Positions 1-38,359 of a stretch of 38,359 nucleotides of DNA are shown one piece after another (position 1 is the first letter of the stretch; every line of letters begins with the position of its first letter). Both the position numbers and the translations under genes were made by a program. The stretch comes from a virus, in IMG/VR virus record IMGVR_UViG_3300022690_001761, positions 1-38,359 of that record. One strand, 5' to 3'. The notes under the pieces are model-generated. The model worked only from the letters and a program-made list of their open reading frames with translations. It made no database searches and was not told the origin of the DNA.

Positions 1-1
1 A

Positions 2-124
2 GGAGAACTTAACGGAACATTACCAGCCGTTCCAGGAAATATATTTTCAATTGGAGCAACATTGCAATTTTCCACACAAATGACAATAGATTTGACTGAT
101 ATTTTTTTCGCTATAACATTATAA
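2..124 (+). CDS. Tail protein, C-terminal fragment (5' truncated)
   Basis: An open frame enters from the left edge and ends at a TAA that overlaps the next ATG (TAATG), so it is translationally coupled to the following tail gene. Only about 40 residues are visible, rich in T, I, F and L, ending DIFFAITL. No domain can be named. Its position at the head of a plus-strand tail gene run suggests a structural protein, by context only. Confidence 0.6.
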   Translation, partial: GELNGTLPAVPGNIFSIGATLQFSTQMTIDLTDIFFAITL

Positions 125-606
125 TGCCAATATTTTCACATTTCAGACCAGATATTATCCCGGCAATTAGTAATACCGAATTATGGCGAGGCCAAGATTT
201 GATAAATGTTACTGACAGGGTTTTGAATTTCGGGTTTGAGCCGGTTATAACTGGTCAAATACCACGCATCTTCAACCACTTTAGTGGAATATTTACACAA
301 AAAATAACGGGTGAAGTAAAAGTTAAAATATCTTTTATATTGAAATTTACATCGGAATCCGCAATAGGTACAGATGGACAATTAACAATACAGTTATCTA
401 ACGAATCAAATATATTTTCCACCGAATCAATCGATTTTGAAATTTCGGATAGGGCAGGAGAATACAATGAAACAAATCATTTATTCGGGAATATTCAGGC
501 AATTGTAAATAATACATTTCAGGTATCTATTGTAATTAACTTTAAATCTAATTTACTTCAAATTGGATTATCGGAAGTTAGACTATTTGCAAAGGATTTT
601 AATTAA
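124..606 (+). CDS. Putative tail/baseplate protein, 160 aa
   Basis: It starts at the ATG that overlaps the previous stop and ends at TAATG overlapping the next gene, so three genes are coupled. The sequence is beta-rich, with alternating hydrophobic residues and many N, S, T and F, and has no signal peptide or membrane segment. I do not recognise a named family. The tight coupling with the repeat-bearing tail protein downstream makes a virion structural role likely, by inference. Confidence 0.6.
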   Translation: MPIFSHFRPDIIPAISNTELWRGQDLINVTDRVLNFGFEPVITGQIPRIFNHFSGIFTQKITGEVKVKISFILKFTSESAIGTDGQLTIQLSNESNIFSTESIDFEISDRAGEYNETNHLFGNIQAIVNNTFQVSIVINFKSNLLQIGLSEVRLFAKDFN

Positions 607-1304
607 TGGCAAGTATTGTAATGGCAGCAGCACCTCCGGGATTATTGAATGTAGTTATGGATATAAAACCACTCGATTCCGGTACTGCTATTGTCACAGG
701 TTTACCGGCATCAGATACCGAAATTGCCGGAATATATGTTTCGGATTCACATATTGGAACCGAAACGGGATTGCATCGCGTCACCGTAAGGCAGGGGAGT
801 AAAATTTTAGCTGCCTGGTATGTGGATTTGACAAATACAGGAAATCGAGATATCGCTTATGATAGTGATAGGATCATAAATACTAACAACGACAAGAATG
901 GCTATAATGTTACCAGTGGCCAGGTAGACGATGTAATACAACCGGTGACTTGTGGGGGCGGAGTAGTGGGTACGGTCACGGGTAATGTTGATGGCTCAGT
1001 AGGTAGTGTCATAGGTAATGTAGGTGGCTCCGTAGGGAGCGTTGTTAATAATGTGACAGTAGGTACTATCCTTGATTCGGAATGGAAACGAGTAAATGAA
1101 CAAGTAACACTGGCAGAGGGTTATGGAGCTGTGGGAAGCATCGCCAGCGTAAGTCAAATATTGAATTTGGTTTTAGCAATCCTTCAAAACCCACAATATG
1201 TGAATTTTGAATTTAGAGCGCGAAGGTTAAATGGTACAAGCGAAGCCGCAGCGTTTCAAATGGATGACGATACTAATCCGACACAGCATAACCGCATAAG
1301 ATGA
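606..1304 (+). CDS. Tail fibre/baseplate-type protein with VGSV repeats, 232 aa
   Basis: Residues around 120-155 carry short glycine/valine repeats (GNVDGSVGSV, GNVGGSVGSV), of the kind seen in phage baseplate and tail-fibre proteins. The C-terminus (FEFRARRLNGTSEA followed by FQMDDDTNPT) resembles a module common in phage tail proteins, where a short beta segment ends with a 'LDGTxAAxxFxLDDxTxPT' pattern. There is no signal peptide. Its ATG overlaps the preceding stop, and its own stop overlaps the next small ORF (ATGA). A virion adhesion or baseplate role is likely from these repeats and the context. Confidence 0.65.
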   Translation: MASIVMAAAPPGLLNVVMDIKPLDSGTAIVTGLPASDTEIAGIYVSDSHIGTETGLHRVTVRQGSKILAAWYVDLTNTGNRDIAYDSDRIINTNNDKNGYNVTSGQVDDVIQPVTCGGGVVGTVTGNVDGSVGSVIGNVGGSVGSVVNNVTVGTILDSEWKRVNEQVTLAEGYGAVGSIASVSQILNLVLAILQNPQYVNFEFRARRLNGTSEAAAFQMDDDTNPTQHNRIR

Positions 1305-1399
1305 GATTAGAGACAAAAGATAAACCATTATTGGGGGAGGATTGCGTAGGCGAATGCTTTACGATCATCCCCTATAGGTATAGTATGATACCAATTTGA
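1301..1399 (+). CDS. Small coupled ORF, 32 aa
   Basis: It begins with ATG overlapping the stop of the tail-fibre-like gene (ATGA) and encodes a 32-residue peptide with two cysteines (DCVGECF) near the middle. Translational coupling is the only support. It could be a real small protein or the remnant of a longer gene. No function can be assigned. Confidence 0.3.
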   Translation: MRLETKDKPLLGEDCVGECFTIIPYRYSMIPI

Positions 1400-1445
1400 G
1401 ATTTTTGGGGTTTTTAACGTCTTACAATTGATTTCTTGAGAAAAA

Positions 1446-1934
1446 ATGCCTGTAAACTTACTAACATCAAAGGGATTTGGAAATACCGTATTTAGTGGCG
1501 ACATTGCTCATACGTCGACTCGTGGATTCAATATATCTCTAATCGTGGTAACCGATAGAATGTCTTTTCAGTTTCCAGGATTACCGGTTGTATTTTTTGA
1601 TAGAGGTCGAACTTTTGTAATCACGGAACCTATTTCACCCTATCAACGAAGATTTGAGGATGAATCCCTCCAATCGAAAGTTATTTCGTATGGCGCTCAA
1701 TCCGGTATGATTCAATTTGATTTGGAAGGAATCAGTAAAAAGAACAATGATGAAATAAGAGCATTTTTTGATAATGCATTAATGATGTTCAGCCGGCAAT
1801 TGTTTTTCTTTACGAATGAGGATTTACAAATCTTTGAGGTTTACCTATGGCAGGATTCTTTTGTTTCACGTGAAACATCGCCGAATAGATTTAATATTTC
1901 AATGGCTCTAAAAAATATGGGGGAATTAAATTAA
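1446..1934 (+). CDS. Tail protein, paralogue A, 162 aa
   Basis: From residue 50 onward this aligns with the next plus-strand gene. Shared blocks include FDRGR, a TEP/SEP followed by YQ-R/H-R, KVISY, an FF helix before the middle, LWQD and SPNRFN near the C-terminus. It also has an extra N-terminal 40-50 residues. This is an old tandem duplication of a minor tail component. A perfect 16-bp parS sequence lies inside its coding region and encodes VSRET; the paralogue has unrelated codons at that point. No enzymatic motif is seen. Confidence 0.7.
   Translation: MPVNLLTSKGFGNTVFSGDIAHTSTRGFNISLIVVTDRMSFQFPGLPVVFFDRGRTFVITEPISPYQRRFEDESLQSKVISYGAQSGMIQFDLEGISKKNNDEIRAFFDNALMMFSRQLFFFTNEDLQIFEVYLWQDSFVSRETSPNRFNISMALKNMGELN
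1862..1877. promoter_or_regulatory. parS: parS site 1 (perfect 16-bp match)
   Basis: The palindrome TGTTTCACGTGAAACA is identical to the bacterial chromosomal parS site bound by ParB (consensus TGTTNCACGTGAAACA). It lies inside the coding sequence of tail paralogue A. An exact 16-bp match is not expected by chance in 38 kb. The virus has no recognisable HTH-bearing ParB in this window, so host ParB is the obvious candidate ligand. Confidence 0.8.
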
Positions 1935-2114
1935 TCTCCACCAGGAAACCAAACAAAACAGATACAAAGTCATTGCAAATTCCTGATGTTCTGTGGATGA
2001 TTTTTGTATATTTTTTATATTGTGTTTTTTCATATAATTTTTTATTCCTATTATGTAATATATTTGGGATATAAAAAACCAGATGGCAATAAATAAAGCG
2101 ACAAAATGACTCAT
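1926..2114 (-). CDS. Small membrane protein, 62 aa (inserted cassette)
   Basis: It reads against the flanking tail genes and has a strong Shine-Dalgarno (AAGGAGTTTAAAATG), so it is likely real. Residues 4-24 form one clear membrane segment. A charged middle (KNYMKKHNIKNIQK) and a second hydrophobic stretch (residues 47-60) follow. Its 3' end overlaps the stop of tail paralogue A. It is one of several small membrane proteins inserted antisense among the tail genes. Function unknown. Confidence 0.55.
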   Translation of the reverse strand: MSHFVALFIAIWFFISQIYYIIGIKNYMKKHNIKNIQKSSTEHQEFAMTLYLFCLVSWWRLI

Positions 2115-2139
2115 TTTAAACTCCTTATAGGTTAGATTA

Positions 2140-2514
2140 ATGGCCTTACCTCAATTTCAAAAAACCGGAGTAACAACTGTTACCTTTGATCGGGGTCGTG
2201 TGTTCCCGGTATCGGAACCGGTTGAGGTATATCAACATAGATATAATACAGAGGGATTGAATACAAAAGTAATTTCTTACGATGTTCAGATTAATTTCAT
2301 CAATGCATCCTTTACGGGATTGACATCTGCAAATAAGACAGCTTTGGAGACATTTTTTCAACATGCGAATGTAAATTGGAGTGAAAGTAATTTTACTTTT
2401 GTGGATGAAAACAGCGTTAGCCGCACGGTCAGGTTGTGGCAGGATCGTTTTAATATGGTTGAGATTTCGCCGAATCGTTTCAACGTTACGTTTCTTTTGA
2501 AGGATGAGAGTTGA
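2140..2514 (+). CDS. Tail protein, paralogue B, 124 aa
   Basis: A shorter paralogue of the gene at 1446-1934. FDRGRVF, SEPVEVYQHR, KVISY, ETFF, LWQDRF and SPNRFN align with the matching blocks there, in the same order. It ends FLLKDES, and the last 22 bases of the gene are repeated downstream at the edges of antisense cassettes. It lacks the N-terminal extension and the parS sequence of its sister. A minor tail or tail-tip protein is the likely role by context. Confidence 0.7.
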   Translation: MALPQFQKTGVTTVTFDRGRVFPVSEPVEVYQHRYNTEGLNTKVISYDVQINFINASFTGLTSANKTALETFFQHANVNWSESNFTFVDENSVSRTVRLWQDRFNMVEISPNRFNVTFLLKDES

Positions 2515-2707
2515 CTATTATAAGACGTTTTGATCTCTCGAATAATTTCATTTCATCTTCGTTAATAAAAATCCACCATTGAAACTTTTCATTTGTTAAT
2601 TTAATTTCGTATTTTTTAGTCTCTTCATTGAAATCATCAACGGTAAAGTATAGTTTTTCAATAGTTTCGTATTCTTCGATCTTCGATTTTGCTATTAATG
2701 TAGCCAT
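2486..2707 (-). CDS. Cassette protein, 73 aa
   Basis: A charged soluble protein (start MATLIAKSKIEEYET) with the beta-like stretch KLYFTVDDFNEETKKYEIKL and a tryptophan pair (QWWIF). Its last codons (NSHPSKET) are read antisense through the 3' end of the tail gene, so the two genes overlap tail to tail. It sits between two identical 22-bp direct repeats. Its RBS GTGAAAAAATG is weak. No family is recognised. Confidence 0.5.
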   Translation of the reverse strand: MATLIAKSKIEEYETIEKLYFTVDDFNEETKKYEIKLTNEKFQWWIFINEDEMKLFERSKRLIIVNSHPSKET

Positions 2708-2747
2708 TTTTTCACCTGACTTTCTTTTGAAGGATGAGAGTTAATTT

Positions 2748-2831
2748 TTACAAACCACCAGAAAATAATATAATTCCCACTATCAATAGAAATACAATCA
2801 ACAAAAGTATTATTTTGATTATTGTTTTCAT
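2748..2831 (-). CDS. Single-span membrane peptide, 27 aa
   Basis: A very short frame (start MKTIIKIILLLIVF) forms one hydrophobic helix ending FSGGL, preceded by GAGGTGATGAAATG, which contains a good Shine-Dalgarno. It lies just downstream of the 131-aa cassette gene in the same direction. Such peptides may act as holin-like or membrane-modulating factors, but nothing here shows a function. Confidence 0.4.
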   Translation of the reverse strand: MKTIIKIILLLIVFLLIVGIILFSGGL

Positions 2832-2861
2832 TTCATCACCTCACAATTTTTTAGTTAAAGT

Positions 2862-3257
2862 TTAGCTCCAAGTTCTATGATCTTCACAAATAAACTCTTG
2901 ACCGTATTCGTCATCTACAATATACCATTTCACGTCATTGGGAATTTCGACAATCTTCAACGTTTCCGGTTTATACTTTTTAATTATATTAATAAGTACC
3001 GGGTCATCCCTGCGAACTTCTTCATGCTCGCTAATATCAAACCAATCAAAGTCTTTTCGTTGTTTGGGTTCTAATTTCTTTCTCGAAAAACGATAATGAG
3101 GATATTGTTTATAGTTATGTGAAAAAACTTCTATAAATATCAAATTAGGTTTATAATAACAATATAAATCAAATCCCTTTAATTTACCAAATTCGATTTC
3201 GGCTTCAAATGGTAAATTCCAATATGAGTTTTGTTTTATTATAACTATTTTCTGCAT
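2862..3257 (-). CDS. Cassette protein, 131 aa
   Basis: A soluble protein with regular beta-like segments (FEAEIEFGKL, FDLYCYYKPNLIFIEVFSH) and a basic centre (RFSRKKLEPKQRKDF), ending near HRTWS. The N-terminus MQKIVIIKQN is strand-like rather than a signal peptide. It is flanked by copies 2 and 3 of the cassette-edge repeat together with the 27-aa membrane peptide. No family is recognised. An antisense ORF within it is a shadow. Confidence 0.5.
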   Translation of the reverse strand: MQKIVIIKQNSYWNLPFEAEIEFGKLKGFDLYCYYKPNLIFIEVFSHNYKQYPHYRFSRKKLEPKQRKDFDWFDISEHEEVRRDDPVLINIIKKYKPETLKIVEIPNDVKWYIVDDEYGQEFICEDHRTWS

Positions 3258-3270
3258 TATTTATTCTCGG

Positions 3271-3585
3271 TTACTTTACTTCTGAAGGATGAGAGTTGAT
3301 TTCTTTTTCTACATTTTGATTTATCATAAAAAACTCATCTGACAATATGTATCTCATTCCACCGAATTTAAGATTAGTATAATATTTTGCAAATTTTTCC
3401 GTATCGATAATTAAATCGTTATCATTGTTAAATATTCCACCGAATTTAAATTGCATAGATTCATTTAATGAGTCCATAAATAAGTGCTGATAACAAATAT
3501 AAATTAGTATTCTCAAATCATCACTTATACAAATTTGTTCGTTTTCTCCAAAATAAAACTTACAGATATATTTTTCCATTATCAT
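3271..3585 (-). CDS. Cassette protein, 104 aa
   Basis: A soluble acidic protein with the start MIMEKYICKF, preceded by AAAGGAATGAT. Two FKFGG/LKFGG segments suggest an internal beta repeat. Its C-terminus EINSHPSEVK is encoded by the antisense of the cassette-edge repeat, so this gene occupies the interval between repeat copies 3 and 4. No family is recognised. Confidence 0.5.
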   Translation of the reverse strand: MIMEKYICKFYFGENEQICISDDLRILIYICYQHLFMDSLNESMQFKFGGIFNNDNDLIIDTEKFAKYYTNLKFGGMRYILSDEFFMINQNVEKEINSHPSEVK

Positions 3586-3595
3586 TCCTTTACTT

Positions 3596-3877
3596 TTAAG
3601 GCTGAGAGTTGATTTTTTTAGTTCTGAAAATTTTCAATGCAACTTCAAAAACAAAATATCCTGTTAATATTGCCAATATTATTCCTATAGTACCTATTTT
3701 TGTCAGCGGAAAAGAAATATAACCTAACACAAATAATAAACTAAATTGTGGGAATTTTAAAAGATGCCAGATAAGTGATCTGTCTTTCACTGGTTCTCTA
3801 AATGCCTCAGCATCCCTAAATGCTTCAATCAGGCGGGCAGCACTAAATATAATTATCTGTAAAATAATTATCAACAT
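3596..3877 (-). CDS. Small membrane protein, 93 aa
   Basis: An N-terminal hydrophobic stretch (residues 1-15), an arginine/glutamate-rich segment with a repeated A-FR (DAEAFREPVKDR), and then a hydrophobic region at about 40-83 able to form two membrane helices. The C-terminus KKINSQP reads through the most diverged copy of the cassette-edge repeat. A membrane topology of two or three spans is likely. Function unknown. Confidence 0.5.
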   Translation of the reverse strand: MLIIILQIIIFSAARLIEAFRDAEAFREPVKDRSLIWHLLKFPQFSLLFVLGYISFPLTKIGTIGIILAILTGYFVFEVALKIFRTKKINSQP

Positions 3878-3889
3878 TGTTTTTCCTTT

Positions 3890-4156
3890 TTATCCCTGGT
3901 TCAATTGTTCTTGAATATTATCTAAAAAAGTTTTGACTAATTGTATGGATTCTTTTTTGGCATCTTCCAGATTTTTTGCTTTTAAAATATGGGTGTCAAA
4001 CCAGGGTTTGCAGTGCATTATCCATGTTTTTCCATCACGATAATCAATATGATAGTGGCCAACCTTTAATCCCAAAGGTTTGATTTTGGCTTTCCACCAT
4101 CGAGGAATATTTTCGGTGTCTCCCTGTGAATAAGTTGTTATATCTTTCCATTCCAT
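3890..4156 (-). CDS. Small soluble protein, 88 aa
   Basis: I place the start at the ATG giving MEWKDITTY because GAGGAG sits seven bases upstream; the longer frame has no RBS. The middle (KVGHYHIDYRDGKTWIMHC) looks like a compact beta fold and the C-terminal 35 residues a helix (AKNLEDAKKESIQLVKTFL). This resembles many small phage early proteins of unknown role. Confidence 0.5.
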   Translation of the reverse strand: MEWKDITTYSQGDTENIPRWWKAKIKPLGLKVGHYHIDYRDGKTWIMHCKPWFDTHILKAKNLEDAKKESIQLVKTFLDNIQEQLNQG

Positions 4157-4167
4157 CTTATTTCTCC

Positions 4168-4287
4168 TCAAATTAAAATTAAAATTAAAATAATTAATCC
4201 GATTATTATAATATCAAAAAGTATAGCTGCCAGGATATAGATTTTAAGCGGTGAAACTATTTTAAATATCGTATCGACAAAAAACAT
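4168..4287 (-). CDS. Membrane peptide, 39 aa
   Basis: A short frame (start MFFVDTIFKIV) almost entirely hydrophobic, with one or two membrane segments and no charged tail. Its stop lies just upstream of the start of the 88-aa gene, in the same direction. No clear Shine-Dalgarno is visible. Composition and location in a run of small minus-strand genes are the only support. Confidence 0.35.
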   Translation of the reverse strand: MFFVDTIFKIVSPLKIYILAAILFDIIIIGLIILILILI

Positions 4288-4321
4288 TAATGATAGTTAA
4301 TAAACAAAAGTATTGAAATGA

Positions 4322-4534
4322 TCATTTTTTAAATTCCTTTATTTCAACAATTACTTTATCATAATCACTCAAAAATTCTGCCATTGAATAAGGAGCACTA
4401 GACTGACTTATTCCTTTTTTATTCCAATAAGCCATAAGGATTTTTTCATGAAATCGTGTTTGATCTTTTGATATACATATAAATTCAAATAATTTTCTTT
4501 TATCTTTAAGGGCAAAATATTTCATTGTTGTCAT
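4322..4534 (-). CDS. Small soluble protein, 70 aa
   Basis: Its ATG overlaps the end of the ribbon-helix-helix-like gene upstream, which suggests coupling. The protein is basic and aromatic (MKYFALKDKRKLFEF, then AYWNKKG), with a helical C-terminus (AEFLSDYDKVIVEIKEFKK). No family is recognised. Confidence 0.5.
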   Translation of the reverse strand: MTTMKYFALKDKRKLFEFICISKDQTRFHEKILMAYWNKKGISQSSAPYSMAEFLSDYDKVIVEIKEFKK

Positions 4535-4764
4535 TTCTTCAATTCTTCCAATTCCTTATCGAAATCCGAATCCGAATATTTTTCACCGGCTTTTAGTGCA
4601 GCAATCTTCAATCCGGGATCACTGTTTATGATAGCCATTTTGATATATTTGTTTTTATTTTTAGTAGTCTTATTCAACAAATTATTTAACCAGTTTGGCA
4701 ATCTTATTGTTACCGGGGTTGTTTTCAGTTCTTTATTTTTGCGTGGTGCGCCTCGTTTTGGCAT
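4531..4764 (-). CDS. Ribbon-helix-helix-like DNA-binding protein, 77 aa
   Basis: After a basic N-terminus (PKRGAPRKNKEL), residues 16-30 have the strand-helix pattern of CopG/Arc-type regulators: TTPVTIRLPNWLNNLLNK, then a second helix with KNKYIKMAI. The C-terminus is acidic. These proteins bind DNA as dimers and often repress early operons or their own promoter. A possible target is the palindromic promoter region in this genome, but nothing shows that directly. Confidence 0.5.
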   Translation of the reverse strand: MPKRGAPRKNKELKTTPVTIRLPNWLNNLLNKTTKNKNKYIKMAIINSDPGLKIAALKAGEKYSDSDFDKELEELKK

Positions 4765-4780
4765 TTCGTTCTCCTGTTAT

Positions 4781-4969
4781 TTAGGTAATTAATCCCGCCA
4801 ATTGTTCAGCGTAATGTTTTGCGCGTTCCTCGGTTCTTCTAAATCCGAAATCGATCATTCTATCGATTTCTAAATCATGCAATGTCACATAAAATACATC
4901 GTAACCAAGAGTTTCTATTGTGACTTCCAAATCTTCTTCGGTTGCGTGTTCAATTCGTTCTATGATCAT
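4781..4969 (-). CDS. Small soluble protein, 62 aa
   Basis: An acidic start (MIIERIEHATEEDLEV), a central FYVTLHDLE strand and a helical C-terminus (RTEERAKHYAEQLAGL). It has the strong RBS GGAGAAAGAAATG shared by the neighbouring minus-strand genes, so it belongs to one operon with them. No family is recognised. Confidence 0.5.
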   Translation of the reverse strand: MIIERIEHATEEDLEVTIETLGYDVFYVTLHDLEIDRMIDFGFRRTEERAKHYAEQLAGLIT

Positions 4970-4989
4970 TTCTTTCTCCTGTTTGGTTG

Positions 4990-5157
4990 TTAATTATCTG
5001 CAAAATCTTGTGCTATCACATTACAAAGTTCTATCAACTCTTCTAAAGCAACTTTTTCCTTTTCGCTTAAATCATCCTTTTCGGTTTCCATGTTCTCATA
5101 ACAATCTTGTAAATCACTTAATGTGTTTTCAAACCTACAATAACTCATATTAGACAT
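4990..5157 (-). CDS. Small acidic helical protein, 55 aa
   Basis: It starts MSNMSYCRFE after AAAGGAGAAAGAA. Residues 10-50 are strongly helical and acidic (ETEKDDLSEKEKVALEEL). It sits in the same run of RBS-sharing genes. No function can be inferred beyond a small early-type phage protein. Confidence 0.5.
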   Translation of the reverse strand: MSNMSYCRFENTLSDLQDCYENMETEKDDLSEKEKVALEELIELCNVIAQDFADN

Positions 5158-5181
5158 TTCTTTCTCCTTTTAGTTGAATCC

Positions 5182-5364
5182 TTATTTGTTTGTTTGGCGT
5201 AGCTTTCCGTTTGTTTTAGCGTATTGAATAGCCCCTTCTTCTGTTTTGGTTTCGTGGTGAAGTCTTCCAGGAAATAGGCCATCAATTCTAATAACTTGAT
5301 AAGTGTCACCTACTTTAACAATCATAAATTCATGCTCCGCAATGTTTTTCATATTCTTTTCCAT
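5182..5364 (-). CDS. Small soluble protein, 60 aa
   Basis: The first ATG is used because GGAGAAAGAAAG precedes it directly. The sequence has a beta-hairpin-like section (FMIVKVGDTYQVIRID) followed by a helix (TEEGAIQYAKTNG). This layout, a strand pair then a short helix, is also seen in the 48-aa first gene of the operon at 24121, but sequence identity is low. Function unknown. Confidence 0.5.
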   Translation of the reverse strand: MEKNMKNIAEHEFMIVKVGDTYQVIRIDGLFPGRLHHETKTEEGAIQYAKTNGKLRQTNK

Positions 5365-5379
5365 CTTTCTTTCTCCTGT

Positions 5380-5568
5380 TTATAATGTTTCCAATAATTG
5401 TTGTGCATCTTCGAGAGCATCTTCTTTCGATATACGATGTATACCTGTTGAGAATGAAAAACGATATCGACCATTTTCATAATTTTTAATTCTGCCAACA
5501 TAAGTAACTTTATTAAACATATTTGTTTTGCGAGCTTCAATTTTCATGTTGAGTGTTAATGTTTTCAT
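5380..5568 (-). CDS. Small soluble protein, 62 aa
   Basis: Second gene of the minus-strand early operon, with the leader TTTAAAAACAAATAAAAGG and an RBS like the first gene. Strand-rich (NKVTYVGRIKNYENGRYRF), with an acidic helix at the end (KEDALEDAQQLLETL). A longer competing frame on the same strand (5349-5540) is a shadow. Unknown function. Confidence 0.5.
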   Translation of the reverse strand: MKTLTLNMKIEARKTNMFNKVTYVGRIKNYENGRYRFSFSTGIHRISKEDALEDAQQLLETL

Positions 5569-5602
5569 TTTTCTTTCTCCTTTTATTTGTTTTTAAACTC
5601 AA

Positions 5603-5773
5603 TTAAAATCCGAAATGCTTTGACGCGCTTACAATATTAACAGAATAATTTATCCTATCATTAAGCGTTTCTTTACCGTTAAAATATTCGTATGCTTCAT
5701 CATAAGTGCCATAATATTTATCTATTACAGCATTATTGAAAAGTGAAATTAATAACCACGTTAATGTTTTCAT
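5603..5773 (-). CDS. Early-leader protein B, 56 aa (paralogue of 18017-18187)
   Basis: First gene behind the minus-strand early promoter. It is identical to the 56-aa plus-strand protein at 18017-18187 at about 40 positions, including DKY-GTY-EAYEYF, DRINYSV and a C-terminal KHFGF. Both are first genes, have the same length and share the untranslated leader GTTTAAAAACAAA. This paralogy of promoter, leader and protein marks a duplicated early module now facing in opposite directions. No known family is recognised. Confidence 0.75.
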   Translation of the reverse strand: MKTLTWLLISLFNNAVIDKYYGTYDEAYEYFNGKETLNDRINYSVNIVSASKHFGF

Positions 5774-5811
5774 CTTTCTTTCTCCATTTTATTTGTTTTT
5801 AAACGCACTAT

Positions 5812-5840
5812 ATAATAAACAATCAAACCATTAATGTCAA
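5812..5840 (-). promoter_or_regulatory. Early promoter, minus strand
   Basis: TTGACA (5840-5835), a 17-base spacer and TATTAT (5817-5812) match the sigma-70 consensus. The upstream context TGTATTGACATTAATG is shared with the plus-strand promoter at 24054. The transcript leader contains GTTTAAAAACAAATAAAA, the same block as at two other promoters in the window. It would drive the minus-strand small-gene operon running toward 2486. Confidence 0.75.
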
Positions 5841-5894
5841 TACATTTAATAAATAAATAAAGAATATTTTAAAACTTCTTTTATACTTAAATTA

Positions 5895-5910
5895 TGTTTC
5901 ACGTGAAACA
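5895..5910. promoter_or_regulatory. parS: parS site 2 (perfect 16-bp match)
   Basis: A second exact TGTTTCACGTGAAACA palindrome, ending nine bases before the ATG of the large tail gene and directly upstream of its GGGG Shine-Dalgarno. ParB bound here could also affect translation or transcription of that gene. Together with the site at 1862 it cannot plausibly be a chance match. Confidence 0.8.
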
Positions 5911-5919
5911 GGGGTAAAA

Positions 5920-8055
5920 ATGGCACTCACTTTAACCACCGAACTTTCCACCGAAAAAGACAAACAAGGCCACAAACCGATACTATTGATCAACTTCAAA
6001 GACTTATCGATCCGGGTTGGCTCAAGAGATTATACACTTGGAGCCGATGCTTATCTTGATTTTATTCGACTTGGTTCCATCGGATCAATATCTCAATCGA
6101 TACCACAGTTGTTAAATCGAATTTCCAGTGTATCGACTATTGTATTTTCACAACCAGATTATAGAGGGAATTTAAGGAATGCTTATTTGGGTGCCGATAC
6201 AGATTTAACAGAATCGGCGGTTGAAATCGGATTGAAATTTGATACTGCATTGAATAATGCGGCTGACAATTTAATTCTATTCGATGGCTTTGTAGGCAGT
6301 TATAATGAATCGCAAGACGTATTAAAAATGAATCTGGAGACCAGGCACTATAAAAACCTTCCACCATTACCGCAAACATTAATCGTGGATGTAAATCCTG
6401 GGAGTGATATAAAAAATCGAAATATCGCTATTCCATTGCAATACGGTGATTTTTCATCTGTAATCGATTTTACTTTTTTCGGTGATTTTAATACCCTGGG
6501 GAATGGTTTAGCTATTGTGCCTTACAATCGGAGTGATCCTTCCACGTCACCCGGCAGTGATGGCGATAAATTATTTTTTAGTATATCCTCACATTTGATG
6601 AATCAGGTTCCTGCTGACAACTTTGGCGTTTCTAATGTTCCAGATGCGTTCTATTTTTTCAGGCGCAAGGGTAGGTGGATTCATTTAAATGCTGACAATA
6701 CAACGACAACCAATGCAGCAGGCGGAGCGGAATTTTCGGTTAATCGGCTTAACGGTGATACCGTTCAAGACAATTCAGCCACATTAATTTTATGGGGCGG
6801 TGCTGGTTATTCCGGGGGAGCCGATACTGTGGCCGGCAATATTGATTTGGCGCTGGATGGGTTAAGTGCAACATCTGCATTTGCTGATAGTGGATTTGGA
6901 ACGGCAGTGAAAGTTCAGAATTTCAATATTTCCGGGTTTACTAATGCAGATCAGAAATCAAATCAGCCGGATGGATATTTTTATTTGACGGCCAGAACTG
7001 CTGATGGAACGGCCACTATAAGGAAAAAAAGTGATGATTCTGTGCATGGCACACAAATAATAATAAATGCCGGAACTGCTTTAAATACCTGGGTAAAAAT
7101 CCCGATGGCTGCGCCCGATACAATTCCACTGGAAGATTTAAATGATTTTTATATAACAGTTGAAACGACGAATGCCGGCAGAATAGAAATAGCCGGTTTA
7201 ATATTCGCAGTGGATTTGCAACCTTATGATTCTGGAAGCGATGAACAGGCGTTATATTGTAAGTGTATTGGCCGGGAATTTGAATCGACGTTTGATGGTA
7301 GATATACTTTAGGAAATGCCATCACTACACCATCGACTTTTATAGAATCTCTATTTCGAGATGAATTTGGATTTACTGCAATAAATACCGATTCGTTTGA
7401 CAGATTTGAAACTACTTCCAGTTCGGAAATTATATCATCATCGATATTCAGACAGCAATCAGGTGAGAATATTTTAAGGGATATATCGCAAGGATTTGGT
7501 GTTGGAATCACGATAACGCCAACCGGCCAAGCTTTGGTTGTTAATTCAGATCCGACACAAGTATTTTCTGATTCGGGAACCGACACGCCGGGAGATGAGG
7601 ATATTTTCACTGATTCGGTATCAATTACAAGCAATTCATTCGATCAACATCCGATAATGAGAGGAACCTTTCAAAAATCGAGAAGTGATCCCAGGGGCAT
7701 CGTAAAACGCCGTGCGATGGATTACGGGCGATTATTCACATCAGACTACCTCTTTACCCAATTTGATGGCACAGGGGATGTTTCGAGTAGCCAAAACAAC
7801 TATATTTCAAATGCTGTGGCGGCGGGATTGACAAATTCAAGGATTGTTACTTGGTTGAATAATCAGAAATGGATTTTGAGCTTTAGAACTTATTTTAATG
7901 GGATTTCATTACAGTTGGGCGACGTGAAAAATGTAAGACATGATGATCTTGCCGATATAATTTTAGATAATCCGGTTAATTCTCAAAAATGGGTATTGCT
8001 GAGCCCTGAATTTCGATGGGATGGAACTATGAGGTTGTCTTTTATTGAGTTGTGA
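5920..8055 (+). CDS. Large tail/baseplate protein, 711 aa
   Basis: A long beta-rich virion-type protein without a signal peptide. Residues 100-180 (LILFDGFVGSYNESQD followed by MNLETRHYKNLPPLP) resemble the region of baseplate or tail-hub proteins that maps a rotated or offset domain. The middle (about 250-420) looks like a carbohydrate-binding or jelly-roll insertion (FYFFRRKGRW, GYFYLTARTADG). The C-terminal 250 residues are again hub-like, ending RLSFIEL. By size and position it is probably a central tail-tip protein. No catalytic motif is seen, and the hub assignment is inference. Confidence 0.65.
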   Translation: MALTLTTELSTEKDKQGHKPILLINFKDLSIRVGSRDYTLGADAYLDFIRLGSIGSISQSIPQLLNRISSVSTIVFSQPDYRGNLRNAYLGADTDLTESAVEIGLKFDTALNNAADNLILFDGFVGSYNESQDVLKMNLETRHYKNLPPLPQTLIVDVNPGSDIKNRNIAIPLQYGDFSSVIDFTFFGDFNTLGNGLAIVPYNRSDPSTSPGSDGDKLFFSISSHLMNQVPADNFGVSNVPDAFYFFRRKGRWIHLNADNTTTTNAAGGAEFSVNRLNGDTVQDNSATLILWGGAGYSGGADTVAGNIDLALDGLSATSAFADSGFGTAVKVQNFNISGFTNADQKSNQPDGYFYLTARTADGTATIRKKSDDSVHGTQIIINAGTALNTWVKIPMAAPDTIPLEDLNDFYITVETTNAGRIEIAGLIFAVDLQPYDSGSDEQALYCKCIGREFESTFDGRYTLGNAITTPSTFIESLFRDEFGFTAINTDSFDRFETTSSSEIISSSIFRQQSGENILRDISQGFGVGITITPTGQALVVNSDPTQVFSDSGTDTPGDEDIFTDSVSITSNSFDQHPIMRGTFQKSRSDPRGIVKRRAMDYGRLFTSDYLFTQFDGTGDVSSSQNNYISNAVAAGLTNSRIVTWLNNQKWILSFRTYFNGISLQLGDVKNVRHDDLADIILDNPVNSQKWVLLSPEFRWDGTMRLSFIEL

Positions 8056-8068
8056 CAAAAGAGAAAGT

Positions 8069-8089
8069 GTAGTTAATAAAATTAACTAC
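8069..8089. repeat. 9-bp inverted repeat between convergent genes
   Basis: GTAGTTAAT and ATTAACTAC are separated by three A residues, just after the tail gene stop and overlapping the 3' end of the antisense methyltransferase gene. It could act as a weak bidirectional terminator, though no U-run follows. The half TAGTTAATA recurs at the other edge of the cassette (near 8680). Confidence 0.45.
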
Positions 8090-8657
8090 GATTAATCATC
8101 CTAAGCTGGTATAATCTACATCTTAATGGAAACAATAACCTGAACAAAGGCCTTATCCCTGTAAAATATCTTCTTAGTGGCGGCCATAATACAGCCGTTT
8201 TTTTGCTTTTTATGATTTTGTAACCAGCCATTTCAAATAGTTTTTCTGCACGTGTTCTCCCATATTCGTGAAAATGCTCATTTGTCCATAACCATTGCGG
8301 GCGCCCAGACGGAAACGATAAAAAGACATCTACACCATCATCGATATAAAACTTGATTATCTCTAAAAACAGGAGTGGATTACAAAGGTGTTCTAATACT
8401 TCAAAGCAAAATACGGTTTTATATTTAACATCTGAGTTTTTAAGAAACCACTTATCATTATAATCTCCTTTCGTTTCAAACATTTCTGCGTCTGGGAATG
8501 CTTCTTTTTCAAAATCACCAAGACCAAAAACCAAAACTGGATTTTGAAACGTTCCTACAAAGTTTCTCCAAATACCTATCCGTCGTGGGCTAAATCCCCA
8601 GGTCTGGTTATTAAAGTAAAATTTACTCCTTTGGCTAAACATAACTTCATCTGCCAT
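8082..8657 (-). CDS. SAM-dependent methyltransferase-like protein, 191 aa
   Basis: The core matches class I methyltransferases of the Methyltransf_11/23 type: a first strand and glycine loop (VLVFGLGDF, atypical), an acidic residue after the second strand, then FCFEVLEHLCNPLLFL and later FLSFPSGRPQWLW, HFHEYGR and a LFEMAGYKII helix. The EVLEH and HFHEY motifs are typical of small-molecule or glycan methyltransferases. The glycine motif is degenerate, so activity is uncertain. It sits antisense between a tail gene and a copy of that gene's 3' end, which suggests it was gained as a cassette. Possible roles are tail or surface-glycan modification. Confidence 0.6.
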   Translation of the reverse strand: MADEVMFSQRSKFYFNNQTWGFSPRRIGIWRNFVGTFQNPVLVFGLGDFEKEAFPDAEMFETKGDYNDKWFLKNSDVKYKTVFCFEVLEHLCNPLLFLEIIKFYIDDGVDVFLSFPSGRPQWLWTNEHFHEYGRTRAEKLFEMAGYKIIKSKKTAVLWPPLRRYFTGIRPLFRLLFPLRCRLYQLRMINRS

Positions 8658-8693
8658 TATAAATTCTCTTTAAATAAGTAGTTAATAGTAAAG

Positions 8694-8720
8694 ATGAAAT
8701 TGAGTTTTATTGAGCTTTAA
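8694..8720 (+). pseudogene. Orphan copy of the large tail gene's 3' end
   Basis: A plus-strand stretch reads KLSFIEL then stop, matching the C-terminus RLSFIEL of the 711-aa tail protein (8035-8055). At DNA level 16 of 21 bases agree and the differences are mostly synonymous, so this is a diverged homologue's end rather than a fresh duplication. It lies on the far side of the methyltransferase cassette. Confidence 0.65.
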
Positions 8721-9216
8721 GTAATTTTTCTTGAGGAAAAATTAAAGTGGTTTCATCTATGAAATAAAATAAACTTGAAAATTCTTCATATTGAGAATAT
8801 TTTTCTCTCCATATTTTTATCTCTTGTTTCGCTTGCTCTAATATTTGTTGGCGTAGGTCAATGTCATTTAACACTTTAGCCGTTGTTTCATAATATCGAT
8901 TAGAATTTTTCTTTATATTCAAAAATGCTCGAATCGGAACATCTACTTTTTCCTCCCCATATTTTACAACTACTAAAAGACGTAGCATTTTCCCGGCTAT
9001 GTCAAGCCTATATGCGTGACCTGCCTTTTCGTCATTCCATTCAAAACATTTATACAGAGGTGATTTTATATGTTCTGCATTTTTAACAATTAAATCTTGA
9101 GACAAAATTCCATTGTTTTCTTCTTTAATTTTCTCTAAATAATCACCTATTTCTTGGGCATTGCTACCATTAAAACTATTTACTTTCCATCCATAAATGG
9201 GTTTTAAATCATTCAT
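8707..9216 (-). CDS. Unknown phage protein, 169 aa
   Basis: I start at the ATG giving MNDLKPIYGW, which has AAAGG upstream; the longer frame extends into the pentamer array and is not credible. The protein is soluble and mixed alpha/beta (MLRLLVVVKYGEEKVDVPIRAFL), with a helical stretch that includes RQQILEQAKQEIKIW. It ends within the orphan copy of the tail gene 3' end. No family is recognised. The CNNGC array lies directly upstream of it. Confidence 0.5.
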   Translation of the reverse strand: MNDLKPIYGWKVNSFNGSNAQEIGDYLEKIKEENNGILSQDLIVKNAEHIKSPLYKCFEWNDEKAGHAYRLDIAGKMLRLLVVVKYGEEKVDVPIRAFLNIKKNSNRYYETTAKVLNDIDLRQQILEQAKQEIKIWREKYSQYEEFSSLFYFIDETTLIFPQEKLLKAQ

Positions 9217-9242
9217 TTTATACCTTTCGTTTTTATTATTTC

Positions 9243-9662
9243 CGTGCCTGCCTTGCCTTACCGCGCCGCGCCATGCCAAGTCATACCCTGCCCTGCCTCA
9301 ACTGCCAAGCCATGCCCTGCCTCAACTGCCAAGCCATGCCAGGCCTCACCAAAACGCGACTCGCTCAGCCTCGCCGCGCACTGCATCGCCCTAACTGCCC
9401 TGCCTAACCTCACCAAGCCGAGCCGTGAAACACCGCGCCTTGCCTCAACTGCCTTGCCTTACCGCGCCGCGCCTCGTACTGCCGGGACTGGCCATGCCAT
9501 GATACACCGTGCCTCAACTGCCTTGCCTTGCTCTGTCGCGCATTGCCTTGCCTTGCCCTAACAAGCCTCGCCCTGCCTCAACTGCCAAGCCTTGCATTGC
9601 CTAGCCTAGCTCTGCTCAGCCTTGCCTAGCTTTGTCCTAACTGCCTTGCCGAGCCTTGCCCA
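9243..9662. repeat. Degenerate CNNGC pentanucleotide array, about 80 units
   Basis: Nearly every five bases match C-N-N-G-C over about 420 bp (for example CTTGC CGCGC CATGC CCTGC), with occasional A or T at the last two positions. The phase slips mainly at seven 9-base units of the form C(C/T)(C/T)AACTGC. The array is far richer in G+C than its surroundings. Five-base periodicity excludes a protein-coding explanation. It lies between two minus-strand genes, so a transcript would read GCNNG repeats. Function unknown. Confidence 0.85.
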
Positions 9663-9686
9663 TCGTTATTTAATTTAATAATATTA

Positions 9687-10259
9687 CTATACAATACTAA
9701 ACTTCCCGAAATTACCATTTTTTTCTGGTCTCCAATCTCCGACTCCTACGCCAAAACCAGCAAGATAAAAAAGATTAGTAATTTGCTCCGCACTTATTAC
9801 GGTAGAATTAAATTCTATAATCAATTCAGTAGACCATTCTTTAAATTCTGGTCTATAACGAATATCGGCTCCACCAGTTGCAACTCTCACCATATCTTCT
9901 CTCATACTGGGAGTACCTTCAATTTTTACAAATTCGTTATTAATATGAAACATTCTTCGTGCATCAGTCATATTTATTCCCGCGTCTTTGGCGGCTCTGA
10001 CTGCTGCATTTTTGAATGCAATTGCAGGAAACCCATATCCACCATCGGGATGATTATAAAAACAATCTTTATATTCATTTTCTGGATTTCGTTTTACCCT
10101 GCCCTGTATCGGTTTACCTTCACCTTTATCTTGGATTGCTTTTTTAGCTTTTGCAGCCCATTTATGAACAATTAATGCAGTATCACCTTTTATGTTTAAT
10201 ATTAATGTTCCGATTTTTAATTGTGGAATTTCAATAATTTCAGTCTGTGATTTTTTCAT
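9687..10259 (-). CDS. Conserved phage protein, RAMP-like C-terminus, 190 aa
   Basis: Charged and mixed alpha/beta, starting MKKSQTEIIEIPQL. The middle has FPAIAFKNAAVRAAKDAG. The C-terminus ends FGVGVGDWRPEKNGNFGKF, close to the glycine-rich loop of RAMP-fold proteins (Cas5/Cas6/Cas7 superfamily). I recall similar uncharacterised proteins in many phages, but I cannot name the family. The RAMP comparison rests on the loop pattern alone. An intrinsic terminator lies just upstream, and the pentamer array just downstream. Confidence 0.6.
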   Translation of the reverse strand: MKKSQTEIIEIPQLKIGTLILNIKGDTALIVHKWAAKAKKAIQDKGEGKPIQGRVKRNPENEYKDCFYNHPDGGYGFPAIAFKNAAVRAAKDAGINMTDARRMFHINNEFVKIEGTPSMREDMVRVATGGADIRYRPEFKEWSTELIIEFNSTVISAEQITNLFYLAGFGVGVGDWRPEKNGNFGKFSIV

Positions 10260-10276
10260 GTTTTCCTCTCGTTTTT

Positions 10277-10301
10277 AAAAAAGCGGAAAACCCCGTTCCG
10301 C
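10277..10301 (-). terminator. Intrinsic terminator, minus strand
   Basis: On the minus strand GCGGAA and TTCCGC form a hairpin around CGGGGTT, followed by six T residues. It would end transcripts from the small genes upstream (10382-11732) just before the RAMP-like gene, whose RBS (GAGAGGAAAAC) follows. Confidence 0.65.
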
Positions 10302-10381
10302 CAGGATAATCCGCTCAACAAAACATCTTAACTAACCCAAATCATAGTTGTAAATTGAGGTTAATTAATAACTACTACCAA

Positions 10382-10534
10382 TTAATCATAAACAAAATTT
10401 AATAATAACACAGAGTGCTTGCGTTTACGCTCACCAGCTTTTTTGATCGCATCATCTCCTTTTAGTTTACTTGGTTTCAAAAAATAACTCTCCAAAAAAC
10501 TTATTATTCCAACCACTAAAATAATTAAACCCAT
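10382..10534 (-). CDS. Small membrane protein, 50 aa
   Basis: Hydrophobic N-terminus (start MGLIILVVGIISFLESYF) forming one membrane segment, followed by a lysine/arginine-rich cytoplasmic-type tail (KKAGERKRKH). It is near the 3' end of the minus-strand run that begins at 11732. No function known. Confidence 0.4.
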   Translation of the reverse strand: MGLIILVVGIISFLESYFLKPSKLKGDDAIKKAGERKRKHSVLLLNFVYD

Positions 10535-10543
10535 CGTAATGAG

Positions 10544-10657
10544 TTAATAGTTAAATAAAATTAAACTATCCTTGTAAGTGTTATTATATGAAATATTTAA
10601 ATGAACACCTTTGCCATTTAAATATTCATTAGGTTTAAACTGTAATGGATATGTCAT
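10544..10657 (-). CDS. Small coupled protein, 37 aa
   Basis: Its ATG overlaps the upstream stop (ATGA), so it is translationally coupled. The protein (start MTYPLQFKPNEYL) is polar and strand-like. A perfect 12-bp inverted repeat (AATATTTAAATG at 10592-10603 and its complement at 10615-10626) lies within the coding sequence and may form a hairpin in the mRNA. Unknown function. Confidence 0.4.
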   Translation of the reverse strand: MTYPLQFKPNEYLNGKGVHLNISYNNTYKDSLILFNY

Positions 10658-10869
10658 TTTGGAATAATAATATCAAAATTATTGGATGCTGCAATATCAA
10701 TTGCTTTTTGAAGTGCTGACGTATTCCATTCCCCGCTTGAATCAGGTGAAATCATTGGAACGAGATAATGACGTATTTTATCCTCCGGCTTAAATATTAC
10801 TATTGACATTAACATGCCTAATATTATTCCAACAACAAATATAATTATTTTAGAAAAATATTGCTTCAT
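10654..10869 (-). CDS. Membrane-anchored protein, 71 aa
   Basis: Start at MKQYFSKII, since GGAAGGAAATAGT sits directly upstream; the longer frame would place the start within the RBS. Residues 6-26 are one membrane helix, followed by FKPEDKIRHYLVPM and a soluble C-terminus with a helix (ALQKAIDIAAS). Topology suggests a small protein with a soluble tail on the outer face. No family recognised. Confidence 0.5.
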   Translation of the reverse strand: MKQYFSKIIIFVVGIILGMLMSIVIFKPEDKIRHYLVPMISPDSSGEWNTSALQKAIDIAASNNFDIIIPK

Positions 10870-10870
10870 A

Positions 10871-11098
10871 CTATTTCCTTCCATTTTTAAACCGTATTAA
10901 TAAATCCTCAAAATCCAATTCGTAAAACGTGTCATTTTCTGTTTCAACTAAGTTATATTTTAGTTCTTGAATTTCAAAACGTTTACCGGATATTATTGTA
11001 GTATATTTTTCCGGCAGGGAATGAATTATTGAATTCTCTTTTTTATTTATACCCCCTATTCTATAGCCGAATAAAATAATGTCAATAAAGCCATTCAT
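10871..11098 (-). CDS. Unknown protein, 75 aa
   Basis: Mixed strand/helix protein (start MNGFIDIILFGYR) with an acidic C-terminal half (ETENDTFYELDFEDLL). It belongs to the run of closely spaced minus-strand genes. No family recognised. Confidence 0.45.
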   Translation of the reverse strand: MNGFIDIILFGYRIGGINKKENSIIHSLPEKYTTIISGKRFEIQELKYNLVETENDTFYELDFEDLLIRFKNGRK

Positions 11099-11106
11099 AA
11101 TAATCT

Positions 11107-11316
11107 CTATTGGATATTTTTTTTAATTTGGCCATTTATTATACTATTTCTATTATTTTCTAAGAAATATGAACCACTAGTGAGCACGAAAAAAAGTCTT
11201 TCTGACCAATCCAATACTTGATTTCCTGAACAAATATAGTTCTGATTCATTTCCTTGGCGATTTTTAATGCGATATGAAATCTTTCTTTATCTGTCCATT
11301 CTTTACTTATCTTCAT
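11107..11316 (-). CDS. Unknown protein, 69 aa
   Basis: Its ATG overlaps the stop of the GIY-YIG-like gene (ATGA), so the two are coupled. Helical start (MKISKEWTDKERFHIALKIA), then aromatic and polar. No family recognised. Confidence 0.45.
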   Translation of the reverse strand: MKISKEWTDKERFHIALKIAKEMNQNYICSGNQVLDWSERLFFVLTSGSYFLENNRNSIINGQIKKNIQ

Positions 11317-11732
11317 ATTAATTTAAACCTCTTTTTTTTCTTAATCATTAACTCCGCTTTCGATTCTTCTATTGCTTGAAGGCAAATAGAAATATGACAA
11401 GCAAAAAATTCCCGGTATTTATTTACCCTATAGACTTTAAGTTTTTTATGTGCAAGGTTTTCTATTTTTTCAGCGAATTTAGGGGGAACTTTAAAAGAAT
11501 ATTCAACCTTAAATTTAGTAGGAACACCGGTGATTTCCTCAAATAATTCCCAAGCCCGGTCTTTTGGCAGCCTCAAGGTATGCCCGAGTTTATAAATCGG
11601 AGTTGAATCGTTTAAATGAAATGCCGGATTTGACAAAAGGTAAACATACCCTATTCCTTTACCGATTTTTTCTGATTTTAGAATACGCTTTTTATTGATT
11701 GTGAATTTACGCTTTTTTCTAATGAATTTCAT
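11313..11732 (-). CDS. GIY-YIG-superfamily protein (T5orf172/MUG113 type), 139 aa
   Basis: After a very basic N-terminus (residues 1-24), GYVYLLSNPAF (27-37) and IYKLGHT (45-51) form the two-strand signature of the GIY-YIG fold. RLPKDRAWELFEEITGVP follows, as in the T5orf172/MUG113 group, and then the helix with AEKIENLAHKKL and YREFF. Members of the fold cut DNA, but these small phage versions are mostly uncharacterised. It overlaps the next gene by four bases. The family call is from recognised motifs; nuclease activity is inference. Confidence 0.7.
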   Translation of the reverse strand: MKFIRKKRKFTINKKRILKSEKIGKGIGYVYLLSNPAFHLNDSTPIYKLGHTLRLPKDRAWELFEEITGVPTKFKVEYSFKVPPKFAEKIENLAHKKLKVYRVNKYREFFACHISICLQAIEESKAELMIKKKKRFKLI

Positions 11733-11735
11733 TAG

Positions 11736-11933
11736 TTATTCCTTAAGTTCATCATTGATCGGAACAAATACATCATTACCCTTTGGGATACGATAAATCC
11801 AACCTCCAGCAACTCGCAATATACGAACATCCTGAAAAATTTTTATTTCATGCAATCTCATTTCGTAAATTAATTGGTTATTTTCGGGAGCATCCAGTAT
11901 CGTAATTATTGTTTCATCATTTCTTTTTTTCAT
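11736..11933 (-). CDS. Unknown protein, 65 aa
   Basis: Small strand-rich protein (TIITILDAPENNQLIYEMRL, then VRILRVAGGWIYRIPKG) that may form a compact beta domain. It lies three bases upstream of the GIY-YIG-like gene in the same direction. No family recognised. Confidence 0.45.
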   Translation of the reverse strand: MKKRNDETIITILDAPENNQLIYEMRLHEIKIFQDVRILRVAGGWIYRIPKGNDVFVPINDELKE

Positions 11934-11936
11934 TAT

Positions 11937-12413
11937 TCAAATCCCTGTAATTACGTCAAATTTAAAATAAACCGGTTTAGACCAAAACGATCGAATAGAA
12001 TGATCTTTAAACTTGGTCGATGCTGTTACATACCATGTTCCTGATGTTAAATCGGGATTTTGGTATACAATTACAACGGTGGTATCATTCAAATAAAAGG
12101 AAGAATCCGGGAAAATAACTTCCTCGATTGTATCGATGCCGGCAACAAAAAACAGTTCGGTCGAGTCGGGTATTACTAATGTATCTTGCTGAGTAAATTC
12201 AATATTGAAACCCTTATTGACTGTTACAAGATCGTTGATTGAAGTATCTACTTTTACAAATCGAAAACTCCAACTTTCAACCCTTCCTGATTGTGTCAAT
12301 TCTATTATGATTGGAGGATATGAAACTATTGCCTGCTCTTGACATGCATCATAAATCAAAATCGAAAGAATAAAAAATATGATTATATTAACTTCTCGAA
12401 ATTTGTTCATCAT
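11937..12413 (-). CDS. Putative exported lipoprotein, 158 aa
   Basis: The N-terminal hydrophobic helix (IIIFFILSILIYDAC) ends with a cysteine at a lipobox-like site, so lipidation is likely though the lipobox is imperfect. The rest is beta-rich with several WS, FRF and TWYV segments, compatible with an Ig or fibronectin-like fold. I chose ATG 12413; a TTG lies one codon further up. Surface lipoproteins encoded by temperate phages often alter phage adsorption, which is a possible role here. Confidence 0.55.
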   Translation of the reverse strand: MMNKFREVNIIIFFILSILIYDACQEQAIVSYPPIIIELTQSGRVESWSFRFVKVDTSINDLVTVNKGFNIEFTQQDTLVIPDSTELFFVAGIDTIEEVIFPDSSFYLNDTTVVIVYQNPDLTSGTWYVTASTKFKDHSIRSFWSKPVYFKFDVITGI

Positions 12414-12672
12414 CAAGTCTTTCTGTTATAATCCATGATTTGTGTTCATTAAAATCTTTCCATCGTTTTCTTCTCAAATAAGTAGTAGGATATGGGAAAT
12501 CATATTTTTCATCTATTTGTTGTGGTAATATTCGGTATATATCGCCACGATCATAACTATGTAATTTTACCCATAATAAATATGCTTTCTTTTTTTCATT
12601 AGATTTTGGTTTACGTGGATATTGTTGCCAAAATTCCATAAATGTTGTTTTGGGATATTTATATTTGTTCAT
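12388..12672 (-). CDS. Possible replication-type protein, 94 aa
   Basis: The segment FMEFWQQYPRKPKSNEKKKAY followed by LWVKL resembles the C-terminal 'F-xx-W-xx-YPRK...A...W-x-KL' pattern found in phage replication organisers and DnaT-like proteins. That would be the only sign of a replication link in this block. The protein is short and the full-length partner is absent, so it may be a domain remnant. It overlaps the lipoprotein gene downstream. Confidence 0.4.
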   Translation of the reverse strand: MNKYKYPKTTFMEFWQQYPRKPKSNEKKKAYLLWVKLHSYDRGDIYRILPQQIDEKYDFPYPTTYLRRKRWKDFNEHKSWIITERLDDEQISRS

Positions 12673-12889
12673 CACTCAAACTTTTTATAAATTCACAGAT
12701 TTGTATTAAGCTATCAGGATAAAAGATAGCCATCGAATTGGGTTCAAATAACCATGTTTTTTTTGAAGGCATATATATTATTAATCCAGCAAATAAATTT
12801 GGTGATTCATTATTAACGGTATACAAATTAATCGTTTTTATTTTTTGAAAAACAGCTTTTTCAATGTGAAATAAATCTTGGATTTTCAT
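12659..12889 (-). CDS. Unknown protein, 76 aa
   Basis: Strand-helix protein (start MKIQDLFHIEKAV) with LFAGLIIYMPSKKTWLF in the centre. It overlaps the next gene's start by fourteen bases, consistent with an operon. No family recognised. Confidence 0.45.
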   Translation of the reverse strand: MKIQDLFHIEKAVFQKIKTINLYTVNNESPNLFAGLIIYMPSKKTWLFEPNSMAIFYPDSLIQICEFIKSLSDEQI

Positions 12890-12893
12890 ATAG

Positions 12894-13094
12894 CTAACAT
12901 TTTAACCGGTTTCGAAAATTAATTGCTATACTGGCAATTTGGTTTAGTTCATGTTTAGGGTCGTCTTTATGTATTCCAATAAGTGCGCCTATCAACTCTA
13001 TAACCTCTTGTAAAAGTCTCATAACCCAATAAAAAGTGGATTTGTTTTGCCACTTATCTTTGTATTTATTCGCATATTTCAAGGCTTCATCCAT
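12894..13094 (-). CDS. MazG-like helical protein, 66 aa
   Basis: Residues 25-60 (LLQEVIELIGALIG then HELNQIASIAINFRNRL) match the E-x-x-E-L and H-E-L-x-Q-I-A pattern of short phage MazG-like or dATP-diphosphohydrolase-like proteins, which are all-helical. The first glutamate pair (EVIEL) could bind metal. At 66 residues it is shorter than active family members, so activity is doubtful. Nearby genes are accessory. Confidence 0.45.
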   Translation of the reverse strand: MDEALKYANKYKDKWQNKSTFYWVMRLLQEVIELIGALIGIHKDDPKHELNQIASIAINFRNRLKC

Positions 13095-13111
13095 TTATAA
13101 AATCCTCATTT

Positions 13112-14488
13112 TCATATAGCCAGCATCTTAACCGGTTTATGATTCTTCTTACTTTCAGCTTGTTTTTTAGCAACATACCACTTCAAATAACGAATTAGTT
13201 TTGAATCGTTGTAATTTAACGCTTTCATTCTTTGATTTAACTCGCCTTTTTTCAAATATGGTGATTGAACTTGTTCTAACGCGCCATCCGCATCGGTAAA
13301 CATTCTTCCTTTAGCCTTCTCATCAATTTTCAAGTCTTTATACTTATTGAAAATCATATTCATTACCGCATCCTCTGAACGATAGCCGAAATATGCTGAA
13401 ATGTTAGGCCTAAAACCTCCCTCTAAGGTTTGCTTGTCTGGATATTGAGTAATAAAATTGGCAAAGATTCCTTGTGATCGTTTTTGCGTAGCCAGTCGGG
13501 TAAATCCTTTTAGAAGTGCGGCAGATGCACCCTTTTTTTCTTCAAGTGCAAGATATAATTCATCAATAAAAAGAATGATTGGATAGTTTAAATGAACTAT
13601 TTCATTTTTAATATTAACCGATTTACAATCATAATAATGTTGAACACCTTGTTTTTTTATATAAAAACTCCTGAATGCGGATATTTCATCAAGTACTTTT
13701 AAGATATGATATGCTTCCCATTTATCACCGGTTGTAATGATATTCCCAATTTTGTCAAGCTGTCCGTAACGTTCATTGTTTTTGAAATCCATCAGAATCA
13801 AAGGCAATTTTTTTTCATGTATTTGGAGCATCATAGATTCTGAACCGGATGTTTTACCTGATCCTTGCTCGCCAAACGCAAGGGTATATCTTAAATCGTT
13901 AATATTCTTTCTCATCCATCCATCAACCGTTTTTCCTATAATTATATCCCAATATGACGTGGAAGGGATTTCTGAAAACTTTACATTTGTAGTCAATCCT
14001 TTATCGGTGAAATTAACTTTCACAACTCCAGGCAATTGACCTATATCTGGGTGATATGCCCTACCTACTCTATAAAACATCAATCCGGTTGCATCGCTAA
14101 AGTCTTGTATCTTGCTCAGCAATGCTTCGGTTTGGCCTTTTGTTGTTATGATAGCAGTATTGCCCTTTACGGAAACAGGAAATAAAATATCATCTTCATT
14201 GTTGGGATTGAATTTAAAAAACTTTAACTCCTTGCAAGCGGTATGAAAAAGTTCTATAAAGTTATTTTTTTTGAATCCCTCAAATTTGAGCAGTTTTTTA
14301 TATAGACCATAACCCAATAATGCAACCATCCATAGAGATGAAAATATTTTGAAAAAGGTTCCATAACCCAAAACCTCATTGGGATCAGGTATAACCATAA
14401 AGTTGTAATGGATATGCACCCAAATCGGTAATGACAATGCCAAAACGATATACAAAATTCTAAAGAAATTTCTAAAAAGTTTTTTCAT
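13112..14488 (-). CDS. FtsK/VirD4-like membrane ATPase, 458 aa
   Basis: Start chosen at MKKLFRNFF, because the longer frame begins in a region coding for another small gene. Residues 9-28 and about 46-62 are two membrane helices. Then comes an ATPase domain: Walker A GEQGSGKT (206-213), Walker B ILFIDE (305-310) and a FITQYPD segment (345-351) with the glutamine typical of the FtsK/HerA/VirD4 group. This architecture moves DNA in division (FtsK) or conjugation (VirD4/TraG). The genome also has its own terminase, so this is an additional DNA pump. The neighbours are small membrane proteins and a membrane-tethered HTH protein. The family assignment is strong; the role is inference. Confidence 0.75.
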   Translation of the reverse strand: MKKLFRNFFRILYIVLALSLPIWVHIHYNFMVIPDPNEVLGYGTFFKIFSSLWMVALLGYGLYKKLLKFEGFKKNNFIELFHTACKELKFFKFNPNNEDDILFPVSVKGNTAIITTKGQTEALLSKIQDFSDATGLMFYRVGRAYHPDIGQLPGVVKVNFTDKGLTTNVKFSEIPSTSYWDIIIGKTVDGWMRKNINDLRYTLAFGEQGSGKTSGSESMMLQIHEKKLPLILMDFKNNERYGQLDKIGNIITTGDKWEAYHILKVLDEISAFRSFYIKKQGVQHYYDCKSVNIKNEIVHLNYPIILFIDELYLALEEKKGASAALLKGFTRLATQKRSQGIFANFITQYPDKQTLEGGFRPNISAYFGYRSEDAVMNMIFNKYKDLKIDEKAKGRMFTDADGALEQVQSPYLKKGELNQRMKALNYNDSKLIRYLKWYVAKKQAESKKNHKPVKMLAI

Positions 14489-14499
14489 GTCTGTTAATA

Positions 14500-14634
14500 T
14501 TAAAAACCTGCACCTAATATCAATGTGCCAACAAGGAATATCCAAAATATTATACCGATAAAACATTCATCCTCATTACCATTAAAAAGAATACAATCAT
14601 AAATAAATCCTTTGGATTTCTGTTTGTTTTTCAT
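14500..14634 (-). CDS. Small membrane protein, 44 aa
   Basis: It has a good RBS (TTAGGAGATTTTATG) and an N-terminal polar half with two cysteines, followed by one membrane helix (IGIIFWIFLVGTLILGAGF). It lies immediately upstream of the FtsK/VirD4-like ATPase in the same direction and could be a partner. Function unknown. Confidence 0.5.
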   Translation of the reverse strand: MKNKQKSKGFIYDCILFNGNEDECFIGIIFWIFLVGTLILGAGF

Positions 14635-14642
14635 AAAATCTC

Positions 14643-14846
14643 CTAAAAAGTTTTTTCATAAAACCACGATTTAAAATACAAGTCGCCAGAGGGAGAAAAC
14701 CCCAATACACTTTTAGGAGCCCATCCAGAAAAAGTATTGTTTGTTAGACTTATTAGTGCCGCTTTGTCTGTTATTTGTTCTGTAACCCATTGATTAGAAT
14801 CGCATATATGAATGTATATACCATCTCGGAGATCAAAATCAGACAT
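14643..14846 (-). CDS. Unknown soluble protein, 67 aa
   Basis: Polar protein (MSDFDLRDGIYIHI) with a WVTEQITDKAALI helix and LYFKSWFYEKTF at the end. It is closely followed by the 44-aa membrane peptide. No family recognised. Confidence 0.45.
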   Translation of the reverse strand: MSDFDLRDGIYIHICDSNQWVTEQITDKAALISLTNNTFSGWAPKSVLGFSPSGDLYFKSWFYEKTF

Positions 14847-14897
14847 TATATTACATTTTTCATCATCTAATAACTTTTCGTGTATTGTGTTTATTTT

Positions 14898-15233
14898 TTA
14901 CCTCCCATTCCCATAATTAATATCACCTTTTGTAGTGCTCCGAGTGTGCCCGGAACCGGTAAGTTTTAATCCTTTGCCTCTCCGTGTGGATTTCTTTTTA
15001 TTCTTTCGATTTTCAAATTCTGCCTTTGTCATGTAAACGCCGTTGATCCAGTAAACTTCTTTTGTATTTAGTGTGTCACGTGAAACAGTTTCTTCGATTT
15101 TCACAGACGGTTTGGGTAGGGTAAATTTTACCCACTCCTCAAAGCTTATATCCAGGATCGAGCCTAAAAATAAAACCAATAGTGTCCATATTATTATAGT
15201 TCTGATTACTTTTGCTATGCCTGAGAAATCCAT
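14898..15233 (-). CDS. Membrane-anchored protein, 111 aa
   Basis: One membrane helix at residues 10-28 (IRTIIIWTLLVLFLGSIL), then a polar domain and a very basic C-terminal tail (ENRKNKKKSTRRGKGLKL). The basic tail could contact nucleic acid. The parS-like sequence at 15072 lies within its coding region and encodes VSRDT, as in the tail gene, where parS encodes VSRET. Function unknown. Confidence 0.5.
   Translation of the reverse strand: MDFSGIAKVIRTIIIWTLLVLFLGSILDISFEEWVKFTLPKPSVKIEETVSRDTLNTKEVYWINGVYMTKAEFENRKNKKKSTRRGKGLKLTGSGHTRSTTKGDINYGNGR
15072..15087. promoter_or_regulatory. parS: parS-like site 3 (one mismatch)
   Basis: TGTGTCACGTGAAACA differs from the two perfect parS copies at one base (G for T at position 4). 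It lies inside a small membrane protein gene near the FtsK/VirD4-like ATPase. ParB binding would be weaker than at the perfect sites. Confidence 0.5.
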
Positions 15234-15460
15234 TAATTTTGTTTCTTTATGTAGTTCAACAATTCGGATATAGAATCAAACACCTTTATTCCTTCCTCTG
15301 TATCTGAATATTCATTATATCTAATTAACTCTATTTCGCTTCCGACAAAGAAATTAAATGAGTAATAAGTGCCGGATTCTTTGTCATTTGATTCTAAAAA
15401 TTGCAAGTATGCGGTCATTCGTTTTTGTAAATCTTCCATTACAATCAAATCAGGTTTCAT
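15233..15460 (-). CDS. Unknown protein, 75 aa
   Basis: Acidic alpha/beta protein (start MKPDLIVMEDLQKRMTA) with the middle segment YSFNFFVGSEIELIRYN and ending LNYIKKQN. It overlaps the downstream gene by one base. Its helix start and hydrophobic centre suggest a small fold, but no family is recognised. Confidence 0.45.
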   Translation of the reverse strand: MKPDLIVMEDLQKRMTAYLQFLESNDKESGTYYSFNFFVGSEIELIRYNEYSDTEEGIKVFDSISELLNYIKKQN

Positions 15461-15491
15461 CTAATTCCCCATTCATTCTCGGATTTATGTT

Positions 15492-15755
15492 TTATGTTGA
15501 ACTATCTTCTGGATTTCCATGTGTACCACAATAGTGTATATATAGTCCTGGATATAGTTCATCACAATTTAATCCACCATCACAAAAAATATTTCCTTCT
15601 TTGCCATATTTCCAGCACATTTCATTTCGCCAGGTAGTTAATATTTTGTGATTGCAAAATGCACAACGAATACATTCAGTATTAAATACTATATCAGTAT
15701 CCAATTGATAATCATACTCCAGTTCGCATTTTTCGCATTTGATTTTATGTATCAT
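15492..15755 (-). CDS. Zinc-binding protein, 87 aa
   Basis: Cysteine pairs C7-x2-C10 and C28-x2-C31-x2-C34 form one or two zinc-ribbon-like sites, followed by further cysteines (MCWKYG, FCDGGLNC and HYCGTHG). Such metal sites are structural in small DNA- or protein-binding proteins. Its N-terminal ATG overlaps the 3' end of the membrane HTH gene, so they are likely coupled. Partner unknown. Confidence 0.55.
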   Translation of the reverse strand: MIHKIKCEKCELEYDYQLDTDIVFNTECIRCAFCNHKILTTWRNEMCWKYGKEGNIFCDGGLNCDELYPGLYIHYCGTHGNPEDSST

Positions 15756-16797
15756 CTAATTCTCCATTCATTTTTGCCAGGTCTCTTATTATCGTTCTAC
15801 GATCTACCTTCAGTTTTTTTCCAATTTCTACTTGAGTAAGTTTTTTATCCTGGATTAACTTTCCTACTTGTTTTCTTCTATTCTGGATTTCTTGTTTTTT
15901 AGGTGACATTTTTGCTTTTTCATTTGTGACAGTTATAGGATTTTTTTTAGTTTTTGGTGTGACATTTTCGGAAGTATTTTCATCATTATTATTAATATAA
16001 TATTCATCTTCAAATTCTTCTATTTCTGTCGCATCATCAAATAAATTAATTTCATCATCTTTCACGTCTTCTATCATATTATCTTCAACATCTTTCGTTA
16101 CTCGATTGAAAGCGAATCCGCAAACATCTATTCCCCCGGAAATTAATATTGCGAATATCCATAATAAAATTTCTGCTGCTCTATCTCCTGATGTTTTTCT
16201 AAACCTTGCAATGTATGATAGTAAAATATTGCTGAAACTATTTCCTTCAAATATTAGATTCAATTTATTGTTTACTGTTTGTTTATCAATGAACATTTTC
16301 TTGCTTGCTAATTTCTGTATTGCGTTATCTGCTTTCTCTGCTGTTTGTGGATGATAATTTTTGATGGATTCTTTATAAGCGTTTTGATATGTTACTCTAA
16401 GTGAATCCATGAATCTTTCATTACCGGCTTCAATTCTTTTAAATTCTGTTTGTATTAAAATTTCTTTTCGGTATTGAATATTTGCCATGCCAAAAGTGAC
16501 GTGATGGAATATTAAAAACCATCCGACCATAGATAAACCCATTATCAAAACTGTGCCTATCCAGGAAAAAGAAATACCCATTCTTGATAAAACCAGGTTT
16601 TTAGAAATAGCATGATGTAAAGCCAATAAGCCAATGCCGATAACTACGCCAACAACCCCTCCGGCAATAACGGCGAAACCGGAAACCATAAAAATCCCGA
16701 ATACGCTATAAAGAAATGAAGTATTTCCGATTGCTGTTGCGGCCAGGTATATCCAGACCAGTGGCCGCTTTAATAAATGTTGGAATGAATTTTTCAT
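15745..16797 (-). CDS. Membrane-anchored helix-turn-helix protein, 350 aa
   Basis: Four hydrophobic segments (about 12-35, 37-60, 75-100 and 205-225) enclose a long polar helical region (about 105-195, IQYRKEILIQ to NLIFEG). An acidic linker (240-275) leads to a basic C-terminus with a helix-turn-helix, KLTQVEIGKKLKVDRRTI (about 318-345). It is therefore a DNA-binding domain tethered to the inner membrane. Its neighbour is the FtsK/VirD4-like ATPase, so it could link virus DNA to the membrane. That link is inference; the topology and HTH are visible in the sequence. Confidence 0.65.
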   Translation of the reverse strand: MKNSFQHLLKRPLVWIYLAATAIGNTSFLYSVFGIFMVSGFAVIAGGVVGVVIGIGLLALHHAISKNLVLSRMGISFSWIGTVLIMGLSMVGWFLIFHHVTFGMANIQYRKEILIQTEFKRIEAGNERFMDSLRVTYQNAYKESIKNYHPQTAEKADNAIQKLASKKMFIDKQTVNNKLNLIFEGNSFSNILLSYIARFRKTSGDRAAEILLWIFAILISGGIDVCGFAFNRVTKDVEDNMIEDVKDDEINLFDDATEIEEFEDEYYINNNDENTSENVTPKTKKNPITVTNEKAKMSPKKQEIQNRRKQVGKLIQDKKLTQVEIGKKLKVDRRTIIRDLAKMNGELDDT

Positions 16798-16859
16798 TAA
16801 AAAGGTGCATCCTCAAAAATACTATTTATACCCAACTTATCAGCTATTGCTGTTTCCAT
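16797..16859 (-). CDS. 20-aa coupled micro-ORF
   Basis: A 20-residue frame (start METAIADKLG) is coupled on both sides: its ATG overlaps the upstream stop (TAATG) and its own stop overlaps the downstream ATG (TAATG). It has GGAG upstream. Double coupling makes real translation plausible. It could be a leader peptide controlling the membrane HTH gene or a decayed gene. Confidence 0.4.
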   Translation of the reverse strand: METAIADKLGINSIFEDAPF

Positions 16860-17164
16860 TATAGTTCTCCTTTAACTATTTTATAGAAAGAACTTCTTCC
16901 AATATTTAAACGTTGGCATATTTCTTTCCAATTTTTATTGTTTTTGTAAAAGACTTTTGCTTGTACTTTTTTTCTATTTGAAATGGGTGGTCTGCCACTT
17001 ATTTTTTTACTATTTTGCATACCATTTTTAGTGTTAAGACTTTTTAGTTCCCATTGCTCTTTTATTAGTTCTTTACGGCTTTCTTCCCAGATGTATTGTA
17101 GTATTGATTTAAGTCTATTATCTGCGGTTGGGTAATTTTCATTAATCCATTGGTTTAATGTCAT
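16859..17164 (-). CDS. Putative helix-turn-helix protein, 101 aa
   Basis: The C-terminal half (WKEICQRLNIGRSSFYKIVKGEL) has a helix-turn-helix pattern like those in the C-terminal domain of serine recombinases. No catalytic domain is present. The N-terminal half is a helical region (MTLNQWINENY then ILQYIWEESRKEL). Likely a small DNA-binding regulator. Confidence 0.5.
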   Translation of the reverse strand: MTLNQWINENYPTADNRLKSILQYIWEESRKELIKEQWELKSLNTKNGMQNSKKISGRPPISNRKKVQAKVFYKNNKNWKEICQRLNIGRSSFYKIVKGEL

Positions 17165-17461
17165 TTATTGTTTATCTATCCATCTTTGAATTTTATTAAA
17201 ACTAATTTCAAAATCTTCCTTTTGCTTCAGCTGTGAAATAATATCAACTTTAAATGTCTGATGTAAATCAAGAGCAACGGAATAATCCGCTATAAATTCC
17301 GACAAAATTGCAAGTGCGAGTCGTGCTGGGGCAGATCCATTATATCCCCACATATAACCACCTGAGGAAGGGTAATCAATATCTTGCGGTTTTAAAGGCA
17401 ATAGTTCTTTCCCATCAATAAAAACTTGTCGGGTTTCCCAAATTCCTTTAATGGTTTTCAT
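17165..17461 (-). CDS. DUF6166-like protein, 98 aa
   Basis: The central GYMWGYNGSAPARLALAIL matches the signature of the DUF6166 family (a GYNGSGPxxLAxAIL motif) known from many phages and plasmids with no assigned function. It ends at a helix (FNKIQRWIDKQ). Overlaps the next gene by four bases. Confidence 0.65.
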   Translation of the reverse strand: MKTIKGIWETRQVFIDGKELLPLKPQDIDYPSSGGYMWGYNGSAPARLALAILSEFIADYSVALDLHQTFKVDIISQLKQKEDFEISFNKIQRWIDKQ

Positions 17462-17691
17462 TTTTCTCCTCTCAGAATATTTTCTTTTGTTGGTTCGTCA
17501 AACGTCAAGACAATATTTTTATTTTCTAAAACTTTTAGCCCATAATTATATAATACTTTGGAAATATCTTTACCCTCGAAAGCAGCAATAATACGCCAAA
17601 TCAGTTGTGTATCTTCATCTACTGCGAAACGGTTTTTTAAATCGGTTTCATCAAAAGATGGTAAACTGTTTATTTCAGGTAGACTTATCAT
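17458..17691 (-). CDS. Unknown acidic protein, 77 aa
   Basis: Start MISLPEINSL, coupled by overlap to the ribbon-helix-helix gene upstream and to the DUF6166-like gene downstream. It contains LIWRIIAAFEGKDISK and a hydrophobic core, and could be a helical antitoxin-like or partner protein. No family recognised. Confidence 0.45.
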   Translation of the reverse strand: MISLPEINSLPSFDETDLKNRFAVDEDTQLIWRIIAAFEGKDISKVLYNYGLKVLENKNIVLTFDEPTKENILRGEK

Positions 17692-17887
17692 ATTTTTTCA
17701 ATTCCTTACGTTTTTGTAATTTTTTATAAGAAACAATTTCCGCCATTTTCTCAATTATAGCCCGTTCTATAAAGGAGCTGCGACTTGGATAATCATCTTT
17801 AATATCGAGGATAAGTTTATCCATCTGATTTTTCAATCCCGGATTTAGTCGAAACGATACGGTTTGTTTTATAAATTTCTTTTTCAT
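17675..17887 (-). CDS. Ribbon-helix-helix repressor-like protein, 70 aa
   Basis: Start MKKKFIKQTV with AAAAGGAATT upstream. KQTVSFRLNPGLKNQMDKLI followed by SRSSFIERAIIEKMAEI shows the strand-helix-helix pattern of CopG/Arc repressors. It is the first gene of the minus-strand block and lies beside the palindrome GTTGACAAATGTCAAC in the divergent promoter region. It is the natural candidate for binding there and controlling both directions. Confidence 0.6.
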   Translation of the reverse strand: MKKKFIKQTVSFRLNPGLKNQMDKLILDIKDDYPSRSSFIERAIIEKMAEIVSYKKLQKRKELKKYDKST

Positions 17888-17950
17888 AATTCCTTTTTTA
17901 TACATGATATACAAGTAATACGACAATCGCAATACTTTTTTTATTTAGTT

Positions 17951-17966
17951 GTTGACAAATGTCAAC
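17951..17966. promoter_or_regulatory. Operator-like palindrome
   Basis: GTTGACA and TGTCAAC are separated by AA and cover the -35 element of the plus-strand promoter at 17952. It sits between the divergent gene sets, beside the ribbon-helix-helix gene. Binding of that protein would block the early promoter. Confidence 0.55.
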
Positions 17967-17980
17967 ACGGGTATTATATT
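17952..17980 (+). promoter_or_regulatory. Early promoter, plus strand
   Basis: TTGACA (17952-17957), a 17-base spacer and TATATT (17975-17980). The transcript leader GTAGTGAGTTTAAAAACAAA is shared with the promoter at 24054 and, in modified form, with the minus-strand promoter at 5812. It would drive the early operon starting at 18017. Confidence 0.8.
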
Positions 17981-18016
17981 GTAGTGAGTTTAAAAACAAA
18001 CAAGAGGAGAAATAAA

Positions 18017-18187
18017 ATGAGCGGTATTACATGGTTATTAGTTTCGCGTTTTAATAATTTTATAATGGATAAATATTTTGGAACATATAGCGAGGCTTAT
18101 GAATATTTTGACAGTAAAGAATCCCTAGGTGATAGAATTAACTATTCTGTTAAAATTGTAAGCGCAGCAAAACATTTCGGGTTTTAA
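18017..18187 (+). CDS. Early-leader protein A, 56 aa (paralogue of 5603-5773)
   Basis: First gene of the plus-strand early operon with AGAGGAGAAATAAA upstream. It has the same length as, and about 40 identical positions to, the minus-strand protein at 5603-5773 (DKYFGTYSEAYEYF, DRINYSV, KHFGF). The pair, with their matching promoters and leaders, shows that an early control module was duplicated. No known family. A regulatory or host-takeover role is possible. Confidence 0.75.
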   Translation: MSGITWLLVSRFNNFIMDKYFGTYSEAYEYFDSKESLGDRINYSVKIVSAAKHFGF

Positions 18188-18216
18188 TTGAGTTTTAAAA
18201 AACGAAAGGAAATAAA

Positions 18217-18393
18217 ATGAAAACAAAACAGATAAGAATCACAGAACAGGCCTGGAACGAATTGGAAAGGCTTAATAAAAACAGCGTTATCGACATTACG
18301 TATACGGCTTATGTATCTGCTTTGATCTTATCCGCAAAAACACTTGGTATAAAAGTTTTATTAAAAGGAGAAAGAAATGAACCAAAAAACTGA
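18217..18393 (+). CDS. Small protein, 58 aa
   Basis: Preceded by GAAAGGAAATAAAATG. The N-terminal stretch KQIRITEQAWNELERLNK could be the strand and first helix of a ribbon-helix-helix protein, followed by TAYVSALILSAKTLGIK as a second helix. Its end overlaps the next gene start by 17 bases. Confidence 0.5.
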   Translation: MKTKQIRITEQAWNELERLNKNSVIDITYTAYVSALILSAKTLGIKVLLKGERNEPKN

Positions 18394-18631
18394 TCCCCAA
18401 AAAATCCTTTTTGATTTACAAAAACGTCTTAACGTAAAAGTTGGATTACAAAAACCATACAAGGAGTCTGGTTTTAAATATGGGAACTTGGAAAGAATTT
18501 ATCATTATGATTTACATATCGAAGACCTGGAGAATGGCATTGCGCCCGAATCACCGGGAATATTTGGTAGTAATTTTGGGAAAATAGATCAACGGGAGTT
18601 AGATCGAGAAACTTTGAGAGGATGGCATTAA
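18377..18631 (+). CDS. Unknown protein, 84 aa
   Basis: Start MNQKTDPQKIL, with AAAAGGAGAAAGAA in front of the ATG. A charged N-terminal half (ILFDLQKRLNVKVG) and a C-terminal segment (DQRELDRETLRGWH) that may be a short helix. It is followed within one base by the next gene. No family recognised. Confidence 0.45.
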   Translation: MNQKTDPQKILFDLQKRLNVKVGLQKPYKESGFKYGNLERIYHYDLHIEDLENGIAPESPGIFGSNFGKIDQRELDRETLRGWH

Positions 18632-18808
18632 ATGTTAGATATAATTGATGAAGTAGAAAAATTGCATTTATTAAATGCCCATTTAGAAATTTCTAAATTG
18701 ATAAAAATAATTGCACGTGACATGGAGAAATGGACATCGCGGGCGGATGATGCCAAACGTATACCGGATGTTTTAATGGATTACGCTGAAGAATTAAAAC
18801 ACTATTAA
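18632..18808 (+). CDS. Unknown helical protein, 58 aa
   Basis: It starts right after the previous stop and is almost wholly helical and acidic (start MLDIIDEVEKLHLLN, end DYAEELKHY). Followed by a strong hairpin at 18814. Could be a small regulatory or structural factor. No family recognised. Confidence 0.45.
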   Translation: MLDIIDEVEKLHLLNAHLEISKLIKIIARDMEKWTSRADDAKRIPDVLMDYAEELKHY

Positions 18809-18813
18809 ATAAA

Positions 18814-18842
18814 GAATCCCTAATCTCATAAATTAGGGATTC
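18814..18842 (+). terminator. 11-bp hairpin after the early genes
   Basis: GAATCCCTAAT and ATTAGGGATTC form a perfect 11-bp stem with a 7-base loop. No U-run follows, so it may stabilise or process the mRNA rather than terminate it fully. It separates the first early genes from the Rad52-like gene set. Confidence 0.5.
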
Positions 18843-18874
18843 AATTACCACTAATCACACAGGAGTAATGTAAT

Positions 18875-19048
18875 ATGCCAGTTCAATTCCCGCAAGTGTC
18901 AATCGATTATTTCGATTTGATGTTGCAAATTAAACCGCCATTGAAAATTAAGATAAAAATCAAAAAAAAGGAGGAAAAGTTTAGACTTCTTAAAATTTCA
19001 GAAGTTATGAATCCAAATGAATATCACAGCGAAATAGAACCTACTTAA
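18875..19048 (+). CDS. Small basic protein, 57 aa
   Basis: RBS AGGAGTAATGTAAT precedes the ATG. The central lysine-rich run (KIKIKIKKKEEK) suggests nucleic-acid contact, flanked by a hydrophobic start (VSIDYFDLMLQI) and an acidic tail. It directly precedes the Rad52-like gene. No family recognised. Confidence 0.45.
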   Translation: MPVQFPQVSIDYFDLMLQIKPPLKIKIKIKKKEEKFRLLKISEVMNPNEYHSEIEPT

Positions 19049-19059
19049 AGGAGAAAAAA

Positions 19060-19944
19060 ATGTCTGATAAAAAAGTAAACCTGGAAGATTTAAAACAGGA
19101 AGTACCGGTACAATGGAAAGTTCAATCAGTATCACGTAGTAAGCCCATAGCTATTTGCGTTCCCTATATCGACGCCAGGGATGTTATGAATGTTCTTGAT
19201 GAAGTTGTTGGGATTCAAAACTGGCAAGATGAATATCTCGAAATTCATAATAATCTTTATTGTAAACTTTCACTTAAAATTAATGGCGAATGGATATCGA
19301 AGATGGGATGTGGAACCGAATCCCAAACCGAAAAAGAGAAAGGCGAAGAATCCGACGCCCTAAAACGAGCTGGTGTGAAATTTGGGATTGGTCGTTTTTG
19401 TTACGATATGGAACCGGTTTGGATCGCGGCAAGCAGTGCAAAGAATGATTCAAATCGCCCTTATCCGGTTGATGATCAAGGTGAACGGATTTGGGATTTA
19501 ACTAAACACATCAGAGGAAGGAAAGATAAAAAACCAGGTAAAAAATCATCTTCAAATGGGAAACAGGAAGATGATAAATCTTTAACACTAATCCTGAAAA
19601 AGTTAGTTGAAAATAAAGAATGGTTTAATCAAATTGAGGAGAATAAAAGAAAAAGTATAGAAAAACTCCTTCAACCAAAGAACAAAAATCATCCTGAAAC
19701 TCAAGGATGGATTGATTTTTTAACAAAGTTTTATGTAAAATTGGGGGAGAAAGATAAGTCAAAAATAACTGAAAAGAAGATCACGGAAGCGCAATTGGAA
19801 GAATTAATGACTATTGCAGAAAAGAACAACTACACAGAGAAACAATTAAACAACCTCGTCTTAATCCATAAATATGAATCCCCCAAAGATATACTTGTTA
19901 AAGATTATGATAAAATTGTAGCGGAATTGGAACAACCATTTTAA
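19060..19944 (+). CDS. Rad52-like single-strand annealing protein, 294 aa
   Basis: The first 150 residues carry the Rad52/Sak-type annealing signature: VPYIDARDVMNVLDEVVG, NWQDEYLEI, a strand pair and CGTESQTEKEKGEESDALKRAG. GIGRFCYDM follows at about 115-125. These proteins bind single-stranded DNA and anneal complementary strands in phage recombination and replication. The C-terminal half is a lysine-rich helical tail, probably for contacts with replication partners. It stands in the early operon before the primase-helicase, which fits a recombination role. Confidence 0.75.
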   Translation: MSDKKVNLEDLKQEVPVQWKVQSVSRSKPIAICVPYIDARDVMNVLDEVVGIQNWQDEYLEIHNNLYCKLSLKINGEWISKMGCGTESQTEKEKGEESDALKRAGVKFGIGRFCYDMEPVWIAASSAKNDSNRPYPVDDQGERIWDLTKHIRGRKDKKPGKKSSSNGKQEDDKSLTLILKKLVENKEWFNQIEENKRKSIEKLLQPKNKNHPETQGWIDFLTKFYVKLGEKDKSKITEKKITEAQLEELMTIAEKNNYTEKQLNNLVLIHKYESPKDILVKDYDKIVAELEQPF

Positions 19945-19961
19945 AGGATGGGATTTATTAA

Positions 19962-20147
19962 ATGAGTAATAAACAACGAAAAGAAACAGTAAAAATGAAT
20001 CGCGAAAAGATCGGTATGAAAACTATCCGTGAATGGTATAAGAAAACTTACGGGAAATTAGAAGATGGAGATATCGCTGATGGTTATGATATATGCGACA
20101 TCATCTGGAAGTTTGAGAAGGATCGTAAAGATTTACAGACTAAATAA
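19962..20147 (+). CDS. Small basic protein, 61 aa
   Basis: Basic N-terminus (RKETVKMNREKIGMKTIREWYKK), then an acidic segment (DIADGYDICDIIW) and a charged C-terminal helix. Preceded by AAAGGATGGG. Belongs to the early operon. No family recognised. Confidence 0.45.
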   Translation: MSNKQRKETVKMNREKIGMKTIREWYKKTYGKLEDGDIADGYDICDIIWKFEKDRKDLQTK

Positions 20148-20159
20148 AAAGGAGATAAA

Positions 20160-20381
20160 ATGGCACGTTTTGAAATATATTGCCCTTGCAAAGTAAAAGA
20201 TATTGGCGTTGGCATAGTTGACGGCAATAAAAGCTATTTATTCATCCCCATGATACAGGATGAAAACAACCCACGGGGGCTGTGCAAATTCTGCGGAAAT
20301 AGAATAAAAATTGTGGGTAACAATCCAACTTTGGATAAACTGTATAGAAAACATTTCTATACCAAGCAACCAACACCCTAA
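20160..20381 (+). CDS. Zinc-ribbon protein, 73 aa
   Basis: YCPCKVKDIG at the N-terminus and LCKFCGNRIKI at residues 41-50 form a two-part zinc ribbon. The intervening strand pair (GVGIVDGNKSYLFIPMI) is typical of such small folds. RBS AAGGAGATAAA. Small zinc-ribbon proteins in phage early operons often bind nucleic acid; that is inference here. Confidence 0.55.
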   Translation: MARFEIYCPCKVKDIGVGIVDGNKSYLFIPMIQDENNPRGLCKFCGNRIKIVGNNPTLDKLYRKHFYTKQPTP

Positions 20382-20413
20382 CATAGTATTAATCCGCATC
20401 TAAGAGGAGTAAA
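20381..20413 (+). repeat. Leader repeat, copy 1
   Basis: A 33-base block containing TAGTATTAATCCGC and AAGAGGAGTAAA, which carries the RBS for the gene at 20416. The second copy (20604-20636) matches at 29 of 33 positions and lies just after the same gene, so the gene is bracketed by direct repeats. Confidence 0.7.
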
Positions 20414-20415
20414 AA

Positions 20416-20604
20416 ATGACAAAAAAACAAGCAATAGAATTAATGCAATCCAGTAGTAACAACCAGGAATGGGATTTAAACTGTGATAAAGTGAAGAAAG
20501 CGTTTAATGGTTATCCTTCTTGGTGGAATTCCGAGATTATTATGAGTGGGATACAACGAGGTGAGTTAAATATTTCTGGGATAACCAAGTTTCCGACAAA
20601 ATAA
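20416..20604 (+). CDS. Small protein, 62 aa (bracketed by leader repeats)
   Basis: A polar protein (start MTKKQAIELMQSSSNNQEW) with a tryptophan-rich middle (GYPSWWNSEIIM). The 33-bp leader repeat occurs before and after it, the arrangement expected for a gene gained by recombination at that block. The second leader has no long gene behind it and runs into the tRNA-like RNA. No family recognised. Confidence 0.5.
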   Translation: MTKKQAIELMQSSSNNQEWDLNCDKVKKAFNGYPSWWNSEIIMSGIQRGELNISGITKFPTK

Positions 20605-20636
20605 CTTAGTATTAACCCGCAGCCAAGAGGAGTAAA
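20604..20636 (+). repeat. Leader repeat, copy 2
   Basis: TAGTATTAACCCGC and AAGAGGAGTAAA repeat the leader of the gene at 20416, but no clear gene follows this RBS. The tRNA-like RNA begins 35 bases downstream. It may be a decayed gene start or a leftover from recombination. Confidence 0.65.
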
Positions 20637-20670
20637 GTAAAATAAGGATTTAATGTGTTCTTTGAAATAC

Positions 20671-20854
20671 GGCAGTAGTGGCAGAATGGTATTGCCGCGC
20701 TGTGACCTACAAAAAAGCAGACGGTTAGCCTTTGAGGCGGCGCGTTAGTCACATCAAAAAACTGTAGACGGTTAAGACGAGCCTCTTTGCACCGAAACTG
20801 TGCAAAACAAAAAACTAACTAAAAAATCTGTCGGTTCGATCCCGACCTACTGCC
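20671..20854 (+). ncRNA. tRNA-like RNA with expanded middle arms, ~184 nt
   Basis: The ends form an 8-bp acceptor-like stem, GGCAGTAG (20671-20678) with CTACTGCC (20847-20854). A canonical D arm follows (GCAG-AATGGTA-TTGC, with A14, GG and A21 in their usual places). The 3' end has a canonical T arm (GTCGG-TTCGATC-CCGAC). Between them, where a tRNA has about 22-40 bases, there are 134. These can fold into an extended anticodon-like arm (GCGCT 20697 with GGCGC 20739, 37-nt loop) and a long variable arm (GTTAGT 20744 with ACTAAC 20814) holding a 7-bp hairpin (TTTGCAC with GTGCAAA). If read as a tRNA, T703 would be U33 and the anticodon GAC, but this is weak. The insert is too small for a group I intron. 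No CCA is encoded. Confidence 0.65.
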
Positions 20855-20868
20855 CAAACCCCCCAAGA

Positions 20869-20996
20869 GGGTGGCACAAAACCGAATGGTAACTATGCAC
20901 AGAGTAATCGTGTATAGCGGCGCTAACAGTCGATAGAGTTCAACGAGCAGCTCAAGAGTTAGGGCAGCGTTTAGCCTGAAACGCCGGTTGCCACCC
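20869..20996 (+). ncRNA. Second branched RNA, ~128 nt
   Basis: A closing stem pairs GGGTGGC and AACCG (20869-20884, with an ACAA bulge) to CGGTTGCCACCC (20985-20996). Inside are three arms: CTATGCAC/GTGTATAG (20893-20917), CTAAC/GTTAG (20923-20962) holding a GAGTT/AGCTC hairpin, and GCGTTT/AAACGC (20967-20984). The three-arm shape mirrors the tRNA-like RNA 14 bases upstream, and the sequence GAATGGTAA is shared with its D loop. No protein-coding frame explains this. A terminator follows. Function unknown. Confidence 0.6.
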
Positions 20997-21009
20997 GTAT
21001 ACAGATAAG

Positions 21010-21039
21010 GTCACCGGTTGACCTATGTTGACCGGTGAC
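21010..21039 (+). terminator. Intrinsic terminator after the RNA pair
   Basis: GTCACCGGT and ACCGGTGAC form a perfect 9-bp stem with a 12-base loop, followed by TACTTTT. It would end the transcript that contains the two folded RNAs. Confidence 0.65.
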
Positions 21040-21057
21040 TACTTTTAAAAAGAACAT

Positions 21058-21085
21058 TTGAGTTAAATATTTAATGTGTTATATT
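21058..21085 (+). promoter_or_regulatory. Possible promoter for the primase operon
   Basis: TTGAGT (21058-21063), a 16-base spacer and TATATT (21080-21085). It is placed between the terminator and the structured leader of the 21197 gene. The -35 is imperfect. Confidence 0.4.
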
Positions 21086-21091
21086 GTCAAT

Positions 21092-21168
21092 ACCTTATAG
21101 TTAATTAAACCGATTTAAGGTCGGCTGAATCTTCTGTTATCTATAAGGTGATTTGGTCGGCTTTTTTT
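21092..21168 (+). promoter_or_regulatory. Attenuator-like leader
   Basis: ACCTTATAG (21092-21100) pairs perfectly with CTATAAGGT (21141-21149). An alternative hairpin pairs GGCTGAATC (21123-21131) with GATTTGGTC (21150-21158), ending beside eight T residues (21162-21169). The two pairings would compete, as in transcription attenuation, ahead of the primase operon. No known riboswitch class is recognised. Confidence 0.4.
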
Positions 21169-21196
21169 TATCCCCAAATATATATAGGTATTTATT

Positions 21197-21382
21197 ATGA
21201 AATATCAATCCCTAAATGAAAGTTTAGTGGACGGGCATTTAGTTTATTTGAGGGAATTTTTAGAACGATATACAAATGAGACCTCGGAATTGTCAACCGT
21301 TGAATGGGCGATTGATCTGTTAAATGAGATGGCTGAACGTTTAGATAATTGTGTAACTAATGCGGAGGTAAAGGATGTATGA
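21197..21382 (+). CDS. Small acidic protein, 61 aa
   Basis: A helical acidic protein (start MKYQSLNESLVDGHL; middle TVEWAIDLLNEMAERLD), whose stop overlaps the primase-helicase start. Tight coupling with the replication gene suggests a helper or loader role, by context only. RBS is weak (TATATAGG). Confidence 0.5.
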   Translation: MKYQSLNESLVDGHLVYLREFLERYTNETSELSTVEWAIDLLNEMAERLDNCVTNAEVKDV

Positions 21383-23627
21383 TTTTCACAATATCCCGGA
21401 TGAATTAAAAGCTCGCCCTCAATGGGTATTATGGAAAACAGAAGAACGTAACGAAAAAAAAACTAAAATCCCCTATCAAATAACCGGAAGAAAAGCAGCC
21501 TCCAACAAAGCCCAAACATGGGATACTTACGATAAAACTTTAAGGGAATATCATAAAGGCGGATTCGATGGAATTGGATTTGTCTTTTTTTCGTTTGATG
21601 ATTTTTGCGGAATCGATTTAGATGATTGCCGTAACCCTGAAACGGAAGAAATAGAAACATGGGCGCAAAAAATCATCGACCTTTATTCTTCTTATTCTGA
21701 GATATCCCCATCAAAAACGGGGGTTAAAATTTTCATTAAAGGTGAAATGCCAGGGGGCAAAGGCCATAAAATAGTTTATGAAACGGGAGGAATAGAAGCT
21801 TATTCAGAAGGAAGATTTTTTACGATGACCGGTTGGAAGTTACCAGAATCAGAAAGTGAATTAAACCCGGCACAAAAAATTCTCGACCGTATGTGTGAGA
21901 AGTTGTTTACAAACGATAATACCCATCCTAAATCAACTAATAATAAACCTTTAGATTCTGAAATCAACGATTTAAAACGATTGGAAAAATACAAATCCAA
22001 AATCGATAAGAGTATAAAGCTGTATATTCTTGAATGTGTCGACAACCATTCACAAGGTAGGGCTACACAGCGTCACGTTGCAATATACAAACTTGCTTGT
22101 ACTCTTGCAGGTTATAAGTTTAAACAACATGATATTTTGAATCTTACGCTTTCATTTTGCACACAATTAGATAATGAACTGGCTCAACGCGATATTGAAA
22201 CGACACCGAAAACTACTGAAGAAATACAAAAACAAGTTCAAAATGCCATAGATTTTAACAATCGTGAGAAGTATAAAAAAACTGATTACCCACAGTCTGA
22301 ATCTGGTAACGCTCAACGATTCGTTGATCAATATAAAGACAAGGTTCGGTTTAACCATACATCGAATAAATGGCACATCTGGAACACGAAAAGATGGAAG
22401 GAAGATGATACAAGGAAAATCGAAGCAATAATGCGTGAAGTTATTAATGATATGTTCCACGAAGTTGTAAAGGTTGAAGGTGACGCAGCTAAAAAAAAAC
22501 TGACCCAGTTCATACATTCTTCCCTTAGATATAAAAATTATAGGGATGTATTGGAACATTGCAAATCTATTCAAGAAATATCTATCAAGACAAATCAATT
22601 TGATCAAAAGTCGTATTTCCTCAACCTGAAAAACGGTACTTTGGATTTAATGAACGGATTTGGAGAGCATCGACAAAAAGATAATATCACTAAAATAATC
22701 GATATTAATTATGATGAATCAAAGGAATGCCCCCTATGGATAAGCTTTTTGATGGACATCTTTGATGCCGATTTGGATTTAATCGGATATGTAAAAAGAT
22801 GTGTCGGCTTAAGCTTATCCGCTGATGTAACCGCGCAATGTCTGTTCTTTTGTTTCGGAACCGGCAAAAATGGAAAGTCAACTTTTTTTGATGTACTAGT
22901 GCCATTAATGGGAGATTATTTTCAAAAAGCACCAGCCGATATGCTTCTACAAAAACAAAATGGCGGAGGTATACCAAATGATATTGCCAGACTCGCCGGC
23001 AAGCGTTTTGTGGTAGCATCTGAACTGGATCAAGGCCGTCGATTCGCTGAGGCGACTATAAAAGACCTTACCGGTGGCGACATAGTGGCCGCCAGGTTTA
23101 TGAGGGGAGAATATTTTGAGTTTAAGCCTACCCATAAACTTTGGATTTATGGCAACCATAAGCCAATTATAAAAAACAATGATGAGGGTATGTGGCGGCG
23201 TTTAATGGTTATCCCGTTTACCCAATATATCGAGGAAGAAAAACGTGATGTAAATCTAGCACAAAAGATGAAAAAAGAGCTGCCTGGCATCCTGAATTGG
23301 GCTATCGAAGGATTCAATGAATGGAGAGAAAAAGGCGGATTATATCCACCCGAAATAGTGAAAGCGGAGTCGATGAAATATCGTAACGAAATGGATAAAA
23401 TCCGCTTCTTTTTGGAAGAATGTTGCGATGTTTCAGACGAAAAAAGTGAAAAATTTAAAGAAGTTTTTGAGACCTATAAGCGGTGGGATTCACGCCCAAT
23501 GGGCAGATCCACCTTTAAAAAGCAACTTGAAGAACGTGGGTTTTTTGTAAATCGCATGAATGATAACGTTATGACCGTAAATGGGATTTCGTTGCTAAGT
23601 GAATATAAAATACACCCTTACGGCTGA
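21375..23627 (+). CDS. Primase-helicase (D5-type SF3 helicase), 750 aa
   Basis: The N-terminal 170 residues carry the primase-polymerase-like signature: IGFVFFSFDDFCGIDLDDC, SPSKTGVKIF and GIEAYSEGRFFTMTG. The C-terminal half is an SF3/D5 helicase: Walker A GTGKNGKS (about 495-502), FVVASELDQGRRFAEATIKD, DIVAARFMRGEYFEFKPTHK, WIYGNHKP and a GMWRRLMVIPF segment with the arginine finger. This protein opens and primes phage DNA for replication. Iteron-like repeats follow directly downstream, which suits an origin. Confidence 0.85.
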   Translation: MYDFHNIPDELKARPQWVLWKTEERNEKKTKIPYQITGRKAASNKAQTWDTYDKTLREYHKGGFDGIGFVFFSFDDFCGIDLDDCRNPETEEIETWAQKIIDLYSSYSEISPSKTGVKIFIKGEMPGGKGHKIVYETGGIEAYSEGRFFTMTGWKLPESESELNPAQKILDRMCEKLFTNDNTHPKSTNNKPLDSEINDLKRLEKYKSKIDKSIKLYILECVDNHSQGRATQRHVAIYKLACTLAGYKFKQHDILNLTLSFCTQLDNELAQRDIETTPKTTEEIQKQVQNAIDFNNREKYKKTDYPQSESGNAQRFVDQYKDKVRFNHTSNKWHIWNTKRWKEDDTRKIEAIMREVINDMFHEVVKVEGDAAKKKLTQFIHSSLRYKNYRDVLEHCKSIQEISIKTNQFDQKSYFLNLKNGTLDLMNGFGEHRQKDNITKIIDINYDESKECPLWISFLMDIFDADLDLIGYVKRCVGLSLSADVTAQCLFFCFGTGKNGKSTFFDVLVPLMGDYFQKAPADMLLQKQNGGGIPNDIARLAGKRFVVASELDQGRRFAEATIKDLTGGDIVAARFMRGEYFEFKPTHKLWIYGNHKPIIKNNDEGMWRRLMVIPFTQYIEEEKRDVNLAQKMKKELPGILNWAIEGFNEWREKGGLYPPEIVKAESMKYRNEMDKIRFFLEECCDVSDEKSEKFKEVFETYKRWDSRPMGRSTFKKQLEERGFFVNRMNDNVMTVNGISLLSEYKIHPYG

Positions 23628-23632
23628 TTTTG

Positions 23633-23817
23633 AAAAATTACCTTAATTACCTTATTACCTTTTTCCCCTATTAGTAGCTTCGCGAGAAAACGAATGGAAT
23701 GTTAACCTGGATTTCACGAAAAAGGTAATAAAGGTAATTTTTGACAAAACGCTCATTTTGAACTAAAAACGCTCATTTTTTAATGAACAAAAATAAATAG
23801 TATTTTGAACTAAAAAA
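23633..23817. other. Candidate replication origin (iteron-like repeats)
   Basis: The left part has three TTACC units (23638, 23647, 23655). A matching inverted set (GGTAA) lies at 23724-23737, making an imperfect inverted repeat of about 22 bp. Then ACGCTCATTTT occurs twice, 20 bases apart, and ATTTTGAACTAAAAA appears at 23756 and 23803. AT-rich iterons straight after a primase-helicase gene are the classic arrangement of a phage origin. No gene fits in the interval. Confidence 0.5.
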
Positions 23818-23828
23818 GGAGATCGACA

Positions 23829-24020
23829 ATGGCGAAAATAAATAATGTCATATTTTGGCAGGGACGGCCATTAACAGAATTAACAAAAGAAGAATTAATT
23901 GAGGTTATTGAATTTTGTGGTTTAGAAATTAAACGACTGGAAGAAAATATAAACCGTTGGCGGCGCAATGGCGATGTAAGGAAATATTTAATGGATGTTA
24001 ACAAAGATAAAAACTTGTGA
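23829..24020 (+). CDS. Small helical protein, 63 aa
   Basis: RBS AAAGGAGATCGACA precedes the ATG. The protein (start MAKINNVIFWQGRPL) has a long helix (TKEELIEVIEFCGLEIKRL) ending in a basic region (NRWRRNGDVRKYL). It lies just after the candidate origin. No family recognised. Confidence 0.5.
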   Translation: MAKINNVIFWQGRPLTELTKEELIEVIEFCGLEIKRLEENINRWRRNGDVRKYLMDVNKDKNL

Positions 24021-24053
24021 TTGGTATTAAACATTATTTATCTATTAAATGTA

Positions 24054-24082
24054 TTGACATTAATGTTATAAGGTTATATACT
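24054..24082 (+). promoter_or_regulatory. Promoter, plus strand
   Basis: TTGACA (24054-24059), a 17-base spacer and TATACT (24077-24082). Both the upstream TGTATTGACATTAATG and the leader GTAGTGAGTTTAAAAACAAA match other promoters in this genome, so it belongs to a family of three. Confidence 0.75.
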
Positions 24083-24120
24083 GGTAGTGAGTTTAAAAAC
24101 AAACAAAAGGAGAAAGAAAG

Positions 24121-24267
24121 ATGAAATTTTACGAAGTGGTTTACAAGGCGGCCAATAGTTACCGAGAAACTCTTGGTTATGTGAAAGCAAATTCTTTAAT
24201 GGATGCTATTAAAAAGGCAAACACAAAATACCCCGGATATTTCGATCAATTATTTGTTTACGCTTAA
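24121..24267 (+). CDS. Small protein, 48 aa
   Basis: First gene behind the promoter at 24054, with AAGGAGAAAGAAAG as RBS. It has a strand pair (MKFYEVVYKAANSYRETLGYV) and a helix (ANSLMDAIKKANTKY). It may adopt a ferredoxin-like or double-psi small fold, but no family is recognised. It takes the place that the 56-aa leader protein has behind the two related promoters. Confidence 0.5.
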   Translation: MKFYEVVYKAANSYRETLGYVKANSLMDAIKKANTKYPGYFDQLFVYA

Positions 24268-24337
24268 AGAGAACCGAGGCAAAAATGTTGAAAGTTAACA
24301 AATAAGTTTTGACGATTTAACTGATAAGGAACAAGAA

Positions 24338-24520
24338 ATGATAACAGACATCCAGAAATTAGATAGGCTGGTTTCGGTAATAAATACACATTCATTTCAA
24401 TTATGGCGTAATGAAAATGGAGACGATTCCGGCGCAAGCAATAAAGAACTATTGGATGTAATTAAAAAAACGAGTAACCAGATTATAAAAATGGTTACTC
24501 AAATTCAAAAACAAACTTAA
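24338..24520 (+). CDS. Small helical protein, 60 aa
   Basis: Start MITDIQKLDRLVSVINTHSF after AAGGAACAAGAA. Acidic middle (NENGDDSGASNKELLDVIKK) and a helical C-terminus (IIKMVTQIQKQT). The interval before it holds a six-codon frame and no other gene. No family recognised. Confidence 0.45.
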   Translation: MITDIQKLDRLVSVINTHSFQLWRNENGDDSGASNKELLDVIKKTSNQIIKMVTQIQKQT

Positions 24521-24533
24521 AAGAGAAATAATT

Positions 24534-24710
24534 ATGTTTAAAAATCAAAATACGAAAAAAGAAAAAATACGCTGTCAGGAATGTGATAAACTTTCCGAAG
24601 CAAGGCTTTGTGGAAATTGTCAAAGTCAAAGGGAAGCAGATGCAAAAATTTGGCGTCGCATGGTGGAAAAACATAAGAACCGCTTTTTTATTCGGGGGGG
24701 GGGGGGGTAA
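24534..24710 (+). CDS. Zinc-ribbon protein ending in a poly-G tract, 58 aa
   Basis: Residues 14-29 (CQECDKLSEARLCGNC) form a C-x2-C...C-x2-C zinc ribbon. A basic helix follows (WRRMVEKHKNRFFIR), then four glycines from a 14-G run, and a TAA directly after. With one G less, the frame would continue into the next gene (24712-24951). It is therefore a candidate phase-variable gene. See findings. Confidence 0.6.
   Translation: MFKNQNTKKEKIRCQECDKLSEARLCGNCQSQREADAKIWRRMVEKHKNRFFIRGGGG
24694..24707 (+). repeat. Homopolymer of 14 G
   Basis: Fourteen consecutive G in an AT-rich genome. They lie at the end of the zinc-ribbon gene and directly before the next ATG, where they could also act as its Shine-Dalgarno. 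The tract length decides whether the two genes are separate or fused. Confidence 0.75.
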
Positions 24711-24711
24711 A

Positions 24712-24951
24712 ATGAAAATGAAACTGGAATGGCATCACGGGCCGCTTGGCGCAATTGCAGTATATAAAAGACATACAATCAAAGCAAGGATTGATAACAA
24801 CCTTAAAGGAAAAGTTTATGTTCTTATTATAGATTCAACTCTATATAAATACAACCAAAAATTACACCACAAAACTTTAAAAAGTTTAGAGAATGAAGCG
24901 ATTAAAATTTTGAAAGATGAACCAGAAAAACGCAAGTATAAAAAAATATAA
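24712..24951 (+). CDS. Unknown basic protein, 79 aa
   Basis: It starts five bases after the poly-G tract (MKMKLEWHHGPLGAIAVY). It is strand-rich with a basic helix at the end (LENEAIKILKDEPEKRKYKK). A longer frame running back across the poly-G overlaps the zinc-ribbon gene and is not needed. With 13 or 10 G it would be the C-terminal part of a fusion. Confidence 0.5.
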   Translation: MKMKLEWHHGPLGAIAVYKRHTIKARIDNNLKGKVYVLIIDSTLYKYNQKLHHKTLKSLENEAIKILKDEPEKRKYKKI

Positions 24952-24988
24952 CAAAAATTTTAAACTTCTTAACTATATATTAACATAC

Positions 24989-25017
24989 TTGACAAATGGG
25001 AAAACTTTAAATAGGTT
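24989..25017 (+). promoter_or_regulatory. Promoter for the envelope moron genes
   Basis: TTGACA (24989-24994), a 17-base spacer and TAGGTT (25012-25017). Located 28 bases before the beta-barrel-like gene, which has its own RBS (GAAAGGATTTGAT). The -10 is not ideal. Confidence 0.55.
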
Positions 25018-25045
25018 CACGCAAAATAAATAGAAAGGATTTGAT

Positions 25046-25549
25046 ATGAGAAAATTTATAATAAGTATTTTTTTGTGTTTAATTTGTTTATCTATGCTTG
25101 TATTTCCACAAGCACCGCGTAAAGTCTGGGCAAATTTAGAATTGAATGCCGGGTTTATTACGGGGAAAACATTTGATCAGGCAGACTCGACTTTCAATCT
25201 CGCCCCGGATTATAATTCTGTTCAGTTAAATCTTGATTACTGGATTTCTGAAAATATTCTGGCTGGCGCAACCTGGGAGGTTGGATTCAACCCGGCTGCG
25301 GGCGCTGATAGTTCAGCTTATACCTCTTTAGGAGTGCAATTCCTTTGGATGTTCAATCCTCGGATTCATTTAATATTCAATCCATCATACGCCATACTGG
25401 AAATGAACGGTTTTAATTCATTTATCAATTTCTTGGCGGGCTTTAGGATCTGGATTAACCCCGGTTTGGCTTATGTGAAAATAGCAGCGATAACTTTCGA
25501 TGGTAGGAATCCATTTTTAATAGCTGGTTTAGCTATTAGAGTTAATTGA
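25046..25549 (+). CDS. Outer-membrane beta-barrel-like protein, 167 aa
   Basis: A signal peptide (residues 1-21, hydrophobic core IISIFLCLICLSMLVF) precedes a domain of alternating strands with aromatic girdles (VQLNLDYWISENILAGATW and YTSLGVQFLWMF), as in small outer-membrane barrels. The predicted number of strands is about eight. It stands at the head of a group of envelope proteins between replication and packaging genes, so it may be a lysogenic-conversion or superinfection-exclusion gene. That role is inference. Confidence 0.6.
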   Translation: MRKFIISIFLCLICLSMLVFPQAPRKVWANLELNAGFITGKTFDQADSTFNLAPDYNSVQLNLDYWISENILAGATWEVGFNPAAGADSSAYTSLGVQFLWMFNPRIHLIFNPSYAILEMNGFNSFINFLAGFRIWINPGLAYVKIAAITFDGRNPFLIAGLAIRVN

Positions 25550-25565
25550 AAGACCTCCGATCAAG

Positions 25566-25597
25566 TCGCCGGGGATATCCCCCGATGTTCTCGGCGA
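25566..25597 (+). terminator. GC-rich hairpin after the beta-barrel gene
   Basis: TCGCCG pairs with CGGCGA around an inner palindrome GGGGATATCCCC. No clean U-run follows, so termination is possible but uncertain. A TATAAT sits directly downstream without a matching -35. Confidence 0.4.
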
Positions 25598-25655
25598 TGA
25601 TATAATAATGGAAAATCCTTGAATTGTTGTAATTTTCAATTTATTTTAAATCGTT

Positions 25656-26036
25656 ATGTCAAAACTGCCTCTAACATCCTCCCTCCTTTTAATGGGACTA
25701 TCTATTTTAACCTCCGTCTTGCCTTTAGCCGGGCAAGACGGATTTTTTTATTTCGAAGCAGTTAAACAATTGGCATTAGTTACAAATAACATCTCTGTAT
25801 CATGGGAAGATTCATGCCAAAAATTTATAGATGATCGCCCGGATATGTGGGAAAGTAACTTTTATTCGTTTTACGATCAACGGATAATTCCGGTTACAGT
25901 GGATCAGAACACGCCGAGGATGTTTATCAACCGGTTTTTTGTGGCTGAACGTTTAGTGGAGTTTGAGTGTTTAACGCCTAGAGGGTGGAGGGATTGGAAA
26001 GAAGCATTGAAAATTATGTATAATAGAAAAAATTAA
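25656..26036 (+). CDS. Secreted protein, 126 aa
   Basis: A signal peptide (residues 1-25, LPLTSSLLLMGLSILTSVLPLAG) is followed by a helical and aromatic domain (ALVTNNISVSWEDSCQKFIDD; MWESNFYSFYD). One cysteine remains, so a disulphide is unlikely. It belongs to the envelope moron cluster. No family recognised. Confidence 0.5.
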   Translation: MSKLPLTSSLLLMGLSILTSVLPLAGQDGFFYFEAVKQLALVTNNISVSWEDSCQKFIDDRPDMWESNFYSFYDQRIIPVTVDQNTPRMFINRFFVAERLVEFECLTPRGWRDWKEALKIMYNRKN

Positions 26037-26049
26037 AAAGGAGAAAGAT

Positions 26050-26283
26050 TTGAAAGATTTAAAAGAAATTCCTAATATAAATCAGCAATTCGTAAAAACA
26101 ATACACACAATGGCTGGCGAATATTTAAAATATATAGGAGCGGTTCAATATACTGAAAAAGCACTGCAAGATTGGATGAAAGCAGTAAAGGTAATATATC
26201 CGAAAGAGGATAAAAAGATACTTGATTTCCGTTGGTATAATCCGTTGACTTGGTTTAAATATAGATATATAATAACAAAATGA
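26050..26283 (+). CDS. Unknown protein, 77 aa (TTG start)
   Basis: Read from a TTG start because AAGGAGAAAGAT lies directly upstream; the first in-frame ATG is 20 codons later. It is helical and basic (DWMKAVKVIYPKEDKK), with an aromatic end (WYNPLTWFKYRYIITK) that may touch the membrane. No family recognised. Confidence 0.45.
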   Translation: MKDLKEIPNINQQFVKTIHTMAGEYLKYIGAVQYTEKALQDWMKAVKVIYPKEDKKILDFRWYNPLTWFKYRYIITK

Positions 26284-26326
26284 AAATTTTTTTCCATCTC
26301 AAAGGTGATGTATAGAAAGGATTACA

Positions 26327-26836
26327 ATGATAGACAAAAAATCTAAAATCGCTTTAATTATTATCGGAGTATCTTTTGTAATTCTCATCTTTCTGGCTGC
26401 TTGTGTTGAAATACCCCATAAATGGGATTATACCGCTGAATTGTCAGGAGAAAATGAAGTTCCACCGGTTACCACTAACACAACCGGAACCGCCAAGTTC
26501 AAGATCAATTCTGATTCAACAGCAATCAGATTTGAGTTACAAATAAAAGACGGTATTGATATTTTAGGCAGTGTCGGCGCTCACATTCATTGTGGTGCAG
26601 TCGGTGAGAACGGCGATATAATTGCCTTTCTTGCCGGAGTAATACCGGGTGGATTTGATGGAAGTGTGACTGTAAAAGCAAATATAACATCTGATAACTT
26701 TTTTTTAAGTGAGGAATGCGGAACTGACATAAAAGAACTTATTGAATCTATTAATGCTGGAAATGTTTATGTGAATGTTCATAGTATTGCGAATCCCAGT
26801 GGTGAGATAAGAGGACAAGTTGAAAAAGATTTATAG
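26327..26836 (+). CDS. CHRD-domain lipoprotein, 169 aa
   Basis: The N-terminal hydrophobic helix ends LIFLAAC, a clear lipobox with cysteine at residue 25. From residue 34 the protein matches the CHRD domain: YTAELSGENEVPPV then TGTAKFKI, AHIHCGAVGENG and NVYVNVHSIANPSGEIRGQ. CHRD domains occur in secreted bacterial and animal proteins (chordin), and their role in phages is unknown. It overlaps the methyltransferase gene by 17 bases, so it is co-transcribed. Probably a surface lipoprotein made during lysogeny. Confidence 0.75.
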   Translation: MIDKKSKIALIIIGVSFVILIFLAACVEIPHKWDYTAELSGENEVPPVTTNTTGTAKFKINSDSTAIRFELQIKDGIDILGSVGAHIHCGAVGENGDIIAFLAGVIPGGFDGSVTVKANITSDNFFLSEECGTDIKELIESINAGNVYVNVHSIANPSGEIRGQVEKDL

Positions 26837-28028
26837 TATCGATGATTTAAAGCTTGACAAACTAAATGCGAATAAAGGCACTGACGAAGGCCGTAAACTA
26901 TTAAAAAGTTCAATCGAAAGTTATGGTTTTGGTCGAAGTATTCTGGTCGACAAAGATGGTAATGTGATTGCCGGCAATAAGACTCTTGAAAAGGCCAAAG
27001 AATTAAACCTTCCGGTTAAAGTAGTAAATACCGATGGTAAAGAAATTATCATTCATCAACGAAATGATTTATCAATCGAATCGAAAGAGGGTAGGGAGCT
27101 TTCAATTGTAGATAATCGAAGTTCACAAATAGGTCTTGATTGGGATGCGGAAACTATGAATTCACTTGATGTTATTGTGGATTGGGAAAAGATAGGATTC
27201 TCAAAAGAAGATATTGATGAGATAATGGCTTCGATTGAACAACCATTTGAAGGTTTAACCGATCCCGATGATATACCCGAAGATGTTGAAACAAAGTGCA
27301 AGACTGGTGATTTGTGGGAATTGGGACGGCATCGGGTGTTGTGTGGAGATGCCACGGATGCGGATGCGGTGGACAGGTTGATGGAAGGCAATAAAGCGGA
27401 CATGGTTTTTACTGACCCGCCGTATAGAATGGATGCTGAGGGTGGTTCAAACCAGCCCATAGGAAAAGCGGCTGCTAAACTTGGGGAATCAATAAAACAT
27501 CTTTGTGACTTTGATCCTATCAAGTTTTTAGAAATAATAAACATGGTATTTAAAAATAAACAATTTAATGCTTACATATTTTGTAACAAAGACTTAGTGC
27601 CGGATTACTTAAACTGGTCAATCAAAAAAGGGTATGCCTTTAATATTCTTTTTTGGAAAAAACCCAATGCAATTCCACTTGGTGGCCAACACCGTCCAGA
27701 TATTGAGTACCTACTTTTGTTTAGAAAATCAGCTATATGGAACAACGGATTAAGTAATGTTAATTATTCAAAATGTTTAGAATATGATAGAGAATCTTTT
27801 TTCGATCATCCAACCATGAAGCCAGTCGACTTGATTTGTAATGAAATTAAACTGTCTTCTTTTAAGGATAGTATTGTTTTTGATTTTTTTCTCGGTTCCG
27901 GCTCCACACTAATCGCCGCCGAAAAAACAATACGCATCTGCTACGGCATGGAAATTGAACCACATTATTGCGATGTTATAATTCAAAGATGGGAAGATTT
28001 TACAGGAAAAGAAGCTAAACAAATATAA
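26820..28028 (+). CDS. ParB-domain / DNA methyltransferase fusion, 402 aa
   Basis: Residues 1-115 are a ParB/Srx-type N-terminal domain (ESYGFGRSILVDKDGNVIAG, without a DNA-binding HTH). Then LWELGRHRVLCGDATD leads to a DNA methyltransferase with DPPY (199-202) and, near the C-terminus, FLGSGST (357-363), which binds S-adenosylmethionine. This fusion is common next to phage terminase genes and probably methylates adenine or N4-cytosine in phage DNA. The ParB-like part would not by itself bind parS. It sits directly before the small terminase. Confidence 0.85.
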   Translation: MKKIYSIDDLKLDKLNANKGTDEGRKLLKSSIESYGFGRSILVDKDGNVIAGNKTLEKAKELNLPVKVVNTDGKEIIIHQRNDLSIESKEGRELSIVDNRSSQIGLDWDAETMNSLDVIVDWEKIGFSKEDIDEIMASIEQPFEGLTDPDDIPEDVETKCKTGDLWELGRHRVLCGDATDADAVDRLMEGNKADMVFTDPPYRMDAEGGSNQPIGKAAAKLGESIKHLCDFDPIKFLEIINMVFKNKQFNAYIFCNKDLVPDYLNWSIKKGYAFNILFWKKPNAIPLGGQHRPDIEYLLLFRKSAIWNNGLSNVNYSKCLEYDRESFFDHPTMKPVDLICNEIKLSSFKDSIVFDFFLGSGSTLIAAEKTIRICYGMEIEPHYCDVIIQRWEDFTGKEAKQI

Positions 28029-28044
28029 GTATGGCATTTATAAA

Positions 28045-28506
28045 ATGGCTGGACAAGGCGAAAATCAAACTTCAGAACGAAGAATTAAGGCAAGAGAGAA
28101 ACAAGGTAAGGCTCTTGAATATCGTAAAGGCGGGGTAACATTTCAAAAAATAGCTGATTTGGTGGGATATAAAAATGCGTGTGGTGCGGAGAAAGCTGTG
28201 AAAGCGGCCTTAGACCGTATCACAGAAGCTCCAGCCAAAGAGGTTCGCAAGTTAGAGCTTGAACGTTTGGATAATATATTGACTTCAATATGGGGGCAAA
28301 TAGCCAAAGGCCATTTAGGAGCAATCGATAGAGCGCTCAAAATTATGGAACGGCGGGCAAGATATTTGGGTTTAGATACGCCATTAAAACAAGAACACTT
28401 CTTGGATGGAAATATCACAATCCAAATTGTTACACCTGAAATAGAAGAAATGGAAGAAATGGAAGAAAAAGAGTTTTCAATAAATGCAAATCAAAATTCC
28501 GATTAA
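28045..28506 (+). CDS. terS: Terminase small subunit, 153 aa
   Basis: The N-terminal region (GVTFQKIADLVGYKNACGAEKAVKAAL) is a helix-turn-helix of the sort used to recognise the packaging site. A helical middle (ELERLDNILTSIWGQIAKGHLGAIDRALKI) and an acidic tail follow. It overlaps the large terminase start by about 23 bases, the usual arrangement of terS before terL. The identification is by context and helix pattern rather than strong sequence signature. Confidence 0.7.
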   Translation: MAGQGENQTSERRIKAREKQGKALEYRKGGVTFQKIADLVGYKNACGAEKAVKAALDRITEAPAKEVRKLELERLDNILTSIWGQIAKGHLGAIDRALKIMERRARYLGLDTPLKQEHFLDGNITIQIVTPEIEEMEEMEEKEFSINANQNSD

Positions 28507-29658
28507 TCCCAATTTTCAACATTTATTAAATGTTACTAAACGATATATCGTTTTAGTAGGTGGGCGTGGCTCCGGGAAGTCGTATTACAATGCACAGCAA
28601 GTTTTATTATGGATGTTAAATCAAAAGGTTAAAGAAAGAGTCTTACTTTGTAAAAAAGTGTTAAGAACTATCAGGAAATCACAATATCAATTACTAAGGG
28701 ATTTAATATTTCAGTATGATCTTTCTCCTTATTTCAAATTCAATAGCACTGAAATGAAAATCACCTGTCATGTTACAGGATCAGAAACCTTTGCGCTGGG
28801 CTTAGATGATCCAGAAAAAACAAAATCGACTGAGGGTATAACAAAAGTATGGGCAGAAGAAACAACCGACTTAAATTACAAGGATTTTCTCGATATTGAC
28901 TTGCTTATGAGAGGCCTGTCAAACTCAAATTATCAAATGTTGTTATCTTTCAATCCTATAAATGAGCATCATTGGTTGAATGATTTTTTTTTCTCAATCC
29001 GAAAAAAGATGCTTATGTATTTAAATCGACTTATCAAGATAATGTTTTCATTGATGAAAAAAACATTGAAGTTTTGCGAGCAATCCGTGATCCTGGGCTC
29101 CGCAAAGTTTATCTCGAAGGTGAATGGGGAGTATTGCAGAATATTATTTATGCTCCCTATGAATTTCTCGATAAGTATCCAGAAATGCACGAAACGATTT
29201 ATGGCCTTGATTTTGGATTCAATAATCCCAATGCATTGCTTGAAATCGGCATAAGAGACCAGGAATACTATCTAACCCAAAGGCTGTATAAATCCAAAAT
29301 GACAAATAATGATTTAATAAGAGAACTTGAAAGCCAGAAAATAGATAAGAATGCCATTATTTATGCAGATTCGGCGGAGCCTGCCAGGATTGAGGAAATA
29401 TCCCGCGCCGGTTATAATATTCAGCCGGCAGAGAAAAATGTAAAAGATGGTATTGATTTTGGTAAAAGTTCTTTATTTTATACGAAAACAGACAATGAAG
29501 ATTTGAATAAAGAACGTCAATCTTATAGATGGCGCGAAAATAAAAACGGTGAGATTTTAGATGAACCTGAAAAATTTGATGATCATTTAATGGATGCTAA
29601 ACGTTATGCCGTTTATACTCATGCACGAAAACCTCAACCGGATGTAAGAATACTTTGA
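28484..29658 (+). CDS. terL: Terminase large subunit (PBSX-like), split by a -1 frame change
   Basis: The packaging ATPase is in the first frame: Walker A GGRGSGKS (26-33), Walker B KVWAEE (121-126) and the LSFNP coupling motif. The nuclease is in the second frame: YGLDFGFNNPNAL, IYADSAEPARI and FDDHLMDAKRY with the three acidic residues. The two parts join only by a -1 shift at the T run 28984-28992 (T TTT TTT in frame). The joined protein reads through as WLNDFFF then LNPKKDAYVFKS, giving a family-typical sequence. Either programmed frameshifting or one missing T in the assembly explains it. Confidence 0.85.
28984..28992 (+). promoter_or_regulatory. Possible -1 frameshift slippery run
   Basis: Nine T residues in the large terminase gene. 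In frame, T TTT TTT fits the X XXY YYZ pattern for -1 slippage. The alternative is a one-base deletion in the assembly. Confidence 0.5.
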
Positions 29659-29744
29659 TACATGAAGAGGGTTCAAATCCCTCTCCAGGATGGGGTGAGG
29701 AGCCCCATCGTGGGAAGCTTTGACGGTGAAGCAATGTATCAAGG
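29653..29744 (+). ncRNA. Cloverleaf-like RNA with a T-loop arm, ~92 nt
   Basis: CTTTGATACAT (29653-29663) pairs with ATGTATCAAGG (29734-29744) to close three arms: AGAGGG-TTCAAAT-CCCTCT, with a canonical T-loop; GATGGGG/CCCCATC (7 bp, 29689-29709); and GCTT-TGACGGTG-AAGC (29717-29732). The order T-arm, acceptor-like stem, D-like arm suggests a circularly permuted tRNA-like fold. The closing stem covers the terminase stop codon. Linker lengths do not match a tRNA, so this is a structural resemblance. Confidence 0.5.
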
Positions 29745-29781
29745 TTAATTCTAATGACTTTGAAAATATGGATTTATTGAA

Positions 29782-29916
29782 ATGAGAAAAATAATCCGAG
29801 GCACACGAAAAGAATTAAAGAAATATCTCAAAAAACAAAATTTACCTGATAGATGGATTAGAGAAGATCAAAACGGTTTATATATAAAACTTAGTGACCG
29901 AGGGAATAAAAAATAA
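29782..29916 (+). CDS. Small basic protein, 44 aa
   Basis: A basic helical peptide (start MRKIIRGTRKELKKYLKK) followed by WIREDQNGLYIKL. Its stop overlaps the next start (TAATG), so it is coupled to the membrane protein downstream. No family recognised. Confidence 0.45.
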   Translation: MRKIIRGTRKELKKYLKKQNLPDRWIREDQNGLYIKLSDRGNKK

Positions 29917-30140
29917 TGGAAATAATAGCGGCACAAACATTTTTGATCTGCCTTATAATCACCTTCTTTCTGTTTGGAATATACTCAACTCAATTCTATT
30001 CCGCATCCTCTGACAAGCGCAAATTAATAATGACTAAAGATTTTTTCACAAAAATAAAGTGGCATTTTGGATATTTCTTTCCTATTTTCATTTTAGTAAG
30101 TATATGTCTTGTATTAACACGATGGATAGTTGAGATATGA
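29916..30140 (+). CDS. Two-span membrane protein, 74 aa
   Basis: Two hydrophobic segments (residues 6-25 and 53-70) are separated by a polar loop with KRKLIMTKDFF. The size and topology fit a class II holin, but its position between terminase and portal is unusual for one. Coupled to its neighbours by overlaps. Confidence 0.5.
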   Translation: MEIIAAQTFLICLIITFFLFGIYSTQFYSASSDKRKLIMTKDFFTKIKWHFGYFFPIFILVSICLVLTRWIVEI

Positions 30141-30328
30141 GCATAGAACAAGAGAAGGAAAGCATTCTTAAACAAATAGATTCAACCATCCATCAGGCCT
30201 TACAAGACGGGAAAGCACATAAAATAGAAATAGAAATAAAACATTCAAAATTGCAAAGTTTGACAACTTATAACCGGCGCACAGCACATGAATGGATAGA
30301 TCAGGATTTTGACGAGAGGAATATCTAA
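30137..30328 (+). CDS. Unknown acidic protein, 63 aa
   Basis: Helical (start MSIEQEKESILKQIDSTIHQAL) with a charged middle. It overlaps its upstream neighbour by four bases and shares one base with the next gene. No family recognised. Confidence 0.45.
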   Translation: MSIEQEKESILKQIDSTIHQALQDGKAHKIEIEIKHSKLQSLTTYNRRTAHEWIDQDFDERNI

Positions 30329-30645
30329 TGGTAAATGAGGAAAAAGTATTAAATGATGCGCTCGGTAATAACCGTGTTTCGACGTACAAAGATATCTGTC
30401 ATGAATTATATGAAAGACCTACACCTTGGCTTACGTTAAGTGATGATGCCACAATGTTGGATGAAATAATGATTCATACTAAAAAAGAAGATTTAAGGCC
30501 GGTTCAAAAAGATTTTGCGGTTAAATTAATAAAAAGACTTCTTGTGAAGTTTGATTTAATTCATATTCTAACGGAGGATTCGTATGAGGATTTTGGTTTT
30601 TTTCCAAGCGATAATAACGTAATCCCATACGATCGTTCAATATAA
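30328..30645 (+). CDS. Unknown protein, 105 aa
   Basis: Polar, mixed helix/strand (WLTLSDDATMLDEIMIHTKK; DFAVKLIKRLLVKFDLIHIL). It is followed by the long hairpin region 30680-30850. No family recognised. Confidence 0.45.
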   Translation: MVNEEKVLNDALGNNRVSTYKDICHELYERPTPWLTLSDDATMLDEIMIHTKKEDLRPVQKDFAVKLIKRLLVKFDLIHILTEDSYEDFGFFPSDNNVIPYDRSI

Positions 30646-30679
30646 ATATCGCGGTTTGAGACTGCCGTTTAATATATTG

Positions 30680-30778
30680 CGTTTCTACTGCCGAGTGTGT
30701 TCGGGTCTGTGAATGGTGCACCTTGAAGCAGACTACGGTGTCAAAAGCGAACACGAACCGCGCTCGGCAGTAGAAACG
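30680..30778 (+). ncRNA. Long hairpin RNA, ~99 nt
   Basis: CGTTTCTACTGCCGAG (30680-30695) pairs perfectly over 16 bp with CTCGGCAGTAGAAACG (30763-30778). The inner GTGTTCG (30697-30703) pairs with CGAACAC (30748-30754), and GTCTG (30705-30709) with CAGAC (30729-30733). An eight-base one-sided bulge is left at 30755-30762. No frame explains it. A terminator hairpin follows. It could be a structured RNA or, as DNA, a folded single-strand site. Confidence 0.6.
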
Positions 30779-30795
30779 TAAAGAATTAAATTTAA

Positions 30796-30850
30796 GACAG
30801 CAGCCGTTCACTTGTGACTTTCTCCTCACAAGCGGGCGGCTGTCGTTATT
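30796..30850 (+). terminator. Intrinsic terminator
   Basis: GACA-GCA-GCCG pairs with CGGC-TGTC with a small bulge, enclosing an inner CTTGTGA/TCACAAG stem of 7 bp. GTTATTTT follows. It would separate the upstream small-gene transcript from the portal gene region. Confidence 0.6.
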
Positions 30851-30862
30851 TTAGGAGGTTTT

Positions 30863-31036
30863 ATGTTTGAAATTAATCAACAAAATCTAAGTGATTCAGA
30901 GATTGAAAAACTAAAAGAAGAAATGCTAAAGATTTATAAAAAAGTTTATGGTGCTAAAGTTGCTAGTTTGTATGACAGCACAAAATTAAATAATATCGAA
31001 AAGCTGCCAAATGTTCCAACAAAGCGGACCATATAG
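30863..31036 (+). CDS. Small helical protein, 57 aa
   Basis: RBS TTTTAGGAGGTTTT gives a very strong Shine-Dalgarno (AGGAGG). The protein is helical and charged (EIEKLKEEMLKIYKK) and ends VPTKRTI. The 3' end of the gene contains ATGTTCCAACAAAGCGGAC, which also includes the first 12 bases of the portal gene. No family recognised. Confidence 0.5.
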   Translation: MFEINQQNLSDSEIEKLKEEMLKIYKKVYGAKVASLYDSTKLNNIEKLPNVPTKRTI

Positions 31037-31106
31037 TTAAGTAGTTGTTTCTAAACAATATAAGTATTCAAGAATTGTAAATAACAGTAATAGCGGACCA
31101 TTAGAT

Positions 31107-33161
31107 ATGTTCCAACAAGCAATACAAACTGAATTAAAAGAATTAGGTTTAATCGATGCTTCGATAAAGCAAGTCGGAGCTATTGCTACGATGGGAGATT
31201 TATTTTCGTTTTCCTCATCGGATGAATTTTACCCGTCAGATGCCGAGGCTCTTGCGCTTGCATATGAAAACCTGGTGACGATGTATCGGGCAATCGATAT
31301 TCGCGCTTCAAGTTTTGCAGCATTGCCTTTAAAGATAATCCAGAAAAAGGGCGATGAGGAAATAGACGTATCGGATCGGGATCAACTCTTTGTATTGAAC
31401 TCACCAAATGCTTTTGATTCTTTCTATTCATTTTATTATGAATCGATATCATTACTTGATATTCAAGGGGAATTGTTTTGGAATTTCGAGCGCGATGAAC
31501 GTGGCAATATTAATCAATTATTCTCAGACTGGCGTAGCCATGAAATTAAAGTCAAGGGTGATCCGGTTAAATTGATTAATCGCTATGAAAGAACGGCGAA
31601 CGGAAAGGTAACTTCACATTCTCCCGAAGATGTTTTCTTTATAAAGTCATTCAATTACTTTTCGATTCTCCGTGGCTTTTCGCGGATGGTATCATCGAGA
31701 GCCAACATAATCACCTCCTTAAACTCCGAGAAATTCCTTCAAAAGTTCTTTGCTCAAGGCATGTTTCCAGGTGCTGTAGCTGAAACAGATGGGAAACTCT
31801 CGGATGATGAGTTTACAAGATTGCGGGAATTACTGGATTCTATTTATGGTAGTGTTGAAAAAATGCACAAGGTAGCCTTGCTTGAGGGTGGTTTAAAATT
31901 GAAGGTTTTAACTAAATCTTCCCTTTCTGAGAATCAAATTATCCCATTACTCAATTTCAATGATCAAAAAATCGCCACTCTTTATGGCGTTCCTATGGAA
32001 TTATTAAATGATCCGCGTGGATCATCTTCATTATCCAGGGAAGCTATAAAGGCCGCTCAATCGGTATTTTGGACTGGTACAATGTTGCCACTTTCCCGGC
32101 AAGTATTATCAGAAATGAATAAAAATCTTGTGCCCCGATTAACAAAACTCGAAGGGGTTGAAGTTCAACACGATTTTTCTAAAGTGCTGGCATTACGCGA
32201 AGATGCCGAACAGAGAGATAAAAGATATTTTCAGGGCGTATCACTTGGCATAATAAGCCGCGATGAAGCCAGGCCGGTAGTTTTTGAACTTGAACCCACA
32301 GGATTAGAGGAGATGGAAGAATTTACCGCGCCGATAAATCTGGTTCCGGTTGGTGAAGGTGTCACACAACAAGAACAACAACGAGGATTTATCGACAAGG
32401 ATTTCCACGATCGTTCAAAATCCTGGATGAAAAATGCTCGACTATTCAACAAACATGAACCAAAGTTTTTTAGTGCGATAAATAAGTTTTTTAATGAACA
32501 GGAAATTAGAGCTTTAGAAAGATGGCGTAGGGCAACTGATGCATTTAAATCAAAAAAACAAATAACGCTCACCAAAGATCACGAATTTTCATCTATTGCT
32601 CTTGATACACCCAATGAAAATATGTTGATCGTGGAAGCTCTTTTACCCCCTACAACCGCTGCGGTAAGTGATGGGGCGGCATCTATACTTTCAACGTTGG
32701 GTTTAGAATTTAACGCTATCGATACGTTCGTGATAAGTTCGGTAGGCGAAAGGGTGATTAACTTCTCGGAAATAAATGGAACGACTGCTAGGCTAATTCA
32801 GGAAACCTTGAGGGAAGGGATCAGCCTCGGTGAAGGCATACCACAATTGACGGACAGAATACAGGGCGTTTTTACAAATGCAACAAGGTCGAGGTCGCAA
32901 TTGATTGCACGGACTGAAAGCGTGGGAAGTGTAAATACGGGCATTTTATCAGGCGGTAAGCAGGCAGGATTTACAACGAAAGTATGGTTGACAAGCAGGG
33001 ATTTAGCGGTTAGAGATTCACACAAAATCGATGGTCAAAGAGTAAATATAAATGATACTTTTAAAGTATTGTCTGGATATACTGGGTTAAGTGCTTCCTA
33101 TCCCTCGGATTTCAACGAGCGGTGCTCGGTTTTAATGTCAAATAAACCGCCAAACATTTAG
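31107..33161 (+). CDS. Portal protein fused to a MuF-like head domain, 684 aa
   Basis: Residues 45-400 match HK97-type portals (LVTMYRAIDIRASSFAALPLKI; KVALLEGGLKLKVL; GVPMELLNDPRGSS). The C-terminal hundred residues match the Mu gpF-like head morphogenesis domain: LIARTESVGSVNTGIL, WLTSRDLAVRDSHKIDGQRV and FNERCSVLMSNK. Portals form the ring through which DNA enters the head. Fusion with gpF-like sequence is known in some phages. The size fits. RBS is weak. The RDSHKIDGQRV motif may be an enzyme-like remnant. Confidence 0.85.
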   Translation: MFQQAIQTELKELGLIDASIKQVGAIATMGDLFSFSSSDEFYPSDAEALALAYENLVTMYRAIDIRASSFAALPLKIIQKKGDEEIDVSDRDQLFVLNSPNAFDSFYSFYYESISLLDIQGELFWNFERDERGNINQLFSDWRSHEIKVKGDPVKLINRYERTANGKVTSHSPEDVFFIKSFNYFSILRGFSRMVSSRANIITSLNSEKFLQKFFAQGMFPGAVAETDGKLSDDEFTRLRELLDSIYGSVEKMHKVALLEGGLKLKVLTKSSLSENQIIPLLNFNDQKIATLYGVPMELLNDPRGSSSLSREAIKAAQSVFWTGTMLPLSRQVLSEMNKNLVPRLTKLEGVEVQHDFSKVLALREDAEQRDKRYFQGVSLGIISRDEARPVVFELEPTGLEEMEEFTAPINLVPVGEGVTQQEQQRGFIDKDFHDRSKSWMKNARLFNKHEPKFFSAINKFFNEQEIRALERWRRATDAFKSKKQITLTKDHEFSSIALDTPNENMLIVEALLPPTTAAVSDGAASILSTLGLEFNAIDTFVISSVGERVINFSEINGTTARLIQETLREGISLGEGIPQLTDRIQGVFTNATRSRSQLIARTESVGSVNTGILSGGKQAGFTTKVWLTSRDLAVRDSHKIDGQRVNINDTFKVLSGYTGLSASYPSDFNERCSVLMSNKPPNI

Positions 33162-33171
33162 AAAGGAAATA

Positions 33172-33225
33172 ATGAAAAAAAGGATTGGTAGTTTTTATTT
33201 TAATAATGTTGAAACCATAAATTAA
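33172..33225 (+). pseudogene. Duplicated 5' end of the 33495 gene, 17 codons
   Basis: The 26 bases at 33171-33196 are identical to 33494-33519, the start of the gene at 33495 (both begin MKKRIGSF). Here the frame stops after 17 codons. It is best read as a leftover of the insertion that brought the gene at 33237. Confidence 0.6.
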
Positions 33226-33236
33226 AGGAGTTAGAA

Positions 33237-33485
33237 ATGATTAGAGTAAATGAAGTTGATCAGTTTGGTTTTATAAAAGGTGTTTTGGATGTTAATGAAA
33301 TTCAAGTGGCGAAAATTGATAATGATCATCCATCTTGGCAAATGCCTCCGTTTGTTAATGAAGAAGGTGAAGAAGTGCAAGAACCGGAAGTTTTTCCAAC
33401 GGTTCTTTATATATCAGGGATAGCTAGAGACTCAAGAATTTTTTCTGATGAATCCATAGAACAAATTTTAGAAAAAATAGGATAA
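33237..33485 (+). CDS. Small acidic protein, 82 aa (bracketed by 26-bp repeats)
   Basis: RBS AAAGGAGTTAGAAATG. Acidic (start MIRVNEVDQFGFIKGVLDVN; EEGEEVQEPEVFPT). Identical 26-bp blocks lie before and after, which marks it as a cassette. No family recognised. Confidence 0.55.
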   Translation: MIRVNEVDQFGFIKGVLDVNEIQVAKIDNDHPSWQMPPFVNEEGEEVQEPEVFPTVLYISGIARDSRIFSDESIEQILEKIG

Positions 33486-33494
33486 GAGGAAAAA

Positions 33495-33890
33495 ATGAAA
33501 AAAAGGATTGGTAGTTTTTGTATATCACAGGAATTTCTAGAAAATATAAAAGAAAAGTATTTATTTGATTTTTTTTCAAATTTTATTGTTTTAGAGGCTC
33601 AATTTAGACAACAAAGAAATGCTGTAGAATATGTGGCAATTAGTAATTTGTTTGAAGAAATTGAAAGACCTCATGTTCCTCCACAATATTATATAAACAT
33701 ACAAAAAGATTTTAAAAACGGAAATTTAATACTTAAATATTCCGCACAAAAGATTGACGTTGTTAATTTTAATCTAAAAGATCAAAGAAAATATATACAT
33801 CAATTTAATAAAGAAACCGAGATGGAACCTTTACCCAAATCAGAAAACAATCCACAAACGCAATTTTATCCTGCTTTGAGAGGTTTTTAA
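33495..33890 (+). CDS. Unknown protein, 131 aa
   Basis: Mixed helix/strand, starting MKKRIGSFCISQEF, with a basic middle (NFNLKDQRKYIHQF). RBS AAGAGGAAAAAATG. Located between portal and protease in the head module. Could be a minor head factor; unassigned. Confidence 0.5.
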   Translation: MKKRIGSFCISQEFLENIKEKYLFDFFSNFIVLEAQFRQQRNAVEYVAISNLFEEIERPHVPPQYYINIQKDFKNGNLILKYSAQKIDVVNFNLKDQRKYIHQFNKETEMEPLPKSENNPQTQFYPALRGF

Positions 33891-33904
33891 CTTAATGAAA
33901 GGGA

Positions 33905-34183
33905 ATGAATATGCCAATTAATTTCGATAAGGTTTTTGAACTATTAAAGGTAATTGTCGGCGCATTGTTTGCTGGTATTGCTATACTTGGTTTGTTTGTG
34001 CCTATAGATGAACAAACAATCATAAATTTGCTTGACATCCTTGCCCTTATTTTAAAACCGATATTCGATAGCGAACTGGCTTCGACAATTTCAAGTTTGA
34101 TCTTCGGTGCAGTTGCCGGTCTGCCTGCCTTATTGCGCATGATTAAAGGTAAAAAATTGACAAAGGTTGACAAAAACGAGTAA
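33905..34183 (+). CDS. Membrane protein, 92 aa
   Basis: A hydrophobic segment (residues 9-30, VIVGALFAGIAILGLFVPI) and a second region (58-77) are followed by a basic tail (MIKGKKLTKVDKNE). Its stop overlaps the next gene start. The topology is like a small holin, but no lysis enzyme is adjacent. Role uncertain. Confidence 0.5.
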   Translation: MNMPINFDKVFELLKVIVGALFAGIAILGLFVPIDEQTIINLLDILALILKPIFDSELASTISSLIFGAVAGLPALLRMIKGKKLTKVDKNE

Positions 34184-34446
34184 TGAAAGAAGAAAATGGC
34201 AGATCATTTAAATTGTTTTTGATATTTATTGGGGGTTTAATATCCTTTACGCTTATAGGAACAATGATTTCCGACTATTTATTTGATGAAAAGTTACGTG
34301 GGCGAGGTCAATCAACTTTAATGGAATTTTTCACGATGGTTATAATTCTTATGTCAATAGTCTATTTGGGTAAAGAGGGAATATTAAAAAGCGATACCGT
34401 TGCTGCTCTTTTGGGAGCAATAGGCGGTTATATATTGGGAAGTTAA
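34183..34446 (+). CDS. Membrane protein, 87 aa
   Basis: Two or three hydrophobic segments (about 11-30, 48-62 and 70-86) with a polar loop (DEKLRGRGQSTLMEFF). Coupled to the preceding membrane protein. The pair could be holin-like or virion-assembly related. No lysozyme is found in the window. Confidence 0.5.
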   Translation: MKEENGRSFKLFLIFIGGLISFTLIGTMISDYLFDEKLRGRGQSTLMEFFTMVIILMSIVYLGKEGILKSDTVAALLGAIGGYILGS

Positions 34447-34447
34447 T

Positions 34448-35065
34448 ATGTTCACAATGAAAGTTTTGCGTTTATCTTTCTTGATAATTTCGATTGCATT
34501 TATACTATCAACATTTTGTCTAATAACCAATTGCACATCTAAGGTTGATGCTCAACCCGGATTCGATCAAATCCATAACTGGCCGATAACGGTTAGAGAA
34601 TTGCCAGGGAGTGTTCAGTTTTCTGGTATTGTAAAATTTCAGATTAAAAGTGATACGACTGTTTTCACGCGAGCAATTGATATAAGCTATTATAAAACAA
34701 TATTACCAATTTATACCTATGTTCAAGTAGGAGATTCAGAGGCAGTAATATTAGCTGGATTTGAAGGAACCTCTCATCCTGGTGTTTTTGATTCTACTTT
34801 CTTTTTTGAGTCGGAGGCTAAGCATTTTGAAATATTAGTAACGAATCAAACAAAAATTTTTCTTTGCAATTATGAAACGGGATGCCCAAGTACAAACGTA
34901 GGTCTCTGTTTCAACCAGCCATTTGGAATGCAATATCTTAGATTGAAGTTTACCGGAATGCTGGGAAACACAATAGGCGCGGAGGTGCGATGGTCAATCT
35001 TAATGCAAAAATTGGAAAAGTCGAAAGAATCACGGGCTTTTAAAATAGTTAGTACAAAACCATAG
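34448..35065 (+). CDS. Secreted protein A, 205 aa (paralogue pair)
   Basis: A signal peptide or lipoprotein-type leader (residues 1-30, ending CLITNC) precedes a beta-rich domain that aligns with the next gene. Shared features include an FSG-V-F run, a FEGTSHPGVFDSTFFFE block, two cysteine-bearing loops and FGMQYLRLKFTG with VRWSILM near the end. The lipobox is imperfect because asparagine precedes the cysteine. Secreted proteins in the head module are unusual. Possibly a superinfection-exclusion or surface factor. Confidence 0.6.
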   Translation: MFTMKVLRLSFLIISIAFILSTFCLITNCTSKVDAQPGFDQIHNWPITVRELPGSVQFSGIVKFQIKSDTTVFTRAIDISYYKTILPIYTYVQVGDSEAVILAGFEGTSHPGVFDSTFFFESEAKHFEILVTNQTKIFLCNYETGCPSTNVGLCFNQPFGMQYLRLKFTGMLGNTIGAEVRWSILMQKLEKSKESRAFKIVSTKP

Positions 35066-35074
35066 AGGACTATA

Positions 35075-35659
35075 ATGAAAATATTCATCAAAATATTTTG
35101 TATTATAACAATTTTTACTTTGTCATTGCTCGCACAATTTCCCGCTGATAGTATAAATAATTGGAAGGTGTCGGTTAATGAATCTGCTTCGTTTGCGGAA
35201 TTTTCCGGTGTAGTAGATTTTGCCAAAGACTCATCGATTGACTTATTTACACAAGGGATTGATATGAGTTTTTACGATTTAAGGAATCCCATTTATGCTT
35301 ATTACAATGCTGGGGGATCGAATACAAATGTTTTAATATCATTTGATGGTAGCAGCGATCCAGGTCTTTTTGACACAACGTTTTTTGCAGAAACAGACAG
35401 TAATCATTGGGTATCTTTATTGACAGATCAAGATTTATCCGCTATCGTAAATTATCGTACAGACTGTTTAAAGGATACCATAAATCCAGTTATTAGCTGT
35501 TTTAATAAAAGTTTTGGGATAAAATATATTAAAATAAAATTTGATGGCCAAATAACGACAAATTCAACTGCGGCAACGGTGCGTTGGAGTTTTATTGTGC
35601 CTAAAAAACTTAATGCCAAATCATCCGGCGCATTCAATATAAAAGATACAAGGCCATAA
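35075..35659 (+). CDS. Secreted protein B, 194 aa (paralogue pair)
   Basis: A signal peptide (IFCIITIFTLSLLAQ) precedes the same beta domain as the previous gene: FSGVVDF, FDGSSDPGLFDTTFFAE, FGIKYIKIKFDG and VRWSFIVPKK align in order. Two cysteines near residues 130-145 match those of its sister and could form a disulphide in the periplasm. The duplication and shared signal suggest one envelope function done by both. Family unknown. Confidence 0.6.
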   Translation: MKIFIKIFCIITIFTLSLLAQFPADSINNWKVSVNESASFAEFSGVVDFAKDSSIDLFTQGIDMSFYDLRNPIYAYYNAGGSNTNVLISFDGSSDPGLFDTTFFAETDSNHWVSLLTDQDLSAIVNYRTDCLKDTINPVISCFNKSFGIKYIKIKFDGQITTNSTAATVRWSFIVPKKLNAKSSGAFNIKDTRP

Positions 35660-35669
35660 AGGGAAAATT

Positions 35670-37700
35670 ATGGAAAACACTTTAAAGTTTTGCAAAGCCA
35701 ATACAAAACAAATCGATGAAGCAAATGGGATTATTCCTTTTACGCTTACGACTTTTACGGTAGATAGAGATGGAGATGTGATCTTCCCGGCTGGTGGAAT
35801 ATTGACTAATTTTAGGAAAAATCCTATCTCTCTTTTTATGCATAATGCCTTTGATGTTCCCCCGGCCAAGTTGTTACCCGATACGATACGTTCCAATACT
35901 AAGGAAATGACCGGGGATGTGCAATTTGATATTGTCAATGATCCCTTTGCAAAATTTTTATTCGATAAATATATTGACGGATATCTTTCTGCTGGTTCAA
36001 TTAGATTTATTCCAATTGAATTTGACACGGAAATCGCGATAGAGGGTCAAACGGGATTCGGGATTAAAGTATGGGAGCTTATCGAATTTTCACTCGTAAC
36101 AATTCCGTCAAATACTCAAGCTTTGAGAAAAGAATATGATGAAGCAAGACAAGGTTTATATCTTGATTATCAAAAACCTTATTATTCTGTAATTGAAAAG
36201 TTTAGCAAATATAAAAATCCCAACATAGATATTGAAAAGCAAATTTTCCCCTTTTGTATAGGTGAAGGATGTAAAGATTTAGCGGATACCAAAGAAAAAG
36301 AAATTGAAATACTGGCAATTGATCCTAAAGAAGATGAAAAAATAATGATGGAAATTGCAACCGGAATCGCAACGTCAATCAAAAAAGATTGTGAATGTGA
36401 GGAAAATAAATCATCTAATGGATTTATCGACACAATATTCAAAGGATTTGATAAATCGTTTTTGGTTGAAGCTCAAGAAATATCACCTGCCAACAAAGAA
36501 CTTGAATGGGCATCAAAGTTTTGTGAGTGTGAAGTTAAAAATTTATATGTCACAACAACCGGATTCAATGATTTATGGAAAGGATCATTTCTTTCAGAAC
36601 TATTCAATAAAATGATAGATTGGGATTTAAAAGATTCAAGAGATTTAAATATTGATGGGAAAGAATATCCACCATGTTATGAAACTATTCAATTGAATAG
36701 TAAAGAATTTATTTCTACAATGATTTCAGGTTTGGAGTTTTGGAATGCACAAAAATTTAATATCGTTATAAAATACAAATTATATGGATATAATGAAAGA
36801 TTAATATTTTACATAGACAAAGATTATTCTAAAGACCTAAACAATCTGTTGTCTACTTGCTGGAATAGTGCAAAAACAAACCACAAACTAAAAAACGAAT
36901 CGTTTACATTATCCGGGAAATTTATCGACAAAACAAATCTCGATTGGGATGATGTATTTTTGACAGATTTTAATACCGACATAGTAAAAAAGGCCATTAA
37001 TTCAATAAATAATTTGACAGATAGGGCTCCGAATCGTGGGTTAATTTTTATGGGATCACCGGGGAATGGCAAAACATTTACAGGGAAAGTCGTTTTAAAT
37101 AAAAGCAAATCAACATTTATATGGATTACTGCAAAGGATTTATATTGGATGGGTAGCGTGTCTGGATTGTCTTATGCTTTTGATGTTGCCAAAACTCTTG
37201 CTCCTTGTATTTTATTTATTGAGGATATTGACTCATTTATAAGTTCCACATTAATTGATCTGTTGAAAACCGAGATGGATGGAATTGAACAATCATCCGG
37301 TATTACTACTATTTTAACTACAAACTTTCCTGAAAGATTACCGAAAGCCTTGATTGACAGGCCGGGTAGATTTCACGACGTTTTGGATTTTGATTTTCCC
37401 GATTCTAAACAAATAATAAAAATGCTTTCATATTGGTATAATGGTTTAACGAAAACATTTATTCAAGAAATAGTCGAAGATTTAAAAGGATTAAGCGGTG
37501 CACATATCTTTGAATTAGTTCAGTATTCTAAGATGATCGAAGATGAAGAAAAGAAATTACCTGAAATAAGTTTTATGATAGCTTATGAAAAAACTTTGAT
37601 CCAGAAAGAAACAATAGAAAATTTAAAGTTTTCAAACAAAAGTGAAACTGTCAGCGAAAGACAGTTTCTTGAGATGCTTAAATCTCATGTAAATGATTAA
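35670..37700 (+). CDS. HK97 prohead protease fused to a classical AAA ATPase, 676 aa
   Basis: Residues 1-155 match the HK97-type prohead protease (peptidase family U35/S78): SLFMHNAFD with catalytic histidine H58, YLSAGSIRFIP with the nucleophile serine near 107, and WELIEFSLVTIPSN. A middle region (about 160-450) has several cysteines and no known fold. Residues 455-600 form a classical AAA ATPase: Walker A GSPGNGKT (462-469), Walker B CILFIEDID (513-521), sensor ILTTN and the arginine-finger motif LIDRPGRF (561-568). The gene is one unbroken frame with MCP directly after it. The protease normally trims the head proteins; the ATPase may unfold them or aid assembly. The fusion is seen in sequence; the joint role is inference. 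Confidence 0.85.
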   Translation: MENTLKFCKANTKQIDEANGIIPFTLTTFTVDRDGDVIFPAGGILTNFRKNPISLFMHNAFDVPPAKLLPDTIRSNTKEMTGDVQFDIVNDPFAKFLFDKYIDGYLSAGSIRFIPIEFDTEIAIEGQTGFGIKVWELIEFSLVTIPSNTQALRKEYDEARQGLYLDYQKPYYSVIEKFSKYKNPNIDIEKQIFPFCIGEGCKDLADTKEKEIEILAIDPKEDEKIMMEIATGIATSIKKDCECEENKSSNGFIDTIFKGFDKSFLVEAQEISPANKELEWASKFCECEVKNLYVTTTGFNDLWKGSFLSELFNKMIDWDLKDSRDLNIDGKEYPPCYETIQLNSKEFISTMISGLEFWNAQKFNIVIKYKLYGYNERLIFYIDKDYSKDLNNLLSTCWNSAKTNHKLKNESFTLSGKFIDKTNLDWDDVFLTDFNTDIVKKAINSINNLTDRAPNRGLIFMGSPGNGKTFTGKVVLNKSKSTFIWITAKDLYWMGSVSGLSYAFDVAKTLAPCILFIEDIDSFISSTLIDLLKTEMDGIEQSSGITTILTTNFPERLPKALIDRPGRFHDVLDFDFPDSKQIIKMLSYWYNGLTKTFIQEIVEDLKGLSGAHIFELVQYSKMIEDEEKKLPEISFMIAYEKTLIQKETIENLKFSNKSETVSERQFLEMLKSHVND

Positions 37701-37718
37701 GTAAGAAAGGAGTTTCTC

Positions 37719-38359
37719 ATGGCCGAGAAATCCATAACGAAAAAGCAAGCAGAAGAGTTTGCAAAAAGTTTTCTAAAGTCGAAGGAGATTGTAGACGAAG
37801 AAAAAGAAAAAGGCGCAAAATCTACAGGTGATTTAGACGCTATAGGTATGGATAAGTTAGCGAAAGCGGTTGCCGCTGAAATGCTTGTTATCCAGGGCAA
37901 AGATGAAACAACACAAAAAAAGGAAAAGACAAATTCGGAATTTCAATCTGGAGAATCATTCCTCACCGATTATACCAAAATTCCAGAAGATTCTTCTATC
38001 GATATAAATACCGGATTAGGCAAGATGAAAATGTTTGATTCGGAAATCGATCAATGCTTTCCCAAGCGGGATGCTGAACTCATCAAGAGTTGGAAAAAAT
38101 GGAATGATGATATTTTGATATTATCGCACACATTAGCGGTAGCAAGGAAAGATCATTATAAAAATGTTATGATGACCTTAAAAAGTTACGATGCCATGCG
38201 TCATAGGTGGAACCACGATTCCGAATTGCGAAAAGCGATTTCAACTGGCGGAGCCGGAGCCGGGGCAGAATGGATGCCAACCGAAATGTCGGCTAATATT
38301 CTGGAGCTTTTACAAATGGCCTTAAGTGTTGCGCCATCTTTTAATCAAGTGGCAATGCC
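37719..38359 (+). CDS. HK97-type major capsid protein, N-terminal part (3' truncated)
   Basis: The first 100 residues are helical, charged and lysine/glutamate-rich (KKQAEEFAKSFLKSKE), as in the delta or scaffold domain removed by the prohead protease. The later part has GGAGAGAEWMPTEMSANILELL, which matches the start of the HK97 fold. Position right behind the protease gene is the standard order. The window ends inside the gene. A processing site somewhere near residues 110-180 is likely but cannot be read off. Confidence 0.75.
   Translation, partial: MAEKSITKKQAEEFAKSFLKSKEIVDEEKEKGAKSTGDLDAIGMDKLAKAVAAEMLVIQGKDETTQKKEKTNSEFQSGESFLTDYTKIPEDSSIDINTGLGKMKMFDSEIDQCFPKRDAELIKSWKKWNDDILILSHTLAVARKDHYKNVMMTLKSYDAMRHRWNHDSELRKAISTGGAGAGAEWMPTEMSANILELLQMALSVAPSFNQVAM

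Follow-up and report, generated by a model that had tools for sequence, protein, structure and literature searches.

Can a prohead protease and an ATPase of the AAA type be parts of one polypeptide in a tailed phage, and what would the ATPase do in a head operon? This question is raised by a forward-strand frame in the window, the term used here for the whole virus record of 38,359 bases. Head maturation in tailed phages is regarded as relying on proteolysis and on the energy that the shell stores, ATP being spent only on DNA packaging, and prohead proteases elsewhere are not known to need ATP. The frame at 35670–37700 has 676 codons, an ATG start and no internal stop, which upholds the claim of the initial annotation that both enzymes lie in one 676-aa frame; they follow each other in the order protease (aa 21–160), linker (about 163–271) and two-domain ATPase (273–655). 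Sequence comparison supports a fusion that is real and recurrent, that lies in the head operon and in which both enzymes are apparently active. The features of the region are the following:

31107..33161, + strand: portal protein fused to a MuF head-morphogenesis domain (PF04860, E 6.5e-51; PF04233, E 1.2e-7)
35670..37700, + strand: protease-AAA fusion protein, 676 aa (open reading frame; SD-like AAGGG 5' of the ATG)
35730..36149, + strand: HK97-type prohead protease domain, aa 21–160 (phrog_11321, E 2e-15; pLDDT mostly about 90 or more; family HMM)
35841..35843, + strand: conserved histidine H58 (38 of 39 sequences; invariant in a 32-sequence alignment)
35997..35999, + strand: conserved serine S110, likely nucleophile (39 of 39 sequences)
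36084..36086, + strand: conserved glutamate E139 (39 of 39 sequences)
36156..36482, + strand: flexible linker, aa 163–271, with non-conserved cysteines (pLDDT mostly below 50; 35–321 aa in relatives)
36483..36965, + strand: middle domain of the ATPase module, aa 272–432, beta-rich, without Pfam match, Bcs1-like fold suggested (71-sequence model, pLDDT 91.8; VIA-align top ten all Bcs1, Z 6.1–6.9)
36966..37634, + strand: AAA ATPase domain and lid, aa 433–655 (PF00004, E 8e-20; model)
37053..37076, + strand: Walker A GSPGNGKT, aa 462–469 (G462, G465, G467, K468 and T469 invariant in 45 relatives)
37206..37232, + strand: Walker B CILFIEDID, aa 513–521 (E518, D519 and D521 invariant in 45 relatives)
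37317..37373, + strand: TTN sensor 1 (550–552) and RPGRF arginine-finger region (564–568) (alignment)
37719..38357, + strand: start of the capsid gene, an N-terminal region of about 170 aa followed by the start of an HK97-like capsid protein, truncated at the window end (homologue of the gene that follows the fusion in L038 and L041; SD AAAGGAG)

The same domain order was sought in other genomes and proved to be recurrent, being found in dozens of divergent contigs from different metagenomes. Relatives were first found by a DNA pattern that captures the atypical distance from sensor 1 to the arginine fingers; it matched 70 viral contigs, with 53 sequences (window included) in the same AAA family. 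An alignment-led scan reported 186 relatives, of which 80 were kept, and the two sets were reduced to 78 members, among which a few near-copies are left. In this AAA-led survey, 64 members have protease and then AAA in one frame, three have the order AAA-protease-capsid (L022, L051 and L067, polyproteins of 1071–1112 aa), three have adjacent separate frames and eight are truncated at contig ends. A scan whose query was the middle domain alone, and which therefore could not favour proteases, returned 78 distinct proteins with both enzymes in one frame (75 protease-first and the three AAA-protease-capsid chains), besides four adjacent-gene cases and a remainder of cut-off members or distant stand-alone AAAs; it gave no member with intact flanks that lacked a nearby protease. 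Where protease and AAA are separate genes they are adjacent (L075, L128, L152 and L201). Neither of the outcomes named beforehand as refuting the fusion, i.e., a frame error or separate-gene relatives whose ATPase acts elsewhere, was found. Frame breaks near the junction do occur in single relatives such as L069, but an artefact, whether a frame error or a chimeric assembly joining two genes, is hardly credible, being refuted by the same fusion in so many divergent contigs of different origin.

The protease-AAA fusions are a widespread and apparently undescribed group among uncultured tailed phages. The family was absent from 50,697 phage isolate records searched by tblastn with three queries, and the fusion was absent from plasmid records; a scan of about 85,000 cellular genomes yielded a single hit, a short MAG contig classified as Cloacimonadota, and of 125 Cloacimonadota genomes two matched the middle domain, in one case distantly. 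No matches came from IMG/VR searches with the window protein, with its parts alone or with the portal, and alignment with distant stand-alone AAAs gave no usable conserved stretch. A full-text search of open-access journal papers found no published report of the fusion. Both parts are of known kinds and, within the scope searched, their combination appears to be new.

The assignment of the N-terminal domain to the HK97-type proteases was borne out by profile search, in which aa 24–169 match phrog_11321 and the protease part also matches phrog_617 (E 1.7e-11) and phrog_80, annotated as 'head maturation protease' (E 5.7e-6). Against TIGR01543 the window protease scores 25 bits (E 1.7e-5), below the NCBIfam cut-off of 59, and against Pfam S78 it scores 14.8 bits (E 0.03), below the curated cut-off of 21, which several relatives pass, e.g., L016, L022 and L051. 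The conservation of H58, S110 and E139 was counted in 39 distinct sequences, a set that contains two ordinary unfused proteases; H58 had been named correctly, the serine first placed at S107 is corrected to S110, and the third conserved residue is E139. The domain shares with HK97-type prohead proteases (PF04586/TIGR01543; phrog_80, phrog_11321) the same fold region, the His/Ser/Glu residues and the slot between portal and capsid genes, and differs from them in having an AAA ATPase on the same chain and scores under the Pfam and NCBIfam curated cut-offs.

The AAA part matches Pfam PF00004 over aa 458–574 with 72 bits (cut-off 21.2), and the module is complete as annotated, with GSPGNGKT, CILFIEDID, TTN and RPGRF present as quoted. 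Walker A, Walker B, sensor 1 and the arginine fingers are invariant among relatives; T551, N552, P554, R564, P565, G566, R567 and F568 belonged to the search pattern of the first set, so that their invariance is not independent evidence. The stretch from sensor 1 to the arginine finger is one residue longer than in most aligned stand-alone phage AAAs. The module is under strong purifying selection, with dN/dS of 0.03–0.13 where dS could be computed. Pore loop 1 is WMG in the window; the canonical aromatic-hydrophobic-Gly loop is present in 11 of the 78 members and some aromatic residue in 57, hence threading of the FtsH kind is not an obvious mechanism.

The AlphaFold2 model of the window protein, built with 32 sequences (pLDDT 80.8), has two confident units (21–160 and about 273–650) with a disordered join. 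Among solved structures, the best matches over both the middle domain and the AAA are Bacillus subtilis YjoB (Z 20.6, 353 residues aligned, rmsd 7.4), for which a role as substrate-specific chaperone has been proposed, and Bcs1 (Z 18.6, 340 aligned, rmsd 11.6); FtsH, proteasomal Rpt, Vps4 and p97 match the AAA core. The middle domain is conserved throughout the family without a Pfam match and found no sequence match in the PDB; modelled alone, it has Bcs1 as all ten of its best entries, with Z values below the tool's safe level and just above unrelated folds, so the likeness to Bcs1 is suggestive. The modelled middle domain and AAA would have the plan of Bcs1, a mitochondrial AAA translocase, and of YjoB; the window protein differs from both in being viral and protease-fused and in having a middle domain without detectable sequence kinship to theirs. 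According to published descriptions (PMC12219900, PMC11143374), Bcs1 moves folded proteins between two cavities and does not thread them. The ring of Bcs1, which encloses a chamber, is a heptamer.

The first description of the ATPase as of FtsH/Cdc48 type is therefore retained for the sequence of the AAA core and not for the module, as middle domain and AAA together are nearest to the YjoB/Bcs1 fold and few members have the canonical threading loop. The window AAA scores 58.7 bits against TIGR01241, the FtsH equivalog, over the AAA part only and far below the cut-off of 600; the fusion has neither a curated FtsH match nor the zinc metalloprotease that marks the FtsH family. FtsH and Lon likewise hold ATPase and peptidase on one polypeptide; the fusion differs from them in its serine prohead protease, mostly N-terminal, in its long disordered linker and in the rarity of the canonical loop.

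The linker is charged and has a median length of 133 aa among relatives. In the window its cysteines are at positions 196, 201, 241 and 243; the cysteine-bearing linker of the initial annotation thus exists, but the cysteines are not conserved, and their absence from the linkers of 28 of 64 relatives led to its rejection as a functional element. C287, a cysteine in 34 of 40 sequences, sits in the folded middle domain and not in the linker. An internal start yielding a free AAA was also considered and rejected, M226/M227 of the window having no SD-like site, unlike the starts of the fusion and of the capsid gene; no clear internal start site was found at the AAA-protease junction of the three capsid-fused members.

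The head operon is a constant setting. The capsid gene is the next gene, or lies in the same frame, in 49 of the 52 loci with room for it, and a portal gene is found at most 3 kb upstream in 29 of 41. In L022, L051 and L067 the AAA module stands ahead of a complete protease-capsid chain; residues 451–1102 of L051 are 44–47% identical to the protease-capsid chain of PAJU2 and its relatives (phrog_617); the matches start at residue 448 of L051 or later, so that the AAA module of about 445 residues is absent from the PAJU2-like phages. Protease-capsid polyproteins are also described in some thaumarchaeal proviruses (PMC6563490).

In the AAA tree, whose inner forks are weakly resolved and in which the window is on a long branch, the AAAs of the family form one clade apart from stand-alone phage AAAs (support 100/100), and the AAA-module HMM scores at least 370 bits in the family and no more than about 200 bits in every other AAA of the set. 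The change in the order of AAA and protease is probably secondary, because the capsid-fused members nest inside the AAA clade. The stand-alone AAAs of phages KPP25 (ORF048) and FSL SP-076 (gene 115) have a similar AAA core and module size; unlike the fusion family they are unfused and have no annotated head gene nearby, and related AAAs that stand alone fall outside the fusion clade.

Close relatives whose AAAs are 85–91% identical, with similar capsid genes, can have proteases that are only 38–48% identical, which indicates that the ATPase is not tuned to one protease. Identities are 0.91 for AAA, 0.92 for capsid and 0.38 for protease in L134/L136, and 0.82, 0.36 and 0.44, respectively, in L022/L067. 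In these two pairs and in L045/L060 nearly the same AAA is found with a divergent protease, as if recombination in the linker had swapped the protease.

A role of the fusion in head assembly or maturation is by far the likeliest, because the AAA is constantly linked to the protease, can be fused to either end of it, is joined to the capsid chain in some genomes and keeps its position in the operon. Our main reading, to which a probability of roughly one half is given, is that the ATPase serves head assembly while joined to the prohead protease, acting as a remodelling ring of the Bcs1/YjoB plan. We infer that a ring forms and hydrolyses ATP, and we infer its substrate and the sequence of steps, as follows: the C-terminal half (middle domain and AAA) would form the ring, which would bind head proteins, e.g., the scaffold or N-terminal segments of the capsid protein, and remodel them using ATP; the flexible linker would hold the serine protease beside this remodelling, and during prohead maturation the remodelled segments would be cut or the ATPase would be cut free. 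The infrequent threading loop and the Bcs1/YjoB-like plan speak for a chaperone or remodeller of head proteins with a chamber, and less for threading as in FtsH. The conserved active sites of both enzymes, the purifying selection on the AAA module and the zinc motifs of two extensions, presumably DnaJ-like, also speak for the main reading. Against it stand the modest similarity of the middle domain to Bcs1, its lack of a sequence match in the PDB, the apparent independence of other prohead proteases from ATP and the exchange of proteases. More tentatively, and at somewhat less than even odds, the fusion may be an ATP-driven head-maturation machine in which a chaperone-like AAA ring, linked covalently to the protease (and, in part of the genomes, also to the capsid chain), remodels head proteins for assembly or cutting.

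Other explanations separate ATP from proteolysis or take the ATPase out of head formation. The ring might aid only the folding or assembly of the capsid protein, before or during shell formation, with the protease later cutting the linker to remove the AAA and the two activities uncoupled. This is unlikely, though the YjoB/Bcs1-like fold, the AAA fused to the protease-capsid chain in three genomes and the zinc motifs, taken to be DnaJ-like, in extensions of L015 and L047 would suit it; so would the clade of L134/L136, which keeps AAA and capsid alike while the protease is swapped, but the AAA sits between protease and capsid gene, so that linkage alone could explain such co-inheritance, and in L022/L067 similar AAAs go with dissimilar capsids. 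It is improbable that the AAA is cargo, carried into the prohead via the protease, cut free, kept in the virion and delivered with the DNA to act in the host. In phage T4 the head protease trims internal proteins that are packaged, a protease tether would put the AAA inside the prohead, and in several pairs conservation is higher for the AAA than for the protease, which would fit a constant partner; on the other side, the capsid-fused members would imply one AAA per capsid subunit, a bulky load, and no cleavage site was found. Quite improbable, finally, is a mobile AAA module that works elsewhere, for instance in DNA metabolism, and shares a well-expressed head gene: the module is exchangeable and can precede or follow the protease, some stand-alone phage AAAs have a related middle domain (17–55 bits) and related AAAs lie near replication genes, but among the clade members found with intact flanks none lacks a protease close by, and tree and HMM score both set the clade apart from the stand-alone AAAs.

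The conserved fusion of an intact AAA to a maturation protease, with the capsid chain joined to them in three genomes, means that some lineages may add an ATP-dependent step. On the more tentative reading of a head-maturation machine, this would be a capsid-maturation ATPase distinct from the DNA-packaging terminase, and ATP-driven head maturation, if shown, would be categorically new. The fusion is a testable handle on scaffold removal or capsid chaperoning and a compact natural case in which a serine protease and an AAA ATPase are coupled.

Most members carry an additional extension at the C-terminus, and 31 of 45 extensions tested form one similarity cluster; no convincing family match was found for the extensions. 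A GRxLSxxN-like motif, which we take to occur at the ends of other prohead proteases, is present in 24 of 57 extensions, and CxxCxGxG motifs, presumably like DnaJ zinc fingers, are found in two, L015 (7694–11851) and L047 (3006–5783). In L069 (5071–5629 and 5531–8147, reverse strand) the protease is split by a frame break near its start.

Between portal and protease in the window, two tandem paralogues (34448–35065 and 35075–35659, +; mutual phmmer 1e-42) have signal-peptide-like starts and no convincing family match in Pfam or PHROG; a 711-aa frame at 5920–8055 (+) likewise gave no Pfam or PHROG match. The large terminase lies in two overlapping forward frames, with the ATPase half (PF04466) at 28484–29254 and the nuclease half (PF17288) at 29074–29658. 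The split may come from a frameshift, either programmed or a sequencing error, or these may be two separate genes. A ParB-like domain is fused to a DNA methyltransferase at 26820–28028 (+; phrog_498, phrog_620) and adjoins a gene for a CHRD-domain protein (26327–26836), and an FtsK/SpoIIIE-like protein is encoded on the reverse strand at 13112–14566 (phrog_1358, E 1.7e-22).
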